From Prevotella sp. (GTDB taxonomy: Bacteria; Bacteroidota; Bacteroidia; Bacteroidales; Bacteroidaceae): a stretch of DNA of 64,000 nucleotides. The stretch covers positions 19,202 through 83,201 of the forward strand of contig JAFUST010000034.1 of NCBI GenBank assembly GCA_017467535.1. The letters run 5' to 3'. Made by a program: the position numbers and the translations under genes. Shown in pieces: positions 1 through 64,000 of the stretch (the stretch's first letter is position 1; the number at the start of each line of letters is the position of its first letter). Below the pieces are notes generated by a model. The model made no database searches and was not told the origin of the DNA. It saw only the letters and a list, made by a program, of their open reading frames with translations.

Positions 1-142
1 AATCTACTGTACTTCGATTAGGCAGCGAGAGCATACTCGTTGTTGCCAATTAATTTTCTGACCGCAGTGATTATGGAGCCTACAGTCGCCGCTCCGCGTG
101 CTTACGTACCATTTCATCTCGCCGTCAAATCCAGTCAACCCC
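1..142 (-). ncRNA. ssrA: tmRNA (ssrA), 5' part; runs off the window
   Basis: Transfer-messenger RNA rescues stalled ribosomes and tags the nascent protein for proteolysis. Read on the minus strand, the RNA starts GGGGTTGACTGGATTTGACG at 142, the conserved tmRNA 5' end. The tag frame runs from 47 down to 18 and encodes GNNEYALAA followed by TAA, the expected Bacteroidales tag ending ALAA. The 3' half, including the CCA end of the tRNA-like domain, lies beyond base 1. A promoter-like box sits about 60 bases upstream, which leaves room for a processed 5' leader. The tag peptide makes the identity firm. Confidence 0.95.
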
Positions 143-201
143 ATGCTCTGTTCCTGGTGCTGAAACCTTCATCGCATTGCGAAACTCAGGCATTGCGGGT
201 G

Positions 202-231
202 CAAAGATAGAAAGTTTTTTTCAAACAGCAA
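202..231 (-). promoter_or_regulatory. Promoter for ssrA
   Basis: On the minus strand TATCTTTG (209 down to 202) matches the Bacteroidetes -7 box TAnnTTTG. A TTG at 231-229 lies 19 bases upstream, the usual -33 spacing. Confidence 0.6.
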
Positions 232-253
232 TGGTTTTTCTAAAGAAAATGCT

Positions 254-261
254 TACCTTTG
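254..261 (+). promoter_or_regulatory. -7 box for the polysaccharide locus
   Basis: TACCTTTG followed by C fits TAnnTTTG. It lies 46 bases upstream of the exporter start; no clear -33 TTTG is seen. It is divergent from the ssrA promoter, and the two -7 boxes are only about 45 bases apart. Confidence 0.55.
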
Positions 262-307
262 CAATAATTTTGCGGAAAAAGAGTTAATAGTAATAGAATT
301 ATTATAT

Positions 308-2917
308 ATGATGAAGAATATGAAGAGATACGTTTTGGCGTTGCTGCTGGTCATTCTGGCTGGTGGACAGTCTATGGCCCAAGGGGGAATGAGCGACCAA
401 CAGGTCATCACCTACATACTGGAGGAGAACGAGAAGGGTACCAGCCAGCAGGAAATCATCACCCGACTGATGCAGCGTGGCGTGACGATGCAACAACTGC
501 AGCGTGTCAAGCGGAAATACGAGCAACAGAAGAAGCAGGGCGGACTGGGCATGGCGGACGAAAGCGAAAGCAAGGACAGCCGTCTTCGCACCAATAACGC
601 CAAAGACCCCAAGGAAACCAAGCGCAAGACCCTGGAGAACAACCGGAAGGCTGATGCCGGCACCAGCCAGCGCATACAGGGTGCCACCGACATACAGCAC
701 ACCTACGACGAGAGCGACCCTGACTTCATCTTGATGCAGGCCGAGATGGGGGGTATCCTGCCTGTGGACTCCATCGCCCTGCTGGAACAGATACTGGAAA
801 AGCAGCGCAAGGAGAAGAACCGCATCTTCGGTCACGACATCTTCAAAAACGAGAACCTGAGTTTCGAGCCGAACATGAACATCGCCACACCGCAGGACTA
901 TCGTCTGGGTCCAGGCGATGCCGTCATCCTCGACATCTATGGTGCCTCGCAGGAGAGTCAGACCCTGACCGTCTCGCCCGATGGCGACATCAACATCGAG
1001 GGGTTCGGCCCCGTCCAGGTGAGCGGCCTGACCGTCGCACAGGCCAATGCCCGTCTGCGCTCTCAACTGGGAGCCAGATTCAGCGACAGCCAGATACGAC
1101 TGACAGTGGGACAGACCAAGACCATCCTTGTCAATGTGATGGGTGAGGTGAAGACTCCCGGCACCTATACGCTGTCGGCCTTTGCCACCGTGTTCAATGC
1201 CCTCTACATGGCTGGCGGCATCAACGACATCGGCACGCTGCGCAACATCAAGGTCTACCGCAACAACCGTCAGATCTCGACGGTCGACGTCTACGACTAT
1301 ATCCTCAACGGCCAGGCTGCCGGCAACGTCAGACTGACCGACAACGATGTCATCATCGTGGGCTCCTACGACTGTCTGGTCAACGTGACCGGCAAGGTGA
1401 AGCGCCCCATGTTCTACGAGATGAAGACCGACGAAAGCCTCAACTCGCTGCTGAAATATGCAGGCGGGTTCACTGGCGATGCCTATAAGAAATCGGTACG
1501 CGTCGTGCGCAAGGCCGGATCGCAATACTCCGTCCACACCGTGGGTGAGTTCGACATGGGCTCCTTCAGAATGGCCGACGGCGACTCGGTGGCCATCGAC
1601 TCGGTGGTGAAGCGCTACTCCAACATGGTGGAGGTGAAGGGTGCCGTGTTCCGCCCGGGTATGTTTGAACTGGGCAGCAACATCACGACCGTCAAGTCGC
1701 TGATTGAGGCTGCCGAGGGCGTGACCGAAGATGCCTTTACGGCCCACGGCGTGATGCACCGCATGAAAGCCGACCGCTCGCTGGAGGTCGTGGCTGTCGA
1801 CATTGCCGGCATCTTGGAAGGTCGCGTGGCAGACATCGCCCTGAAGAACGAAGACGTGCTCTTCGTGCCCAGCCAGGAGGAGGTGAGGAAGAAACAGACG
1901 CTGACCATCCACGGCGAGGTGCAGAACCCCGGCATCTATAAATACGCCGAGAACGAGACTATCGAGGACTTCATTCTGCAGGCTGGCGGACTCACGGAGA
2001 CTGCCTCTGCCGTCAACGTGCTGGTTTCACGCCGCATCGTCAACCCCCGTGCCACCAGCAAGGATAGCATCACCGCCCAGTCGTTTACGTTCGCCCTGAA
2101 GGACGGTTTTGTCATCGATGGCGAAGAGGGCTTCAAACTACAGCCCTTCGACGAAGTGTACGTTCGCCAGAGTCCCGGCTACGGCATGCAGCGCAACGTG
2201 TCGGTGGAGGGTGAAGTGCTCTTCGGTGGCAACTACCCGCTGACTAAGGAGAACGAGCGTCTGAGCGACCTCATCAAGAAGTGCGGTGGCTTCACCAACA
2301 TTGCCTATGTGGAGGGTGCCCGTCTGGAGCGTCGCATGAACGAGACCGAGCGTCTTCGCTACATCGAGTCATCGAAGATGCAGAAGAAGCAGGACGAGGC
2401 CGTGCTCACCGAGATGGCCCTGAAGAGCGGCCGCTCCATCAGCGACCTGGGCAGCAGCCAGCAGACCAAGAAGCAGGAACTGGAGCAAATCCCCACCACC
2501 TATTTCGTTGGCATCGAACTGGACAAGGCCATTGCCAATCCCGGCGGCGACGATGACCTGGTGCTGCGCGAGGGCGACCGTCTGATCGTCCCTGTCTACA
2601 ACAGCACGGTGAAGATCAACGGCGAGGTGATGTATCCCAACACCGTGGGCTTCGAGGCAGGCAAGAAAGCCAGTTACTATATCGATATGGCCGGTGGCTA
2701 CAGCAGCAAGGCCAAAAAGCGCAAGGCATATATCATCTACATGAATGGCGACGTGGCAAAAGTATCCAGTGGTGCCAAGGTGCGCCCCGGCTGTGAAATC
2801 GTGGTGCCCGCCAAGGCCCAGAACAAGATGACCACCGCCGAGACCGTCACCCTCGGCTCCGGCATCGCCTCCATCGCCACGATGATTGCCACGCTGGCTA
2901 ATATCCTGACTAAGTAA
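308..2917 (+). CDS. Outer-membrane polysaccharide export protein, SLBB/Wza type
   Basis: This is the presumed outer-membrane channel component that exports capsule or exopolysaccharide. The N-terminus (residues 1-25) is a signal peptide ending SMAQ. After a Gln/Lys/Arg-rich linker, a polysaccharide export domain starts near residue 195 with the motif LGPGDAVILDIYG. Several SLBB-type beta-grasp repeats follow, recognisable by phrases such as VTGKVKRP, IHGEVQNPGIY, VEGEVLFGG and INGEVMYP. At 869 aa it is more than twice as long as E. coli Wza, which is usual for Bacteroidetes versions with many SLBB repeats. The C-terminus is hydrophobic. There is no Shine-Dalgarno site; ATG at 308 and 311 are both possible starts. 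It is the first gene of the locus and ends 6 bases before the flippase. Confidence 0.92.
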   Translation: MMKNMKRYVLALLLVILAGGQSMAQGGMSDQQVITYILEENEKGTSQQEIITRLMQRGVTMQQLQRVKRKYEQQKKQGGLGMADESESKDSRLRTNNAKDPKETKRKTLENNRKADAGTSQRIQGATDIQHTYDESDPDFILMQAEMGGILPVDSIALLEQILEKQRKEKNRIFGHDIFKNENLSFEPNMNIATPQDYRLGPGDAVILDIYGASQESQTLTVSPDGDINIEGFGPVQVSGLTVAQANARLRSQLGARFSDSQIRLTVGQTKTILVNVMGEVKTPGTYTLSAFATVFNALYMAGGINDIGTLRNIKVYRNNRQISTVDVYDYILNGQAAGNVRLTDNDVIIVGSYDCLVNVTGKVKRPMFYEMKTDESLNSLLKYAGGFTGDAYKKSVRVVRKAGSQYSVHTVGEFDMGSFRMADGDSVAIDSVVKRYSNMVEVKGAVFRPGMFELGSNITTVKSLIEAAEGVTEDAFTAHGVMHRMKADRSLEVVAVDIAGILEGRVADIALKNEDVLFVPSQEEVRKKQTLTIHGEVQNPGIYKYAENETIEDFILQAGGLTETASAVNVLVSRRIVNPRATSKDSITAQSFTFALKDGFVIDGEEGFKLQPFDEVYVRQSPGYGMQRNVSVEGEVLFGGNYPLTKENERLSDLIKKCGGFTNIAYVEGARLERRMNETERLRYIESSKMQKKQDEAVLTEMALKSGRSISDLGSSQQTKKQELEQIPTTYFVGIELDKAIANPGGDDDLVLREGDRLIVPVYNSTVKINGEVMYPNTVGFEAGKKASYYIDMAGGYSSKAKKRKAYIIYMNGDVAKVSSGAKVRPGCEIVVPAKAQNKMTTAETVTLGSGIASIATMIATLANILTK

Positions 2918-2923
2918 GAGGGA

Positions 2924-4270
2924 ATGACCGTCAAGAATCCAGAGCAAGGCGATGGAAGAGCCAGGAATAAGATGTTGCGCAACAACATCTTGCTTTCAGG
3001 AGTGCTAAAGGCGATAAGCCTCGGCACTTCATTTCTGATTGTTCCTGTCACTCTGGGCTACCTTGACAATGAGCCTTACGGCATCTGGATGACCATCTCA
3101 TCAATGGCCCTCTGGATTTCTGCCTTCGACATTGGTCTTGGCAATGGAATGCGCAATTACCTGACTGAGGCCATTTCAAAAGGTGATATGCGGGCCGGCC
3201 GTATTTATATCAGTTCCACATTCCTCTTGCTTTCGGTTATAGCCTTGATCATTGCCATTGTCGCCATCCCACTTATCTTTATGCTGGATGTTACTAGCAT
3301 TCTTAACACCCACTGTATTGACAACAGCCAGTTGCAGTTTGTAGTGCTTATGGCGCTTATTCTCATGACAGTCAATTTTGTCGTGAAGAATATTGGCTTT
3401 ATCTATGTGGCCATGCAGAAATATGCCATCAACGACCTGCTGATTGTTGGCGGCAACGTACTGGCCTTAATCACGGTTTATGTGCTAACCAAAACCACTC
3501 AGGGCAACCTGCTGTATGTTGTTGTCACATTTATGGCCATGCCAGTCATTGTGTATATTCTTGGGGCCGTTCCTTTGTTTATCAAATACCCAGAACTGAG
3601 ACCTTCCCTGAAAAGCGTCGACTTAGGTTTTAGCAGTGGAATCATCAAGAAGAGCCTTGGCTTCTTTATCATTCAAATTTCCAGTTGCCTTGTCATATTT
3701 GGAGGCTCCAATCTCTTCATCTCTCATTACTGTGGACCAGATTCAGTAACGACGTATAACATTGCGTACAAATATTTCAACCTTCTGACCATTGGCTACA
3801 CGATTATTATTGCACCCATGTGGAATGCCTATACCGACGCTTCTGTGAAAAACGACTGGAACTGGATTCGCAAGACCTTCAATAGGGCAATGTGGATGTG
3901 GGCATTGACATTGGTAGCCAGTGCAATGATGCTGTTAGGAGGAAACCTGTTCTTCAGGCTGTGGGTAGGAGATAGCGTAATAGTTCCTTGGACCGTTTCT
4001 GTCTCTGTGTTGGCGTATGTAACATTCTTTAATCTGAACAACTGCGTCACATATCTGTTGAACGGGCTCAACACTATCCGCGTTCAGATTATCACTTCTG
4101 TTGTTGCCACACTGGCTTATCTTGCGCTGGTGCTACTATATGGAAAAGACTGGGGAATCGAGGGATTTGTACTCTGCATGACGCTGTGCTATGCCGTAAT
4201 GAGCCTGATACATCTGTATCAAAGCCGATTGATCATTAACCAAAAAGCAACGGGAATATGGAGCAAGTAG
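2924..4270 (+). CDS. Oligosaccharide flippase (Wzx-like, MOP superfamily)
   Basis: Predicted to flip the undecaprenyl-linked repeat unit across the inner membrane. The 448-aa protein is hydrophobic throughout with about 12-14 membrane segments. The first has the typical N-terminal form LLSGVLKAISLGTSFLIVP, and the loop that follows contains the family-like phrase DIGLGNGMRN. The start is supported by a purine-rich GAGGGA just upstream. It overlaps the next glycosyltransferase by 13 bases, so the two are probably coupled. Base composition becomes more AT-rich here than in the exporter gene, as is common for the serotype-specific part of such loci. Confidence 0.88.
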   Translation: MTVKNPEQGDGRARNKMLRNNILLSGVLKAISLGTSFLIVPVTLGYLDNEPYGIWMTISSMALWISAFDIGLGNGMRNYLTEAISKGDMRAGRIYISSTFLLLSVIALIIAIVAIPLIFMLDVTSILNTHCIDNSQLQFVVLMALILMTVNFVVKNIGFIYVAMQKYAINDLLIVGGNVLALITVYVLTKTTQGNLLYVVVTFMAMPVIVYILGAVPLFIKYPELRPSLKSVDLGFSSGIIKKSLGFFIIQISSCLVIFGGSNLFISHYCGPDSVTTYNIAYKYFNLLTIGYTIIIAPMWNAYTDASVKNDWNWIRKTFNRAMWMWALTLVASAMMLLGGNLFFRLWVGDSVIVPWTVSVSVLAYVTFFNLNNCVTYLLNGLNTIRVQIITSVVATLAYLALVLLYGKDWGIEGFVLCMTLCYAVMSLIHLYQSRLIINQKATGIWSK

Positions 4271-5004
4271 GCAACAAGATTAGCGTTATCACCGTCGTTT
4301 ACAACGATGTGGCTCATATCCGTGAGACCATGAAGAGTTATTTCTCGCAGACATGGGAGAACAAGGAGTACATCGTTATCGATGGCGGCAGTACAGACGG
4401 TACGGCAGACATCATTAAGGAATATACCGACCGCCTGGCCTATTGGTGTTCAGAACCCGATGGCGGTATCTACGATGCCATGAATAAAGGCATCAGTCAT
4501 GCCAGCGGTGATTGGATCAATATATTAAATAGCGGTGACACCTTTGTCGACAAACGTGTGCTGGAACACTGCATGGAACTAAGTTGCAATGTGGATGCCG
4601 ATGTCATCTACGGCAATTCACGGGAAATCCACAAGGGGAAATCCCGTCATATTGAAGCATACGCCAATCCGAGTATCATGGATTTAGTACCTGTCTACAG
4701 GCATGGTTCGTCACTCGTCAGGGCAAAGGTCCACAAAGCCAATAAGTTCGACCTCAGCAAGCATGAGCAGTTGGGTTATGCACTCGACTGGGAACAGATT
4801 CATCGCCTTTACAAGCAAGGTTGCAGGTTTTGTAAATTGGATCTGGAAATACAGTCTTTCCAAAAGGAAGGCATCTCTGACAATACCATCCGAAGTTTCT
4901 GGTACAACTACCAAATTACTTCTGAAGGACGATTCAATCTAAGGAAATTCATATATTTCATCAGAATAACGACAACGTCCCTCATCAAAGGACTGTTTTC
5001 ATGA
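4258..5004 (+). CDS. Glycosyltransferase family 2
   Basis: A 248-aa GT-A fold transferase that would add one sugar to the lipid-linked repeat unit on the cytoplasmic face. The nucleotide-sugar binding start is ISVITVVYNDV (residues 8-18), followed by the family signature VIDGGSTDGT near residue 40 and the acceptor-side motif EPDGGIYDAMNKGI near 75. NSGD near residue 96 occupies the DXD position. The C-terminal portion is basic and aromatic. The start overlaps the flippase stop, which supports ATG at 4258. Donor and acceptor cannot be inferred from sequence alone. Confidence 0.9.
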   Translation: MEQVGNKISVITVVYNDVAHIRETMKSYFSQTWENKEYIVIDGGSTDGTADIIKEYTDRLAYWCSEPDGGIYDAMNKGISHASGDWINILNSGDTFVDKRVLEHCMELSCNVDADVIYGNSREIHKGKSRHIEAYANPSIMDLVPVYRHGSSLVRAKVHKANKFDLSKHEQLGYALDWEQIHRLYKQGCRFCKLDLEIQSFQKEGISDNTIRSFWYNYQITSEGRFNLRKFIYFIRITTTSLIKGLFS

Positions 5005-5029
5005 GAAGAAAAAAACGAAATTAATATGC

Positions 5030-5287
5030 ATGGGTAATACTAAAAGCAACAACTTGGGAAAACTGTTTATGAATAATGTCATGGTCGATTTGAGTCCTTG
5101 TCCGCTAACAAGAGAATCAGCTCTTGTGATCATAAATGGACTTTATGACGTAGCTACTAATGGTGGACCTACAGGACTATCCGTGAAGTTCCACTATGAA
5201 ACGTTTCAAAATTTGGATTCTACAGATTTGGCTATCATCACCAGTAAAGGGTGGACTTATAGTTCAGCGCCACAGCAAAATGCGTAA
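5030..5287 (+). CDS. Small orphan ORF, possible surface-protein remnant
   Basis: An 85-aa frame with no signal peptide and no clear ribosome site. Residues 25-78 (LTRESALVIINGLYDV ... LAIITSKGWT) resemble the short C-terminal module of some Bacteroidetes and phage surface proteins in which a run of TLTL-type residues ends in TNKGWT (family knowledge, not searched). It may therefore be the tail of a larger deleted gene. It lies between the GT2 and the insertion sequence, where disruption is likely. It could also be a non-coding open frame. Confidence 0.35.
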   Translation: MGNTKSNNLGKLFMNNVMVDLSPCPLTRESALVIINGLYDVATNGGPTGLSVKFHYETFQNLDSTDLAIITSKGWTYSSAPQQNA

Positions 5288-5346
5288 AACACGACCACTT
5301 AATGCAAAAAAAAAATTAAATGGTATCCATTATTTGTATTATTTAT

Positions 5347-5354
5347 TATCTTTG
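5347..5354 (+). promoter_or_regulatory. -7 box stranded upstream of the IS
   Basis: TATCTTTG followed by CAAC matches the -7 consensus, but only very short frames follow before the transposase at 5468. It may once have driven the BspA-like gene now found beyond the insertion sequence, or it may drive the transposase. Confidence 0.4.
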
Positions 5355-5467
5355 CAACGTGAAACTAAAGTAATGAAATTATGAAACCCTCATGATTATA
5401 TCAAAATCGCCAAAGTGAATGAAAAGGGGCTGCCGCCTCGTTATATAGTTACACTAATATCGAGATT

Positions 5468-6709
5468 ATGGCAGCAGTTGAATTCACGCAGGTCGTGTCG
5501 CGCGGTTGCGGCATGGACATCCACAAGGAGGTGGTGGTAGCGACAGTCCGTGGCGAGGGCATCCAGAAGGAGACCCGTAGCTTTGGCACCTTCACGAGTT
5601 CTTTGACAGAGTTGAGAGAATGGCTGGTATCGTTGGGTATCACTCATGTCGCGATGGAGAGCACTGGCGTATATTGGAAGCCCATATACAACGTGTTCGA
5701 GGGTCACATCCCCCATGTCTGGGTAGTGAATGCCCGCCACATCAAGAATGTGCCGGGACACAAGACGGACAAGAACGACAGCGAGTGGATATGCCAGTTA
5801 CTGATGGCAGGATTGCTGAAGCCCAGTTTCATTCCTCCCCGTGAGCAGCGCGAACTGCGTGACCTGACCCGCTATCGCCGCAAGGTAATCCAGATGGTGT
5901 CGGCGAACAAGAACCGCATCATCCGTACCTTGGAAGACGGCAACGTGAAACTCTCCAGTGTGCTGAGCGACACGAGCGGCAAGACAGGAGCAACGCTTAT
6001 CGAGATGCTCTGCGACGGGAAGGAACTGACACTACAGGACATCGAGGACGTGCGGCATGGCCGCTGTCATCACACATCGGAAGAGATGCTGGAGGCCTGT
6101 ACGGGCTACATGAATGACCACAAGCGCTATATGCTCCAGCGCATCAGGGAGTGCAACCGCAAGCTGACGGTTGAGATTGTCGAACTTGACCGTCGGATTA
6201 AGGAGATTGTCACTCCCTATGCCGAGGTGATGGAGCGCCTGGACGAGATTCCCGGACTGCACGACCGCACCCTGGAGGATCTGATTGCCGAGATAGGACT
6301 TGACATGACAGTCTACCCCAGCGCAGAATCCCTGTGCAAGTGGGCGGCGATGTGTCCGGGCAACAACGAGAGTGCAGGCAAGAAGAAAAGCGGAAAGACC
6401 AACCACGGCGACAAGTACGTCAAGGCCACACTGGTAGAGGCCGCATGGGCTGCGTCCCGCACCAAGGGCACCTTCTACAAGGAGCGTTTCGAGCGGCTTT
6501 CCAAGAGAAAAGGTGGCAAGAAGGCACTCATCGCCGTAGGACACTCAATCCTCAAGGCCGTACATTACGTCGTTTCCACAGGTGGACGCTACCACGAACT
6601 GGGAGAGCAGTACGTGCCAAGCAAGATTGAAAAGAAACGGAAGGACTATCTCAGGAGCGAGTTGCAGAAACTCGGATACGAGGTGTCCATCATCAAGAAG
6701 AAAGATTAG
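5468..6709 (+). CDS. IS110-family transposase (DEDD recombinase)
   Basis: This 413-aa protein would catalyse excision and insertion of its element, guided in this family by an element-encoded bridge RNA. The N-terminal RuvC-like DEDD domain begins with GMDIHKEVVVATV (first Asp near residue 17) and continues with HVAMESTGVYWKPIYN and the basic GHKTDKNDSEWICQLL. The C-terminal transposase-20 (IS116/IS110/IS902) domain is seen around residues 255-345, with EIPGLHDRTLEDLIAEIG and the conserved small-residue and Ser stretch up to NNESAGKKKSGKT. The frame is intact, so the element may be active. The start at 5468 agrees with the usual family N-terminus. Confidence 0.95.
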   Translation: MAAVEFTQVVSRGCGMDIHKEVVVATVRGEGIQKETRSFGTFTSSLTELREWLVSLGITHVAMESTGVYWKPIYNVFEGHIPHVWVVNARHIKNVPGHKTDKNDSEWICQLLMAGLLKPSFIPPREQRELRDLTRYRRKVIQMVSANKNRIIRTLEDGNVKLSSVLSDTSGKTGATLIEMLCDGKELTLQDIEDVRHGRCHHTSEEMLEACTGYMNDHKRYMLQRIRECNRKLTVEIVELDRRIKEIVTPYAEVMERLDEIPGLHDRTLEDLIAEIGLDMTVYPSAESLCKWAAMCPGNNESAGKKKSGKTNHGDKYVKATLVEAAWAASRTKGTFYKERFERLSKRKGGKKALIAVGHSILKAVHYVVSTGGRYHELGEQYVPSKIEKKRKDYLRSELQKLGYEVSIIKKKD

Positions 6710-6956
6710 CCTACTTTCCATAAACTGAAACTGGGACTAGGCAATCCAACAGGCCGATTTTTACTGGAACAACCCGAGTCCGATTATGAAACTGGTCCCA
6801 ACAGCAGAGAGGCAAAGTTTGTGACGTAAGAGCACGAGTATGAAAATTCCATACGACTCTGCTATATAAACATATCAATTGCCCAACAGGTCAGCCCGCA
6901 CTTGCCTACCAGTGAGTGCTCTCTCTTCTCTTGTCTCAAGACTCGAAAAGAGACAA
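6710..6956 (+). ncRNA. Candidate bridge-RNA region in the 3' tail of the IS
   Basis: About 250 bases without a gene follow the transposase. TGGGAC (6732-6737) can pair with GTCCCA (6795-6800) to close a 57-base loop, and TTGTCTC (6931-6937) can pair with GAGACAA (6950-6956). CCAACAGG occurs twice, at 6746 and 6883. IS110-family elements are known to encode a structured guide RNA in a non-coding end, downstream of the gene in the IS1111 group. That this tail is the guide RNA is inference. Confidence 0.35.
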
Positions 6957-6971
6957 AATAATGTAAAACCC

Positions 6972-6993
6972 GCTGTTCTACGCAGTAGACAGC
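6972..6993 (+). other. Stem-loop upstream of the BspA-like gene
   Basis: GCTGT and CTAC pair with GTAG and ACAGC around a GCA loop, with one bulged T. No TAnnTTTG box lies between the IS and the gene at 7009, so the hairpin may be in a leader transcribed from upstream. Confidence 0.35.
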
Positions 6994-7008
6994 ATAATTA
7001 ATTTTCGT

Positions 7009-8979
7009 ATGAAAAAGAATCTCATTGTGCTGCTTCTTGCGTTGGTCAGTTTGATCGCAAAGGCTGATGGATTATCCAGCAATATTTTTGAATGGAATGG
7101 ATTATATTACAATGTCATTCTGTATGATAATAAAATTTGCTGCGAATTAGTATACAACGAGGAACACCCATACGTAGGAGATATTACTATCCCTGCCAAA
7201 GTCGTTCGTCATGGCGAACCCATCGACATGGTTCGCATTGGACAGTGTGCTTTTAGCGGACGCTCCAATAAAAAGAATGAAAACATCACCTCTGTCACTA
7301 TAGAACCTGGAGTCGTCAGTATTGAGAGTGGAGCCTTTGAGCGCTGTTCTCAACTCACGACCGTCACTATTCCCTCCTCAGTAACCAGAATAGGCAGTAA
7401 TGCATTCCAAGACTGTCCCAACCTTGTTTCTGTCAACATCCCTGATGGCATTACCACAATCTATGGTGGACTGTTTTGCCGTTGTAAAAGCCTGACTTCC
7501 ATCACTATTCCTTCTAGTGTAAGAACCATAGGGTCATGTGCTTTCGCTCATAGTGGCATCACATCCATCGACCTCCCAGACAGCCTAGAGGCCATAGAAG
7601 ATGGAGCCTTTTGGGACAATCCGCTGAATACAATTACCATTCCCAATGGCGTGAAAGACATAGACCATTACACATTTATGGAGTGTAGTCAACTGACATC
7701 TGTCGTAAGTACTAACACAATGTCTGTCGGTGACATGGTTTTTTATCAATGTAGTAATCTTATCGTTATACCTTCTATAAAAAGTATAGGTGAAAGTGCC
7801 TTTCAGGGTTGTACTGCCTTAACAAACATTAGCCTCGCTAAAGGCCTTACAAATATTGCTGACGGGGCATTTAGGGGTTGTACCAGTTTAACTTCCATTT
7901 CCATCCCCGAGGGTGTAACCACCATCGGATCCAATGCCTTCAATGGATGTGAGCATCTAAGCACGATACAAATTCCTGAGACAATCAATAGCGTCGGTTC
8001 TAATGCTTTTGTTGATACCCCATGGTTTTTGAATCAACCGAATGGTTTGTTGTACATTGGAAAAATCGCTTACAAGTACATTGGAACAATGCCAGAAAAT
8101 ACGTCTATATCTATCATTGATGGAACATTAGAGATTTCAGGTCATGCTTTCTTTAATTGTCAAGGGCTTGTATCCGTTAATATTCCAGAAACGGTGAACA
8201 CTATTGGTGAATCAGCGTTTGCCTCATCCGGACTTTTATCCGTCCAAATCCCAGATTTTGTCGTGGCTATTGGCGACTCGGCGTTTGCTTCATGCAAAAA
8301 TCTAGCCTCCGTCAGTTTGCCTTCGTCAATAACAGAGATACCAAATGGAATGTTCTTTGATTGCTTGAAACTGACAGCAATCGATTTTCCTGCAGGACTT
8401 CTTCGAATAGGTATATCTGCATTCCGAAACAGTGGGTTGATTTCTATTGTCTTACCAAAACAACTGACTACAATCGCAGACTATGCATTCAGCAATTGCG
8501 CCCAATTATCTACTGCTAGCATACAGTCACAAGTGCTGAGAAGCATTGGGTATGCAGCATTTGGTTATTGTTCTAATCTGAAATCAATCTATTTTTACTT
8601 GCAATTACCACAGATATGTACTGGCCAGTATATGTTCGAAGGATGTCCTGAGGATATGATAATCTATATCCCTATGTATACGAAATATGACTATTCTAGT
8701 AAAAACGGCTGGGAGAGATACAAAAATCATTACGTAGAGTTTGACGTAACCTCCATTTCCAACCTTAAGGTCTCTAAGGGAATCTCGATTAAGAATGACA
8801 AAGGATCTCTCACCATATCAGGCCTCAACGACAATGAGGAAATACAAGTATACGATGTCAGTGGTGTTCTGATAGGTAGCGCAACAGCCACCGCAGGTAC
8901 AGCCATTCTCAATGTCCGAACTAGCAATCATATCATTGTACTGAAAATAGGAAAAAAGTCTATCAAAGTGAAACTATAA
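7009..8979 (+). CDS. BspA-like leucine-rich repeat surface protein
   Basis: A secreted 656-aa protein of the LRR_5 (BspA) type; relatives are adhesins or surface proteins in oral and gut Bacteroidales. Residues 1-19 form a signal peptide. From about residue 85 to 545 there are about 18-20 repeats of 22-23 residues with the pattern LTSVTIPSSVTRIGSNAF, sometimes spaced further. Residues near 600-656 form a small beta domain starting LTISGLNDNEEIQVYDVSG and ending KKSIKVKL, resembling C-terminal sorting or T9SS-like modules. No own promoter is obvious. The gene is AT-rich like its capsule neighbours and is separated from Wzz by only 13 bases, so it may be cotranscribed with it. Its presence within a polysaccharide locus is unusual. 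Confidence 0.9.
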   Translation: MKKNLIVLLLALVSLIAKADGLSSNIFEWNGLYYNVILYDNKICCELVYNEEHPYVGDITIPAKVVRHGEPIDMVRIGQCAFSGRSNKKNENITSVTIEPGVVSIESGAFERCSQLTTVTIPSSVTRIGSNAFQDCPNLVSVNIPDGITTIYGGLFCRCKSLTSITIPSSVRTIGSCAFAHSGITSIDLPDSLEAIEDGAFWDNPLNTITIPNGVKDIDHYTFMECSQLTSVVSTNTMSVGDMVFYQCSNLIVIPSIKSIGESAFQGCTALTNISLAKGLTNIADGAFRGCTSLTSISIPEGVTTIGSNAFNGCEHLSTIQIPETINSVGSNAFVDTPWFLNQPNGLLYIGKIAYKYIGTMPENTSISIIDGTLEISGHAFFNCQGLVSVNIPETVNTIGESAFASSGLLSVQIPDFVVAIGDSAFASCKNLASVSLPSSITEIPNGMFFDCLKLTAIDFPAGLLRIGISAFRNSGLISIVLPKQLTTIADYAFSNCAQLSTASIQSQVLRSIGYAAFGYCSNLKSIYFYLQLPQICTGQYMFEGCPEDMIIYIPMYTKYDYSSKNGWERYKNHYVEFDVTSISNLKVSKGISIKNDKGSLTISGLNDNEEIQVYDVSGVLIGSATATAGTAILNVRTSNHIIVLKIGKKSIKVKL

Positions 8980-8992
8980 CATATTTATATAT

Positions 8993-10060
8993 ATGGAAGA
9001 GAACAAGAAGAAAAGTCATGAAATTGATATTGTTGGCATCGCCAAGCGAGTGCTTGCTGAGTGGAAACTGCTGTTGAAATTTGTCGGCGTAGCGGCTGTG
9101 CTGGGTGTGGTGATAGCATTAAACACCCCCAAGTCATACACGACAAGCGTCATTCTTGCGCCAGAAGTGTCGGGGGCAGGAGGTATGCTTGACAACCTGA
9201 GCGATTTGGCTTCAATGGTAGGCGTGAATATAGGTTCCAGCAGTTCGAGTATTGACGCAATCTATCCAGAGATATACCCAGATGTTATCTCTTCGAATCG
9301 CTTTATCATCGACTTATTTGATGTAAAAGTACGATTAAAAGATAACACAGAGAGAACGTTTTACGATCATGTAACGAAGGATGTGAAAATACCTTTTTGG
9401 TCGTGGCCTCAGATTTGGATATCCACGCTTTTTAAAGAAGAAGAAAAAGCAAATCAAAAAGACGTAGATCCATTCTGTCTTACAAAGGAACAGTCTGGTG
9501 TGTGTGCGCTGTTTCGATCGCGAGTTTCCTGCATTGTTGACAAGAAAACCAGTGTTGTAACAATCTCTTTCGAAGACAACGACCCTGTAGCATCTGCCGT
9601 CATGGCCGATACGATTCTGTCCCGTCTTCAGCAGTATATTACCCATTATAGGACCAAGAAAGCCCGCATAGATGTAGATTATTATGAACAATTGTTCAAT
9701 GCAGCCAAAAAGGAATACGAAGATGCGCGACACAAATATGCCAGGGCTGCGGATGCTAGTACCCGCGTTGTACTGGTGTCACGCCAATCAGAACTGGATG
9801 ACTTAGAGAATGATATGCAGTTGAAATACAGCGTTTATCAGCAGATGACCCAACAACTTAATATTGCCCATGCAAAACTTCAGGAACGTACACCAGCATT
9901 CTCTGTCATACAAGAAGCCACTGTACCCATTCGAGCCTCGAGTTTCCCCCGCTCCCTAATGGTCATTGGCTATATGCTACTGGGGGCAATACTTTGTGCC
10001 ATTTGGATTATGTATCTCAGAGACCCTATCAAAAAGTTATTGAGTAAGCGCAAGAAATGA
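8993..10060 (+). CDS. Polysaccharide chain-length determinant (Wzz-like)
   Basis: A 355-aa polysaccharide co-polymerase that would set chain length with the Wzy polymerase. It has the family topology: a short cytoplasmic N-terminus, a membrane segment near residues 26-44 (LLLKFVGVAAVLGVVIAL), a large periplasmic part, a helical region around 225-300, and a second membrane segment near 320-342. The Pro-rich stretch IQEATVPIRASSFPR just before the second segment is typical. There is no tyrosine kinase domain and no separate kinase gene is seen in the locus. The gene overlaps the polymerase gene by four bases (ATGA). Confidence 0.88.
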   Translation: MEENKKKSHEIDIVGIAKRVLAEWKLLLKFVGVAAVLGVVIALNTPKSYTTSVILAPEVSGAGGMLDNLSDLASMVGVNIGSSSSSIDAIYPEIYPDVISSNRFIIDLFDVKVRLKDNTERTFYDHVTKDVKIPFWSWPQIWISTLFKEEEKANQKDVDPFCLTKEQSGVCALFRSRVSCIVDKKTSVVTISFEDNDPVASAVMADTILSRLQQYITHYRTKKARIDVDYYEQLFNAAKKEYEDARHKYARAADASTRVVLVSRQSELDDLENDMQLKYSVYQQMTQQLNIAHAKLQERTPAFSVIQEATVPIRASSFPRSLMVIGYMLLGAILCAIWIMYLRDPIKKLLSKRKK

Positions 10061-11220
10061 TCTACACCATTCCATATCTGATACTGCTGCTGTTGCTCTT
10101 CTATCTGTCATTGTATTATGAACAGACAGAAGACAATAGCACTCGTAGCAAAGTCAGTTATGGCTGCCTGCTACTGATACTTATATTCTTCGGTTTCAGA
10201 GGTTTTATTTTTGACGATTGGCAGATATACTACACGCTCTTTCAAGAGTGCTCTTTCGAAAACGTCTGGTACAATGTATATACATACAAAAATGCACGCT
10301 GGACTTGTGAGCCGGGCTTTACATTACTGATGGCTACCTGCAAGAGCCTGTTCGACAACTATTATTTCTTCAATTTTATATGTACCGTTATCGTGACCGC
10401 CTTGCTCTTCAACTTCTTCAGGCAGCAGAAATTCAACAATTTTCCTTTTGCAGTCATCCTCTATCTTTGTTTCGGAGGCATCATCATGAGTACGAATCTG
10501 ATGAGGAACACTATTGCCATCATGATTTTCATCAATGCCATCAAATACATTGAGGAGCGCAAGCCGATGCCCTATTTTCTTCTGTGCCTACTCGCAATCT
10601 CATTCCACTTGTCGGCATTGATGTACCTGCCCGTCTATTTCTTTCTCCATAGGAGAATCAACAAGTGGGTTTTCGTGGGCATCTTCTTCGTAGGTAACTT
10701 TATTTTCCTCACTCATACATCCATTTTCCTAAATGTAATGTCATTGTTTATCAGTGTCGATAGTGGTCGATTAGCCGATATGCTTAAGGACTACACGTCA
10801 GGAACGATGGATGTAGCCAGTGGCATTTCCATCGGATATCTAGAACGTCTATTCACCAGTTTCCTCGTGTTCTGCTATTACGACAAATTGGTGGAAGTGA
10901 GAAAGAACAATGCCATTTTTATCAATTCATTTATAGTCTATTTCGTACTGACTTTTTACTTCAGTGAGTTCAAGGAGGCCAGTTTACGTATGTCATATCT
11001 ATTTATCTTCGCATACTGGATATTATGGAGAGACCTTATTGAATGTTTTTCGGTAGAGAACAATCGGAAACTCTTTGTTGGTTTACTATTCGTCTATTGT
11101 ATGCTAAAGATGGTAGGACATACCGATGTGATAACAAGCCAATATGACAATGTGCTTTTCGGGGCAAAGTCATATGAGGAACGTCTATATATACATAATC
11201 GTTATGGTGAACAAGAATAA
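10057..11220 (+). CDS. EpsG-like polysaccharide polymerase (Wzy role)
   Basis: A 387-aa polytopic inner-membrane protein with about 10-11 hydrophobic segments. The pattern fits the EpsG family: a first helix [13 protein letters not shown], the [15 protein letters not shown] segment after the second helix, and the mid-protein [20 protein letters not shown] followed by [16 protein letters not shown]. In Wzy-dependent pathways this class polymerises repeat units on the periplasmic side. It starts inside the Wzz stop codon and is followed after 13 bases by the acyltransferase, so it is probably in the same operon. The role as polymerase is inferred from family and context. Confidence 0.85.
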
Positions 11221-11233
11221 TAAAAAAGGAGAA

Positions 11234-11782
11234 ATGAATATTCGCTATGAAATATGGTCACTAAAAGAAGGGATTCGTCAACTGCTCACAGACATCGTGA
11301 TGTGGTCACACTTCCATTGGGTAAGGATTCTTTTCATGCGCCTTTTTTCCGGCCACTTCGGCGTTAGTTCCTCCGTACTGCGTCATATTGAACTATGGAA
11401 TCCCGAGAATATTTTCATCGGAAGCCATGTCATTATCAATCAGCGCGTCTTTCTTGATGGTCGAGGTGCGAGATTGACCATTGGCGATAATGTTGACATA
11501 GCCATGGAGGCCATGGTGTGGACACTTGAACACGATGTATCATCATCGTCTCACGAGACCAAAGCTGCCCCTGTGGTCATAGAAGACCACGCTTGGATAG
11601 GATGCCGTGCCCAGATTCTCCCTGGAGTAAAAATTGGCAGAGGTGCTGTGATTGCTGCTGGTGCTGTTGTAACTAAGGATGTGCCCGCCAATGAGATATG
11701 GGGAGGAGTGCCCGCCAAACGTATCGGCAACCGGAACAACCCGTTGACATACAATCTTAAATACAGACCTTGGTTAAGATAA
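11234..11782 (+). CDS. Hexapeptide-repeat acyltransferase (WcaF/LbH type)
   Basis: Predicted to O-acetylate a sugar of the polysaccharide using acetyl-CoA. The C-terminal half is a left-handed beta-helix: repeats such as [28 protein letters not shown] and [20 protein letters not shown], with the catalytic-type His in WTLEHD, and the closing GGVPAKRIG. The open frame extends back to 11144, but that would overlap the polymerase by 77 bases. ATG at 11234 has AGGAG two bases before its AA spacer and gives a normal 182-aa length, so it is chosen. Confidence 0.82.
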
Positions 11783-11805
11783 TCCAATAAACAGAAACTG
11801 AGTGT

Positions 11806-12972
11806 ATGAAGGTGTTATATTTTACAAACGCGCCATTCTCTGATTTAGAGATATCCTACGTAGGTGAACTTGAAAAGTATGTTGAGGTTAAAGTGCTGAT
11901 GTTGGTACTTCCTCAGACAAAGAAGTCGGGAGCAATAAGTCTAGACTGTCAGCCAGAAGAATTAGGAGTCATACCTGCAACCGATTATCCTGGCATGGAG
12001 AAATATACTAATATGATGTCACTTGACCGTTGGGCCATTGTGAACAATCCGATTGGCTCCAATCTAAAAACATCATGGATACTTGCCAAGAAAGTAGCCG
12101 ATGTGGTCAAAGAATACCAACCCGACATCCTACACATCACCTTATATGGACTACTCCAAGTATTTTTAAGTTGGCTAATAGACAAAAATATAAAGAAAAT
12201 TATCACGATTCATGATGTTGTCGCCCACGACAAGCAATCTATTGTACGGTATATGTATGACAAGATTTGTCGAAAACTAACACTCAAGCATTTCAACAAC
12301 ATCCTGTTGCTGTCGCATGTAGATGCTCCTCTCCTTGAGAAGAGTTTGAGCCACACGCCTCACCGCACTTTTTTTTCAAAACTTGGTCCCTATACTTATC
12401 TTCGAAACTATCCTATAGGCCAGAATCTGTACGGAAAATATATTCTATTTTTCGGAAGCATCCGACCCTATAAAGGCGTTGATGTTTTGATGGAAGCCTA
12501 TAAGAAATCAAACTGTGTCAAACAAGGGATTAAACTAGTGATTGCAGGTAAAGATATCGATGGTAATGTTCTGAATAACGACCAAGAAGATAACATCATT
12601 ATTCTTAACAGATATATAGAGAACGACGAACTTGCTACACTCATAGTTAATAGCCTCTTTGCAGTATTACCGTATAAGTCTGCCACACAAAGTGGTGTCA
12701 CGAAATCAGCCATTGCCCTCAACAAGCCTATGGTTTGCACCAATGTTGGTAACTTGCCCAATGAAGTTATTGACGGCAAGTACGGAAAAATTGTCAACCA
12801 CGACGATGTCAATTCTCTCTGTGTGGGCATCAACTACATGATAGACAATCCGAATCAGGTAGAGCAATTTGCCAGAAACATTCGTTCCGATTTTGAGACG
12901 GGCAATAACTCGTGGGCAAAAATCACAGAAGATTTGGTTACAAATGTTTACTCTACGATTTTAAACAAATGA
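11806..12972 (+). CDS. Glycosyltransferase family 4
   Basis: A 388-aa GT-B transferase. The C-terminal donor-binding domain is seen in FFGSIRPYKGVDVLMEAYK (near 210-228), LVIAGKDIDG and the YKSATQSGVTKSAIALNKP region, which contains the family pattern of small residues before the Pro. The N-terminal Rossmann half starts MKVLYFTNAPFSD and includes the DILHITLYGLLQ strand. It would add a sugar from an activated donor to the repeat unit. It lies 23 bases after the acyltransferase and 6 bases before the next transferase, in one orientation with them. Confidence 0.87.
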   Translation: MKVLYFTNAPFSDLEISYVGELEKYVEVKVLMLVLPQTKKSGAISLDCQPEELGVIPATDYPGMEKYTNMMSLDRWAIVNNPIGSNLKTSWILAKKVADVVKEYQPDILHITLYGLLQVFLSWLIDKNIKKIITIHDVVAHDKQSIVRYMYDKICRKLTLKHFNNILLLSHVDAPLLEKSLSHTPHRTFFSKLGPYTYLRNYPIGQNLYGKYILFFGSIRPYKGVDVLMEAYKKSNCVKQGIKLVIAGKDIDGNVLNNDQEDNIIILNRYIENDELATLIVNSLFAVLPYKSATQSGVTKSAIALNKPMVCTNVGNLPNEVIDGKYGKIVNHDDVNSLCVGINYMIDNPNQVEQFARNIRSDFETGNNSWAKITEDLVTNVYSTILNK

Positions 12973-12978
12973 TTTCCA

Positions 12979-13872
12979 ATGAGTCAAGTCTCTGCTATCA
13001 TAGTTAGTTATAAGAACGAGGAAATGACGTGTAGATACGTCAACGAGGAATTAAGGAAATGCCCTGAAGTTGACCACGTCATCATCGTAAACAATGCAGC
13101 CACAGAGAAATCAAACGAGATTCTGCACCATAGTATTCCTCATTCGGAGATATCCACTGGCGAGGAATACCACGACACTAAAGTCATCATACTATATAAT
13201 AAGGAGAATCAAGGTTTTGCCCGTGGCAACAATCAAGGTGCACGCTTCGTTGACCGCTTCATACACTCAAAATACATTCTGTTTTCCAATGATGACATTG
13301 TGATTAATGACAATGATGCAATATCCCGTCTTATCTATCGACGCCACCAGGATGACACCATAGGATGTTTTGCTCCCAAAATCCTTAAAACTGATGGAAG
13401 TACCCAAGGGCCCTTTGCATATTGGTCATTATGGAAACGCTATAGCCTATATATAATCTATCCTATCGTTATGCGATGGGCACCGAACATCATTGCAAAA
13501 AGGAACGAAAAAACAACACCAATAGTCAGCGGCTTTTATAACACGCTGGTTGGATGTTTCTTTATGGTTGAACTTTCCGATTTCAAACGTGCGGGAATGA
13601 TGGATGACCGTACTTTTCTTTATCGAGAAGAGGAAATCTTGGCCGAACGAATGAAATCTATTGGCAAGTATAGTTTTTGCGAAGCATCGGTAAGTGTAAT
13701 TCACCTAGGAGGACAAAGCAGTTACAAAAACAACAAGCGGCATTACAATTTTGTGAACCAGAGCGTTCGCGATTCAGACATTATCTATTATCACCATTAC
13801 AAGGAATATCCACTATGGCAAATACGTCTGGCACAAAAAGTGCAGCAATTATTATGCTACCTTTTTGTATAA
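12979..13872 (+). CDS. Glycosyltransferase family 2 (rhamnosyltransferase-like)
   Basis: A 297-aa GT-A protein with the opening VSAIIVSYKNEEMT, the mid-domain NKENQGFARGNNQGARF typical of the rhamnosyltransferase-like subgroup, and the metal-binding site FSNDDIVIND. The acceptor region near residue 215 (FLYREEEILAERMKSIG) is also conserved in that subgroup. It would add one sugar in the cytoplasm. It is the last forward gene of the AT-rich block and is followed by a convergent transferase. Confidence 0.88.
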   Translation: MSQVSAIIVSYKNEEMTCRYVNEELRKCPEVDHVIIVNNAATEKSNEILHHSIPHSEISTGEEYHDTKVIILYNKENQGFARGNNQGARFVDRFIHSKYILFSNDDIVINDNDAISRLIYRRHQDDTIGCFAPKILKTDGSTQGPFAYWSLWKRYSLYIIYPIVMRWAPNIIAKRNEKTTPIVSGFYNTLVGCFFMVELSDFKRAGMMDDRTFLYREEEILAERMKSIGKYSFCEASVSVIHLGGQSSYKNNKRHYNFVNQSVRDSDIIYYHHYKEYPLWQIRLAQKVQQLLCYLFV

Positions 13873-13931
13873 TCACCACGCTTTTGAGAAACAAGCAGTA
13901 ACGCTGAGTGAAGACTTTGACAAGATAACCA

Positions 13932-15047
13932 TTAATGCAACAATTGCTGATACAATTCACAGCAACGGCTGATCATCTTCTCCTTTCTGAACAACTGCTC
14001 GTAGCGCGACTTGGCCCCCGCAGAGAGTTGTTGATATAACGCCGAATCATCCGTCAGCCGACGGATGGCATCGGCCAGCGCTTCAGCACTTTCCGGCTCC
14101 ACCACCAGGCCCGATTCGCCGTCCCTGTTCACCCAGGGCACACCCGAGCCCTTGATATTGCAACAGACGACAGGTTTGCCGCACGACATGGCCTCTATCT
14201 GCACGATAGCGAAAGCCTCAGTCTTCATGACGCTGCTCAGACAATACACATCACAGGCTCCATAATAGGCGGCCAAATCATCACCCGACACCCGGCCCAG
14301 CAATTTCACACGGTCGTTCAGATTATGCCGGTTGATCTGAGCCTGCAGTTCGTCATGCAGTTCACCGCTGCCGCCAATCAGCACCACGTAGTTATCGTCC
14401 AGATAGCGGGCTGCATCCACCAGATACCTGTATCCTTTATAGTGTACCAGCCGCCCAAGCGAGAATATAATTTTCTTGCCTTCATATTGCTGTCTGATAC
14501 GTTCTACGGCAGCAGCATCAGGCACAATGGGCTCGATGCCAATGGGCAGATAGGTGCACTTCTGCTGAACACCAGCCAGACAGGGCGACTGGGCGATATA
14601 CACAGGTGTGGTGCCCACCACGAGGTCGGCACGTCTGATGAGCCAGTTCTGCAATGGCTGATAGAGGCTGAGCAAGAATTTCTGCTTCACAATGTCGCTA
14701 TGCCAGTGCAACACGACCTTGCCTTTATAGCCTGACAACCACAGGGCCAAGGCTGCCATCGGATCGGGATGATGCACATGGATGATGTCGTATTGGGGAG
14801 CGATGCGCCGCAGCATCGTGATCATCTGCGGCGAAATCATCGTGGCATATTTCTTGACAAGCGTCTTCACACAGATCACCTTGTTCTGAGGCGTCACCTC
14901 AATCAGTTCTTCCTTTCCCGTTTCCACATGGGCGCACAGCATATCGCACGGGATGCCCTTCTCGGACAACCCGACCAGAAGGTCATACATCACCTTCTCC
15001 ACGCCCCCCTGAACGGGATAGAATTTTCCTAACTGAAGTATCCTCAT
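13932..15047 (-). CDS. Glycosyltransferase family 4 (reverse strand)
   Basis: A 371-aa GT-B transferase starting MRILQLGKFYPVQGGVEKVM, the common N-terminus of GT4 proteins that act on polysaccharide intermediates. The donor-site motifs are FSLGRLVHYKGYRYLVDAA (near 198) and SSVMKTEAFAIVQIEAMSCGKP with the E(x7)E pattern near 280. It is convergent with the preceding GT2 and has its own promoter at 15075-15082. Its base composition is clearly more GC-rich than the preceding block, resembling the chromosomal backbone, so it may belong to the conserved part of the locus rather than the exchanged part. Confidence 0.9.
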   Translation of the reverse strand: MRILQLGKFYPVQGGVEKVMYDLLVGLSEKGIPCDMLCAHVETGKEELIEVTPQNKVICVKTLVKKYATMISPQMITMLRRIAPQYDIIHVHHPDPMAALALWLSGYKGKVVLHWHSDIVKQKFLLSLYQPLQNWLIRRADLVVGTTPVYIAQSPCLAGVQQKCTYLPIGIEPIVPDAAAVERIRQQYEGKKIIFSLGRLVHYKGYRYLVDAARYLDDNYVVLIGGSGELHDELQAQINRHNLNDRVKLLGRVSGDDLAAYYGACDVYCLSSVMKTEAFAIVQIEAMSCGKPVVCCNIKGSGVPWVNRDGESGLVVEPESAEALADAIRRLTDDSALYQQLSAGAKSRYEQLFRKEKMISRCCELYQQLLH

Positions 15048-15074
15048 TGCTCAGTCGCTCTCAGAATTCGTATG

Positions 15075-15082
15075 CAAAGATA
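15075..15082 (-). promoter_or_regulatory. -7 box for the reverse-strand GT4
   Basis: On the minus strand TATCTTTG precedes the gene by 27 bases. A TTG about 18 bases further upstream could serve as -33 element. Confidence 0.55.
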
Positions 15083-15128
15083 ACAATAAAATTCAATATT
15101 CAATAAAAAATCTGATAAAATTTGTCTT

Positions 15129-15189
15129 CGACGTATAATATATGTCGTTTTTCTACGTTAAACTATTAACAATACCAAAAAAGGTATTG
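15129..15189 (+). promoter_or_regulatory. Two inverted repeats before the sugar transferase
   Basis: CGAC (15129-15132) pairs with GTCG (15144-15147), extended by A/T pairs. CAATACC (15170-15176) and GGTATTG (15183-15189) form a perfect 7-bp stem with a loop of six A. They lie 21-80 bases before the start at 15210, where no TAnnTTTG box is seen, so they may be regulatory. Confidence 0.4.
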
Positions 15190-15209
15190 ATGAAAAACAA
15201 AAGGTATAT

Positions 15210-15839
15210 ATGACCAAACTAGAGAACGGATACGTATTGGATGGCATGAACGAGATTGAGCGCAACGTGAAGCGCTTCGTCGATTTCATTACTGCGGCGA
15301 TATGCCTGGTTGTGTTCTCACCTCTGTTCCTGATTTGCTACATTTTGGTCAAGCGGGAGGATGGTGGCCCGGCCATCTTCAAGCAGGAACGCATTGGCCG
15401 CTTCGGCCGTCCGTTTAATATCTACAAGTTCCGTTCGATGCGGGTGGATGCCGAGAAAGACGGGCCTGCGCTGTATCAGCACGAGAACGAGACCCGAATG
15501 ACCAAGATAGGCAAATTCCTGCGTGAGCACCATCTGGACGAACTGCCCCAACTGTGGAACGTATTCAAGGGTGACATGGCCTTCATCGGCCCGCGCCCTG
15601 AACGCGAATACTACATCAAGCAGATCATCGAGCGCGATCCGCGCTACGTCTACCTCTACCAGATCCGTCCCGGCGTGACTTCCTATGCCACGCTCTACAA
15701 TGGCTATACCGATACGATGGAGAAGATGCTGCGCCGCCTGGAGTTGGACCTCTATTATCTGGAACACCGCTCGTGGTGGTTCGATGCCAAGATTCTCATG
15801 AAGACCTTCATCAACATTGTCTTCGGCAAGAAGTTCTGA
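15210..15839 (+). CDS. Initiating sugar-phosphate transferase (WcaJ/PglC type)
   Basis: A 209-aa polyprenyl-phosphate glycosyl-1-phosphate transferase that would begin the repeat unit by loading a sugar-phosphate on undecaprenyl phosphate. It has a single re-entrant hydrophobic segment at residues 26-46 (FITAAICLVVFSPLFLICYI) and the catalytic core: FKQERIGRFGRPFNIYKFRSM, then LREHHLDELPQLWNVFKGD with the DE pair, and FIGPRPE. The Arg-Pro-Gly motif QIRPGVTSYATLYNGY closes the domain. The short form lacks the N-terminal membrane region of WbaP and WcaJ. It is isolated from the other forward genes by the reverse-strand GT4. Confidence 0.93.
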   Translation: MTKLENGYVLDGMNEIERNVKRFVDFITAAICLVVFSPLFLICYILVKREDGGPAIFKQERIGRFGRPFNIYKFRSMRVDAEKDGPALYQHENETRMTKIGKFLREHHLDELPQLWNVFKGDMAFIGPRPEREYYIKQIIERDPRYVYLYQIRPGVTSYATLYNGYTDTMEKMLRRLELDLYYLEHRSWWFDAKILMKTFINIVFGKKF

Positions 15840-15848
15840 GCCCCGTTG

Positions 15849-16295
15849 TCAATACTTACGGAAATACATCCTGTAGAGTTCTGTCTGCAGGGTCATCTTC
15901 TCAGTATTTAACTGCAGCACATCCAGCACTTCGTCCGTCCGGCTCAGGCCGTAGAACTCCACAGTGGCCGCGCTGGTCACTATGCTGTCGGAGATGTCTC
16001 GGTCGTTGGCGATTGGTTCCGACAGATAGAGTTTCCCCTGCTCGTACTTGAAGCGGAAGTTGAGCATCTCGTGCTGTTCCTCAACATCATAAATATGCAG
16101 GTCGCGCATCTCCAGCATATCGCCCTGCACGGCCCAGAATATCTTCATGCTACGCACGTCCCCAGAACGGTTGGTCGACAGGGTGTCCATCTGGGTCAAC
16201 TGCCAGAAGCCGTCCAGGTCTCCATTGTCTGAAGTATGCAGTTCACAGGCAGTCAGCACCGCCAGTGCGGCTATCATTGAGAGTATCTTTTTCAT
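15849..16295 (-). CDS. Lipocalin-like lipoprotein
   Basis: A 148-aa predicted lipoprotein: signal peptide with lipobox LTAC and the modified Cys at residue 17. The mature part starts with DLDGFWQLTQMD, the GxW beginning common to Bacteroidetes lipocalin-like domains, and continues with alternating beta strands. The function is unknown. Its ATG overlaps the stop of the Wzi-like gene by four bases, so the two are translationally coupled and may act together in the outer membrane. It ends 9 bases from the convergent sugar-transferase stop. Confidence 0.75.
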   Translation of the reverse strand: MKKILSMIAALAVLTACELHTSDNGDLDGFWQLTQMDTLSTNRSGDVRSMKIFWAVQGDMLEMRDLHIYDVEEQHEMLNFRFKYEQGKLYLSEPIANDRDISDSIVTSAATVEFYGLSRTDEVLDVLQLNTEKMTLQTELYRMYFRKY

Positions 16296-17821
16296 CGTCC
16301 GCCAAATTTAAAGTTCCTTGCTATCGTTAGTTGTACGCCCATGTTGTCACCCAGCAGTTCGCCTGAGTCCAGACCCAGCGCTCCTTTGACCGTCCACCCT
16401 GCCAGCAAGGAGGAAGCGTCAAACTGGTAGGTCGCCTCGGCCATCATGCTCAGATTCCGCTGCGGCTCAATGAATGGAACATGATAGGTGCCGAAGCCCT
16501 TCTGCAGAGAACATAGCACGCGGTAGTGCAAATTCCTGATGGGATGGCCGCTCAAGCCCAGATGCCACGCCCAGAAGCGGCTGTCTTCCACCATCACCGC
16601 CCTGTCCATATTATAAAGAGGTGAACGAAAGAAGGGATTGCCCATCACCTGCCCCCAGTGCTGCCAGCCAGTCATGATGGCGTGATTATAGTAATTGTCC
16701 ACGCCGCTGATGTGATCCGCCCTGCGCTGGGTGTGGTCGTGATACATCGGGCCACTCTGGTATTTCGTGTAGAGATACTCCAGCACAATGGTGTTCAGCC
16801 AAGGGGTCTGCTTGAGCCTCACCTCGGCCCCCAACATCATATCGCGAAGGTCGTAGAGGAAATAGCGCGAGTCCTTCTTCACATTCCATTCATCACCCGT
16901 GCCATAGCCATCGTAGTCAAGCAGGAACATACCCGACTGATCCTCGAAGTAGTGGTCAGCATAGACCGATACGCCCCACCCCTCTTGGTCGTAGTTGGCC
17001 CTCACCAGCCAACTGCCCAGATGGTTGCCGTCGGCATTGCGATAATCCTCTGGCTCAATGGCCTCGCCGCCACCAGGAATCAGCGCGTGGATCATGCCCT
17101 TCAGCCCGTCTTCGTTTTCCACGGCTCGCTCCGAGTAGTCACCTGTCAGGTAACTCCTGCCGCCATACTGGCAGGCCATCTCCAGCCCCAACTCCACGTT
17201 GAAAGGCTTGTCGGCACGGCCTATGCGCAGATAGCCGGCCTTGGTGTGCAGTTTGGAGTGCTCAGTATATTTCGACTGGCCAGCAGTAAAATCCTTCTGC
17301 CAGTTGTCATCCGTCTGCATGCCGTAGGCAATATGGCCCTTCAGGCCTACCCATCCGCCCAGGAAAGGAATATTCCAGTAGTCAGGCAACGACAGCCTCA
17401 CGCTGGGCACGGGTCGGGCGTTGATGCCAAGCGTCTGGGGGCCGCTGCTCAGTTCCTGGTTTCGCAGTGCCATCGGCTGCTCCTTGCTGCCCACGGTGAG
17501 CAGCCCCTTCAGCCACCGCAGTTCCCCGTAGGCCTGCTGAACCACCAGGGTGCTGGTGAAGCCACCCGCCACGGCCACGTCGGCACCGGCCCCCCAGGCC
17601 CACTGGCGGGCAGAATCGTTGTCGATGGAGCGGAACACCCCACCCCTCACGTAACCATTGGTCCGTTCGAGCGAACTCAGACCATACTTATTGGCATTGA
17701 GCCAAAGCGGTGTGTAGTCACCCGTTGCTGCCGAGAACTGCGCCTCGGTGCGCACTTCCACTTGGGCCGTCGCCAGGCTGCAGGCCAGAAACGCCATTGC
17801 CGTCAAAAAAGATTTCCGCAT
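16292..17821 (-). CDS. Capsule assembly protein, Wzi family
   Basis: A 509-aa outer-membrane beta-barrel of the Wzi type, thought to help attach or organise capsule at the cell surface. Residues 1-19 are a signal peptide ending ATAQ. The mature start VEVRTEAQFSAATGDYTPLWLNANKYGLSS and the later GSKEQPM and EYLYTKYQSGPMYHDH regions fit the Bacteroidetes capsule-assembly Wzi annotation (family knowledge). Alternating aromatic strands run to the C-terminus, which ends in a Phe-containing strand NFKFGGR. It is followed by the coupled lipoprotein. A good -7 box lies 29 bases upstream. Confidence 0.85.
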   Translation of the reverse strand: MRKSFLTAMAFLACSLATAQVEVRTEAQFSAATGDYTPLWLNANKYGLSSLERTNGYVRGGVFRSIDNDSARQWAWGAGADVAVAGGFTSTLVVQQAYGELRWLKGLLTVGSKEQPMALRNQELSSGPQTLGINARPVPSVRLSLPDYWNIPFLGGWVGLKGHIAYGMQTDDNWQKDFTAGQSKYTEHSKLHTKAGYLRIGRADKPFNVELGLEMACQYGGRSYLTGDYSERAVENEDGLKGMIHALIPGGGEAIEPEDYRNADGNHLGSWLVRANYDQEGWGVSVYADHYFEDQSGMFLLDYDGYGTGDEWNVKKDSRYFLYDLRDMMLGAEVRLKQTPWLNTIVLEYLYTKYQSGPMYHDHTQRRADHISGVDNYYNHAIMTGWQHWGQVMGNPFFRSPLYNMDRAVMVEDSRFWAWHLGLSGHPIRNLHYRVLCSLQKGFGTYHVPFIEPQRNLSMMAEATYQFDASSLLAGWTVKGALGLDSGELLGDNMGVQLTIARNFKFGGR

Positions 17822-17850
17822 CTCGCTCTATGTTCTTAGTTATTCTGCGG

Positions 17851-17858
17851 CAAAGATA
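17851..17858 (-). promoter_or_regulatory. -7 box for the Wzi-like gene
   Basis: The minus strand reads TATCTTTG followed by CCGC. The distance to the start codon at 17821 gives a short leader of about 22 bases. Confidence 0.6.
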
Positions 17859-17880
17859 AGAAAAAAAAACGATATATAGG

Positions 17881-17909
17881 GATTTTCCCCCAACTATTTA
17901 GGGAAAATC
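17881..17909. promoter_or_regulatory. Perfect 9-bp inverted repeat between divergent promoters
   Basis: GATTTTCCC (17881-17889) and GGGAAAATC (17901-17909) are separated by 11 bases. The repeat lies between the Wzi-gene promoter and the -33 box of the secreted repeat protein, so it could be an operator. Confidence 0.5.
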
Positions 17910-17910
17910 C

Positions 17911-17942
17911 TTTGCCCACCCCAGAAAAAAGCAGTTACTTTG
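17911..17942 (+). promoter_or_regulatory. Promoter for the secreted repeat protein
   Basis: TTTG at 17911-17914 and TTACTTTG at 17935-17942 are 20 bases apart, matching the -33/-7 arrangement with one mismatch in the -7 box. Confidence 0.55.
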
Positions 17943-17989
17943 CAGCAGAAAAAGACAACTGAATGTATAACAACAAAAAGAATACGATT

Positions 17990-18958
17990 ATGAAGAAGAT
18001 GATGTTTACCCTTGTTACCATGCTGACGATAGCAGTATCGGCTAACGCTATGTCCTACGAACAGGCACGCAACGAGGCTCTCTTCCTGACCGACAAGATG
18101 GCTTACGAGTTGAACCTCAGCGATGCCCAGTACGAGGCAGCCTACGAGATCAACCTCGACTACCTGATGGGAGTGACCAGTTACAACGACGTGTTCGGCA
18201 CCTACTGGGAGCGCCGCAACCTGGACCTGAGTTACATCCTCTACTCCTGGCAGTGGGACCTCTTCCGTGCCGCCACCTATTTCTACCGCCCGCTCTACTG
18301 GGAGGGAGGCTACTGGCACTTCGGCATCTATGCCCGCTATCCGCATCGCGACTACTTCTACTTCGGGCGTCCGCACTTCTTTGCCACCTATCGCGGCGGA
18401 CACAGTTGGCGTGTCAACGGTCGCAGTTACTACGAGGGACGTCATGACTTCTTCCGCCCCAGCAGGCCTCGCGACCAGCACTTCGGCATGCGCAACGGCT
18501 GGGATCGCGGTGACTATCATCATAACTACGGACGCAGTTCCACCCGTGTGACCGTCGACCACAACCGTAACATCAACAACAGCCGCTCCTTTGAGGGTAA
18601 CCGCAGCATCAACAGCAACCGAAGCAACAACACCGGCTCGTTCCAGGGCAATCGCAGCAACAGCAATACCGGCTCGTTTCAGGGCAGTCGCAGCAACAGC
18701 AATACCGGCTCGTTCCAGGGCAATCGCAGCAACAGCAATACCGGCTCGTTCCAGGGCAGTCGTAGCAACAGCAATACCGGCTCGTTCCAGGGCAGTCGCA
18801 GCAACGGCAATACCGGCTCGTTCCAGGGCAGTCGCAGCAACAACAGCGGTTCCTTCCAGGGAACACGCAGCGCAGGCGGCAGTTCAATGGGATCGTCCAG
18901 CAGCAACCACAGCAGCAGCCGCTCCGGCGGCGGTCACGCTGGTGGAAGCAGGAGATAA
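17990..18958 (+). CDS. Secreted protein with Ser/Asn/Gly-rich 12-residue repeats
   Basis: An unrecognised exported protein. ATG at 17990 is preferred to 17963 because it places the signal peptide (MKKMMFTLVTML ... ANA) at the N-terminus, giving 322 aa. A helical region begins SYEQARNEALFLTDKMAYELNLS, followed by a Tyr/Trp/Arg-rich portion with phrases such as YARYPHRDYFYFGRP. The C-terminal third is about seven repeats of NTGSFQG(S/N)RSNS and then a Ser/Gly tail. The repeats look like a flexible, polar, possibly glycosylated surface stretch. The exact family is not recognised; the helical head resembles proteins that bind or bundle in the periplasm. Confidence 0.75.
   Translation: MKKMMFTLVTMLTIAVSANAMSYEQARNEALFLTDKMAYELNLSDAQYEAAYEINLDYLMGVTSYNDVFGTYWERRNLDLSYILYSWQWDLFRAATYFYRPLYWEGGYWHFGIYARYPHRDYFYFGRPHFFATYRGGHSWRVNGRSYYEGRHDFFRPSRPRDQHFGMRNGWDRGDYHHNYGRSSTRVTVDHNRNINNSRSFEGNRSINSNRSNNTGSFQGNRSNSNTGSFQGSRSNSNTGSFQGNRSNSNTGSFQGSRSNSNTGSFQGSRSNGNTGSFQGSRSNNSGSFQGTRSAGGSSMGSSSSNHSSSRSGGGHAGGSRR
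18632..18871 (+). repeat. 36-bp coding tandem repeat, about 6.5 units
   Basis: ACCGGCTCGTT(C/T)CAGGG recurs at 18632, 18668, 18704, 18740, 18776 and 18812, with a diverged unit at 18848, a strict 36-base period. The unit encodes NTGSFQG(N/S)RSNS. High DNA identity points to recent unit duplication or loss. Confidence 0.9.
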
Positions 18959-18962
18959 GTTG

Positions 18963-19000
18963 GAAAGGTTAAAAGGTTAAAAAGGTAAAAGGTAAAAGGA
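18963..19000 (+). repeat. AGGTTAAA/AGGTAAA short tandem repeat
   Basis: Four to five imperfect 7-8 base units follow the stop codon of the secreted repeat protein directly. No gene is seen in this gap. Confidence 0.7.
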
Positions 19001-19008
19001 TTGACAGG

Positions 19009-19515
19009 TCAAATGCTGAGGATTCGCACCTCAGCATTTGTCATTCTCACCACCTCGTTCATCTGTTTGCCGTACAGCACGGCCTGCACGGCCTTGTTGA
19101 TGATGCCGTGCCCTACGGCCAGCACCTGCTGGTCGGGGTAGGTCTCGCGGATGAACTGCAGGAACCGCCCGGCGCGCTCCTTCAGCACCTCCAGCGGCTC
19201 CACGTCGTCAGGCCACACCGCATGCTCCAGATCGGGAATGTATCGCCCCGTGAACGAGCCCCAGTCGCGCTCTCTCAGCAGGGGCGTCGTCGTCACCTCC
19301 AGCCCATGCGGTTCTGCCACGATGCGAGCCGTGTCGATGGCCCGCTTCAGGTCGCTGGTCACGATGGCATCGAAGTGCACCTCGGCCAACTCGTCACGCA
19401 GTGTCTCTGCCTGCCGGATGCCCACCTCGTTGAGTTCTCCCTGCACCTGCCCCTGCATGATCTTATTTGCATTGTCCACGGTCTCCCCGTGGCGCGTCAG
19501 ATATAGTGTTGTCAT
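19009..19515 (-). CDS. Histidine phosphatase (phosphoglycerate-mutase-like)
   Basis: A 168-aa cytoplasmic enzyme of histidine phosphatase branch 1. The phosphohistidine motif is TLYLTRHGETVDNA at residues 3-16, with the second catalytic His in VLAVGHGIINKAV near residue 133 and the acid pair in RERDWGSF. Substrate is unknown; members act on phospho-sugars, cobalamin intermediates or nucleotides. ATG at 19515 is chosen instead of 19533, because the promoter -7 box lies at 19523-19530 and the RHG motif then sits at its usual position. The transcript would have almost no leader. Confidence 0.85.
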   Translation of the reverse strand: MTTLYLTRHGETVDNANKIMQGQVQGELNEVGIRQAETLRDELAEVHFDAIVTSDLKRAIDTARIVAEPHGLEVTTTPLLRERDWGSFTGRYIPDLEHAVWPDDVEPLEVLKERAGRFLQFIRETYPDQQVLAVGHGIINKAVQAVLYGKQMNEVVRMTNAEVRILSI

Positions 19516-19522
19516 TGGGTTG

Positions 19523-19553
19523 CAAAGGTACACAATTATTTCAAGAGTTCAAA
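19523..19553 (-). promoter_or_regulatory. Promoter of the histidine phosphatase
   Basis: Minus strand: TTTG (19553-19550), 19 bases, TACCTTTG (19530-19523). The G of the -7 box is only 7 bases before the ATG at 19515, so the mRNA is probably leaderless or nearly so. Confidence 0.7.
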
Positions 19554-19662
19554 ATATTTCAGGCAAAAAAACAGACGCATCACCATCCCAACAATCATCT
19601 CAGATTATTTTTCTCAATTTCGCTTCCACCTTCCACTGACTGATGCGTCCCATATCAGTACA

Positions 19663-19780
19663 AGTGCCTACTTTCTGTCGACGAAGTGCCTACTTTCTGT
19701 CGACGAAGTGCCTACTTTCTGCCGACGAAGTGCCTACTTTCTGCCGACGAAGTGCCTACTTTCTGCCGACGAAGTGCCTG
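19663..19780. repeat. 22-bp intergenic tandem repeat, five units plus a partial
   Basis: AGTGCCTACTTTCTG(T/C)CGACGA (two halves AGTGCCTACTTTCTG and YCGACGA) repeats exactly every 22 bases from 19663 to 19772, then a partial AGTGCCTG. The gap 19516-20037 otherwise holds only the operators and promoter near its end. There are no unique spacers, so it is not a CRISPR. A related 22-bp series lies at 38569-38634. Confidence 0.9.
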
Positions 19781-19948
19781 GAATCTATGCGAAGGTGGCA
19801 TGAAGAACCAGAAAAGGTTTCAGGAGGCGGAAGCGAAAAATTCCGTTTACACCTCCTGAAACATCGATAAACACAGGTGTTTCCGAAGATAAGGTGGAAG
19901 TGGAACCGAAATATTAAGATATTCTCAAAAATCAATAGTTAGGACATT

Positions 19949-19988
19949 AACTAAGAGTATTAGTTTTATTTAACTAAATAAATTAGTT
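19949..19988. promoter_or_regulatory. Twin dyad operators, probable BlaI binding sites
   Basis: AACTAA-N5-TTAGTT occurs twice, at 19949-19965 and 19972-19988, both arms perfect, centres 23 bases apart. The second dyad covers the expected -33 region of the promoter at 20007. The operon transcribed from there encodes a BlaI/MecI-type repressor, which in known systems binds dyads of similar size at its own promoter. Binding here is inference. Confidence 0.65.
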
Positions 19989-20006
19989 TAACTCTCCCGT
20001 ATTGTT

Positions 20007-20014
20007 TACCTTTG
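20007..20014 (+). promoter_or_regulatory. -7 box of the GLPGLI-receptor-BlaI-M56 operon
   Basis: TACCTTTG followed by CACCC; the start codon is 23 bases downstream. The twin dyads lie directly upstream. Confidence 0.65.
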
Positions 20015-20037
20015 CACCCAAAATCAAAGGAAACGAT

Positions 20038-20868
20038 ATGAAGAGACTGATCACTTTACTCGCCCTGCTCCCCTCGTGGCTGGGCATACTGGCCCAAGAG
20101 GCTGACAAGACCGTGCTGAAAATTCACTACAGGACATCAGCCCGAACGCATGCCGATGACACCTTGCATCAGGAAGACACGCATGCGCTTTTCATCGGAG
20201 AACGCACATCTAAATACCTCAGCCTGAATACCCTGCGCCGCAATCAGGCACTGGACTCACTGAAATACAGGGGCAAGATGTCGGTAGCCGAACTGTCTGA
20301 CGTCATGAACAGCAGCAAGATGCCCAAGGCCGGCTCCACCTATATGGTGATAAAAGGGTGGCCCCAAGAGGGACAGACCGTATATATCGCCCCCGTGCTC
20401 CGCACGAAATATGCCGTCAGCGACACCCTGCACCCCTTCGACTGGCAACTGCTGGAAGGTGATACGGCCGTGGCGGGTTACCAGTGCCAAAAGGCGCAGT
20501 GCACCTGGCGAGGTCGCACATGGACAGTATGGTACGCGCCCGAACTGCCCTATGACAATGGACCCTGGAAACTGGGCGGGCTGCCTGGCCTGGTGCTCCA
20601 TGCTGAAGATGCCGCGGGCGACTTCTGTTTCAGTGCTCAGGAGATCATCAAGGGCCGGGGCGAGCCCATCCTTCCGGAAAAGAAACTGTCCTACTGCACG
20701 ATGAAGGAGTACCAGTCGGTGAAGACCAAGATGGAGAGCGACCCTGCCGGCTTCATCAGCCAGATGACGGGAGGCCGTATCACCCTGGGCGGCACCCTGC
20801 CCGACGGCACCGAGTCGGTCATTCCCTCCCACCAACCCCTATTCATGGAATCAATAGAGAAGAAATAA
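20038..20868 (+). CDS. GLPGLI family exported protein, first copy
   Basis: A 276-aa protein of the GLPGLI family (TIGR01200), whose biochemical role is not established. A signal peptide ends near LAQEADKTVL, and the family motif appears as PYDNGPWKLGGLPGLVL near residue 185. The conserved YQCQKA(Q) and WTVWYAPELPY strands precede it. ATG at 20038 is used because the frame further upstream lacks the signal sequence and begins before the promoter. It is the first gene of the operon, 6 bases before the second copy, which shares its plan and motif and points to a tandem duplication. Confidence 0.9.
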   Translation: MKRLITLLALLPSWLGILAQEADKTVLKIHYRTSARTHADDTLHQEDTHALFIGERTSKYLSLNTLRRNQALDSLKYRGKMSVAELSDVMNSSKMPKAGSTYMVIKGWPQEGQTVYIAPVLRTKYAVSDTLHPFDWQLLEGDTAVAGYQCQKAQCTWRGRTWTVWYAPELPYDNGPWKLGGLPGLVLHAEDAAGDFCFSAQEIIKGRGEPILPEKKLSYCTMKEYQSVKTKMESDPAGFISQMTGGRITLGGTLPDGTESVIPSHQPLFMESIEKK

Positions 20869-20874
20869 TAAGGT

Positions 20875-21702
20875 ATGAAGAAAATAATTCTCTCCCTCCT
20901 GCTGGCCCTGCCCGCTGGAGCAATGGCCCAAGAGGCAGACAAGTCGGTGCTGGAAGTGCGCTACCGCGTGGACTACCGAAACAACATGAACGATTCGACC
21001 CTGCATAACGACGACTTTGCCCTGTGGATAGGCGAACGGCAGTCGAAATACTTCAGCATGCGAACAAAACGCAACCAGGAGGTGCGCGACTCGCTGCAAA
21101 AGGAAGGATACGACAGTCACCAGATGCTGGACGCGCTGCGCTCTGGGGCTATCCCCAGGAGCGGTCAGCCCTACGTGGTGATGAAGAACTGGCCGAAGGA
21201 AGGGAAGATGCTCTTTCTGGACAATGTGTTCTCCGACTGCTACGGCTGCGAGGACGAGATGTATCCCTTCGACTGGCAACTGGTGGAAGGCGACACGGTG
21301 GTGGCGGGCTACCAGTGCCAGAAGGCACAGACGACGTGGCACGGCAGGACTTGGACGGTGTGGTATGCACTGGACCTGCCCTACGACAACGGCCCCTGGA
21401 AACTGGGCGGTCTGCCCGGCCTGATTCTCTCGGCTCGCGATGCCGCCGGCGACTATGCGATGGAGGCGCAAGCCATCCTGAAAGGCAAGGGCGATGCCAT
21501 CGGTTATGCAAACAAATACGAGAAATGCACGCAGAAGGACTATCAGAGCCTGAAGCGCAAGATGGCGGAAGACCCAACGGCTTTGCTGAAGCAACGCTAC
21601 GGCAACCAGGTGAAAATCGTCAGCATTGACAGCACTGGAAAACGAACGGAAGGCTGGATAGGAAACACGCCTGTCTTCTTCGAAATCTTCGACAAGAAAT
21701 GA
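20875..21702 (+). CDS. GLPGLI family exported protein, second copy
   Basis: A 275-aa paralogue of the preceding protein. It has a signal peptide (MKKIILSLLLALPAGAMAQ), the start EADKSVLEVRYRVDYRNN, and the motif PYDNGPWKLGGLPGLIL near residue 175. The block YPFDWQLVEGDTVVAGYQCQKAQ is almost identical to the first copy, while the N-terminal third and the tail diverge. The stop overlaps the receptor gene start by four bases. Two copies next to one receptor suggest they act as a pair or on related ligands in the periplasm. Confidence 0.9.
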   Translation: MKKIILSLLLALPAGAMAQEADKSVLEVRYRVDYRNNMNDSTLHNDDFALWIGERQSKYFSMRTKRNQEVRDSLQKEGYDSHQMLDALRSGAIPRSGQPYVVMKNWPKEGKMLFLDNVFSDCYGCEDEMYPFDWQLVEGDTVVAGYQCQKAQTTWHGRTWTVWYALDLPYDNGPWKLGGLPGLILSARDAAGDYAMEAQAILKGKGDAIGYANKYEKCTQKDYQSLKRKMAEDPTALLKQRYGNQVKIVSIDSTGKRTEGWIGNTPVFFEIFDKK

Positions 21703-24242
21703 GACGCGCCCTCCTACACCTGTTTTTATGTATCGCCCTGCCCTCACTGGGACAGACGATTGCCTACTCAGGACGCATCGTGACCGATGGCGGAGCGCCC
21801 CTGGGACAGGTGTCGGTGGTGGCGGCCAACGGCGGAATGAAGACGGTGGCCTTTGCCCGTTCGAAGGCCGACGGCACATTCGAAGTGAAGGTATCGCCAG
21901 ACAAGGAGGCACAGTGGCTGATCTGCTCGAAGATGGGCTATGGCCGCGACACACTGGCCCTTGCCACCTTCCGCAGCGGACAGACCATCACCCTGCACGA
22001 GGCGGCGGTAGAGATCAAGGAGGTGAAGGTGAAGGCACAGCCCATTCGCGAGGAGGGCGACACGCTGAACTACAACGTGGCGGCCTTCCAGCAGAAGCAG
22101 GACCGCTCGATAGCCGATGTCATCAAGAAAATGCCAGGCATGAAGGTGAACGAGGACGGGTCGATAGAATACGACGGCAAGAAGATCAACAATTTCTACG
22201 TGGAGGGTATGGACCTTACGGGGGCGAAGTATGCCCAGGTGTCGGAGAACCTGCAGGCCGACAAGGTAAAAAAGGTGCAGGTACTACGCAACCATCAGCC
22301 AGTGAAGGCACTGAAGAATATCAACTTCAGCGAGCAGGCCGCGCTGAACATCGTGCTGAAGGACGATGCCAGGAACGTATGGCAGGGCTTTGCCGACCTG
22401 GCCGGCGGACACTCGCTGCAGGGCGAGGGTCGGTGGCTGGGCGACGATCGCTTGATGCTGATGCAGTTTGCCCGCAAGCGGCAGAGCATTTCAATGTACA
22501 AGTTCAACAACACGGGCAAGGACATCAGCCGCGAGGTGCTCGACATCGGATCGCTGTCCGACTATGCCCCCATGGAGAGCGGCCTGCTGTCGAACATCGC
22601 CCTCGGAGCACCTTCGCTCGACAAGCGGCACAGCACCTTCAACCAGACACACATGGTGGCCACCAACTGGCTCTTCAAGACACGGGGGCAGAACGACCTG
22701 AGGGTGCAACTGAACGGACTGCTGGACAAGGGCGACCAGAACCGTCTGACGGAGACCGTCTATACCGACGTGATGGGTGGCGCAACGGTAGTGGAGGACG
22801 TGACGGCTACCAGCCATGCCGACCGCCTGAACGGCGAGGTGCAATACAAGGTGAACCGCGACAGCCTCTACGTGAACAACTCGCTGAAGGGCCACATCGA
22901 CTTCAAACGCTCCAACGGCCTGTCGCTCGACGGCCATGGCGGCGAGATTCGCGAAAGCGTGAAGCCCCGACAGCGCTCCGTGGCCGACCAACTGAGAATT
23001 GTCAGGACCATCGGCCGGCGGAGTTACCGACTGAATGCCTACTTCTCCTACAACAACCTGCCGAGCCAACTGCTGCTGACCGACGGGGCGTGGCAACGGC
23101 TCGATCTGCAGAGCGTGTTGTGGGGAGCCACCACCGGCTATGGCCGACGGGTGGGGAGAATCGACGTCAACTGGACGCTGAACGAGGATGCCAAGTACCA
23201 GCGACTGGACACGCAGCACCCCACGGCCGACAGTCGCAACAAGTACGACGAGTACAAGACGAAGTTGACTACTGCCCTCTCCTACCGCAACGAGGAGTGG
23301 CGCGTCAACCTCGACCTGCCGCTGTCGTGGCTCGCTCGCCGGCTGGACGACAGGAGTCGCAGCGATGCCCTGCTGGAGCCTCGCCTCTACGTGAACTACC
23401 AGCCGACGCCCAAATGGGAGTTCCACACGACCTACAACTACGCATGGTCGCCGCTCGACGTGAAGCAGTCGGCCCCCGTGCCCGTCTACACCACCTATCT
23501 GTCGATGCGCCGCGGCAACGGCCAGTTTGACAACACCTGTGCTCATGCCGTCTATGCCGACGCCCAGTACCACCACGCCCTGAAAGGGTTCTTCGCCAGC
23601 ATGCGCTTCCACTATGCCGCCCTGCAGCATCAGCCACTCTACCGGTCGGCCCTCACGTCGACGGGTGTCTACCAACAGGAGGCCACCGACCGCCACACCC
23701 ACTCCGACAACTGGCAACTGACGGGCAGGGTGAGCGAGGGTTTTTCCTTCGGCAAGTTTACCACCGCCATCGAGGCCGGCATCGGCCGCAACAACTACCG
23801 CGTGCTGCTGGCTGATGTGCTGACGCCCAGCAGGATGGACACCCGTTCGCTGCAACTGAACCTGAGTGCCCAGCCCGTCAAATGGTTTTCAGTAGAAGAG
23901 GCATCGACCTACGACTACAGCCGCCAGACGGTCAGCGGCACACACCACGACCCGCTGCAGTCATTCTCGCATCAACTGAAACTCTTCGTAATGCCGGGCG
24001 ACTGGCAGGTACAGTGGATCACCGACCTCTACCACTCCAACGACCGCACGGTGAACACCTGCGTGTTCAGCGACCTCGCCGTCTCCTATCGCAAGAAGCG
24101 CTACGAGGCCGGCATCTACTGCAACAACCTGTTCGGCAACCGCCGCTACGAACGGCGCACGGTCAGCACCACGCAGGCCGTCTACACCATGAACCGCCTG
24201 CGGCCTCGTGAAATCATGGCAAGAATATATTTCAACCTATAA
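21699..24242 (+). CDS. TonB-dependent receptor-like outer-membrane protein
   Basis: An 847-aa outer-membrane barrel protein. After a signal peptide, a carboxypeptidase-regulatory-like domain spans about residues 20-105 (YSGRIVTDGGAPLGQVSVVAA). A plug-like region follows: DTLNYNVAAFQQKQDRSIADVIKKMPGM and INNFYVEGMDLTGAKY, the form found in OMP_b-brl_3 type receptors. The rest is alternating beta strands to the final ARIYFNL, a typical outer-membrane terminal strand. It would import or sense a ligand brought by or passed to the GLPGLI proteins. It starts within the GLPGLI stop and ends 3 bases before the BlaI gene. Confidence 0.85.
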   Translation: MRRALLHLFLCIALPSLGQTIAYSGRIVTDGGAPLGQVSVVAANGGMKTVAFARSKADGTFEVKVSPDKEAQWLICSKMGYGRDTLALATFRSGQTITLHEAAVEIKEVKVKAQPIREEGDTLNYNVAAFQQKQDRSIADVIKKMPGMKVNEDGSIEYDGKKINNFYVEGMDLTGAKYAQVSENLQADKVKKVQVLRNHQPVKALKNINFSEQAALNIVLKDDARNVWQGFADLAGGHSLQGEGRWLGDDRLMLMQFARKRQSISMYKFNNTGKDISREVLDIGSLSDYAPMESGLLSNIALGAPSLDKRHSTFNQTHMVATNWLFKTRGQNDLRVQLNGLLDKGDQNRLTETVYTDVMGGATVVEDVTATSHADRLNGEVQYKVNRDSLYVNNSLKGHIDFKRSNGLSLDGHGGEIRESVKPRQRSVADQLRIVRTIGRRSYRLNAYFSYNNLPSQLLLTDGAWQRLDLQSVLWGATTGYGRRVGRIDVNWTLNEDAKYQRLDTQHPTADSRNKYDEYKTKLTTALSYRNEEWRVNLDLPLSWLARRLDDRSRSDALLEPRLYVNYQPTPKWEFHTTYNYAWSPLDVKQSAPVPVYTTYLSMRRGNGQFDNTCAHAVYADAQYHHALKGFFASMRFHYAALQHQPLYRSALTSTGVYQQEATDRHTHSDNWQLTGRVSEGFSFGKFTTAIEAGIGRNNYRVLLADVLTPSRMDTRSLQLNLSAQPVKWFSVEEASTYDYSRQTVSGTHHDPLQSFSHQLKLFVMPGDWQVQWITDLYHSNDRTVNTCVFSDLAVSYRKKRYEAGIYCNNLFGNRRYERRTVSTTQAVYTMNRLRPREIMARIYFNL

Positions 24243-24245
24243 CAT

Positions 24246-24608
24246 ATGAAACAACTGACACAGAAAGAAGAAGAGATCATGGAGCGCTACTGGCAACACG
24301 GCCCCATGCAGATTCGCGAGTTGCAAAGTCACTACGACGAGCCGCAACCACATGTGAACACCCTCGCCACGCTGGTAAAGATACTGGAGGAAAAAGGATT
24401 CCTCGGCCACAAGGCCCTAACGGCCCGCAGTTTCCAGTACTTTGCCCGCATCAGTCGTGAGGACTACAAGCGCGGTTCGCTGGCCACGGTCATCGACAAA
24501 CTATTCGGTTGCTCCTACAAGAATGCCGTCTCGGCCCTGGTGAAGAGCGAGAAGATCTCGATAGACGAACTGAAGGAACTCATCAAGGAAGTGGAGGCCG
24601 GCCAATGA
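24246..24608 (+). CDS. BlaI/MecI/CopY-family repressor
   Basis: A 120-aa winged-helix repressor. The N-terminal DNA-binding domain (residues 1-75) carries LTQKEEEIMERYWQHGPMQI and the recognition region PQPHVNTLATLVKILEEKGF, matching the penicillinase-repressor family. The C-terminal helix (around 80-120) would form the dimer and the cleavage region. In staphylococci the repressor is inactivated by the BlaR1 metalloprotease; here an M56 peptidase gene overlaps its end by four bases. It probably represses its own operon through the dyads at 19949-19988. Confidence 0.93.
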   Translation: MKQLTQKEEEIMERYWQHGPMQIRELQSHYDEPQPHVNTLATLVKILEEKGFLGHKALTARSFQYFARISREDYKRGSLATVIDKLFGCSYKNAVSALVKSEKISIDELKELIKEVEAGQ

Positions 24609-26068
24609 TGTTTGTGTATCAACTCAAGGTGGGCCTCTGTCTCATAGTCTTCTACCTGCTGTTCAAGTGGCTGCTCAGCCGCGAGACCTTCCACCGCTTC
24701 AACCGCGCGGCGCTGCTCTCTCTCGTGGTGCTGTCGCTGGTGTTGCCGATGGTCAACCTCACGGTGGAGCAGCCCACAGTGCTCACGCAAGGGCTGATGG
24801 AGATGGAGGCGATGATAGACAACGGTGTGGAGCCGGAGTCGGAAGAGCATGCCAAGACCTTTGTAGCGACTATGCTCGCATACCTTATATATGCCATCGG
24901 CTGCTGGGTCTTTTTGTTCCGCGAGTGGTGGTCGTACCACAAACTGCGCTCGCTGATGCGCCGCGGTCGGATTCGTCAAACCATCGACGGCGTGAAGGTG
25001 CACGTGGTTAGCGACCAAGACATTGCACCCTTCAGTTGGTTCGGCCATATCATCATGTCAGAAGAGGACTACGAGCAGAATCGGTCGGAAATCTTGAGCC
25101 ACGAGATGGCCCACATCAGGCGGCATCACTCGTGGGATGTGGTACTGATGAACGTGCTGTGCATCTTCCAGTGGTGCAACCCCGCCGCCTGGCTCATCAG
25201 ACAGGAGTTGCAGCAAGTACACGAATACGAGGCCGACCAGGCCGTACTGGCCGAGGGCTTTGATGCCCGCCAGTATCAGTTGCTGCTCATCCGCAAGAGC
25301 GTGGGCGACCATCTCTACTCGATGGCCAACAACCTGAACCAGCACTCGCTGCGCCGTCGCATTCGCATGATGTCGGCCCGCCACTCCAACGGCTGGCAGC
25401 GGCTCCGTCTGCTCGCCGCCCTGCCGCTGGCCATTGGGGCCGTAGTGGTATTCGCCCATCCGAAGGTACAGAGCGTGATGGGGCAGATTGAGCGCGACGC
25501 CCAGCAGCCCATCATGCAACAAGAGGAAGAGACATTCGACGTGGTGGAACAGATGCCGACATTCCCCGGCGGCAACGAGGCCCTGACACGCTATCTGACA
25601 GAGGTTATCGACTATCCCGAGGAGGCACTGAAGAACAACATCAGCGGGCGTGCCGTTGTGTCCTTCGTCGTCACCGAGGAGGGATGGATTGAATCGCCAA
25701 AGATCATCAAGAGCATCGACCCGCTGCTCGACCAAGAAGCCCTGCGTGTGGTCAGCGAGATGCCCCGGTGGACGCCCGGCTTGCAGAACGGCAAGCCTGT
25801 ACGAGTGCGCTACTACGTGCCCATCACCTTCAAGCAGGTATCAACGGTAGAGGACGAATCTGTCGATTTACAGCCCGTCCGCCAAGCCGTCCATGCCACC
25901 CGCGACATGCTGATCATCATCGACGGTCAAGAAACCTCACTGGAAGCCCTAAAAGCCCTTGAACCAAACCATATTAAGAACGTCAACATCGTAAAAGGTC
26001 CTCAAGCCGCCGAGCAATACGGCGAAAAGGCCCGCAAAGGTGCCATTATCGTGGAGATGAAGCAGTGA
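24605..26068 (+). CDS. M56 (BlaR1-like) metallopeptidase with TonB C-terminal domain
   Basis: A 487-aa inner-membrane sensor protease. ATG at 24605 overlaps the BlaI stop and restores the normal N-terminal helix; the frame opens further upstream but without support. Three membrane segments lie near residues 4-24, 34-51 and 78-103. The zinc site is LSHEMAHIRRHH near residue 164 with a likely third ligand in QQVHEYEADQAVL near 205. A fourth membrane segment lies around 264-282. After a linker comes a TonB C-terminal domain (about 315-415: EEALKNNISGRAVVSFVV). The tail 425-487 (LIIIDGQETSLEALKALEP ... YGEKARKGAIIVEMK) resembles a receptor-plug hairpin. It may link the outer-membrane receptor to BlaI cleavage. 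Confidence 0.9.
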   Translation: MMFVYQLKVGLCLIVFYLLFKWLLSRETFHRFNRAALLSLVVLSLVLPMVNLTVEQPTVLTQGLMEMEAMIDNGVEPESEEHAKTFVATMLAYLIYAIGCWVFLFREWWSYHKLRSLMRRGRIRQTIDGVKVHVVSDQDIAPFSWFGHIIMSEEDYEQNRSEILSHEMAHIRRHHSWDVVLMNVLCIFQWCNPAAWLIRQELQQVHEYEADQAVLAEGFDARQYQLLLIRKSVGDHLYSMANNLNQHSLRRRIRMMSARHSNGWQRLRLLAALPLAIGAVVVFAHPKVQSVMGQIERDAQQPIMQQEEETFDVVEQMPTFPGGNEALTRYLTEVIDYPEEALKNNISGRAVVSFVVTEEGWIESPKIIKSIDPLLDQEALRVVSEMPRWTPGLQNGKPVRVRYYVPITFKQVSTVEDESVDLQPVRQAVHATRDMLIIIDGQETSLEALKALEPNHIKNVNIVKGPQAAEQYGEKARKGAIIVEMKQ

Positions 26069-26081
26069 CGAGTAATTCTGC

Positions 26082-29000
26082 TCATAAATCAATTTCACTT
26101 TTTCCCTTTGTAAGAATCACATTCGCCAAGCAGACGGCATATTCCATCTTAGAGTCTTGGGGTTTCCAGGCTAAGATATAACTTACCTTTGCACTGGTAA
26201 CTTCATAGCCTCTGGCTATCCATGAATCTAATATCTTTTTTCCACGCTTGGATAAAGAAATGATGTTGATTTCCTGTTCATTAAGCAAGTAACCGTCTTT
26301 ATACTTTAGGCTGTCACCACTTCTCAATCTCAGCACGATATCCTTACGCCCCTTGAAGAAGTCGAGCAAGACATCATGCATATCCAATGCAATCGAGATG
26401 GCCGAATAATCAACTGGAGGATTTGTAACGAGGTAGAGGTTACGCTTGGCACGGGTCAGCCCGACATAATAGGCGCGCATATTGTTGTTATCCATATCAT
26501 CAGGTACCGGCGAAAGCAAATAGACATTGTCAAATTCGCGTCCCTTTGCCTTATGGATGGTGCTTACAAAGACTGAGCGATCGTCTGCGGCAATAAAGTC
26601 TTCTATATTCGACTCAAAGATATATTCACGCAAGTCGCTACGGTAAAAACAACTATGCGTCATTTCAAAGTCGGCAAAGAAGTGCTTCATGATGTTAAGA
26701 CATGTACTTGATGCATATACTTCGAGCGTACGCCGTTTTGCCTCTTGCCACCTCTCTTTGGATATAGTCACACCTTCATTTTCCCCTATTTGTCTGAGGA
26801 AATAGCGAACTTCTGCAAGATTGCCAAAACGGAAGCCGCCCATTGACTGGACGATAGTCGCATGTAAGCCTCGCTGTTCCAGTTCGTAAGCCACCTGCAT
26901 GGTCTCTTCATTGGTACGAGTTAGTATCGCTGTACTTCCCTGTACATTGATCTCAACATTTTGTAGCGATTTCAGACTCATTACTTTGCCCTCCATTCCC
27001 GCTGTTGCACCTCCCCGCAGCCTTTCACCTGTAACAGACTGGATAGGTGAATGCTTCATACGGCCAGATATACGACTAACGAAGCGGTTGGCACAGTCTA
27101 CAATGGCCTTCGACGACCGATAGTTGTCAGTCATCTCGTATAACTTTGCACCTTCTTGAGCCACGAGCGATTGCATATACCGGGAATCAGAACCACGAAA
27201 GTCATAGATGTTCTGGTCATCGTCGCCTACGGCTATCACACGCATTTCCTCATTCTGGTGCATCAATGCTTGAACCAGTCGGTAATCATCAGCGCCCATA
27301 TCCTGAGCCTCGTCTATAACAAGGACACTCTTGGCGATCTTCGACTGCTCCACCTCGTTATTCTCTATCATCTCGGCAGCACGCCGCACTACATCTTTTG
27401 CTTCATCCAGATTTCCCTGTTTGCCAATTAGGTCAAAACTATAAGAGTGGAATGTCTTGATGTCCACATAGTGCGCCGCATTGCCCACAAGTCCAATGAG
27501 TCGTTTCTTGAACTCAGTAGCCGCGGCTCGTGAGAAGGTAAGCATCAACAGTTGCTCGTGCTTCACATCTTCCAACAGCAGAAGTGAAGCCAGTTTGTGT
27601 ACCAACACTCGTGTCTTGCCGCTACCAGGTCCTGCGGCCACAACGATATACTTTGACTGCTTGTCATCAATAATCTCACATTGACGATTGGATAGTTCTC
27701 CAAAGAGTTTATTGTATTTTGCAGGTGTAATGTTCTTGTCTATTTGCGCACGACGTTCCTCTTTGAAATACAGGTTGATAAACTTGCGAAAGTCCATCAT
27801 GAAATAATCGTTTACAAAGCGGAGTGCCGCATCATAATCACGTACCATCAAGTTTGCATATTCGCCCACGATATGTATCTGGCGGATGCGCTGCTTATAA
27901 AACTCATCCAACAGTCGATATTGCTCCTTGCCATATCGGGTACGACGGTCAACGATGCGGCCAATCTGCATGGTGTTATAGATGACAATGAAACCACCCT
28001 CTATCTTCATCAGTTCAGTTTTGGTTAAGTAGAGCAGAGCCTCCTCTATATCTGTAATGGCGGGCTTCTTGTGCTCCCCAAGCATCGTTTTCTGTTGAGT
28101 AGCAATAAACTCATTAAGAAGTTCAACAATAGAGAAATTGACGAGCGTCATATCCTTGTCGGCATCTCTGACAGCATTGAGTTTGTCAACAATAAAACGA
28201 CAGATGTCCCTTCGTCGTTCAAACCGCGACATAGTTACTTCTTCCGAAGCCTGCAGACGGACACTCACACTTTCGCTAGACCTATGCTCTTGCTTGTGGA
28301 TATATCCTTTAAGCGACATAAAATGAAGCAACATCCGCAGACGTTTCACGTTGGAATATGTAAGATGTGCTTTTTGCGCTTCGTCATTCAGTTCTTTGTA
28401 GTTCACCCTCTGCGTCTCCATTGTAAGCCTTTGCAAAAGGAAGTGCTCTAACTTCAGTATAATGTCGAGATTACGCTGCGAAGTGCTCTTCGAAATCCAC
28501 GCCTGCATGTCGCGGCTATCAGCCAACAATCCGTCCTGCCGCATCAGATTAATATTGTGGATAACAGTCGACTTGCTCATGCCAAGAATGTCTGCCAAGT
28601 AATCGATGCGGCTCTCCGCTTCTGCGCCCCTACCGTCTGCGGTAGCCCATGCGCTGATAAGCGACTTGATGATACGGGCTGCTTCCTCGCGCGACTGATC
28701 ATCAAAGTGTGGAGAAACGGTCAACTTTCGCCGTGCCTCATCCATATTTTTCACGGCAATGCCCGTGGCAAAGACATGCGGAGAGTTACTGCCCCTGTGA
28801 ATAAAGCCAGCGTCCTCCAATGCTGCGATGGCGGCTTTTACGCGGGTCTCGATGTCTTCCACATCCTCCCCCCATCCTGCTTGGCGAGCAATATCCAATG
28901 GCGAGCAACTGACTTTATCCTGTTTTGACGTAAGGTCTTTAATGGCTTTCCATACCTGCTGAATCTCACTGATACTGAGTTTTGTCTGGTTAAGCAGTAT

Positions 29001-30821
29001 GAAATGCTTGTCCAGATCGCTGTCGGCATAGAGTACAAAACATTCAGCCTGCATTTCTGGGTCACGTCCGGCACGACCGGCTTCCTGCACATAGTTCTCC
29101 AGCGAGTCGCTGATATTGTAGTGAACCACCAGCCCCACGTCTTTTTTGTCAACCCCCATCCCAAAAGCAGAGGTGGCTACAATGACTTGCGCTTCACCAC
29201 TCATAAACGCATTTTGGTTTTTCACCTTCTCGGCTGCCTCCATCTTGCCATTGAACGGCAAAGCCTGTATACCATCTTGAACTAAATGCTGTGCTAACTC
29301 ACAAGTGCGTCGCGTGCGAGACACGTAAACAATGGAAGGACAATTATGTCCCAATATTAGCGAGCGTAGCAGATTGTATTTCTCCTCAGCAGTATCAGCA
29401 TGGAGCACTGAATAGCGCAGGTTCTTTCGTTCAGCATTGGCGGCAAAGACTTTCAGTTCCAGCCCCAATTTCACCCTAAAGTAGTCACAGATGTCACTGA
29501 TTACCTTCTGCTTTGCCGTTGCTGTAAAACAGGATACCGCAATTGGTTGACTCAGATGTTTCTTTTCTTGCAGTTCACGAATAAAGTCACCAATATAAAG
29601 ATAGTCCACTCGGAAATCATGCCCCCAAGCAGAGAAACAGTGTGCCTCATCAATCACGAATCGGACGACATTTCTGCCTATGAGCAGTCGCTCAATGGTC
29701 TTGCTGCGCAGCATCTCTGGTGCGATATACAGCAGATTAGCAGTACCATCGGCCACTTGTTCAATGGCTATGGCTCGTTCAATAGGGTCAAGTAGACCGT
29801 TGATGGTTACCGCCTCACTGATACCGCGAGCCGTCAAATTATCTACTTGGTCTTTCATGAGTGACTGCAACGGCGAGATAACCACCGTCAACCCATGCGT
29901 GTTTCTCCCTGCCATCAAAGCAGGCAATTGGAAGGTGAGACTCTTGCCGCCTCCCGTCGGAAATATTGTCAGCAAAGACTCACCACGAATGGCTGATTCA
30001 ACGGCTTGTTGCTGCATCGGTACACCGTCGAAGGTACGAAACTCATCATAGCCAAAGAATTCTTTCAATCCGCTATGAGCATCTAACCTGCTTTGGCAGT
30101 AACTGCATTCTCCGCACGACGTATTGCACAACAGATTCATCACATTGACCACCTCTGGATAATTGCGAATAACCCAAGCGGGAGTAATGGAAAAAATATC
30201 GTCAGCCCCAATCACAGCCAGGCAGTAGGCCAATTCTATCCGAAACTGTTTAACCAGCATTTCAAAGTCAGCATGACTACATACTTTGCCTTCAAATTCT
30301 TTTAGAATCATCTGTCTCAAATCGGGGTGAATTCCTAGTGTTCTATCCAAAAACGCCTTTGTCGTAGACGTAGAATAGCCTATATACTTGAAGAATCCTT
30401 TAAACTGTTCAGTGCCATGTAGCAGTTGAAAATATATCTCTTGCCTCTCTGGTGATAATTGGTTCCAAACAGCAATTTCATCGTTCAGTAAATCACGGGC
30501 TTTCATGGAGTCATTCACCGGATTGTTCAGTTCTTCTACTTGAAGTTTGTCATCCTTCACCAGATGGTGATAAGGCCGCTTGGGAAACAGCAGGGGCGAT
30601 AAAAATAGTGTATCAACGATCGTAGGATTACCTCTCAACACTGTATATTTCAAATCGTGATTGATGATATTATGCCCACAAACAGTGTCGCATCCAGACA
30701 CAAAAGCATCGAAATCCACTTTGGAACGAGAGTGCAACACCGCACCATCTTCCCTAACCGCTCCATAATCCGCAACTTTCTTGGTTTGCGGATTAACCTC
30801 CGTATCAATAAATGCTATCAT
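26082..30821 (-). CDS. Exonuclease-RecQ-UvrD fusion helicase
   Basis: A very large 1579-aa DNA-processing protein. Residues 1-120 look like a DEDD exonuclease (FIDTEV at 4-9; GHNIINHD near 50). A four-Cys cluster, CNTSCGECSYC, lies near 233-243. A RecQ superfamily 2 helicase spans roughly 260-620: Walker A FPTGGGKSLTFQLPAL near 287, DEAH box FVIDEAHCFSAWGHDF near 390 and the QEAGRAGRD motif near 580. A superfamily 1 UvrD/Rep helicase spans about 1030-1530: AAGPGSGKTRVLVHKLASL near 1064, VLVIDEAQDMG, TIHKAKGREFD and YVGLTRAKRNLYLV. Similar fusions are known in Bacteroidetes, and their role (repair or defence) is not settled. It overlaps a 27-codon ORF by four bases and has its own promoter. 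Confidence 0.92.
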   Translation of the reverse strand: MIAFIDTEVNPQTKKVADYGAVREDGAVLHSRSKVDFDAFVSGCDTVCGHNIINHDLKYTVLRGNPTIVDTLFLSPLLFPKRPYHHLVKDDKLQVEELNNPVNDSMKARDLLNDEIAVWNQLSPERQEIYFQLLHGTEQFKGFFKYIGYSTSTTKAFLDRTLGIHPDLRQMILKEFEGKVCSHADFEMLVKQFRIELAYCLAVIGADDIFSITPAWVIRNYPEVVNVMNLLCNTSCGECSYCQSRLDAHSGLKEFFGYDEFRTFDGVPMQQQAVESAIRGESLLTIFPTGGGKSLTFQLPALMAGRNTHGLTVVISPLQSLMKDQVDNLTARGISEAVTINGLLDPIERAIAIEQVADGTANLLYIAPEMLRSKTIERLLIGRNVVRFVIDEAHCFSAWGHDFRVDYLYIGDFIRELQEKKHLSQPIAVSCFTATAKQKVISDICDYFRVKLGLELKVFAANAERKNLRYSVLHADTAEEKYNLLRSLILGHNCPSIVYVSRTRRTCELAQHLVQDGIQALPFNGKMEAAEKVKNQNAFMSGEAQVIVATSAFGMGVDKKDVGLVVHYNISDSLENYVQEAGRAGRDPEMQAECFVLYADSDLDKHFILLNQTKLSISEIQQVWKAIKDLTSKQDKVSCSPLDIARQAGWGEDVEDIETRVKAAIAALEDAGFIHRGSNSPHVFATGIAVKNMDEARRKLTVSPHFDDQSREEAARIIKSLISAWATADGRGAEAESRIDYLADILGMSKSTVIHNINLMRQDGLLADSRDMQAWISKSTSQRNLDIILKLEHFLLQRLTMETQRVNYKELNDEAQKAHLTYSNVKRLRMLLHFMSLKGYIHKQEHRSSESVSVRLQASEEVTMSRFERRRDICRFIVDKLNAVRDADKDMTLVNFSIVELLNEFIATQQKTMLGEHKKPAITDIEEALLYLTKTELMKIEGGFIVIYNTMQIGRIVDRRTRYGKEQYRLLDEFYKQRIRQIHIVGEYANLMVRDYDAALRFVNDYFMMDFRKFINLYFKEERRAQIDKNITPAKYNKLFGELSNRQCEIIDDKQSKYIVVAAGPGSGKTRVLVHKLASLLLLEDVKHEQLLMLTFSRAAATEFKKRLIGLVGNAAHYVDIKTFHSYSFDLIGKQGNLDEAKDVVRRAAEMIENNEVEQSKIAKSVLVIDEAQDMGADDYRLVQALMHQNEEMRVIAVGDDDQNIYDFRGSDSRYMQSLVAQEGAKLYEMTDNYRSSKAIVDCANRFVSRISGRMKHSPIQSVTGERLRGGATAGMEGKVMSLKSLQNVEINVQGSTAILTRTNEETMQVAYELEQRGLHATIVQSMGGFRFGNLAEVRYFLRQIGENEGVTISKERWQEAKRRTLEVYASSTCLNIMKHFFADFEMTHSCFYRSDLREYIFESNIEDFIAADDRSVFVSTIHKAKGREFDNVYLLSPVPDDMDNNNMRAYYVGLTRAKRNLYLVTNPPVDYSAISIALDMHDVLLDFFKGRKDIVLRLRSGDSLKYKDGYLLNEQEINIISLSKRGKKILDSWIARGYEVTSAKVSYILAWKPQDSKMEYAVCLANVILTKGKSEIDL

Positions 30822-30901
30822 ACCTTGATTCGTTTCACTTCTCCTTTTTGTACACTCCGAGGAGCATTATTTTTTTCCATCTTCACCTTATTAACTCCCA
30901 T
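30818..30901 (-). CDS. Small Lys-rich ORF coupled to the fusion helicase
   Basis: A 27-codon frame (MGVNKVKMEKNNAPRSVQKG then EVKRIKV) lies after the promoter, and its TGA overlaps the helicase ATG as ATGA. It could be a leader peptide for translational coupling. The frame is open further upstream, past the promoter, so the start is uncertain. No family is recognised. Confidence 0.35.
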   Translation of the reverse strand: MGVNKVKMEKNNAPRSVQKGEVKRIKV

Positions 30902-30951
30902 ACGATAATTATCTTGGTGTGTTCCCTTTGCAATCCACCTCTTTCCGACTA

Positions 30952-30980
30952 CAAAGATACGAATTATTTCTGAAATCCAA
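30952..30980 (-). promoter_or_regulatory. Promoter of the helicase unit
   Basis: The minus strand reads TATCTTTG (30959-30952) with TTG 18 bases upstream. The remaining gap, to about 31098, shows nothing else recognisable. Confidence 0.5.
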
Positions 30981-31098
30981 TTACTTTTATACGAAAAATG
31001 CACTTCCGCTAGGGTTCTCTCCTGACAAAAGTAGTCGAAGGACAAGCAGTGACGAAAAGAAAACGGGGAAAAACGATGGTGGTATCAAAATAAATCGT

Positions 31099-31106
31099 TA
31101 CCTTTG
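31099..31106 (+). promoter_or_regulatory. -7 box of thrC
   Basis: TACCTTTG followed by CACGC, 29 bases before the start codon. Confidence 0.6.
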
Positions 31107-31135
31107 CACGCAGAACGAAAACAAAGCAACACATT

Positions 31136-32527
31136 ATGAAGTACTACAGTACCAACCATCAGGCCCCTGTGGCCGATCTGCGCAAGGCCGTCGTCAAAGG
31201 ACTGGCCGAGGACCGTGGGCTCTACATGCCCGAAGAGATTCACAAGTTGCCGAAGGCCTTCATCGACGATATGCCGACGATGCGCTTTCAGGACATTGCC
31301 TTCAACGTGGCCAGTGCCTTCTTCGGCGACGATGTTGACCTGGACGGCCTGCAGAACCTGGTATACGACACCCTGCAGTTCGACTGTCCGGTGGTGAAGG
31401 TGAAGGAGAACATCTATGCACTGGAACTGTTTCACGGGCCGACGCTGGCCTTCAAGGATGTGGGTGCCCGCTTCATGGCTCGCCTGCTGCAGTACTTCAT
31501 CCGTCAGGAGGGTACCAAGGGAACGGTGAACGTGCTGGTGGCTACCAGCGGCGATACGGGTTCGGCTGTGGCCAACGGCTTCCTGGGCGTGGAGGGCATC
31601 CATGTCTACGTGCTCTATCCGAAGGGTAAGGTGAGCCCCATTCAGGAGTGCCAGTTCACCACGCTGGGACAGAACATCACGGCCATCGAGGTGGACGGTG
31701 TGTTCGACGACTGTCAGGCACTGGTGAAGTCGGCCTTCATGGACGAGGAACTGAACAAGCACATGATGCTGACCTCGGCCAACTCGATCAACGTGGCCCG
31801 CTTCCTGCCCCAGGCGTTCTACTACTTCAATGCCGCTGCGAGGATTTCGAGGAACGAGGCGCTCGGCCGAAGGACGCTTGCTACCGAAGGGACGCAAGAA
31901 GGAGGAGCGAGGAGCGAGGACGGTTCGAGCAATCTCGTTGTCTGCGTGCCCAGTGGCAACTTCGGCAATATCTGTGCGGCCCTGTTCGGCCACCAGATGG
32001 GATTGCCCGTGAAGCGCTTCATCGCTGCCAACAATGCCAACGATATTTTCTACAACTACCTACAGACAGGGAAATACGAGCCGAAGCCTTCGAAGCAGAC
32101 GCTGGCCAACGCTATGGACGTGGGCGATCCCTCTAACTTCGCCCGCATCATCGACCTCTACAGCGAGGGCGGCCGACTATCGGCCGAGGAAACACACCAG
32201 CGCATCACCAGCCTCATCAGCGGAGCCACCTACAGCGACGAGCAAATCAAGGAAACCATGCGCCGCTGCTACGAAGAGACGGGCTATATACTGGATCCCC
32301 ACGGTGCCTGCGGCTACCGCGCACTGGAGGAGCAGTTGCAACCCGGCGAGATTGGCGTCTTCTGTGAGACGGCCCATCCGGCAAAGTTCAAGGAGAAGGT
32401 GGACGAGATCCTGGGCATCGACGTGGAGATACCCGAGCGCCTGCAGGCCTTCATGAAGGGCAAGAAGCAGAGTGTGGCGATGTCGAAGGACTTCGCCGAC
32501 TTCAAGGCTTACCTCTTGAAACAATAG
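31136..32527 (+). CDS. thrC: Threonine synthase with an inserted segment
   Basis: A 463-aa PLP enzyme converting O-phosphohomoserine to threonine. It begins MKYYSTNHQAPVADLRKAV, as usual for ThrC. The PLP lysine is in HGPTLAFKDVGARFMARLL near residue 106; the phosphate-binding ATSGDTGSAVANGF and the later VPSGNFGN near residue 270 are intact. Between ARIS (near 239) and NLVVCVPSG there is an extra low-complexity stretch (NEALGRRTLATEGTQEGGAR and onward, bases about 31843-31930) that is some 25 residues longer than usual. Its bases are Arg/Glu/Gly-coding purine-rich repeats. The gene ends 19 bases inside the convergent permease gene. Confidence 0.95.
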   Translation: MKYYSTNHQAPVADLRKAVVKGLAEDRGLYMPEEIHKLPKAFIDDMPTMRFQDIAFNVASAFFGDDVDLDGLQNLVYDTLQFDCPVVKVKENIYALELFHGPTLAFKDVGARFMARLLQYFIRQEGTKGTVNVLVATSGDTGSAVANGFLGVEGIHVYVLYPKGKVSPIQECQFTTLGQNITAIEVDGVFDDCQALVKSAFMDEELNKHMMLTSANSINVARFLPQAFYYFNAAARISRNEALGRRTLATEGTQEGGARSEDGSSNLVVCVPSGNFGNICAALFGHQMGLPVKRFIAANNANDIFYNYLQTGKYEPKPSKQTLANAMDVGDPSNFARIIDLYSEGGRLSAEETHQRITSLISGATYSDEQIKETMRRCYEETGYILDPHGACGYRALEEQLQPGEIGVFCETAHPAKFKEKVDEILGIDVEIPERLQAFMKGKKQSVAMSKDFADFKAYLLKQ

Positions 32528-33228
32528 AGGGCCACCACCCCTGCCAGCACCGAGGCGGCAAAGACGGCCGCCATCAGCAGCAGCGAGGTGGCTACGGCGG
32601 CAGCCACTGAGGCACCGCCAAGGAGCATACCCGCAAAAAGCATTGGCATCATCACGACAAGTGGCGATGCCATTGTTCGTAACTGGGGCAGCACCGACGC
32701 GCGAAGGGCACGGCGAACACTGGGCATCAGCGACTCGAGCAACGAGGCTCCATTGGCCAACAGATACTGGCGATGAGCCTCTGTGTGCAGCAGAGTGCGC
32801 TGATAGGTTTGCAGCGTCTGTGAAACCGACAATGCCAAATGGACAACGGCCACGCCGAAGACGGGCACGAAGGCCACACGGGGCAGACAGAGCATCAGGC
32901 AGCCACCAGCCACCACGCTGCCCGCCAGCATCGACAGCGCGACGGGCACGAGCAACCTCTGCCATCCGGGCCTCAGTTCGTAGAGACACCAACCCACGGC
33001 TAACAGCCAGAAGCCGACGGCGAAGAGCCCGAACGCCCACCAGGCATCTGCCCGATAGGTCAGCCAGCAGACACCTCCCAGCACCAGAGAGCCGGCCACA
33101 TATACCCCCAGCACCCGCAGCACGCGCCGCATCGTCCGCTTGTCAATCAGTGCAAACAAACTGACGGCCAGTACCAAAAACACCAGTACCAGCACCACGC
33201 CGCCTATCGATATTTCTGCCATCTGCAT
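32509..33228 (-). CDS. ABC permease, FetB/UPF0014 family
   Basis: A 239-aa membrane protein with about 6-7 hydrophobic segments. The second half carries the UPF0014 pattern: QRTLLHTEAHRQYLLANGAS, RRALRASVLPQLRTMAS and VVMMPMLFAGMLLGGAS. E. coli FetB of this family exports iron with the ATPase FetA. Its ATPase partner lies 19 bases upstream on the same strand. The 3' end overlaps the thrC stop by 19 bases on the other strand. The substrate here is not certain because the partner ATPase is degenerate. Confidence 0.82.
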   Translation of the reverse strand: MQMAEISIGGVVLVLVFLVLAVSLFALIDKRTMRRVLRVLGVYVAGSLVLGGVCWLTYRADAWWAFGLFAVGFWLLAVGWCLYELRPGWQRLLVPVALSMLAGSVVAGGCLMLCLPRVAFVPVFGVAVVHLALSVSQTLQTYQRTLLHTEAHRQYLLANGASLLESLMPSVRRALRASVLPQLRTMASPLVVMMPMLFAGMLLGGASVAAAVATSLLLMAAVFAASVLAGVVALYCFKR

Positions 33229-33247
33229 CTTCTTAAATGCTTAATTG

Positions 33248-33802
33248 TTAGACTTCTATGACTTCATCTGCCATGCGGAGAACTGCCTGATCAGTGCTGG
33301 CCAAGATCACCACATGGCTCTCCTCTGCCTGTTGCCTCAGATAGCCGACAGAAGCCACATCGGGGTTTTCCACCAGCAGCACCGGACACTTGCGCAGCAC
33401 GGCCACAGCCAGCAACTGGGCTTTTTCGCGGGGAGCCCCCGTACGCTTCATTTCCTCAGCCAGAATGCCGTTGGAGATGGGCACATCGCGGTTGGCTTTC
33501 AGGTTGAAGACATCCTGCACCGTCGGCGGCTCGTATACCACGACCTCGCCGTCGGCCACGAGTTCTGAAGGTACATAGGCCATCATGCGCCGGAAGGTCT
33601 TCAGCGTCTGTCGGTTGAGCGGTTCGCCGTCGATGCTGATGAATCCGCTCTTCACCGATGCCAATCCCAGCATGGCCAGCAACAGTTGCGAGCGCACCGC
33701 GGCCGTGCCTCCCGTGAGGCACGCCACCTGCCGATCGCGGACGATCATCGATACCGTCTTCTCGGCTCCCTCCACCAACACATCGTTCAGTTCCAGTAGC
33801 AT
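33248..33802 (-). CDS. Degenerate ABC ATPase, FetA-like
   Basis: A 184-aa paralogue of ABC ATP-binding subunits that lacks key residues. The Walker A position reads GGTAAVRS (residues 31-38) with no Lys and no GKS/T. The signature helix is PREKAQLLAVAVL instead of LSGGQ, and the Walker B end reads LLVENPD rather than LLLDEP. The overall order of strands is retained, with FRRMMAYVPSEL as the Q-loop-like stretch. It probably cannot hydrolyse ATP normally, but may still partner the FetB-like permease. ATG at 33802 is preferred to the more upstream start at 33886 since the promoter is at 33811. Confidence 0.7.
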   Translation of the reverse strand: MLLELNDVLVEGAEKTVSMIVRDRQVACLTGGTAAVRSQLLLAMLGLASVKSGFISIDGEPLNRQTLKTFRRMMAYVPSELVADGEVVVYEPPTVQDVFNLKANRDVPISNGILAEEMKRTGAPREKAQLLAVAVLRKCPVLLVENPDVASVGYLRQQAEESHVVILASTDQAVLRMADEVIEV

Positions 33803-33810
33803 TCTGACTG

Positions 33811-33842
33811 CAAAGATACTGCAAAGCAAACGAAAAACCAAA
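33811..33842 (-). promoter_or_regulatory. Promoter of the FetAB-like pair
   Basis: Minus strand: TTTG (33842-33839), 20 bases, TATCTTTG (33818-33811). The start codon is 8 bases past the -7 box, giving an almost leaderless transcript. Confidence 0.7.
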
Positions 33843-33870
33843 GAAAAGGGGCAGAAAAATAAATTTTCCT

Positions 33871-33901
33871 TTTGCATTTCGCTCACTTATTCGTACCTTT
33901 G
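33871..33901 (+). promoter_or_regulatory. Promoter of aguA, probably leaderless
   Basis: TTTG (33871-33874), 19 bases, TACCTTTG (33894-33901). Only four bases separate the -7 box from the ATG, so transcription should start at or beside the start codon. Confidence 0.75.
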
Positions 33902-33905
33902 CACC

Positions 33906-34898
33906 ATGTTTCGAAACGACACTTACAGAATGCCGGCCGAGTGGGAACGGCAGACGGCGGTGCAACTGACCTGGCCGCACGACGGCACCGACTGGGCTCC
34001 GATGCTCGACGAGGTGCTGGAGACCTATCGGGAGATGGCTCGCGAGATCAGTTGCCGCGAACGGCTCATCGTGGTGGCTCCTGAGGGCAAGGCTCCGGGC
34101 ATGCTCCACGTGGTATGTCCCACCAACGACACCTGGGCACGCGATCACGGTTTCATCACACTGACGGACGACAACGGTCACTGCCGGCTCCTTGACTTCA
34201 AGTTCAACGGCTGGGGCGAGAAGTTCCGAGCCGATCTCGACAACGCCATCAACCGCCGACTCTACGAGGTAGGGGCGGTGGAGGGCGAGTATGTGGATCA
34301 TCTCGACTTCGTGCTCGAAGGCGGCTCGATAGAGAGCGACGGCCAGGGCACCATCTTCACCACCCGCTGCTGTCTGATGGCTCCCCACCGCAACCAGCCG
34401 CTGACGCAAGCGCAGATAGAGGAGCGACTGAAGCAGTATCTGGGTGCCAAGCGCATCGTGTGGCTCAACCACGGCTCGCTCATCGGCGACGACACCGACG
34501 GCCACATCGACACGCTGGTGCGCATCGCCCCCAACGATACCTTACTCTATATAGGAGCCGACGAGCAGCATCCCGACCTCCTGCTGATGGAGCAGGAACT
34601 GCGGGACCTCAAAACGCTCGACGGACGGCCCTACCGTCTGCTGCGGTTGCCCATGCCCCGACCTATCGTCGACGAGGATGGCCAGCGGTTGCCTGCCACC
34701 TATGCCAACTTCCTCGTCATCAACGATGCCGTGCTGGTGCCCACCTACAGTCAACCCGACCTCGACAGCGAAGCCCTGCGCATCGTCGGCGAGGCCTTCC
34801 CCGACCGGGAAATCATCGGCATCGACTGTCGCAGCCTCATCCGCCAGCATGGCTCCCTGCACTGCTGCACGATGCAATTTTATAGCCCCCTAAAATAG
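33906..34898 (+). CDS. aguA: Agmatine deiminase (PAD_porph family)
   Basis: A 330-aa enzyme that hydrolyses agmatine to N-carbamoylputrescine and ammonia. The family motifs are present: TWPHDGTDW near residue 23, DTWARDHGFITL near 75, FVLEGGSIESDG near 138, the IGDDTDGHIDTLVR stretch near 195, and the active-site Cys in GSLHCCTMQ near the C-terminus. The open frame extends 107 codons upstream, but the start at 33906 gives the normal length, begins with the family N-terminus and sits at the promoter. The next gene, N-carbamoylputrescine amidase, starts 10 bases later, which supports the pathway assignment. Confidence 0.93.
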   Translation: MFRNDTYRMPAEWERQTAVQLTWPHDGTDWAPMLDEVLETYREMAREISCRERLIVVAPEGKAPGMLHVVCPTNDTWARDHGFITLTDDNGHCRLLDFKFNGWGEKFRADLDNAINRRLYEVGAVEGEYVDHLDFVLEGGSIESDGQGTIFTTRCCLMAPHRNQPLTQAQIEERLKQYLGAKRIVWLNHGSLIGDDTDGHIDTLVRIAPNDTLLYIGADEQHPDLLLMEQELRDLKTLDGRPYRLLRLPMPRPIVDEDGQRLPATYANFLVINDAVLVPTYSQPDLDSEALRIVGEAFPDREIIGIDCRSLIRQHGSLHCCTMQFYSPLK

Positions 34899-34908
34899 AA
34901 AAAACAAT

Positions 34909-35808
34909 ATGAAGCAAACTTGTTCAGCCCCCCAACCCCCTAACTTAGGGGGCTTGAAGATAGGATTCCTGCAACAACATAACACGGCCGACAGGGTGAA
35001 CAACATCGAACGGCTCTGCGACGGCATACGCGACCTGGCCAAAAGGGGCGCAGAACTCATCGTGCTGCAAGAACTGCACAACTCGCTCTACTTCTGCCAG
35101 GTGGAGGACGTGAACAACTTCGACCTGGCCGAACCCATCCCCGGCCCTTCGACCGACATCTACGGCCGACTGGCCAAGGAGTGCGGCGTGGTGCTGGTCA
35201 CCTCGCTCTTCGAGCGGCGTGCACCCGGCCTCTACCACAACACGGCAGTGGTCTTCGAGAAAGACGGCACCATCGCCGGCAAATACCGCAAGATGCACAT
35301 CCCCGACGACCCCGGCTACTACGAGAAGTTCTACTTCACGCCCGGCGACCTGGGTTTCCAACCCATTCAAACCTCGCTGGGACGCCTGGGCGTGCTGGTG
35401 TGCTGGGATCAGTGGTATCCTGAGGCCGCCCGCCTGATGGCGCTGGCCGGTGCCGAGATGCTGATCTACCCCACCGCCATCGGCTGGGATCCTGCCGACA
35501 CACCCGACGAGCAGCAGCGTCAGCGTATGGCTTGGCAGACGGTGATGCGCGGCCATGCTGTGGCCAATGGCCTCCCCGTGGTGGCCGTCAACCGCGTCGG
35601 CGAGGAGGATGGCGTTCCCTTCTGGGGTACCTCCTTCGTCTGCGGCCCTCAAGGCGAGATCTACTACGAGGCATCGACCGACGAGGAGGAGAGCATCATC
35701 GTCGACATCGACATGAAGCGCTCCGAGCAGGTGCGCCGCTGGTGGCCCTTCCTGCGTGACCGCCGCATAGAGAACTACGAAAAAATAACAAAACGATACA
35801 TTGACTAA
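34909..35808 (+). CDS. aguB: N-carbamoylputrescine amidase
   Basis: A 299-aa nitrilase-superfamily enzyme that converts N-carbamoylputrescine to putrescine, carbon dioxide and ammonia. The catalytic triad is visible: Glu in LIVLQELHNS near residue 48, Lys in KYRKMHIPDDPGYYEKFYF near 127 and Cys in LVCWDQWYPEAARL near 165. Residues 2-15 (KQTCSAPQPPNLGG) are not part of the family; they are encoded by a palindromic insertion. The stop is directly followed by the glutamine synthetase ATG, so the three genes are likely one operon. Confidence 0.93.
   Translation: MKQTCSAPQPPNLGGLKIGFLQQHNTADRVNNIERLCDGIRDLAKRGAELIVLQELHNSLYFCQVEDVNNFDLAEPIPGPSTDIYGRLAKECGVVLVTSLFERRAPGLYHNTAVVFEKDGTIAGKYRKMHIPDDPGYYEKFYFTPGDLGFQPIQTSLGRLGVLVCWDQWYPEAARLMALAGAEMLIYPTAIGWDPADTPDEQQRQRMAWQTVMRGHAVANGLPVVAVNRVGEEDGVPFWGTSFVCGPQGEIYYEASTDEEESIIVDIDMKRSEQVRRWWPFLRDRRIENYEKITKRYID
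34926..34955. repeat. Palindromic element inside the aguB N-terminus
   Basis: CCCCCTAA (34936-34943) and TTAGGGGG (34945-34952) form a perfect stem around a single C, preceded by a C-rich run. The element is in frame and encodes the unusual first residues of AguB. A related C-run plus palindrome lies inside the transporter gene at 41679-41711. Confidence 0.7.
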
Positions 35809-38070
35809 ATGGCAAACAATTTAAGATTCCAGGTAGTGGAAGAGGCTTTCAAGAAGAAGCCCGTGGAAGTGAAGATACCGAAGGAGCGCCCCTCGGAGTA
35901 CTTCGGCAAGTATGTGTTCAACCGTCAGAAGATGTACAAATACCTGCCGAAGGATGTCTACGACAAGATGATCGACGTGATGGACAACGGTGCCCGCCTC
36001 GACCGCAGCATCGCCGATGCCGTGGCCGCCGGCATGAAGCAGTGGGCCATGGAGATGGGCGTGACTCACTACACCCACTGGTTCCAGCCGCTGACCGAGG
36101 GCACTGCCGAGAAGCACGACGCCTTCGTGGAGCACGACGGCAAGGGCGGCATGATAGAGAAGTTCAGCGGCAAACTGCTGGTGCAGCAGGAACCCGACGC
36201 CTCGTCGTTCCCCAACGGCGGCATACGCAACACCTTTGAGGCCCGCGGCTATTCGGCATGGGACCCCACAAGCCCCGTCTTCATCATCGACGACACGCTC
36301 TGCATACCCACCATCTTCATCGCCTACACAGGCGAAGCCCTCGACTACAAGGCACCGCTGCTGCGCGCCCTCCACGCCGTAGGCAAGGCTGCCACCGACG
36401 TGTGCTCGCTGTTCTACGACGACGTGAAGAAGGTGCAGGTCAACCTCGGCTGGGAGCAGGAGTACTTCCTCGTCGACGAGGGCCTCTACTCCGCCCGCCC
36501 CGACCTGCTGATGACCGGCCGCACGCTGATGGGGCACGAGAGTGCCAAGAACCAGCAGATGGACGACCACTACTTCGGCACCATACCCGACCGCGTGCAG
36601 GCCTTCATGAAGGATCTGGAGATACAGGCACTCGAACTGGCCATCCCCGTGAAGACACGCCACAACGAGGTGGCTCCCAACCAGTTTGAACTCGCCCCCA
36701 TCTTCGAGGAGTGCAACCTGGCCGTCGACCACAACATGCTGCTCATGAGCCTCATGAAGAAGGTGGCACGCAACCACGGTTTCCGCGTGCTGCTACACGA
36801 GAAGCCCTTCGACGGCATCAACGGCTCGGGCAAGCACAACAACTGGAGCCTCTCCACCGACACCGGCATACTGCTGCACGCCCCCGGTGCCGCAGCCGAA
36901 GGGCACGCCGCCGACAAGGACGCCCTCACCAGGGAGAACCTGCGCTTCGTCACCTTCATCGTGGAGACGCTGATGGCCGTCTACCGGCACAACGGCCTGC
37001 TGAAAGCCTCCATCATGAGCGCCACCAACGCCCACCGACTGGGCGGCAACGAGGCTCCTCCCAGCATCATCTCCTCCTTCCTGGGCACCCAACTCACCGC
37101 CCTGCTCAACCACATCGAGGAGAGCGACTCCAACGAACTCTTCAACCTGAAGGACAAGCAAGGCATGTCTATCGACATCCCGCAGATACCTGAACTCATC
37201 ATCGACAACACCGACCGCAACCGCACGTCGCCCTTCGCCTTCACCGGCAACCGCTTCGAGTTCCGTGCACCGGGCTCCAGCGTCAACTGCGCCTCGGCCA
37301 TGATTGCCCTCAATGCCGCCATGGCCGAAGCCCTCGCCTCGTTCAAGGAGCGTGTCGACCGGAAGATGGCCGACTACGCCCAGCGACCCGAGTTTGCCGG
37401 CAACACGGGGCACACCGCCAAGTTCCACGCCATACTCGACGTGCTGCGCGACGATATCAAGACCTGCAAGCCCGTGCGCTTCGACGGCAACGGCTACTCC
37501 GAGGCATGGGTCACCGAAGCCCGCCGCCGCGGCCTCGATGTGGAGAAGTCGTGCCCCGTCATCTTCGAGCACTATCTCGACCCGTCGAGCATCCGTATGT
37601 TTGAGAGCACCAAGGTGATGACGGCCAAGGAACTGGAGGCCCGCAACGAGGTGAAATGGGAGATGTATGTGAAGACCGTGCAGATAGAGGCCCGCGTGCT
37701 GGGCGATCTGGCCATGAACCACATCATCCCCGTCTCTACCCATTACCAGAGCCAACTCATCAAGAACGTGCAGGGCACCAAGAGCGTCTTCAGCGAGGAG
37801 AAGGCCGCCCGTCTCTCGGCTCGCAACATGAAACTCATCGAGGAGATAGCCGAGCGCACCGAGAACATCGAGCGCCTGGTGGAGGAACTGACCGATGCCC
37901 GCCGCATAGCCAACCGCATCGAGAGCATCCACACCCGTGCCATTGCCTACCACGACACCGTCTGCCCCAAGATGGAACTCATCCGTCAGGAGGCTGACCA
38001 TCTGGAGATGATCGTCGAGGACGGCCTCTGGACGCTGCCCAAATACCGCGAACTGCTGTTCATCCGATAA
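35809..38070 (+). CDS. glnN: Glutamine synthetase type III
   Basis: A 753-aa cytoplasmic ATP-dependent enzyme that makes glutamine from glutamate and ammonia. Length and motifs fit GSIII: the N-terminal domain with RPSEYFGKYVFNRQKMYKYL, the catalytic GWEQEYFLVDEGLY near residue 217, the NQFELAPIFEECNLAVDHN near 290 and the ATP-site GINGSGKHNNWSLSTD near 340, together with the Arg-rich NRTSPFAFTGNRFEFRAPGS near 465. The start codon follows the AguB stop without a gap. Ammonia from the two preceding enzymes could be re-assimilated. No separate promoter is visible. Confidence 0.96.
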   Translation: MANNLRFQVVEEAFKKKPVEVKIPKERPSEYFGKYVFNRQKMYKYLPKDVYDKMIDVMDNGARLDRSIADAVAAGMKQWAMEMGVTHYTHWFQPLTEGTAEKHDAFVEHDGKGGMIEKFSGKLLVQQEPDASSFPNGGIRNTFEARGYSAWDPTSPVFIIDDTLCIPTIFIAYTGEALDYKAPLLRALHAVGKAATDVCSLFYDDVKKVQVNLGWEQEYFLVDEGLYSARPDLLMTGRTLMGHESAKNQQMDDHYFGTIPDRVQAFMKDLEIQALELAIPVKTRHNEVAPNQFELAPIFEECNLAVDHNMLLMSLMKKVARNHGFRVLLHEKPFDGINGSGKHNNWSLSTDTGILLHAPGAAAEGHAADKDALTRENLRFVTFIVETLMAVYRHNGLLKASIMSATNAHRLGGNEAPPSIISSFLGTQLTALLNHIEESDSNELFNLKDKQGMSIDIPQIPELIIDNTDRNRTSPFAFTGNRFEFRAPGSSVNCASAMIALNAAMAEALASFKERVDRKMADYAQRPEFAGNTGHTAKFHAILDVLRDDIKTCKPVRFDGNGYSEAWVTEARRRGLDVEKSCPVIFEHYLDPSSIRMFESTKVMTAKELEARNEVKWEMYVKTVQIEARVLGDLAMNHIIPVSTHYQSQLIKNVQGTKSVFSEEKAARLSARNMKLIEEIAERTENIERLVEELTDARRIANRIESIHTRAIAYHDTVCPKMELIRQEADHLEMIVEDGLWTLPKYRELLFIR

Positions 38071-38232
38071 GGATGAGGGGGTGCGCCACAGACGCTCGCG
38101 AGGGGGGACGGTTGGCAGGCCTAATCCGTGCTCAAAATCGACTACAAAGATACAAAAAAAATCATGATATGCACGAATAAATGCCTGAGAATTTTCGGGT
38201 TTTAACATTTCGTGCAGTCATTTGTGGTCACT

Positions 38233-38390
38233 TGTGGTCACGATGGTCATTTGGTCATTTGGTCAAAATTGATTTCGGATTTGTCATTTCACCCACTATA
38301 AATAAAATAATATATTATTTTATTATAGTGTCGGTTTTTGACACTTGAAAATGATTTTGACCAAATGACCATCGTGACCAAATGACCACA
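38233..38390. repeat. Inverted pair of TGGTCA-type repeats flanking a palindrome
   Basis: TGTGGTCACGATGGTCATTT at 38234 onward recurs reverse-complemented at about 38353-38390 in a shuffled order of 8-9 base units (TGGTCATT, TGGTCACGA). Between the arms is a 37-base palindrome at 38294-38330, followed by a stem AGTGTC/GACACT (38327-38345) that would compete with it. Confidence 0.75.
38294..38330. repeat. 37-base AT-rich palindrome
   Basis: CACTATAAATAAAATAAT pairs with ATTATTTTATTATAGTG over 18 positions with one extra A on the left. It could be a terminator-like hairpin or a protein binding site. Confidence 0.7.
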
Positions 38391-38462
38391 GCGAGGAGGT
38401 GCACACGAAAAAAAAATCGAAAATTTCCGGTGAAAGATTCGTAAACCGCAATCAGGATGTCG

Positions 38463-38470
38463 TACCTTTG
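38463..38470 (+). promoter_or_regulatory. Orphan forward -7 box
   Basis: TACCTTTG followed by CC has no assignable downstream gene on the plus strand before the convergent DUF554 gene ends at 38683. A small transcript is possible. Confidence 0.4.
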
Positions 38471-38568
38471 CCGGCGCATTTGAGATGCACACGCGCGAAG
38501 GCAGCGGCCTTCGGTTCCGGCGTCATCTGCAAGACCCTGTCCGAGCGTCATCTACGGCGCCTAACGAT

Positions 38569-38638
38569 GGCACTTAGGCAGGCAAGGAGCGGCACCTTGG
38601 GAGGTAAAGTATGGCACTTTAGGGGGGTAAAGTGCCAT
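38569..38638. repeat. 22-bp degenerate repeat ending in a perfect hairpin
   Basis: GGCACTT or GGCACCT begins three 22-base units at 38569, 38591 and 38613. The last unit forms ATGGCACTTTA / TAAAGTGCCAT (38611-38621 and 38628-38638), an 11-bp perfect stem with a loop of six G. The shared core GGCACTT-N9-AAAGTA links it to the series at 19663. Confidence 0.7.
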
Positions 38639-38682
38639 CGGAAGGACTCCTACTTTCCGCTGGTTCGCCCGTTGTTATTTTG

Positions 38683-39417
38683 TTAGAACAATGCTTTCAG
38701 CAGAAACCACGCCACGGGCACGAGCAGCGAGGGCAGCATGTTGAGCGTCTTGAGGGCCTTGAGTTGCAGCAGGTTCAATCCGCTGCCCATGATCATCAAC
38801 CCGCCCACGATGAGCAGTTCGGCCATCAGGGCATCGCTCACGGCTTGGCTCGACAGCGTGGCCACGAGGTAGAACGTGCCCTGCCAGAGAAACAGCACGG
38901 GCGCGGACAGAATCATCCAGAAGCCGTAGGTAGAGGCGAAGATGGTGCTGCTGACGAAGTCGAGCGTGGCGTTGGTGAAGAGGAAGGTGTTGTCGCCCTG
39001 CAAGGCGGAGATGACAGGGCCGAGCATCGACAGGGGGCCGATGCAGTAGAGCAGCGTAGCCGTGGAGAGACCGTCGGCCAGGGTGCCCTTGCCCTCTGCG
39101 ATAGGCGAGGAGGCGTCGCTGCCCTTCCCTTCCGCTGAGGAGGACTTCGAACGGCGGTTCACCAGCCGGTGGAAGCGGCCGTCAATGTCGAGCCGGGTGC
39201 CAAGGACGGTACCCACGGCCAGGGCCACGATGAAGAGCACGGGATACTGGCTCTTGGGCAGATTGGTGAGCGTGGCATTGAGGCCGATGGCCAGCGATGC
39301 CAAGCCGAGGGCATCGTAGAGCCCCACCTTGTACTTCTCCTTGATGCCGCGGTTGAGCACCGTTCCCACGAGCGTGCCCACCACGATGGCGCATGTATTG
39401 ACGATTGTTCCTGTCAT
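38683..39417 (-). CDS. DUF554 membrane protein
   Basis: A 244-aa polytopic inner-membrane protein of the DUF554 family; function unknown. It begins MTGTIVNTCAIVVGTLVGTV and has about seven hydrophobic segments, with the family stretches GLYDALGLASLAIGLNATL and TLLYCIGPLSMLGPVISALQG. The ATG at 39417 is preferred to 39501 because the longer frame runs through the promoter. It is divergent from serine acetyltransferase and overlaps nothing. Confidence 0.85.
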   Translation of the reverse strand: MTGTIVNTCAIVVGTLVGTVLNRGIKEKYKVGLYDALGLASLAIGLNATLTNLPKSQYPVLFIVALAVGTVLGTRLDIDGRFHRLVNRRSKSSSAEGKGSDASSPIAEGKGTLADGLSTATLLYCIGPLSMLGPVISALQGDNTFLFTNATLDFVSSTIFASTYGFWMILSAPVLFLWQGTFYLVATLSSQAVSDALMAELLIVGGLMIMGSGLNLLQLKALKTLNMLPSLLVPVAWFLLKALF

Positions 39418-39425
39418 TTCGGCTG

Positions 39426-39433
39426 CAAAATTA
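39426..39433 (-). promoter_or_regulatory. -7 box of the DUF554 gene
   Basis: Minus strand TAATTTTG, 8 bases before the ATG at 39417. No good -33 element is seen. Confidence 0.5.
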
Positions 39434-39475
39434 CAAAAAATTCGGCATTCTGCATCGTTATTCGACATTATTTTG

Positions 39476-39483
39476 TACTTTTG
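39476..39483 (+). promoter_or_regulatory. -7 box of the serine acetyltransferase gene
   Basis: TACTTTTG followed by CACCC, 20 bases before the start codon. Confidence 0.55.
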
Positions 39484-39503
39484 CACCCACAAAACCAACA
39501 ATT

Positions 39504-40412
39504 ATGGAACAGAACCGACTGAACGAAGTGCTACAGAGAAACGTAGCCGAACTATCGAAACTATCGCAACGCGAACGCGACATGATGCCTGCCGGCACGG
39601 CTCCGATGCCCTCTGTCTACGAGGTGAAGCAGATGGTGAGCCTGTGCAAGGATATCATCTTCACCGACTATTTCCACAAGCGCCACAGCAACGAGGAGCA
39701 GCGCTCCTACCACATCGGCGTGAGCATGGAGGAACTCTACGGCCTGCTCTGCCGGCAGATTGCCCGAGGGCTGCAGTTCTGCGAGGAGTGCACGGAGCAC
39801 GACGTGGCCGGCGCTGCCGAGGAGATGGCCCTGAAGTTCATCGAGCAGTTGCCCGAGGTGAAGCGCCTGCTGTACACCGACGTGGAGGCGATGTTCCAGA
39901 GCGACCCTGCCGCCACCAACTACGGCGAGGTGATCTACTGCTATCCCGTGATGAACACGATGACGCACTACCGACTGGCTCACGTGCTGCACCAGATGGA
40001 GGTGCCCGTCATTCCGCGCATCATCACCGAGCAGGCACACTCGCGCACCGGCATCGACATCCACCCGGGGGCGCAGATCGGCGAATACTTTGCCATCGAC
40101 CACGGCACGGGTGTCGTCATCGGCGAAACAACCATCATCGGCAACCACGTGACCCTCTATCAGGGCGTGACGCTGGGTGCCAAGAGTTTCCGCTACGACG
40201 AGAACGGCAACATGCTCAACATTCCCCGCCACCCCATCATCGAGGATCACGTGACCGTCTACTCCAACGCCTCCATCCTGGGGCGCATCACCATCGGCCA
40301 CCACTCGGTCATCGGCGGCAACATCTGGGTGACAAACGACGTACCGCCCTACTCTCGCATACAGCAGAGCAAGGCGGTAGACACATCGTTTCAGGGGGGA
40401 TTGGGCATCTGA
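39504..40412 (+). CDS. cysE: Serine O-acetyltransferase
   Basis: A 302-aa enzyme making O-acetylserine from serine and acetyl-CoA, the first step of cysteine synthesis. An N-terminal helical domain (1-165) is followed by the left-handed beta-helix, with GIDIHPGAQIGEYFAIDHGTG near residue 183, VIGETTIIGNHVTLYQGVT, and HPIIEDHVTVYSNASILG near 245, all typical of SAT. ATG at 39504 is the first after the promoter; the frame is open further upstream without support. The stop lies 5 bases from the convergent lipoprotein stop. Confidence 0.93.
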   Translation: MEQNRLNEVLQRNVAELSKLSQRERDMMPAGTAPMPSVYEVKQMVSLCKDIIFTDYFHKRHSNEEQRSYHIGVSMEELYGLLCRQIARGLQFCEECTEHDVAGAAEEMALKFIEQLPEVKRLLYTDVEAMFQSDPAATNYGEVIYCYPVMNTMTHYRLAHVLHQMEVPVIPRIITEQAHSRTGIDIHPGAQIGEYFAIDHGTGVVIGETTIIGNHVTLYQGVTLGAKSFRYDENGNMLNIPRHPIIEDHVTVYSNASILGRITIGHHSVIGGNIWVTNDVPPYSRIQQSKAVDTSFQGGLGI

Positions 40413-40417
40413 CACCC

Positions 40418-41065
40418 TTACTGGGCGGCCATCTTTGCAAAGGTGCCGCTGAGGATGCTGACACCCTGCTCGCCATCCTCGGTCACGCAGTAGGCAGAGC
40501 GGTCGACGAAGGGCACACTCTCGCCCGTCTCATCGTCGATGGCAGGTGCCTGACGGCTGTAGTAGTGCAGGTCGCCCCACTGGCCGTAGCCGGAGTAGCG
40601 TCCGTCCCAGTCGGAGGTAGCCACATTCTGGAAGTCGAACTGGATGTTGCGGTTCGTGCCGTCGTAGATGTAACCATAGAAGCGGGAACTGTAGAGGTTG
40701 TAGCGGCTGATGTAGATGGGGTCCCACACGGCATCATCGTAGATGAGCGTGATTTCGCCGTCTACGATGAACCACTTGAAGGTGCAGTAGGCGTAGTTGC
40801 TGTAGGGATTGCGCGTGTCATAGTCGACCTCGTAGCCGCGGCCACTGGTGTAGTAAGACCCTTTGTGGGTGAAGTGCATCTCGGTGGCATACTCCTGGCC
40901 AGTGACGTGCCAACGGTTCTGATAGTAGACACCCAGATAGCCCTGCCAGTAGCCATTGCAGAGGGTTTCGGCATCGTAGGAATCATCCTGTTCGCAACTG
41001 GTGAAAGCGGTCATAGCCATCAGCGCTATGAGCATCAGTTTGGTGTAGGTGTAGATCTTTTTCAT
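40418..41065 (-). CDS. Hypothetical lipoprotein
   Basis: A 215-aa protein with a lipoprotein signal (MKKIYTYTKLMLIALMAMTA then FTSC) starting at ATG 41065; an upstream ATG at 41101 would add residues before the signal. The mature part is rich in Tyr and Asp with short beta motifs: ETLCNGYWQGYLGVYYQNRW, and the central YNLYSSRFYGYIYDG. No family is recognised; the GYW(Q/E)G start resembles small lipocalin-like exported proteins. It is convergent with cysE. Confidence 0.7.
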   Translation of the reverse strand: MKKIYTYTKLMLIALMAMTAFTSCEQDDSYDAETLCNGYWQGYLGVYYQNRWHVTGQEYATEMHFTHKGSYYTSGRGYEVDYDTRNPYSNYAYCTFKWFIVDGEITLIYDDAVWDPIYISRYNLYSSRFYGYIYDGTNRNIQFDFQNVATSDWDGRYSGYGQWGDLHYYSRQAPAIDDETGESVPFVDRSAYCVTEDGEQGVSILSGTFAKMAAQ

Positions 41066-41139
41066 ACTCTTATGGGGTTTAGTTTTTAATCTCTGCGACA
41101 AAGGTAGGCATTTTTTTCGTACCCACCAAAGAGAATCGC

Positions 41140-42312
41140 CTATTTGTTGGTAGGGATTTTCCTAATCATCAGGGCAGAAGCCACCGTCAGGGCACTCAGC
41201 ACGAGGGCCGTGACGAAGAATCCGTTGTAGCCGAGCACCTGCTGCAACTGGCCGGAGGCAACGGTGCCAACCATGAGCGAGAGGGCCATGAGCGACTTGC
41301 CCTGCTCGCGCCAACTGATCCGTCGCAGGAGCCACAGGTAGAGGGCAAAGCCGAAGCCGTACCCCATCTGTTCGACGAGCACGCCCAGGCAGATGAGCGG
41401 GAGGTTGTCCGGCTGATAGTAACTCAGCGCCACATAGACGATGCCCGGCAGGAACATCGAAGCAGTCATCGGCCACAGGCACGTCGCAAAGCCGAAACGC
41501 CGGATGGCTTTCGTGCCCAGCAAGCCGCCAACGGTCAGTGCAATAATGCCCACGGTGCCCATCACCAAGCCGAACTCCTGCGGCGAAAGGCCTAAGCCGC
41601 CGCTGCTGCCGGTGTCGATCAGGAAGAGGATGCTCACCTTGCCGATCATGGCTTGGGAGAGGGGGTAGAGGAAGAGAGGGAGGGCCCCCCTCCAACTCCC
41701 CCGAGGGGGAGAGTTTTGTATGATGTCCTTAGGGGCGCCACTCTGGAGCAGGGTGTGGCAGAAGAAGAGCAACAGGAAGAGACCTGCAACGAGGTAGAAC
41801 ATCAGGCGCCAGGCGTAGAGCATGTCGTGGCGATAGAACACCTGCAGGTTGCCAGCCAGCATGACGAGCACACCCTGACCGATGACCACGGCAAACTTGC
41901 GGGAGAGTTCGCGCGTCAGCCGGTGGCGCGGTTTCTCAGTGGCTGTCGACGAGAGGCTGTCGGCTGCCACATTGTGAATGGCCGTCAGCCAAGCCGTCAA
42001 CTGCAACAGTAGGACAACGTGCCAGAGCGTGGGAAAGGCGAAGGCCATGCCCGTGAAGGTCACGACGAGCAGCAACTCCGTCAGCAGCACCCATGCCAAG
42101 GGGCTCAGCATACGCTGCGTCCAGGGCTTCCACCAGCACTTCAGCACCCAAGGCAGGTAACCCAGTGCCGCCAGTGCCGTCGTCTCGGCCACAGAGAGCC
42201 CCATCTGCCGAAACATCAGCAGCGAGATGACCATCACGACAACGTAGGGCACGCCCTTAGCAAAGTTCAGGGTGGCCAGCCACGGGGTGGATATGCGCGT
42301 TGCACTCATCAT
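41140..42312 (-). CDS. MFS transporter, AmpG-like, second copy
   Basis: A 390-aa 12-segment permease similar in plan to the upstream copy. The N-terminus TPWLATLNFAKGVPYVVVM and LGYLPWVLKCWWKPW fit AmpG-like carriers, which import muropeptides in enterobacteria; substrate here is unknown. A short unusual stretch between membrane segments, QNSPPRGSWRGALPLFLYP (about 200-218), is encoded by a palindromic element at 41679-41711. The gene follows the upstream MFS after 37 bases containing a heptad repeat and is likely in the same unit. Confidence 0.8.
   Translation of the reverse strand: MMSATRISTPWLATLNFAKGVPYVVVMVISLLMFRQMGLSVAETTALAALGYLPWVLKCWWKPWTQRMLSPLAWVLLTELLLVVTFTGMAFAFPTLWHVVLLLQLTAWLTAIHNVAADSLSSTATEKPRHRLTRELSRKFAVVIGQGVLVMLAGNLQVFYRHDMLYAWRLMFYLVAGLFLLLFFCHTLLQSGAPKDIIQNSPPRGSWRGALPLFLYPLSQAMIGKVSILFLIDTGSSGGLGLSPQEFGLVMGTVGIIALTVGGLLGTKAIRRFGFATCLWPMTASMFLPGIVYVALSYYQPDNLPLICLGVLVEQMGYGFGFALYLWLLRRISWREQGKSLMALSLMVGTVASGQLQQVLGYNGFFVTALVLSALTVASALMIRKIPTNK
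41679..41711. repeat. Palindromic element inside the MFS gene
   Basis: GGAGGG (41679-41684) pairs with CCCTCC (41688-41693), and CTCCCCC (41696-41702) with GGGGGAG (41705-41711). It shares the layout C-run, CCAAC, C5, loop, G5 with the element inside aguB. Confidence 0.65.
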
Positions 42313-42320
42313 ACGGATTC

Positions 42321-42369
42321 TTCACTCTTCACTTTTCACTCTTCACTTTTCACTTTTCACTCTTCACTT
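42321..42369. repeat. Heptanucleotide tandem repeat TTCACT(C/T), seven units
   Basis: Seven exact 7-base units fill the junction between the two MFS genes. The repeat overlaps the last codons of the upstream MFS, whose final residues VKVKSEK come from it. Confidence 0.9.
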
Positions 42370-43630
42370 TCACTCCAAACTTCGGATCGATCTTCAGGAA
42401 GGCGCTCACCAGAAAGGTGACGGCACAGCAGGCGACGGCCGTGATGAAGAAGTGGCAATAGCCAATAGTCTCCTGCAACCAGCCGGCCATCATGCCCGGC
42501 AGCATCATGCCCAAGGCCATGAAACCGGTGCACATGGCGTAGTGAGCCGTCTTGTGTTCGCCTTGAGAGAAATAGATGAGATAGAGCATATAGGCCGTGA
42601 AGCCGAAGCCATAGCCGAACTGCTCGAGGAAGACGCAGCCGTTGATGAGCAGCATGTTGTCCGGCTGGGCATAACTCAGGTAGACATACACCAAGTCGGG
42701 CAGCGTGATAGACGCCACCATCGGCCACAGCCACTTCTTCAGTCCTCCCTGCGAGGCAGCAATGCCGCCCAGGATGCCGCCGATGGTCAATCCGATGATG
42801 CCCACGGTGCCATAGACGATGCCAACGTCTCTTGTGGAGAGGCCTAAGCCGCCATTGGCAACGGGGTCGAGCATGAAGGGGCCAATCAACTTGACCAGCA
42901 AGGCCTCCGGCAAGCGATAGAGCAGCATGAAGGCAATGGCTATCAGCGCATTTTTCTTGGTGAAGAAGGTCACGAAGGTGTTCAGGAACTCGCGCACGAT
43001 GGCCGAGACGCTCACATCACGGGCAGGACAATCCGACGCCGGACGCGGCAGCACGAACTGATGGTAGAGCGACGCCGCAAAGAACAGGGCGGAGAGAATG
43101 CCCATCGTGACTGCCCACGACCAGGGGATGTTGCCCGTGAGATCTTCCAGGAAACCCGCCAGGATGACCAGCAAGCCCTGACCGGCCACGGTGCCGATGC
43201 GATAGAAGGTGCTGCGGATGCCCACATAGAGCGACTGCTCGTGGTCGGTGAGGGCGTGCATGTAGTAGCCGTCGGCAGCAATGTCGTGGGTCGCCGAAGT
43301 GAAGGCCACCAGCCAGAAGGCGGCCAGCGACAACTGGAAGAAGAGCGACGTGGGCAGCGTGAAGGCGATGCAGGCAAAGGCGACGGCGATGATGAACTGC
43401 ATCGTGACCGTCCACCAGCGCTTTGTCTTCACCAAATCCACGAAGGGGCTCCAAAAGGGCTTGATGACCCACGGCAGATAGAGCCAGCCGGTGTAGAGGG
43501 CGATGTCGGTATTCGAGATGCCCAGTCGTTTGTACATGATGGTGGAGATGCTCATCACTGCCACGTAAGGCAGGGCTTCTGCCATGTAGAGCGTCGGAAT
43601 CCACAACCAGGGAGAGCGTTTCTTTTCCAT
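42350..43630 (-). CDS. MFS transporter, AmpG-like, first copy
   Basis: A 426-aa permease with 12 predicted membrane segments. It starts SPWLWIPTLYMAEALPYVAVM, has the family phrase LYLPWVIKPFWSPFVDLVKTKRWW and a mid-protein region HDIAADGYYMHALTDHEQS typical of the AmpG group. It lies 4 bases after the GT2/HIT/SpoIID fusion gene, so they are probably cotranscribed. A link to peptidoglycan turnover is suggested by the SpoIID domain next door, but the substrate is inferred only from family resemblance. The C-terminus has been reshaped by the repeat. Confidence 0.85.
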   Translation of the reverse strand: MEKKRSPWLWIPTLYMAEALPYVAVMSISTIMYKRLGISNTDIALYTGWLYLPWVIKPFWSPFVDLVKTKRWWTVTMQFIIAVAFACIAFTLPTSLFFQLSLAAFWLVAFTSATHDIAADGYYMHALTDHEQSLYVGIRSTFYRIGTVAGQGLLVILAGFLEDLTGNIPWSWAVTMGILSALFFAASLYHQFVLPRPASDCPARDVSVSAIVREFLNTFVTFFTKKNALIAIAFMLLYRLPEALLVKLIGPFMLDPVANGGLGLSTRDVGIVYGTVGIIGLTIGGILGGIAASQGGLKKWLWPMVASITLPDLVYVYLSYAQPDNMLLINGCVFLEQFGYGFGFTAYMLYLIYFSQGEHKTAHYAMCTGFMALGMMLPGMMAGWLQETIGYCHFFITAVACCAVTFLVSAFLKIDPKFGVKVKSEK

Positions 43631-43634
43631 AACC

Positions 43635-46600
43635 TTAATAGATGCGCTTGATGTCGGCTCCCCTATAATAATAAAGGAGTATGTCGTCGTAACTATAACC
43701 CTTCTCGCCCATCACGGCAGCACCTATCTGACAGAGGCCTACACCATGACCCCAGCCACGACCGCGGATGATGAAGCGGTCGCCACGTTTCTCCACGTCG
43801 AAGGCCGAACTATAGAGGTGCGTCTCGCTGAGCGCACGGCGTATCTCCAGTTCCTTGCCGATGGTGTAGGTACGCTTGGTGCACAGCAGTTTCAGGCGCA
43901 AGATGCGTACGCTCTTGCCTCTGTCGAGAGGCACAAGGTCGACGATGTCGCCCAGGTCGAGTTTCAGTTTACGGTTGACCAACTCGCTCAGTTCTTCCTG
44001 CGTGTACTCCACCCGCCAGTTGTAGAAGTCGGGTGTCTCCTGGTCGTAGTCGTTGAGCACCTGCGAGAGGATGCGGTGGTCGTTGGTGTGGCAGAAGGGG
44101 TCGCTGACCGATACCAAGTAGGGTTTCGGGGCATCCTCCCAGCAATACTGGAACTCCTCCGTCTGTCCGCCGCAACACTTGGAGAAACGGGCATCGCAGA
44201 GTTCGCCCTGATACATCAGCACCTGACCGCGGGTGGCTCTGACGGCTTCGGCCACCTGGGGCAGCGAGGCACGGGTGATGCCCTGATAGCGCTGGCAGTG
44301 GTCATCGGCACAGACGTCGAAGAGGGTGTGATCCTCGCGGTCGTACCACCGCAGCAGTTCGTCCTCCTTCTTGATGAACGAGAAGAAATTGTTGTTCTCC
44401 TTCTTCTCCCCCCGCTCCTCGCGCTTCTTCTTCTGATAGAGCAGCCACGAGCGGGAGATGACGGCATGGGCCTTCAGCAGTTCGGGCGACGAGGTGGCAC
44501 TCATCTCGCTGGAGATGACGCTCTCCAGATACTGCTCGACGGGCAACTCGTTGATGGCCACCACCTTGTCGGCCTCTACCACGAAGCGCAGGGCACCGCG
44601 AAATGTCTGCTCCTCCTGACGCTCCCAGTGGAAACCCACGCCGATGGTCACATCGTGGAGCGTGAACGAGGCATTGTCCTTCTGAGGCTGGAAGCGCAGT
44701 TCACGATACTGCTGACCGCGCCACAGCACGCCGCCGTCGGCCAGTTCCACCGTCTGTATGCCCGAGAGCGTCTCGCCCTTGGCCGAATAGTCGCCGTTGA
44801 GTCGGAAGACAATCTTCTGCGCACTGACGATGCCCACCGTCACCAGCGGTTCCTCCTTGCCCATGTGCTCATCCTGACGGTCGCGCTGTACGGCGGGTTT
44901 CTTCAACCGCTCCACCAAAGCCGCCATACCGTCGGCTGACAAGGCGCACTCCTGCAGAATGGCTTCCGCCGAATCGGAGGTGATGCGCTCGAAATCCTCA
45001 CGGCGGGGTGTGATGAGCAAGCCGGCCATGTCGAGTGCACCAGGGCTGACGAGCAACTGGTCGTCGCCCGTCTTGTAGTAGCAGTCGGGACGATGCTTTT
45101 CACGGGGGAAGAACACGGAGATTAGTTCGTCATCGGCTCGCCACGCCACGATGTTCATCATCGGTTCTGTCTGTCCGGCCACCTTGGGTAGGGCATGGTA
45201 GAGCGTGGCAAACATACGTTCGCTGCTGCGACGATGGCGGGCGCGGATGACCAGAGCCGAACAGGGATAGTCCTCTATGACCGAAAGCGTGGTTTCCTCG
45301 TCGCGTTGAGCCACCACGGTCAGGTTGCGCGACAGGCGCTGCCACTCCTTCTGCAACGGCAACACACCACTGCTGCCCGCCTGCAGGTGGGCATGGTCAG
45401 GCGCCGAAGCACCGCAGAGGGGGCCATTATAGAAAACGGTCAGGTCGGGATAGTGTTTCAGCAACTGCATCATCTCGCCATATATGCCGCGAATCTGCTG
45501 CGGCTGATGGCGACGGCTGGGAATGGTGAAGTGCATGGGCAGAATGGGGAAGGGATTGATCAGCAACTCGTAGTCGCCATCCTGCACCTTGGTCAACTGT
45601 TCTTTGGGCCTGTTGTCGCGACAGAGGAAACAAGGACGAGCCGCTACGGCCTCCTTGCTGATGGCGGCACCGGTGGAACGGATGCGGGCAGGATTGAACT
45701 GCACGGCAAACGTGGAAGAGCCGACGTTGAGTTCGCGGGTGCTGACAAAGCACAGGTCGCGATAGCGCTGACGTGTCTCCGGCCACAGGCGCAGTTGGCG
45801 CTCGAAGAAGCGGTCGATGGCCGTGGCCGATGGCTGCTTGTCCTTCTGCTGGCGGGCCTTGATTTCCAACGTCCGCAGGCGGTCCTTATAGAGGTTGTTG
45901 GCATTGATGCGGTCAATACTCAGAGCCGCATCGCTGTTGCCGCCCCATCGGCGGCAGAGGTAGAGTTCGTCGTAGATGCGCCCGATGCGGTAATTTCGCG
46001 AAAAGGCCAAGCCCATCGCATAGTCCTCGCCGTAACTGGTGTTGGGCAGTTGCATCTGCCGCAGCAGGGGCGTGAAGAAAGCACGGGGAGCACCCAAGCC
46101 GTTGATGCGCAAGGCGTTGTTAGGGCCGTTCTCGTCCGTCCACTCCTTGTGGGCAATCAAGCCCGGCGGCAGCGTGTTCAGGTGGAAGTCGCACATACGA
46201 TAGGAGCCCACAATCATAGCGGCCTTCTGCTGATGGAAGGCATCGACGATGCGCTGCAGCGTATGAGGCGAGGAATAGAGGTCATCGCTGTCGAGTTGCA
46301 CGGCGAAGCGTCCGCAACGCGTATCGTTGATGGCTTGGTTCCAGCATCCGCCGATGCCCAAGTCGATGCGCTCGGGGATGATGACGTGCAGTTTGTTGCC
46401 ATAAGATGGCAACATACCAGACAGGATGTCGGTGGTGCCGTCGGTGGAATGGTTGTCCACCACGATGACGTTGTAGCGGAACTTGGTCTCCTGAGAGAGG
46501 GCGCTCTTCACGGCATCGGCAATGGTCTTCTCGCGGTTGTAGACGGGGATGATGACCGATGCCTCCACCTCGAAGGGCTGTTCGTCGTAGTCAATATCAC

Positions 46601-47267
46601 ACAGGGCGGTGGTGTCCACCAGGGCACCGATGGCCTCCAAATGGCGAGTGACCACCTGCTCCATCTCTATCTGCACATCGCGATTGGCGGGGTTGACATA
46701 GTCGAACTGCTTCTCGCCAGAGGCACGCGTATCGGTTTCCACCTCGGTGTAGAGTAACTCGTTCAGATGGAGCACTTCGCCCTGACGGCTCAGATAGAGG
46801 CGCAAGTCGTAGAGGCCACCATATATATAATTAGCAGAAACTGTTTCGTGAGCCCACTGGCGCAGCAAGTCGCCACGCAGCAGCCACAGCGATCCAAAGT
46901 CGAAGTCGTCGCGAACGGAACCCAACTGATAGTCAATGGCGGGATGCTTCTCAGTGATCCATTGTCCGCTGCTATCACGTTTCCTTTCCCAATGGTCGGC
47001 ATAAACCATTGCCGCCCCGCTGTCGTGAGCAACCAGTGCCAGACGCTCCAGTGCTCCCTCGCCCAGTTCCAGCCAAGTGCTTTTCACCATCAGAACCACA
47101 TAGTCGGCCGTCGTACTACCGGCCATATTGCGCAGAGCCTCGCTCGACCGCATGCCGTCCACATAAACCACTTGTTGCACCCTGGGGCACTCCAGCACCT
47201 GATTTCTGAGTCTTTCTGCCTGCTCGTCATCGGCCTTTGGCAGAAAAATATCTATATGTTCTTTCAT
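43635..47267 (-). CDS. GT2 / HIT-like (DUF4922) / SpoIID fusion protein
   Basis: A 1210-aa multidomain protein. Residues 1-230 have a weak GT2-like plan. A clear GT2 follows near 235-480: [41 protein letters not shown]. Near 505-830 is a DUF4922 / nucleotidyltransferase-like domain with [24 protein letters not shown] and an HxHxQ motif [13 protein letters not shown] near 624. Residues 850-1210 form a SpoIID/LytB-like domain with [20 protein letters not shown] and SRSWLLY near 934 and [15 protein letters not shown] near the end. SpoIID proteins act on peptidoglycan glycan strands. No signal peptide is seen, an oddity for a wall-active domain. ATG at 47267 is chosen because it follows the promoter at 47287. 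Confidence 0.85.
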
Positions 47268-47286
47268 CAGTTTCAAAAATTTACTG

Positions 47287-47294
47287 CAAAAGTA
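47287..47294 (-). promoter_or_regulatory. -7 box of the fusion/MFS unit
   Basis: Minus strand TACTTTTG followed by CAG, about 20 bases before the start at 47267. Confidence 0.55.
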
Positions 47295-47332
47295 ATAAAA
47301 TTCCTCCACTCCGCAAAATTCCATCGAAACAT

Positions 47333-47363
47333 TTTGCCATTTCCCCATTTTTTACTACCTTTG
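47333..47363 (+). promoter_or_regulatory. Promoter of rlmN
   Basis: TTTG (47333-47336), 19 bases, TACCTTTG (47356-47363). It is divergent from the fusion-protein promoter. Confidence 0.65.
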
Positions 47364-47388
47364 CGCCTCATAAAGCCCCCACTGACTA

Positions 47389-48462
47389 ATGATGACGAAC
47401 AAGAAAGTGCTACTCGGACAGACACCTGCGGAACTGAAGACAGTTGCGCAGCAATTGGGTATGCCCGCCTTCGCCGGTCAGCAGATAGCCAAGTGGCTGT
47501 ACGACAAGCACGTCACCTCTATCGACGAGATGACCAATCTCTCGAAGACCAACCGCGAGTTGCTCGCCAGCCAGTATTGCGTAGGGGCGATGCCCCCCAT
47601 CGACAGCCAGCGCTCTCAGGATGGCACAGTAAAATACCTCTTCCCCGTACGTTGCGACTCCATCGCAACAACCGAAACCACCACCACCCTCCGCTTCGTG
47701 GAGACCGTATTCATACCCGACGGCGAGCGCGGCACGCTCTGCGTATCGTGCCAGGTGGGGTGCAAGATGAACTGCCTGTTCTGCCAGACGGGCAAGCAGG
47801 GCTTCCACGGCAATCTGACCACTGCTGACATCCTCAACCAAATCTATTCGCTGCCCGAGCGTGACCTGCTGACCAATGTGGTCTTCATGGGACAGGGCGA
47901 ACCGATGGACAATCTGGACAACGTGCTGAAAGCCACCGACATACTGACTGCCGCCAACGGCTATGCCTGGAGTCCCAAGCGCATCACGGTGAGCAGCGTC
48001 GGCCTCAGAGGCAAACTGAAGCGTTTCCTGGACGAGAGCCAGTGCCACGTGGCCATCTCGATGCACTCTCCCCTGCCCGACCAGCGTCTCTCGCTGATGC
48101 CGGCAGAGAAGGCAATGCCCATCGCTGAAACCGTCGACTTGCTGCGCCAGTATGACTTCACCCACCAGCGCCGTTGCTCGTTCGAATATATCTGCTTCGC
48201 CGGTTTGAACGACACCATGGAACACGCCCGTGCCATCGTACGGTTACTGAAAGGGCTGGAGTGCCGAGTCAACCTGATTCGCTTCCACCAGATTCCCGAC
48301 GTTGACCTGCCTTCAGCCGACGAGCAACGCATGGAGCAACTGCGCGACTACCTGACCCAGCACGGCGTGTTCACCACCATCCGTGCCAGCCGCGGACAGG
48401 ACATCTTTGCCGCCTGCGGTTTGCTCTCCACAGCCCGGCTCAACGAGGAGACCTTATCATAA
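47389..48462 (+). CDS. rlmN: 23S rRNA A2503 / tRNA methyltransferase RlmN
   Basis: A 357-aa radical-SAM enzyme that methylates C2 of A2503 in 23S rRNA. The iron-sulfur motif is C-KMN-C-LF-C near residue 124, preceded by GTLCVSCQVG, and the SAM-site GQGEPMDN appears near 166. The catalytic Cys near the end lies in FAACGLLS. Helical N-terminal domain: LGMPAFAGQQIAKWLYDK. The 8-base repeat ATAACGNN begins in its stop region and fills the gap to pdxA. Confidence 0.95.
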   Translation: MMTNKKVLLGQTPAELKTVAQQLGMPAFAGQQIAKWLYDKHVTSIDEMTNLSKTNRELLASQYCVGAMPPIDSQRSQDGTVKYLFPVRCDSIATTETTTTLRFVETVFIPDGERGTLCVSCQVGCKMNCLFCQTGKQGFHGNLTTADILNQIYSLPERDLLTNVVFMGQGEPMDNLDNVLKATDILTAANGYAWSPKRITVSSVGLRGKLKRFLDESQCHVAISMHSPLPDQRLSLMPAEKAMPIAETVDLLRQYDFTHQRRCSFEYICFAGLNDTMEHARAIVRLLKGLECRVNLIRFHQIPDVDLPSADEQRMEQLRDYLTQHGVFTTIRASRGQDIFAACGLLSTARLNEETLS

Positions 48463-48490
48463 CGATATAACGCAATAACGACATAACGTA
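48459..48490. repeat. Octanucleotide tandem repeat ATAACGNN, four units
   Basis: ATAACGAT, ATAACGCA, ATAACGAC and ATAACGTA lie in series. The first unit contains the TAA stop of rlmN. Confidence 0.85.
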
Positions 48491-48498
48491 ACAAAACT

Positions 48499-49596
48499 AT
48501 GGAAGAAAGAAAGATTCGCATAGCCATCACCCACGGCGACACCAACGGCGTGGGCTACGAAGTAATATTGAAGACATTTGCCGATCCCGCCATGCTCGAA
48601 CTCTGCACGCCTATCGTCTACGGTTCGCCCAAGGTGGCTTCCTACCACTGCAAGATGCTCGAGATTGATACACCTTTTACCATCATCAATAAAGCCGAGG
48701 AGGCTCACGACAACCGTCTGAACCTGCTGACCGTATTCGAAGAGGATGTGAAAATCGACTTGGGTGAGCCCACTGCCGAATCGGGTGAGGCTGCCAAGAA
48801 GGCCATCGACCGTGCACTCAAAGACTACAAGGCCGGGCTCTTCGACGTGCTGGTCACGGCACCCGTCAGCAAGAACAGCATCAACGGCTTCAATGGCCAT
48901 ACGGCCTACATTGAGCGGGCACTCAACGACGGCAAGAAAGGACTGACCATCCTGACCAACGAGGACTTGCGCGTGGCTCTGGTGACCAACAATGTGGCCA
49001 TCAAGGATGTAGCCGAGGCCATCACCAAGCAGAAGATCGTGGAGAAGGCCAAGATCTTCCACGAGGCCCTGCGCCGCGACATGCGTGTCTCGTCGCCCCG
49101 CATTGCCGTACTGGCGCTGAATCCCCGCTGCGGAGAGGATGGCGTGCTGGGCGATGAGGAACAAACCATCATCAAGCCCGCTATCGACGAACTGGTGGAG
49201 CAGGGGTTGCAGGTGTTCGGCCCCTATGCGGCCGACGACTTCTTCGGCCGCAGTGCCTATTTCCGCTTCGACGGCGTGCTGGCCATGTATCACGACCAGG
49301 GGCAGACGCCCTTTAAGGCCGTGGCATACGAGAATGGCGTCAGATACAGTGCCGGCCTTGAACTCATCCGCACGGCTCCTGCCCACGGTGCCAACTTCGC
49401 CGCTGCCGGCAAGAACCTGACCGACGAGCAGTCGCTGCGCAATGCCGTCTACACGGCCATCGACATCTGGCGCAACCGTCAGAACTACGACGAGCCACTG
49501 CAGAACCCATTGCAGAAACTCTATCACGAACGGCGCGACGACAGCGAGAAAGTGCGCTTCCACAAAAAGCAGGATAGCAAGCCGGAGGCCGAATGA
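48499..49596 (+). CDS. pdxA: 4-hydroxythreonine-4-phosphate dehydrogenase
   Basis: A 365-aa enzyme of pyridoxal phosphate synthesis that oxidises 4-phosphohydroxy-threonine. The start IAITHGDTNGVGYEVILKT is the family signature (usually GDPxGIG). Metal-binding His residues are seen in NGHTAYIERAL near 134 and AMYHDQGQTPFK near 268, and RTAPAHGANFAAAGK closes the active site. It follows rlmN after a gap made of short repeats, so cotranscription is possible. The C-terminal tail after residue 340 is charged and not conserved in the family. Confidence 0.94.
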   Translation: MEERKIRIAITHGDTNGVGYEVILKTFADPAMLELCTPIVYGSPKVASYHCKMLEIDTPFTIINKAEEAHDNRLNLLTVFEEDVKIDLGEPTAESGEAAKKAIDRALKDYKAGLFDVLVTAPVSKNSINGFNGHTAYIERALNDGKKGLTILTNEDLRVALVTNNVAIKDVAEAITKQKIVEKAKIFHEALRRDMRVSSPRIAVLALNPRCGEDGVLGDEEQTIIKPAIDELVEQGLQVFGPYAADDFFGRSAYFRFDGVLAMYHDQGQTPFKAVAYENGVRYSAGLELIRTAPAHGANFAAAGKNLTDEQSLRNAVYTAIDIWRNRQNYDEPLQNPLQKLYHERRDDSEKVRFHKKQDSKPEAE

Positions 49597-49650
49597 GCCT
49601 AAATTAGTTTAAAAAACTGCCAAACTTGCAGCCGTTTCAGAAAAAATATG

Positions 49651-49658
49651 TAATTTTG
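49651..49658 (+). promoter_or_regulatory. -7 box of the sigma-54 activator operon
   Basis: TAATTTTG, with TTG at 49626-49628 about 22 bases upstream. The start codon at 49668 is 9 bases downstream. Confidence 0.5.
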
Positions 49659-49667
49659 TCAGCCGTT

Positions 49668-50879
49668 ATGAATAGTGCCGAACTACAACGCATCAAACAG
49701 AGGTATAACATCGTGGGCAACTGCGATGCTCTGAACCACGTGCTCGACGTCGCCCTACAGGTGGCGCCAACCGACTTGAGCGTTCTCATTATCGGCGAGA
49801 GCGGCGTGGGCAAGGAAATCATCCCCCGCGTCATCCATGACAACTCACCCCGGCGGCGAGAGAAGTATTTTGCCATCAACTGCGGCTCCATTCCCGAAGG
49901 CACCATCGACTCCGAACTCTTCGGCCACGTGAAAGGCTCCTACACCGGAGCCATCAACGACTCGCCGGGCTATTTCGGCGTGGCCAACAAGGGCACCCTG
50001 TTCCTCGATGAGGTGGGTGAACTGCCACTGGCCACTCAAGCCCGTCTGCTTCGTGTGCTGGAGACAGGCGAATACATACCTGTGGGCGGCACCGACGTGC
50101 TGAAGACCGATGTGCGCATCGTGGCTGCCACTAACGTGAACATCCGACAGGCCATCAGTGAAGGCCGATTCCGCGAAGACCTCTACTACCGCCTCAACTC
50201 GATACCCATCCAGATGCCGCCTCTGCGCGAGCGCGGCGAGGATATCATCCTGCTGTTCCGCCTCTTCGCCATGCAGATGGCCGAGAAATACCGCATGGAG
50301 CGCGTCACACTGACCGACGAGGCCAAGCAGATGCTGATGCGCTACAAGTGGCCAGGCAATGTGCGCCAACTGAAGAACATCACCGAGCAGATCTCCATCC
50401 TCAGCAAGGAGCGCACCATCACCCCTGCGGTGCTGGCTAAATTCATCCCGCAGGACCGCGAGAGCACTCAATTGACTGTTGTCAACAACGGAGGTGGCGA
50501 CCACTCGTTTGAGAACGAACGTGAAATACTCTACAAGATACTCTTCGAACTGCGTGGCAATGTGAACGATATGCGACGCGAGATGAGCCAACTGAAGAAG
50601 CAGTTAGCCGATGTCCAGTCGGCTCCCATCAATCCTATCGCACCCATCGCACCTATCAATCCGATTGCCCCCATCTCCACCCTCGAAGAAGCCGATGCCG
50701 AGGAATACATAGAGCCGACACCTGAACAGGAGAATCTGAACCTGAGCGAGGTGGGCAAGCAGATGCTGCTGAAGGCCCTCGAACGCAACAACGGCAACCG
50801 CAGCAAGGCTGCCCAGGAACTGGGCATCAGCGACCGCACACTCTACAGAAGACTGAAGCAATATGGCATGGAAAAGTAA
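49668..50879 (+). CDS. Sigma-54-dependent transcriptional activator
   Basis: A 403-aa bacterial enhancer-binding protein without a receiver domain. The AAA+ core begins almost at once: IIGESGVGKEIIPRVIHD near 37, the sigma-54 contact loop as GSYTGA (near 87) in place of the usual GAFTGA, and LFLDEVGELPLATQARLLRVL near 105. The Asp/Glu-rich linker with PIAPINPIAP repeats precedes a Fis-type helix-turn-helix NGNRSKAAQELGISDRTLYRRL near the end. Starting at 49668 places the first Met after the promoter. It overlaps LptE by 17 bases; this order with LptE and SecG is familiar in Bacteroidetes. Which genes it controls is unknown. Confidence 0.92.
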   Translation: MNSAELQRIKQRYNIVGNCDALNHVLDVALQVAPTDLSVLIIGESGVGKEIIPRVIHDNSPRRREKYFAINCGSIPEGTIDSELFGHVKGSYTGAINDSPGYFGVANKGTLFLDEVGELPLATQARLLRVLETGEYIPVGGTDVLKTDVRIVAATNVNIRQAISEGRFREDLYYRLNSIPIQMPPLRERGEDIILLFRLFAMQMAEKYRMERVTLTDEAKQMLMRYKWPGNVRQLKNITEQISILSKERTITPAVLAKFIPQDRESTQLTVVNNGGGDHSFENEREILYKILFELRGNVNDMRREMSQLKKQLADVQSAPINPIAPIAPINPIAPISTLEEADAEEYIEPTPEQENLNLSEVGKQMLLKALERNNGNRSKAAQELGISDRTLYRRLKQYGMEK

Positions 50880-51399
50880 CGTAGGAAAGGAAATGGCCGG
50901 AGGACTCCTTGCAATGACGGTATGCCTCCTGCTTTGGGCTTGCAGTTTCGAAGGCTACAAGTTCAACGGGGCCAGCATCGACTATACCAAGACCAAAACC
51001 ATCCAGATTAACGACTTCCCCATCCGCTCGGCTTACGTATGGAGTCCAATGGGCCCCATCTTCAACAACAAATTGCGCGACCTCTTCGTCACCCAGACAA
51101 AACTCACGCAGGTGAAGCGCAATGCCGACCTGAAGATTGAGGGCGAGATTACCCGCTACGACCAGCGCAACAAGTCGGTGAGCGCCGACGGCTATTCGGC
51201 ACAGACAGAACTGACGATGACGGTCAATGTGCGCTTCACCAACAACGTCAACCACAGTCAAGATTTTGAACGCCAGTTTACGGCTTCAACGACCTACGAT
51301 ACCACCCAGTCGCTTAGCAGCGTGCAGGAAGAACTGGTCACACAGATGTCAAACGACATTGCCGACCAGATATTCAACGCCACGATGGCCAACTGGTAG
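50863..51399 (+). CDS. lptE: LPS-assembly lipoprotein LptE family
   Basis: A 178-aa predicted outer-membrane lipoprotein that would plug and assist the LptD translocon. The signal region AGGLLAMTVCLLLWAC carries a lipobox-like LWAC. The mature part starts SFEGYKFNGASIDYTKTKTI and has the characteristic RNADLKIEGEITRYDQ and the final NDIADQIFNATMANW, as in the Bacteroidetes LptE family. It overlaps the activator gene end by 17 bases and lies 26 bases before the next gene. Confidence 0.85.
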   Translation: MAWKSNVGKEMAGGLLAMTVCLLLWACSFEGYKFNGASIDYTKTKTIQINDFPIRSAYVWSPMGPIFNNKLRDLFVTQTKLTQVKRNADLKIEGEITRYDQRNKSVSADGYSAQTELTMTVNVRFTNNVNHSQDFERQFTASTTYDTTQSLSSVQEELVTQMSNDIADQIFNATMANW

Positions 51400-51425
51400 A
51401 TGCAAAAGAAGTAAGATGTAAGACA

Positions 51426-52187
51426 ATGGACATAGTAGAACTCATTGAACACCCTGAACGCATGGATCGCGACACGCTCTACGAGTTGCGCTCCCTGCTG
51501 GCTCTCTATCCCTACTATCAGACGGCCCGGCTGCTCTTGCTGCAGAACCTCTACCTGCTCCACGACCCCACTTTCAACGAGGAATTGCGCAGTGCCGCCA
51601 TCTACATCACTGACCGACAGGTCATCTTCCAACTCATAGAGGCCGGACACTATCAACTGAAGACGCTCAAGAGCGAGAACGAAGCATCGCCGAAGACACA
51701 AGACGAGCAGGACAACCGCACCCTATCGCTCATCAACGACTTCCTGGACTCGCTGCCCAAGGAGCCTGAAGGAGAAGGTCATGCCCCCAAGCGCAAACCG
51801 ACCCCAGCCGACGCTGCCGTCGACTACGTGGCCTACCTGCTGGAGACCGAGACCGAGGAAGACCGCCGCGAGGCTGCCGAGACCCCACGACTGATAGGCC
51901 AGAACCTCATCGACTCTTTCATAGAAAAGGACAAAGGCAAGATTGTGCTCAGCGAAAATCCTTTACTAAAGCCCGATCTCGAACCCGAGACGCCAGAAGC
52001 CGGAAAAGAGCCTGAAGATGACTATCTTACCGAGACTTTTGCCCGAATTTACATCAAACAGGGCAATTATTCGAAGGCTTTGGAAATAATTCGTCAATTA
52101 AGTTTGCAAAATCCGAAAAAAAATGCTTACTTTGCAGACCAAATTCGATTCTTGGAGAAATTAATAATAAATAGTAACAAAAAATAA
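51426..52187 (+). CDS. Conserved protein with C-terminal TPR-like helix pair
   Basis: A 253-aa cytoplasmic protein of unknown role. Residues 1-80 are helical (LYELRSLLALYPYYQTARLL) and the middle is acidic and low-complexity. The end has a TPR-like motif: FARIYIKQGNYSKALEIIRQL then NPKKNAYFADQIRFLEKLI. It stands between LptE and SecG with 8 bases to secG, a syntenic position seen in related genomes, hence a possible envelope-assembly helper (inference). Confidence 0.75.
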   Translation: MDIVELIEHPERMDRDTLYELRSLLALYPYYQTARLLLLQNLYLLHDPTFNEELRSAAIYITDRQVIFQLIEAGHYQLKTLKSENEASPKTQDEQDNRTLSLINDFLDSLPKEPEGEGHAPKRKPTPADAAVDYVAYLLETETEEDRREAAETPRLIGQNLIDSFIEKDKGKIVLSENPLLKPDLEPETPEAGKEPEDDYLTETFARIYIKQGNYSKALEIIRQLSLQNPKKNAYFADQIRFLEKLIINSNKK

Positions 52188-52195
52188 TTAACAAA

Positions 52196-52573
52196 ATGGG
52201 TATTTACACTTTTCTAATTATCCTCATCGTCATCGCTGCCATCCTGATGGTTGGCATCGTGATGATTCAGGAGTCTAAGGGTGGCGGCTTGGCATCCAAC
52301 TTCGCCTCCTACAACCAGATTGGTGGTGTCCGCAAGACCACCGACTTCATCGAGAAAGCAACCTGGGGCCTTGCAGCCTTCATGGTCGTTGTCAGTATTG
52401 CATGTGCTTACGTGGCACCCAAGAGCATTGCTGCCACCACCACCATCGACCAGATTGAGAACCCTGTCACCAGCCCCGTCAATGCCAATGGCTTTGATGC
52501 CAGCCCTGCCGACCAGGGCACCGAGGCTCCCGCTGCCACCGCAGAAGAGGCTCCCGCTGCCGACGAGCAGTAA
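52196..52573 (+). CDS. secG: Preprotein translocase subunit SecG
   Basis: A 125-aa membrane protein of the SecYEG channel. Two transmembrane helices are seen at residues 3-23 (YTFLIILIVIAAILMVGIV) and 58-76 (WGLAAFMVVVSIACAYV), separated by QESKGGGLASNFASYNQIG, the SecG linker. The extra C-terminal 45 residues are Ala/Pro/Glu-rich, typical of Bacteroidetes. A strong terminator follows. Confidence 0.92.
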   Translation: MGIYTFLIILIVIAAILMVGIVMIQESKGGGLASNFASYNQIGGVRKTTDFIEKATWGLAAFMVVVSIACAYVAPKSIAATTTIDQIENPVTSPVNANGFDASPADQGTEAPAATAEEAPAADEQ

Positions 52574-52598
52574 TCGGCTGACACACTTACAAAGAATT

Positions 52599-52640
52599 AT
52601 CCCCTGTCTTGCTCCGCAACGGAACCAGACAGGGGATTTT
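52599..52640. terminator. Bidirectional-looking terminator after secG
   Basis: ATCCCCTGTCT (52599-52609) pairs with AGACAGGGGAT (52627-52637) over 11 bp, and TTTT follows. It lies between secG and the convergent menB stop. Confidence 0.85.
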
Positions 52641-52657
52641 CACGTAATGCCGTTTCC

Positions 52658-53515
52658 TTAGGGCATTTTAGGGTACTTCGTGAAGTCCGGCTTACGTTTC
52701 TCCAGAAACGCCTTGCCGCCCTCCTGGGCCTCATCCAGGAAGTAGTAGAGCATGGTGCAGTCGCCCGCCAGTTCCTGTATGCCTGCCTGCCCGTCGAGTT
52801 CGGCGTTCAGTCCGGCTTTGATCATACGCAGGGCCAGGGGCGAACGCTCCATCATCGTCTCGGCCCACTCCACGCACTCATCCTCCAACTGTTCCAGCGG
52901 CACCACCTTGTTCACCATCCCCATCTGCTCAGCCTCGCGAGCCGTGTACTGACGGCAGAGGAACCAGATCTCGCGTGCTTTCTTCTGTCCGACGATGCGC
53001 GCCAGGTAACTGCTGCCGAAGCCTGCATCGAACGAGCCCACTTTCGGGCCCGTCTGTCCGAAGATGGCGTTCTCGCTGGCAATCGTCAGGTCGCACACCA
53101 GATGGAGCACGTGACCGCCGCCGATGGCATAGCCATTGACCATGGCGATGACGGGCTTGGGCAGGCGGCGAATCTGCATCTGCACATCCAGCACGCTCAA
53201 TCGGGGCACACCCTGCTCGTCCACGTAGCCGCCACGCCCTTTCACGTGCATGTCGCCGCCCGAACAGAAGGCGTGCTTCACATCGTTGATCGTCTTGCCC
53301 TCCGGCACCTCCGACATAGCCCCCGTCAGCAGCACCACGCTGATGTCCTGCATCTCGCGGCACATTGCAAAGGCCTGACTGAGTTCCCACGTGGTCTTCG
53401 GTGTAAAGGCGTTTCTGTATCTGGCACGATTGATGGTAATCTTGGCTATGCCATTATACTCCTCGAAGAGAATCTCCTCGAACTTGCGAATCTCTTTCCA
53501 TTGTCTTTGTTGCAT
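52658..53515 (-). CDS. menB: 1,4-dihydroxy-2-naphthoyl-CoA synthase
   Basis: A 285-aa crotonase-fold enzyme closing the naphthoquinone ring in menaquinone synthesis. It has [17 protein letters not shown] near 83, [20 protein letters not shown] near 130, and [20 protein letters not shown] near 158, all MenB signatures. ATG at 53515 is selected: longer readings run into the promoter and the divergent gene. It is split from menD by the oppositely oriented nucleoside-kinase gene. Confidence 0.95.
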
Positions 53516-53535
53516 ATCTCCCTGCTTTTTTGCTG

Positions 53536-53543
53536 CAAAGATA
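53536..53543 (-). promoter_or_regulatory. -7 box of menB
   Basis: Minus strand TATCTTTG followed by CAGC, 20 bases before the start. Confidence 0.6.
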
Positions 53544-53587
53544 CAACAAAATTCATAATTGATAACCCATATTTCATAATTATTTTC

Positions 53588-53595
53588 TATCTTTG
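53588..53595 (+). promoter_or_regulatory. -7 box of the nucleoside-kinase gene
   Basis: TATCTTTG followed by CATCC, 20 bases before the start; divergent from menB. Confidence 0.6.
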
Positions 53596-53615
53596 CATCC
53601 AAAATACCAATAACT

Positions 53616-55295
53616 ATGCTACAAATACGCTGCAAGAACAACAACGTGACGAAGAGTTTCCCCGAGGGATGCTCGCTGCTGGATGTATACCAGGAGTTTG
53701 CCGACGAAATCAAACTCCCCTACCCTGTCGTTTCAGCCAAGGTGAACAACACGGCCCAGGGGCTGAAGTTCCGCCTCTACCAGAACCGTGACGTGGAGTT
53801 TCTCGACGCCCGCGAAGGCAGCGGACACCGCGCCTACGTGCGCAGCCTGAGTTTTGTGCTCTACAAGGCCACGCAGGATGTATTCTCTGGCTCGAAACTC
53901 TTCATCGAGCACTCGCTGTGCCGCGGCTACTACTGCAACTTCAAGAAGCGCAACAACGAGGCCCTGACCGACGAGGATGTGGAGAAAATCAAGACCCGCA
54001 TGCAGGAGATCATTGACCTGGACATGCCCTTCCGCCGCACGGAGTCGACCACCGAGGAAGCCATCCGCGTGTTCTCCGAACGGGGCTTTCAGGACAAGGT
54101 AAAACTGCTGGAGACCAGCGGCCAGATCTACAGCGACTACTACACGCTGGGCGACACCGTAGACTTCTACTACGGCCCCCTCGTGCCGTCGGCCGGCTAT
54201 CTGAAGGTGTGGGGCCTGGAGCGCTACGAGGAGGGCCTGCTGCTGCGCGTGCCCGACTGGAACAACCCCACGCAACTGGCAGAGAAAGTGGCGCAGCCGA
54301 AGACCTTCGAGATGTTTGCTGAGAAGACCCGCTGGGACATCATCATGCGCCTGTCGAATGCCGGCGACGTGAACAAAGCCATCAAGCGCGGCCATGCCTC
54401 GGAACTGATTCAGGTCAGCGAGGCCCTGCAGGAGAAGAAGATCGTGCAGATAGCCGAGGAGATAGACCGCCGCTTCCACCGCGAGGAGAATCCCGTCAGG
54501 CTGGTGCTCATCACCGGCCCCAGCAGTTCCGGCAAGACCACCTTCTGCAAGCGACTCAGCATCCAGTTGCTGGCCTGCGGCCTGCGGCCCGTGTCGTTCT
54601 CTACCGATGACTACTTCGTGAACCGCGTGGACACGCCCCGACTGCCAAACGGTGACTACGACTTCGACAACATCGAGACCGTGGAGTACTCGCTGCTGGA
54701 AGACCACCTGCTGCGGCTGATGCAGGGCGAGCGCGTGGAGATACCCGAATACAACTTCGTGACGGGCAAGCGCGAATGGAACGGCAAGAAACTGAAACTG
54801 CAGAACGACACGGTGCTGATCATCGAGGGCATCCATGCGCTGAACCCGCTGCTGACGCAGAAGATTCCCGACGCGATGAAGTACAAGATCTACATCTCGG
54901 CCCTGACGAGCATCTCGCTGGACGACCACAACTGGATTCCCGTGCGCGACAACCGCCTGCTGCGCCGCATCATCCGCGACTACAACAAGGGCGCCTTCAC
55001 GGCACAGGAGACCATCAGCCAGTGGAAGAACGTGTGCGAAGCCGAAGACCAGTGGATTTTCCCCTTCCAGGAGACGGCCGACGTGATGTTCAACTCGGCC
55101 CTCAACATCGAGTTTGCCGTACTGCGCACCCATGCTGAGATTATCCTCTCGTCGGTGCCCAAGAACTGTGCTGAGTATGCCGAGGCCCACCGTCTGCTGA
55201 AGTTCATCCACTACTTCCTGCCCGTGAGCGACAAGGAGATACCCCCCACGTCGATCATGCGCGAGTTCGTGGGCGGCAGCAGTTTCAAGTACTGA
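53616..55295 (+). CDS. Uridine-kinase-like nucleoside kinase with TGS-like N-terminus
   Basis: A 559-aa protein. Residues 1-210 resemble the TGS and second additional domain of threonyl-tRNA synthetase ([17 protein letters not shown] near 67; [12 protein letters not shown]). The C-terminal half is a uridine kinase/phosphoribulokinase-type domain with the P-loop [17 protein letters not shown] near 302, [10 protein letters not shown] near 328 and [14 protein letters not shown] near 404. It would phosphorylate a nucleoside; this arrangement is common in Bacteroidetes. The stop is contiguous with the convergent menD stop. Confidence 0.88.
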
Positions 55296-56828
55296 TCAGG
55301 ACAACTGCCGGTAGTAATCCCTATACACCTGCTCGTCAGCAGCAGGATCGGTGATGACCTCGAGCACCATTGGGCGCTCGGGGTTTTCTGTCAGCAGCCA
55401 GTCGATGCCTGCTTGCATCTCGTCCATCGTGGCGGCCTGCCGGTAGCAAATGTTGTTCTGCCGGCAGATGCCTTCGGCGGTGGTCTGATGCTCTGCAGCC
55501 ACCAGGGCGTCGCGGGCCGGACTCTGCTCCAGTCCCCGCAGCATGTTGAAGATGCCACCCTTACCGTTGTTCAGCAGCAGGATGCGCAGGTTGCCGCGCA
55601 GGTTCTGGTTCCACAGCGCGTTCTGGTCGTAGAAGAAACTCAGGTCGCCGATGACGCAGAAGACCCTCTCCCCGGTCACGACGGAGAAACCGGCGGCCGT
55701 ACTGAGCGAGCCCTCGATGCCGTTGACGCCGCGGTTGCAGTAGACGGGGTGCTGAGCATAGATATTCGCCAGACGGATGGCCGTGCTGTTGGCATAGTGA
55801 ATCTCAGGCTGATTCACCTGCTGCTCGAAGTACTTTACGGCGGCCATCTGCGAGTAGGCGGGCTGATAGGCGTCGGCCTGCTGCTGCACGCGTGCGAGCA
55901 GTTCGTCCCACATCTGCACGAAGGGATGGGGCTGCTGCTCCAGATTGAAGCGAATCATATCGGCCACCACGCTGGGGTCGCCCTGGAACACGCGGGTCAG
56001 GTTCATGAACGTGTCGTTCACCTCGCCCGTGCGATTGACCGCCCATGTCTCGCGGGCACGGCGCAAAAAGTGCTTCAGACGCTTGCTGACGATGGAGTCG
56101 CCAGCGTAGAGCACCAGGTCGGGCACGTAGCGCTCATCGTCGCCAACGAGACAGACGGCCTCGTCCATGTGAGGATTCATGGGCTGTCCGGCGATGAGCA
56201 GGGGGCGACGGGCCTGCATAAACATGTGGCAGATGTGGCTCAGCGTGATGTTGCTCATGTCGGCCTCGGTGCGCTCTATCAGGCGCTCGTCGGGCAATTC
56301 GGCGACGGAGAACTGGAAGAGCGGTTCGCTGATGGGCACGTTGATATGCACGGGAGCATGCCGTTCCATGAGGGCCTCGTTGACGAGCCGGTTGCAGTGC
56401 CAGCGCGTCTCGGCATCGTGGGGTTCGGGCAGCGAGACCGCCTTGCTGACGAAGCGGCCCAGGGCATCGGGCTGAGGCAGCGTCTGCCCGTCGAGTTGGT
56501 CAATCCACGCCTGCGGACGGTCAGCCGAGATGACCACCAGCGGGCGGTGCTGATAGTAGGCTTCGGCCACGGCAGGTGCCAGATTGAGCAGGGCCGAGCC
56601 GCTGGTGACGCAGACGGCCACGGGCTGCTGCAGAGCCTGCGTCATGCCGAGGGCATAGAAGCCCGCCGAACGCTCGTCGGTGACGGGATAGCACGTGATG
56701 GCAGGACACTCGTTCAGGTTGTGCACGATGGGCGCATTGCGGCTGCCGGGGCAGACCACCGCGTGGCGGATGCCATGCCTGACGAGCAGCGCCGTCAGTA
56801 TGTTTACATTTTCCTTGTTGCTATACAT
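55296..56828 (-). CDS. menD: SEPHCHC synthase MenD
   Basis: A 510-aa thiamine-diphosphate enzyme joining isochorismate and 2-oxoglutarate. Motifs: VCPGSRNAPIVHNL near 27, TDERSAGFYALGMTQA near 52, SADRPQAW near 101, and the ThDP-binding region RGVNGIEGSLSTAAGFS near 385 with VIGDLSFFYDQNALWNQNL. ATG at 56828 overlaps the menF stop by 25 bases. It ends flush with the nucleoside-kinase gene, stops forming TGATCA. Confidence 0.95.
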   Translation of the reverse strand: MYSNKENVNILTALLVRHGIRHAVVCPGSRNAPIVHNLNECPAITCYPVTDERSAGFYALGMTQALQQPVAVCVTSGSALLNLAPAVAEAYYQHRPLVVISADRPQAWIDQLDGQTLPQPDALGRFVSKAVSLPEPHDAETRWHCNRLVNEALMERHAPVHINVPISEPLFQFSVAELPDERLIERTEADMSNITLSHICHMFMQARRPLLIAGQPMNPHMDEAVCLVGDDERYVPDLVLYAGDSIVSKRLKHFLRRARETWAVNRTGEVNDTFMNLTRVFQGDPSVVADMIRFNLEQQPHPFVQMWDELLARVQQQADAYQPAYSQMAAVKYFEQQVNQPEIHYANSTAIRLANIYAQHPVYCNRGVNGIEGSLSTAAGFSVVTGERVFCVIGDLSFFYDQNALWNQNLRGNLRILLLNNGKGGIFNMLRGLEQSPARDALVAAEHQTTAEGICRQNNICYRQAATMDEMQAGIDWLLTENPERPMVLEVITDPAADEQVYRDYYRQLS

Positions 56829-57907
56829 TGTCTCATGGTTTCGAGTTTGGCCTCCGTTTCCTGCCACTCCTGTTCCTCGGTGCTGTCCTTCAGCAGCCCG
56901 CCGCCGGCATAGAGGCGGAAGGCGCGGGGCGTGATCTGCATGCAGCGCAGCGAGACATAGAGATGGGTGGCGGAGGGCTGAATGCCGAGCGGGCCCTGGA
57001 ATCCGCTGTAGTACAGGCGCGGCGTGTGCTCGTGGCCGAGGATGAAGCGGAAGGCCTCTTCCTTGGGCAGTCCGCAGACGGCGGGCGTGGGATGGAGCAA
57101 CTGCAGCACGTCTCCCACGCGTACATTATCATATAATGTGAAGTTGAAGTCGCTGCGCAGGTGCACCAGGTTGGCGGCGCGGACGGTGCGGGGCCCTTCT
57201 TCGCTGACATCGGCGGAGACGTGCTCCAGGCACTCGGTGATGTAGGTGGCCACGTAGCGCTGCTCCTGTATGTTCTTGGTTGACCAGCACACCTCTTCGC
57301 CCTCGCCCAGCAGTTGCTGCCCCTCCAGGCGCATGGTGCCGGCCAGCGCGATGGTGCGCCAGCGACCGGCTTCGCCCTCCAGCAGAATCTCGGGTGTGGC
57401 CGTCAGCCAGAGGCCGCTCACGGGCGTGTAGGCCAGGGCCACGAAGAGGCGCGGATAGAGCAGGCAGGCGGACTGGAAGAGCGCCAGCACATCGGTCTGT
57501 CCGTCGGCGGGCTGCTCGGCACAGCGGCTGAGCACCAACTTGCGGAAGTGGTCGTCGGCCAGGCGGGCATGGAAGCAGCGGAAGTCCTGCCCGTAGGCTT
57601 CGCGGTCGGAGCCGGGAGCGTGCAAACCGCCGGTCTGCTCCGTGCCGACTGACGGTTCTGACGGTGCAAACTGCCAGCCCTCAGGCAGCGAGCAGCGGGT
57701 GGCGTCGGCGAAGGTCAGCACCCGGTCGGGCCGGATGAGCAGGATGGGATGCTGGGGAGCAATCTGGAAAGGCGCTACCACGAAGCCCCGGCGATCGTTC
57801 AGGTCGCGGCACGACGACAGTTGCAGCGGCTGGCCGTGGGTCTGACAGACCAGCGTCACCTGCTGCTGATGCGGGAATCTGTAGAGTGCGAATCCCGAGG
57901 GTGTCAT
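56804..57907 (-). CDS. menF: Isochorismate synthase
   Basis: A 367-aa chorismate-binding enzyme catalysing chorismate to isochorismate. The C-terminal domain is recognisable: KLVLSRCAE near 128, TPEILLEGEAGRWRTIALAGTMRLEG near 180, and the chorismate site LLHPTPAVCGLPKEEAF near 290 with YYSGFQGPLG. The start at 57907 overlaps the thioesterase stop by four bases (ATGA); the frame is open further upstream through the thioesterase gene, but that part is out of family. Confidence 0.93.
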   Translation of the reverse strand: MTPSGFALYRFPHQQQVTLVCQTHGQPLQLSSCRDLNDRRGFVVAPFQIAPQHPILLIRPDRVLTFADATRCSLPEGWQFAPSEPSVGTEQTGGLHAPGSDREAYGQDFRCFHARLADDHFRKLVLSRCAEQPADGQTDVLALFQSACLLYPRLFVALAYTPVSGLWLTATPEILLEGEAGRWRTIALAGTMRLEGQQLLGEGEEVCWSTKNIQEQRYVATYITECLEHVSADVSEEGPRTVRAANLVHLRSDFNFTLYDNVRVGDVLQLLHPTPAVCGLPKEEAFRFILGHEHTPRLYYSGFQGPLGIQPSATHLYVSLRCMQITPRAFRLYAGGGLLKDSTEEQEWQETEAKLETMRQCIATRKM

Positions 57908-58314
57908 TTCTGCTTGATGATATAGTTGGTGACGCGCACGTTGCTGATCAGTTCGCCCGAGGTGTCGCGAATGTCTACGTTCCATACATGCAGCGTGGTG
58001 CCGCGGTGCAGCAGGCGTGCGGTGGCGGTCACGGTGTCGCCTTCGGAGACGGCCTTCACGTGGCTGCCGCTGACCTCTATGCCGACGCAGGCGCAGCCGG
58101 GACAGAGGGCGGAGGAGCCGACGCCGGCCACGTTTTCGGCCAGTGCCAGCGAGGCACCGCCGCTGAGGAATCCGAAGGGCTGGCGGTTGCGCTCGTCCAC
58201 GTGCATGCGGGCCATACACGTATCGTCCTCGGGTGTGGAGAGGAACTCCATCCCGAGGGCGGTACTCATATTGGGCATTGACTCGATGATCTGCTTGATG
58301 CGGTCTACGTTCAT
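57904..58314 (-). CDS. Hotdog thioesterase, probable DHNA-CoA hydrolase
   Basis: A 136-aa PaaI-type hotdog-fold enzyme. The central helix motif RQPFGFLSGGASLALAENVAG carries the catalytic Glu, and VGIEVSGSHVKAVSEGDTVTATA follows. In menaquinone synthesis a hotdog enzyme releases DHNA from its CoA ester, and this gene sits one base after the ROK gene and overlaps menF, so that role is inferred from context. Confidence 0.85.
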   Translation of the reverse strand: MNVDRIKQIIESMPNMSTALGMEFLSTPEDDTCMARMHVDERNRQPFGFLSGGASLALAENVAGVGSSALCPGCACVGIEVSGSHVKAVSEGDTVTATARLLHRGTTLHVWNVDIRDTSGELISNVRVTNYIIKQK

Positions 58315-58315
58315 G

Positions 58316-59296
58316 TCAGATAAACAACGAATACTCCTTCACCTCCCATGCCAGTGCACCGGCACCCAGCACGTCGCGCTCGTCGTCGTTCAGTATGGAC
58401 GGCAGGAGTTTCACCTTACCCTTGATGTTATGGAACACGTGCTCCTCAAACGACTGGCTGGTAGGCTCGAAGAGCCACTTGCCGGCATGGGCGATGCCGC
58501 CGGCCAGGACGATGGCCTCGGGGTTGAGGATGGAGGCATAGTTGGCCATGCCGATGCCAAGGCGCAGGCCAGTCTCGTGGAAGACGAGCACGGCCAGTTC
58601 GTCGCCCTCCTCGCAGCAGTGGTAGATGTCGCGCGGACTCTTGATGACGCGCTCGCGCATGAGCGAGGGCCGCGGGTCGCGCTCCAGCAGTTCCTGTGCC
58701 GTGCGCAGTATGCCCTTGGTGCCCACGTAGGCTTCCAGGCAGCCGCGGTTGCCGCAGCCGCAGGTGCGCCCGTTGTGCTCCACGCAGGTGTGGCCTATCT
58801 CGCCGGAGAATCCGTCGGAGCCCAGATAGAACTTGCCGCCGGAGAAGATGGCACTGCCCACGCCGTGGCCGACATTCAGGAAGATGAAGTCGCGCAGTCC
58901 GTGGGCGCTGCCGTATACATATTCACCCAGCGCGCGCACGTGCGCGTTGTTGCCCAGCGCCACGGCCAGCCCCAGACGGTCGCGCAGCATGGCGGCCATG
59001 GGCGTGGAGCCCTTCCAGGGCAGGTTGGGCGGATACTCGATGCAGCCTGTCTTGAAGTTTCCGCTGGGTGCGCTGAAGCCCACGGAGCGTATGGTCTCGT
59101 AGCCGCCGTTCTCCTCGGCCAGTTGCAGGATGCTCTCGCTCAGGTGAGCCGCATATTCGTTGGGATTGGGGTAGTCGGTCGTGTGAAACTCGCTCTTGGC
59201 AATGATAGTGCCGCGCATGTCGACAATGGCAAACACGGTGCGCTCCACGCTCAGGCCCACGCCCACCACTCTTGATTTAATAGTTCCTTCTATCAT
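58316..59296 (-). CDS. ROK-family sugar kinase
   Basis: A 326-aa ROK protein, probably glucokinase-like since it has no N-terminal DNA-binding domain. VGVGLSVERTVFAIVDMRG near 11 is the phosphate-binding start, NVGHGVGSAIFSGGK near 145 the second, and HTCVEHNGRTCGCGNRGCLE near 172 the zinc-binding motif of ROK kinases. It is the first gene of the menF-menD run, with one base to the thioesterase, although kinase and quinone functions are not obviously linked. Confidence 0.9.
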   Translation of the reverse strand: MIEGTIKSRVVGVGLSVERTVFAIVDMRGTIIAKSEFHTTDYPNPNEYAAHLSESILQLAEENGGYETIRSVGFSAPSGNFKTGCIEYPPNLPWKGSTPMAAMLRDRLGLAVALGNNAHVRALGEYVYGSAHGLRDFIFLNVGHGVGSAIFSGGKFYLGSDGFSGEIGHTCVEHNGRTCGCGNRGCLEAYVGTKGILRTAQELLERDPRPSLMRERVIKSPRDIYHCCEEGDELAVLVFHETGLRLGIGMANYASILNPEAIVLAGGIAHAGKWLFEPTSQSFEEHVFHNIKGKVKLLPSILNDDERDVLGAGALAWEVKEYSLFI

Positions 59297-59332
59297 ATCT
59301 TAGGTCTTAGTCAAAAAGTTTGATTGTGACTG

Positions 59333-59364
59333 CAAAAATAGGTATAATTTCGCTAAATGCCAAA
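59333..59364 (-). promoter_or_regulatory. Promoter of the ROK-men operon
   Basis: Minus strand: TTTG (59364-59361), 20 bases, TATTTTTG (59340-59333). It is 36 bases before the ROK start. Confidence 0.65.
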
Positions 59365-59380
59365 GGATTTGCCGATTTTC

Positions 59381-59412
59381 TTTGCATAATTCAACATATT
59401 TTCTTAATTTTG
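59381..59412 (+). promoter_or_regulatory. Promoter of the helical lipoprotein
   Basis: TTTG (59381-59384), 20 bases, TAATTTTG (59405-59412). Confidence 0.7.
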
Positions 59413-59463
59413 CCACCGAATTGGATATAATTCCACTAAATCAACAACAAAACAAGCAAAGAA

Positions 59464-60063
59464 ATGAAAAAGTTTTTCATCATGGCTGTGGCTGCCCTGA
59501 CGCTGACATTCACAGCATGCACCGAGGGTGCTAAGAACGAGGAGGCCAACGCCTTAGTAGAGAACCTGCAGAGCCAAATGGAGGCTGGCGACGCTTCGGC
59601 CGTCCAGGCCACGCTGGCTGCCGCCCAGGAGAAGATCAGCGAACTCATTGCCAACGACCCCGAGGCTGCCAAGACCTACGTGAGCAAGGTGCAGGAGATT
59701 GTGACGGAGAACCAGGAGAAGATCGTCTCGCTGGTGGGTGACAATGCCGTGGCTCAGGGCCTGGTGAGCACGCTGGTGAACACGCCCGCCGAGACCGTGA
59801 TCAACACGCTGACCGCCGGTCAGGGCATCATCGACAACGCCCAGCAGCAGGCCGAGGGCCTGAAGGACTCCATCGAGGGTGCCGTGCAGGGTGCCGTCGA
59901 CGAGAAGGTGAACGAGGTGCAGGATGCCGTGCAGGACAAGGTGAACAGCACCATCGACGAGGCCAACCAGAAGGCCAACGAGCGCATCAACGAGGCTGCC
60001 AACAAGGCCAACGAGCAGATCAACAAGGCCGCCGAGGAGGCTGCCAAGAAACTGGGTCTCTAA
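59464..60063 (+). CDS. Helical coiled-coil lipoprotein
   Basis: A 199-aa predicted lipoprotein: signal peptide, lipobox LTFTAC with Cys 19. The mature part is almost entirely helical and rich in Ala, Glu, Gln, Asn and Lys. From about residue 120 it shows an approximate 11-residue periodicity (AVDEKVNEVQDAVQDKVNST, EANQKANERINEAANKANEQ), resembling LEA-like or apolipoprotein-like amphipathic helices. No catalytic motif is seen. It is monocistronic, with its own promoter and terminator. Possibly an envelope-stabilising or peptidoglycan-associated protein (inference). Confidence 0.8.
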   Translation: MKKFFIMAVAALTLTFTACTEGAKNEEANALVENLQSQMEAGDASAVQATLAAAQEKISELIANDPEAAKTYVSKVQEIVTENQEKIVSLVGDNAVAQGLVSTLVNTPAETVINTLTAGQGIIDNAQQQAEGLKDSIEGAVQGAVDEKVNEVQDAVQDKVNSTIDEANQKANERINEAANKANEQINKAAEEAAKKLGL

Positions 60064-60100
60064 GAGAGAGGCGCGCAAGACGAACTTGATTCGCTGAACA

Positions 60101-60145
60101 AATCGGGGCATTCGTTGAACAGATTTGCCCCGATTCTTGTTTTTC
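60101..60145 (+). terminator. Terminator of the helical lipoprotein
   Basis: AATCGGGGCA (60101-60110) pairs with TGCCCCGATT (60126-60135), followed by CTTGTTTTTC. The -33 box of the next gene overlaps the right arm. Confidence 0.75.
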
Positions 60146-60156
60146 TGCTACCTTTG
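60124..60156 (+). promoter_or_regulatory. Promoter of the Cthe_2159-type gene
   Basis: TTTG (60124-60127), 21 bases, TACCTTTG (60149-60156). Confidence 0.65.
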
Positions 60157-60192
60157 CAACGACTAATTCATATATAAAAAAAAAGAACGCGT

Positions 60193-61194
60193 ATGAAGAA
60201 AACCCTACTCCTGCTGCTGCTCGCCATCGTCAGCCTGGGCACCGCCCGAGGCGCCAACACCGTGACGATCGTCTTCAGCGGCACGACGGCCACGGTCACC
60301 ATCGACCAGAACATCAGCAATTACGTGACCCTGGAGAGCGGCACCTCGTCGCACGTCAGGCTCACCCAGGCCGCCACCTTCGCGGGCATAGACCCCACGG
60401 TGGACAACACCGACGGCGAGATCACCTACGCGCTGTCAGGCACCTCGAGCGACGGCGAGTTCCGACTGGAGGGTGCCTACAAGTGCACCGTAGAGTTGAA
60501 CGGCGTGACGCTGACCAACCCCAGCGGCCCGGCCATCAACCTGCAGAACGGCAAGCGCAACAGCGTGAGCGCCAAGAAGGGCACCACGAGCACCCTGCAG
60601 GACGGCACAAATGCCGACTACAACGGCGCGCTGCACTGCAAGGGGCACCTGAAACTGAAGGGCAAGGGCACGCTGAACATCGTGGGCAACTCGCGCCACG
60701 CCATCTACGCCAAGGAGTACTGCGAGGTGAAGAACCTGACGCTCAACATCACCGCCGCCGTGAAGGACGGCATACACTGCCGCGAGTATTTCCTCATGGA
60801 GAGCGGCACCGTGAGCATCAGCGGCACGGGCGATGACGGCATACAGGTGGAGCAGGACACGAGCACCGGCAGCATCGCCACCGGCGAGACCACCGACCAC
60901 GAGGACGAGAACTCGGGCAACTTCTACATGACCGGCGGCACCCTGGCCATCACCGGCTACGGGGACAAGACCATCAAGGCTGACGGCAGCATCACCTTCA
61001 CCGGCGGCACCCACAACTTCGGCGACATGCTGACGTATGCGGGCATCAGCGACGTGACGGCGACAGCCGCCACCTCACGACAGGCCGACGGCATCTACGA
61101 CCTGCAGGGCCGCCGCCTGAACGCCGTGCCCCAGCGGCGCAGCATCTACATCGTGGTGGAGAACGGCCGCGCCAGAAAGTTTTTCGCCAGATAG
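60193..61194 (+). CDS. Carbohydrate-binding Cthe_2159-type exported protein
   Basis: A 333-aa exported protein. After a signal peptide (MKKTLLLLLLAIVSLGTARG), a parallel beta-helix region with many short TxxxV strands spans about 70-270: GEFRLEGAYKCTVELNGVTL, GPAINLQNGKRNS, HAIYAKEYCEVKNLTLNI and GDDGIQVEQD. This matches PF14262, whose founder binds acidic polysaccharide such as polygalacturonate. Residues 300-333 form the IYDLQGRRL ... YIVVENGRARKF tail found at the end of many Prevotella secreted proteins. It stands directly upstream of a LytS/LytTR pair (9 bases), which suggests joint expression. Confidence 0.85.
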   Translation: MKKTLLLLLLAIVSLGTARGANTVTIVFSGTTATVTIDQNISNYVTLESGTSSHVRLTQAATFAGIDPTVDNTDGEITYALSGTSSDGEFRLEGAYKCTVELNGVTLTNPSGPAINLQNGKRNSVSAKKGTTSTLQDGTNADYNGALHCKGHLKLKGKGTLNIVGNSRHAIYAKEYCEVKNLTLNITAAVKDGIHCREYFLMESGTVSISGTGDDGIQVEQDTSTGSIATGETTDHEDENSGNFYMTGGTLAITGYGDKTIKADGSITFTGGTHNFGDMLTYAGISDVTATAATSRQADGIYDLQGRRLNAVPQRRSIYIVVENGRARKFFAR

Positions 61195-61203
61195 CAGCCG
61201 ACG

Positions 61204-62316
61204 ATGAGACCGGGCAGTAGTAGCGACAAGAAGGAACTGGGCATCTACCTGACGCTCTGGGTGACGCTCTTTGCGGCACCGCTGATCAGTGCCTACATCC
61301 AGGCCGACGCGGCGGAGGGCTCGTTCCGCTGGGCCGACGTGACGGACGTGTGGCGCAAGTTCGCCGTCTATCTCGTGGCCTTCCTCATCCACAACTTCCT
61401 CCTGGCGCCCCTGCTCATCTACCGCCAGCGCCGTGCGCTCTACGGCGGCGCGCTGGCCGTGCTGCTGGCGTGCTTCATAGCCGTGCAGTGCGCCCACCGG
61501 CCGCACCATCCCGAGCCCCGCGGCCCGCACGGACAGGAGCAGCGCCAGATGACGATGCCGCCGCCGCCGCTGCCGATGGACGAATGGCACGACACGGGCG
61601 AGCCGGGCCGCCGGCTGGTGGGCGAGCAGGACATCGTGGCCACCATCATGCTCATCTTCATGATCGGCATGAACCTCGGACTGAAGTACTACTTCCGCCA
61701 CCGCCGCGACAGCGAGCAACTGGCCCTGCTGGAGCGCCGCAGCCTGGAGCAGCAACTGGAGTATCTGAAGTATCAGATCAACCCCCACTTCCTGATGAAC
61801 ACGCTGAACAACATCCACGCCCTCGTCGACATCGACCCCGAGCAGGCCAAGGAGAGCATCGTGGACCTCTCGCGGATCATGCGCTTCGTGCTCTACGAAG
61901 GCTCGAAGCAGAAGGTGCCCCTGCGCCAGGAACTCATCTTCCTGGACAACTACATCCAACTGATGCGCATGCGCGTGGCCGACCAGGTGGACATCAGCGT
62001 AGACATACCCCCCGCCGCGGCCGACCACGAGATACCGCCGCTGATGCTCATCACCTTCGTGGAGAACGCCTTCAAGCACGGCGTCAGTTACCAGCAGCAC
62101 TCCTTCATCGACATCAGCATCACCCTCAGCGACGAGGGCCTGCTGCGCTTCCGCTGCCGCAACAGCAAGGTGCCCCAGGGCGAAGACCGCCACCACGGAG
62201 GCGTGGGCCTGCAGAACGTGCGCCGCCGCCTCGACCTGATCTACGGCCGCCGCTACACGCTCGACATCAGCGACACCGCAGACACCTACACCGTCAACCT
62301 CACACTACCACTATGA
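61204..62316 (+). CDS. LytS-family sensor histidine kinase
   Basis: A 370-aa inner-membrane kinase. Four hydrophobic segments lie near residues 11-31, 56-75, 80-98 and 139-158. A coiled coil leads to the His_kinase domain with the phosphorylation motif YQINPHFLMNTLNNIH (His near 198), then the ATPase region VENAFKHGVSY near 280 and GVGLQNVRRRLDLIYG near 335. A Pro/His/Arg-rich loop lies between the third and fourth segments. The stop overlaps the regulator gene by four bases. The signal is unknown. Confidence 0.92.
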   Translation: MRPGSSSDKKELGIYLTLWVTLFAAPLISAYIQADAAEGSFRWADVTDVWRKFAVYLVAFLIHNFLLAPLLIYRQRRALYGGALAVLLACFIAVQCAHRPHHPEPRGPHGQEQRQMTMPPPPLPMDEWHDTGEPGRRLVGEQDIVATIMLIFMIGMNLGLKYYFRHRRDSEQLALLERRSLEQQLEYLKYQINPHFLMNTLNNIHALVDIDPEQAKESIVDLSRIMRFVLYEGSKQKVPLRQELIFLDNYIQLMRMRVADQVDISVDIPPAAADHEIPPLMLITFVENAFKHGVSYQQHSFIDISITLSDEGLLRFRCRNSKVPQGEDRHHGGVGLQNVRRRLDLIYGRRYTLDISDTADTYTVNLTLPL

Positions 62317-63047
62317 TACGAGTATTAGCCATCGACGACGAGCCACTGGCCCTGCGCCAACTCGTCACCTACATCCAGAAGGTGCCCTTCCTCACGCTCG
62401 CCGGAGAATGCCGCAGCGCCGCCGAGGCACGCACGCTGATGGAGCAGGACGTGGTGGACGCCATCTTCTGCGACATCCACATGCCCGACCTCTCGGGCAT
62501 GGACTTCGTGCGCTCGCTGCCCGCGCCGCCCCTCATCGTCTTCACCACCGCCTACTCCGAGTACGCCCTCGAGGGCTACAGCGTCAACGCCGTGGACTAT
62601 CTGCTGAAGCCCTTCGGCATGAACGATTTTTTGCGCGCGGCCTTGAAAATACAAGAACAATATAACCTGCGCCACCCCGGCCAGCCCCAGCAGCAGAGCA
62701 GCCCCGTGCAGTCCGACGGCACCATCTTCGTCAAGACCGACTACCGCGTGGTGCGCCTCGCCATCAGCGACATACGCTACGTGGAGGGCATGAGCGAGTA
62801 CCTGAAGATACACCTCGACGGCCAGCCCCGCCCCGTGGTCACCCTGCTGTCGATGAAGAAGATGGAGGACTACCTGCCCCCCGCCCGCTTCATGCGCATA
62901 CACCGCTCCTACATCGTCAACCTGGAGAAGATACAGGAGGTGAACAAGAACCGCGTCATCCTCGATGCCGACACCTACCTGCCCATCGGCGACCTCTACC
63001 GCGAGCGTTTCAACGACTACCTGAGCCGCAACTTCCTGGGCAAATAG
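62313..63047 (+). CDS. LytTR-family response regulator
   Basis: A 244-aa regulator partner of the kinase above. The receiver domain has the acidic pair VLAIDDEP (9-11), the phosphoacceptor Asp in IFCDIHMPDLSG near residue 53, and the Lys in DYLLKPFG near 101. The LytTR DNA-binding domain occupies about 138-240 (IFVKTDYRVVRLAISDIRYV, FMRIHRSYIVNLEKIQEVNK). ATG at 62313 overlaps the kinase stop. A palindromic TTTTTTTCGAAAAAAA at 63052-63067 just after the stop may assist termination. Confidence 0.94.
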   Translation: MIRVLAIDDEPLALRQLVTYIQKVPFLTLAGECRSAAEARTLMEQDVVDAIFCDIHMPDLSGMDFVRSLPAPPLIVFTTAYSEYALEGYSVNAVDYLLKPFGMNDFLRAALKIQEQYNLRHPGQPQQQSSPVQSDGTIFVKTDYRVVRLAISDIRYVEGMSEYLKIHLDGQPRPVVTLLSMKKMEDYLPPARFMRIHRSYIVNLEKIQEVNKNRVILDADTYLPIGDLYRERFNDYLSRNFLGK

Positions 63048-63077
63048 CAGTTTTTTTCGAAAAAAAGTGCCCAAACA

Positions 63078-63109
63078 TTTGGCGGTGTCGCATAATTTGC
63101 GTACCTTTG
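63078..63109 (+). promoter_or_regulatory. Promoter of tRNA-His
   Basis: TTTG (63078-63081), 20 bases, TACCTTTG (63102-63109), 19 bases before the mature tRNA. Confidence 0.7.
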
Positions 63110-63128
63110 CACCCGCAAAACCGACATG

Positions 63129-63202
63129 GTGCCCGTAGTTCAGTTGGTTAGAGCGTCAGATTGTGGTTCTGAATGTCGTGGGTTCGAGTCCCACCGGGCA
63201 CC
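63129..63202 (+). tRNA. tRNA-His (GTG)
   Basis: The acceptor stem GTGCCCG/CGGGCAC, a D-arm with TTGGTTAGAG, the anticodon loop TTGTGGT with anticodon GTG and the T-arm GTGGGTTCGAGTCCCAC are all complete. G at 63128 can serve as the encoded G-1 opposite the discriminator C at 63202, as required for tRNA-His. CCA is not encoded. Confidence 0.97.
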
Positions 63203-63209
63203 CTCCGAA

Positions 63210-63244
63210 ACGAGACATCGCCGATAGGCAATGTCTCGTTTTTT
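63210..63244 (+). terminator. First terminator after tRNA-His
   Basis: ACGAGACAT (63210-63218) pairs with ATGTCTCGT (63231-63239), followed by a run of T. Confidence 0.85.
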
Positions 63245-63266
63245 GAGCAGTGCAAACGGCTCAGGA

Positions 63267-63308
63267 AAAAAAAGAGACATCGCCAAGATAGGCGGTGTCT
63301 CTTTTTTT
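63267..63308. terminator. Second terminator, near-duplicate of the first
   Basis: AAAGAGACATCGCC pairs with GGCGGTGTCTCTTT around AAGATA, flanked by A-run and T-run, so it can work in both directions: for the tRNA and for the reverse-strand small gene. It shares GAGACATCGCC and the following GAGCAGTGC with the first unit, which points to a local duplication. Confidence 0.8.
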
Positions 63309-63325
63309 GTGAGCAGTGCGGGGGC

Positions 63326-63427
63326 TCAGAGGCCCATGCAGGAGGTGGTGCCCAGGGCGGTCAGGGCGGCGGTCAGGATGCTGACGATGACCTGCAGGAT
63401 GGTCTTCAGTGCTTCTTTGTTCTTCAT
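63326..63427 (-). CDS. Smalltalk-type small protein
   Basis: A 33-residue protein: MKNKEALKTILQVIVSILTA followed by ALTALGTTSCMGL. It matches the Bacteroidetes smalltalk family: a charged start, one hydrophobic helix and a terminal lipobox-like TSC. Members are usually next to an HU-like gene, as here (63518-63997, same strand). Function unknown; its Cys may be lipidated. Confidence 0.85.
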   Translation of the reverse strand: MKNKEALKTILQVIVSILTAALTALGTTSCMGL

Positions 63428-63473
63428 GGTTCTTTAGGGTTTTAAGGGTGAATGATGGTTCTTTCTGGGGGGG

Positions 63474-63502
63474 AGCAGGTTGCTGTGATACAGCAACCTG
63501 CT
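63474..63502. other. Perfect 12-bp stem-loop between HU-like and smalltalk genes
   Basis: AGCAGGTTGCTG (63474-63485) and CAGCAACCTGCT (63491-63502) flank TGATA. No T-run follows on either strand, so it is more likely a processing or attenuation hairpin within a shared transcript than a classic terminator. Confidence 0.6.
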
Positions 63503-63517
63503 GGACGCGCGGTGCCT

Positions 63518-63997
63518 TTAGGGGTTCTCGGTGCCGTCGGGGGTGTCGCTGCCGCCGTCCTCCTCGTCGTCCTTGGGGTCGGGCTTGAGGTCGTCGATGT
63601 TGATGAACTCGGCCTTCTTGAGGAACTCGCGGCTGGAGATGTTCTCCTCGGCGGCCTGCTCGGGCAGGAAGCGCACATGCAGGCCCTTGATGTCCTTGGC
63701 CACGTTGTAGGTCTCCTTCTTGGCCACGCCCTTCGACTCGATGGAGCAGTAGAAGGTGCCCAGTCCGTCGATCTTGACGCGCTTGGAGTTGAGCAGCATC
63801 TCGATGAGGCAGGAGCGGAACTTCTCGAGCACGCCGTAGACGACGTCGGTGGTGTAGAGCGATCCGTGGTCGGAGATGTGCTGTGCCAGTCGGCGGGTGT
63901 TCATGGTCTCGATGCTCTTCACGCGGGCGTACCACTTGCCGTAGGCGGTAGACTCGGCGTTGTTGTTGCGGTTCACTTGATACAGGATTCTTGCCAT
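63518..63997 (-). CDS. HU-like DNA-binding protein (HU-related family)
   Basis: A 159-aa protein of the Bacteroidetes HU-related group. The domain starts ARILYQVNRNNNAESTAYGKWYARV, with IETMNTRRLAQHISDHGSLYTTDVVYGVLEKF, and the DNA-binding arm region KRVKIDGLGTFYCSIESKGV near 72. A charged C-terminal tail (DDEEDGGSDTPDGTENP) extends beyond the fold. Start ATG at 63997, three bases from the window end; its upstream region is not visible. Confidence 0.9.
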   Translation of the reverse strand: MARILYQVNRNNNAESTAYGKWYARVKSIETMNTRRLAQHISDHGSLYTTDVVYGVLEKFRSCLIEMLLNSKRVKIDGLGTFYCSIESKGVAKKETYNVAKDIKGLHVRFLPEQAAEENISSREFLKKAEFINIDDLKPDPKDDEEDGGSDTPDGTENP

Positions 63998-64000
63998 AAT

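Follow-up and report, generated by a model that had tools for sequence, protein, structure and literature searches.

How a bacterium passes information about its outer membrane to the promoters of its receptor genes is the question raised by a cluster in the window, a 64,000-nucleotide stretch of Prevotella sp. contig JAFUST010000034.1, in which two GLPGLI genes and a receptor gene are followed by genes for a BlaI-type repressor and an M56 peptidase with a TonB domain. We examined what controls this cluster, what its peptidase might sense, and how widely the arrangement recurs. Loci in other genomes are referred to by L numbers.

Organization of the Operon and Its Promoter

The cluster consists of five co-directional genes on the + strand (20038-26068), encoding in order two GLPGLI proteins, a TonB-dependent-type receptor, BlaI, and an M56 peptidase. 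Consecutive genes are joined by a gap of 6 bases, an overlap of 4, a gap of 3, and an overlap of 4, and the five are predicted to be co-transcribed as a single transcription unit. The gene set, its promoter, and two perfect AACTAA-N5-TTAGTT dyads, on which an earlier note on this DNA had based its proposal of a trans-envelope sensing operon, were all confirmed in place. The sequence TACCTTTG at 20007..20014 (+) matches what we take to be the -7 box of the Bacteroidota promoter consensus. Since this box starts at 20007, the right half of dyad 2 would fall at about the -33 region under the Bacteroidota promoter rule. The genome of origin (2.39 Mb, 79% complete) contains two loci each for BlaI, M56, and GLPGLI, and both of its GLPGLI genes are those inside the operon.

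The surroundings of the operon contain further features. Upstream of the operon promoter, a 22-bp tandem repeat of 5.4 copies with 98% matches occupies 19662-19779, and its own upstream neighbour was labelled by eye as a phosphoglycerate-mutase-like gene. An ORF at 17963-18958 (+) contains six copies of a 36-bp repeat (18628-18842) that encode an N/S/G-rich repeat. At 26082-30821 (-), a 1579-aa protein combines a DEAD/Helicase_C (RecQ-like) half with a UvrD half, and its N-terminus appeared exonuclease-like by eye.

The Tandem Dyads as a Predicted BlaI Operator

Dyad 1 (19949..19965) and dyad 2 (19972..19988), neither of which is assigned to a strand, match AACTAA-N5-TTAGTT exactly and lie 23 bp apart, a spacing also found in L169, L200, L205, and L254. 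When up to two mismatches were allowed, two dyad matches were reached in 19 of 100 shuffles of the 64-kb window; two loose matches in the window are therefore unremarkable, and the case for the dyads rests on their exactness and on genome-wide data, not on the window count. The operon's two dyads are the only exact ones in their own genome, which has four further sites at one mismatch. Single exact dyads were present in 50 of 251 family genomes, a number that is uninformative by itself because a control pattern, judged by eye from counts that were not summed, looked no rarer. Among 30 fetched loci with a single exact dyad, BlaI was located within about 250 bp in 20, and no BlaI was found within the fetched stretch in 10.

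The tandem form, searched with a start-to-start distance of 23 bp and at most three mismatches, was detected in 113 of 398 genus genomes, as against 3 sites for the control pattern. We examined 39 of the about 115 tandem-dyad sites in the genus. The dyads were directly 5' of BlaI at 36 of these (29 of one set of 30, five more, L200, and L205) and 5' of GLPGLI-receptor units at the other three, namely the window, the RUG11701 locus L169 (via a TPR gene), and L205. In L205, a near-identical operator-promoter precedes the GLPGLI-receptor unit and again the BlaI-M56 unit. A chance origin of the dyads was rejected on their exactness in the genome of origin and on the genus count relative to the control, and a motif unrelated to BlaI was rejected on the finding that nearly all examined sites precede BlaI. 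The genus comparison thus identifies the tandem dyads as a predicted BlaI operator. Together with the recognition match described below, these counts support the earlier proposal that BlaI represses its own operon through the dyads.

The BlaI Recognition Region Matches the Operator

The BlaI repressor (24246..24608, +; 120 aa) is of the P-H-V-N-T recognition type and matched both MecI/BlaI structures and PF03965 (E 1.6e-26, 93.4 bits against a cut-off of 22.6). Upstream DNA could be read for 87 BlaI genes, of which 69 have P-H and 18 have P-A in the recognition region. Of the 69 P-H BlaIs, 65 had a dyad with at most one mismatch in the 300 bp upstream, vs none of the 18 P-A BlaIs, a count in which many rows had been fetched through the dyad itself; in the separately counted subset fetched solely by BlaI/M56 similarity (n = 30), such a dyad preceded 16 of 19 P-H and 0 of 11 P-A BlaIs. 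The four P-H exceptions were the second BlaI of the genome of origin and that of L020, with two mismatches each, and the BlaIs of the window and of RUG11701. The latter two have no proximal dyad at up to one mismatch and instead have tandem dyads at the operon head, which in the window places the operator 4.3 kb upstream of BlaI. These data point to an operator code in which BlaIs of the P-H-x-N-T type go with AACTAA-N5-TTAGTT, and among the sequence evidence it is this match between operator and recognition region that argues most strongly for BlaI control of the entire operon. The P-A BlaIs of L015, L129, L198, and L173 showed other palindromes by eye, some with shorter spacers (e.g., TACTAAA..TTTAGTA), and BlaI operators therefore seem to change along with the recognition region.

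Direct cleavage of BlaI by BlaR1 is described in PMC9834060. At the known scissile bond, the P1' residue is L in the window's BlaI, and F (56) or L (33) in 89 aligned rows, which comprise the 87 fetched BlaIs, MecI, and the window's BlaI again; Asn at P1 was not conserved. F/L at P1' is compatible with cleavage of these repressors, as judged from the alignment.

The M56 Peptidase and Its Periplasmic Tail

The peptidase (24605..26068, +; 487 aa) matched PF05569, over its cut-off, and the BlaR1 structure 8exp, and carries the motifs HEMAH...E207xxxD211. Hydropathy alone gave four hydrophobic segments taken as TM helices, and the zinc domain falls in the stretch that separates TM3 from TM4; by analogy with BlaR1, this domain would be cytoplasmic and the tail (residues 286-487) periplasmic. 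The residues H166, E167, H170, E207, D211, and Y224 were invariant across 59 M56 sequences, a non-random sample of peptidases beside BlaI that includes the window's. Motifs of BlaR1 named in PMC9834060 are HEXXH, EXXXD, and a conserved Tyr261.

Within the tail, TonB_C (residues 336-410; 25610..25834, +) matched PF03544 over its cut-off (E 9.5e-21) and the TonB structure 6i97. Intact zinc motifs and this match agree with the earlier description of a BlaR1-type peptidase with a TonB_C tail, which had omitted a third module: a plug-like piece corresponding to the C-terminal half of a SusC/RagA-type plug (residues about 430-486; 25898..26062, +). This piece matched TIGR04056 (E 5.6e-6), RagA 6sm3 (E 0.0015), and, below the cut-off, PF07715 (E 0.0014). 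Earlier TonB surveys reportedly noted M56-TonB fusions in Bacteroidetes, and we therefore do not claim the fusion itself as new.

Similar modules recurred in the other tails. At E<=0.01, Pfam detected TonB_C in 54, CarbopepD_reg_2 in 14, and Plug in 12 of the 59 M56 sequences, and our own iterated HMM, trained on the 59 themselves, recovered the plug piece in 36 (32 in the first round). Positions 2-75 of TIGR04056 matched the tail of L198 (E 2.8e-18) and positions 4-63 that of L239, and positions 152-208 matched the tail of L254 (E 1.2e-15) and also that of L153. Because TonB_C, CarboxypepD_reg, and plug pieces recur, many of these tails are built from modules of TonB-dependent transport. Regular expressions found a plug motif in 14 of the 59 tails and a TonB-box motif in 5; since so few tails, and not the window's, contain TonB-box-like strings, these are a minor argument. 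BLASTP detected no similarity between the window's tail and the neighbouring receptor, and the tail as a copy of that receptor was rejected on this ground. A penicillin-binding sensor domain was likewise not found in the tail (blaR1_generic, 25 bits against a cut-off of 400).

A TonB_C domain over the cut-off, encoded in one operon with a receptor, could also belong to a dedicated energy transducer for that receptor, with a vestigial peptidase. This seems very improbable to us, as the zinc ligands and catalytic residues are invariant in all 59 sequences, the genome of origin has four TonB_C loci besides that of the operon, and four of the ten peptidases linked to receptors lack TonB_C (L129, L142, L153, and L198, which are four of the five TonB_C-less members of the 59). 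Energy transduction as the main role was rejected on the first two of these grounds.

The GLPGLI Proteins and the Receptor

GLPGLI protein 1 (20038..20868, +; 276 aa) and GLPGLI protein 2 (20875..21702, +; 275 aa) matched TIGR01200 with E values of 1e-42 and 1.2e-44 (146.5 and 152.9 bits, cut-off 50). The PNGase_F-II_N match was just below the cut-off for the first protein and above it for the second, and the family profile matched PNGF-II 4r4z (residues 81-182) and a solved GLPGLI-named protein, 7zgn. The N-terminus of protein 1 is hydrophobic, and the protein is predicted to be periplasmic. GLPGLI genes are listed among the changed genes in the PhoP table of PMC9603813 and in the PG0720 table of PMC8757827, with no function given for them there.

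The third gene (21699..24242, +) encodes an 847-aa TonB-dependent-type outer-membrane receptor with a putative barrel, whose Pfam matches to CarboxypepD_reg and Plug are both below the cut-off. The label OMP_b-brl_3 given to it previously has to be withdrawn, as no match to this Pfam family was found at E<=1. The receptor family profile matched SusC N-terminal domains (E 3e-13) and, weakly, the barrel of a ferripyoverdine receptor (E 0.006). A conserved LKEV..KA segment stands where a TonB box is expected; within it, residues E108 and V109 are kept in at least 90% of 46 sequences.

Linkage of Receptor Units and BlaI-M56 Pairs Across Genomes

The closest parallel to the window's layout was found in the uncultured Prevotellaceae genome RUG11701 (L158, identical to L169), in which tandem dyads with one mismatch each are followed by a TPR gene, one GLPGLI gene, a receptor gene, BlaI, and M56; the receptor, BlaI, and M56 are 66%, 77%, and 43% identical to those of the window. 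The order BlaI-M56-GLPGLI-receptor was found in L129, L153, L198, L200, and L254 and, in varied form, in L147 and L142, and L205 holds the two as split units, so that the linkage occurs in three gene orders. Among the 40 top receptor loci of the genus, five had a same-strand BlaI within 3.5 kb, and among 40 of the family, four did (9 of 80), a count that includes L173, whose BlaI-M56 adjoins another receptor fragment, and L142 by way of its first receptor, its GLPGLI-side receptor being more than 3.5 kb away and not labelled as linked on the receptor tree. None of the 80 held a BlaI in any other position, and no BlaI was found in the fetched stretch of the other 71, some of which were cut by contig ends. 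Some loci had been selected with their neighbourhood in view: L147 and L153 with a nearby M56 known or suspected, L137 for its dyad, and L254 for a nearby receptor match. On a FastTree receptor tree of 81 rows, 9 of them linked and with long branches for L153 and L152, the linkage to BlaI-M56 changes at least five times, counting gains or losses.

A phylum-wide GLPGLI search gave 84 of 296 genomes over the cut-off, and the best 30 loci all belonged to the window's class. Viewed from the repressor side, the bare BlaI-M56 pair was the commonest form (19 of 40 BlaI rows), and the operon walk met a recognised receptor-type gene in 3 of the 40, where neighbours were labelled by our own seed sequences alone and some remained unlabelled. 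Further cargo beside BlaI-M56 included TPR or thioredoxin-like genes, and TonB_C/plug-like tails were also found on pairs adjoining no recognised receptor gene. A universal GLPGLI-receptor-BlaI-M56 operon was rejected on the 9 of 80 receptor loci and on the prevalence of the bare pair. The adjacency search suggested in the earlier note thus upheld a recurrent linkage.

Several neighbourhoods merit separate description. The second BlaI-M56 pair of the genome of origin (L069, G000:C8:20500-33500) is followed by a same-strand 216-aa gene with no Pfam match and by a gene for an OMP_b-brl_3 barrel protein. In L242 (3112-9921, +), the tandem operator precedes a BlaI-M56-TPR-OMP_b-brl_3-thioredoxin-like run, another receptor-type cargo. 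In L079 (4595-7583, -), two thioredoxin-like genes separate BlaI from M56, and another such gene follows M56. M56-like matches occur near receptor and GLPGLI genes in L144 (4373-4876, +) and L156 (4645-5595, +), with no BlaI in the fetched stretch.

The rarity of BlaI among the receptor loci (none in 71 of 80), and of receptor-type genes among the BlaI rows, would suit an accidental neighbourhood, in which a BlaI-M56 pair that regulates itself came to lie behind a functionally unrelated GLPGLI-receptor operon. We disfavour this explanation as improbable: the operon-head promoters of the window and RUG11701 carry the BlaI operator with no dyad at up to one mismatch before BlaI, the linkage changed repeatedly on the receptor tree, and wherever a receptor locus held BlaI at all, the gene was on the same strand and close by.

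Proposed Mechanism and Inducing Signal

Taken together, we favour, with a probability of about 0.55, a BlaI-controlled receptor operon that is induced when the peptidase tail registers altered TonB-dependent transport. Bound to both dyads over the promoter, BlaI dimers would keep all five genes repressed, their own included. The M56 protein would act as a BlaR1-type inner-membrane peptidase with a cytoplasmic zinc domain and a tail of TonB_C and half a SusC/RagA-type plug. This tail may respond when TonB-dependent transport at the outer membrane changes, with a receptor's state as the most likely cue and the co-encoded receptor as one candidate; the zinc domain would then cut BlaI, and the operon would be induced. 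Induction would then raise the receptor, its presumed periplasmic GLPGLI partners, and the switch itself together. The parts of this reading differ in strength: that the operon is BlaI-repressed and M56-derepressed is in our view highly probable, and that the tail senses a receptor is put forward tentatively. Receptor sensing is plausible because the tail consists of transport modules and because such pairs have repeatedly been joined to receptor genes; it is graded low because some linked peptidases lack TonB_C, similar tails occur without a receptor, and the tail does not resemble the receptor. The earlier claim that the TonB domain reads this particular receptor is unsupported as it was worded, given the four TonB_C-less peptidases among the ten linked ones and the 3 of 40 BlaI rows with a receptor-type gene.

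It is also conceivable, at odds clearly below even, that the input to the BlaI-M56 pair is not the co-encoded receptor but, for example, envelope stress, an antibiotic, heme or metal, or the overall state of TonB, with the GLPGLI-receptor unit only as output. Similar tails on bare pairs and on pairs beside TPR or thioredoxin-like genes speak for this, as does the SusC/RagA-type plug piece, which is unlike the neighbouring receptor. In the same direction, PMC10470040 reports that a P. gingivalis BlaI gene adjoining an M56 gene changes its expression with hemin, and we regard this response as a lead for the inducing signal. Against an unrelated signal, GLPGLI-receptor units have been joined to such pairs repeatedly, and L205 carries near-identical operators on both units.

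Going beyond the sensing of transport change favoured above, a more specific and rather doubtful possibility is that Bacteroidota possess a kind of cell-surface signalling built on a protease, in which the antibiotic sensor of BlaR1-type peptidases has been replaced by parts of the outer-membrane transport machinery: TonB_C, CarboxypepD_reg, a half-plug, and, in a few peptidases, a TonB-box-like strand. Such a tail might join or compete in the pairing of TonB with receptors and so convert the transport state into BlaI cleavage and induction of the receptor operon.

Our literature search found no paper on BlaI-M56 pairs with TonB, plug, or CarboxypepD tails in Bacteroidota, on the operator code, or on this operon, and no account of what relatives of the M56 peptidase sense; in the portions of PMC12578637 and PMC12204202 that it returned, the matches were chance word matches. 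In the family, 247 of 251 genomes contain a match to the peptidase at E<=1e-20, which makes its relatives common there. The predicted operator code, P-H-x-N-T with AACTAA-N5-TTAGTT, would make BlaI targets readable from sequence, and the receptor together with the TonB modules in the tails offers a concrete guess at the signal. If the mechanism is true, it would represent a second chemical means by which receptor state crosses two membranes and would give the GLPGLI proteins a regulatory setting.

Comparison with Known Systems

The operon resembles the BlaI-BlaR1 and MecI-MecR1 systems of Gram-positive bacteria in pairing a winged-helix repressor with a four-TM M56 gluzincin that carries HExxH and ExxxD, a likeness reflected in the MecI and BlaR1 structure matches. 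Unlike those systems, whose operator is of the TACA type, it has the operator AACTAA-N5-TTAGTT; its peptidase tail consists of TonB_C and a plug piece, with no penicillin-binding sensor domain found; and the adjoining output genes, instead of a beta-lactamase, encode a receptor and GLPGLI proteins.

FecA-FecR-FecI cell-surface signalling employs a receptor signalling domain, an anti-sigma factor, and an ECF sigma factor. The proposed mechanism would be similar in that the state of an outer-membrane receptor is relayed to an inner-membrane protein and transcription of the receptor operon is freed. Here, however, BlaI and an M56 peptidase would take these roles: no sigma or anti-sigma gene is present among the five genes, and the receptor had no STN match at E<=1.

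The operon also shares the class-wide pairing of GLPGLI genes with receptors, as a receptor of the same family adjoins GLPGLI in 21 of the best 30 phylum-wide loci; it differs from that pairing in its BlaI and M56 genes, which were found within the 1.5-kb flanks of none of those 30. Finally, the tails of M56 relatives match positions 2-75 and 152-208 of the SusC/RagA profile TIGR04056, and the RagA plug matches the window's tail, but, unlike in SusC/RagA, these modules occur without a barrel and are fused to a predicted inner-membrane peptidase.
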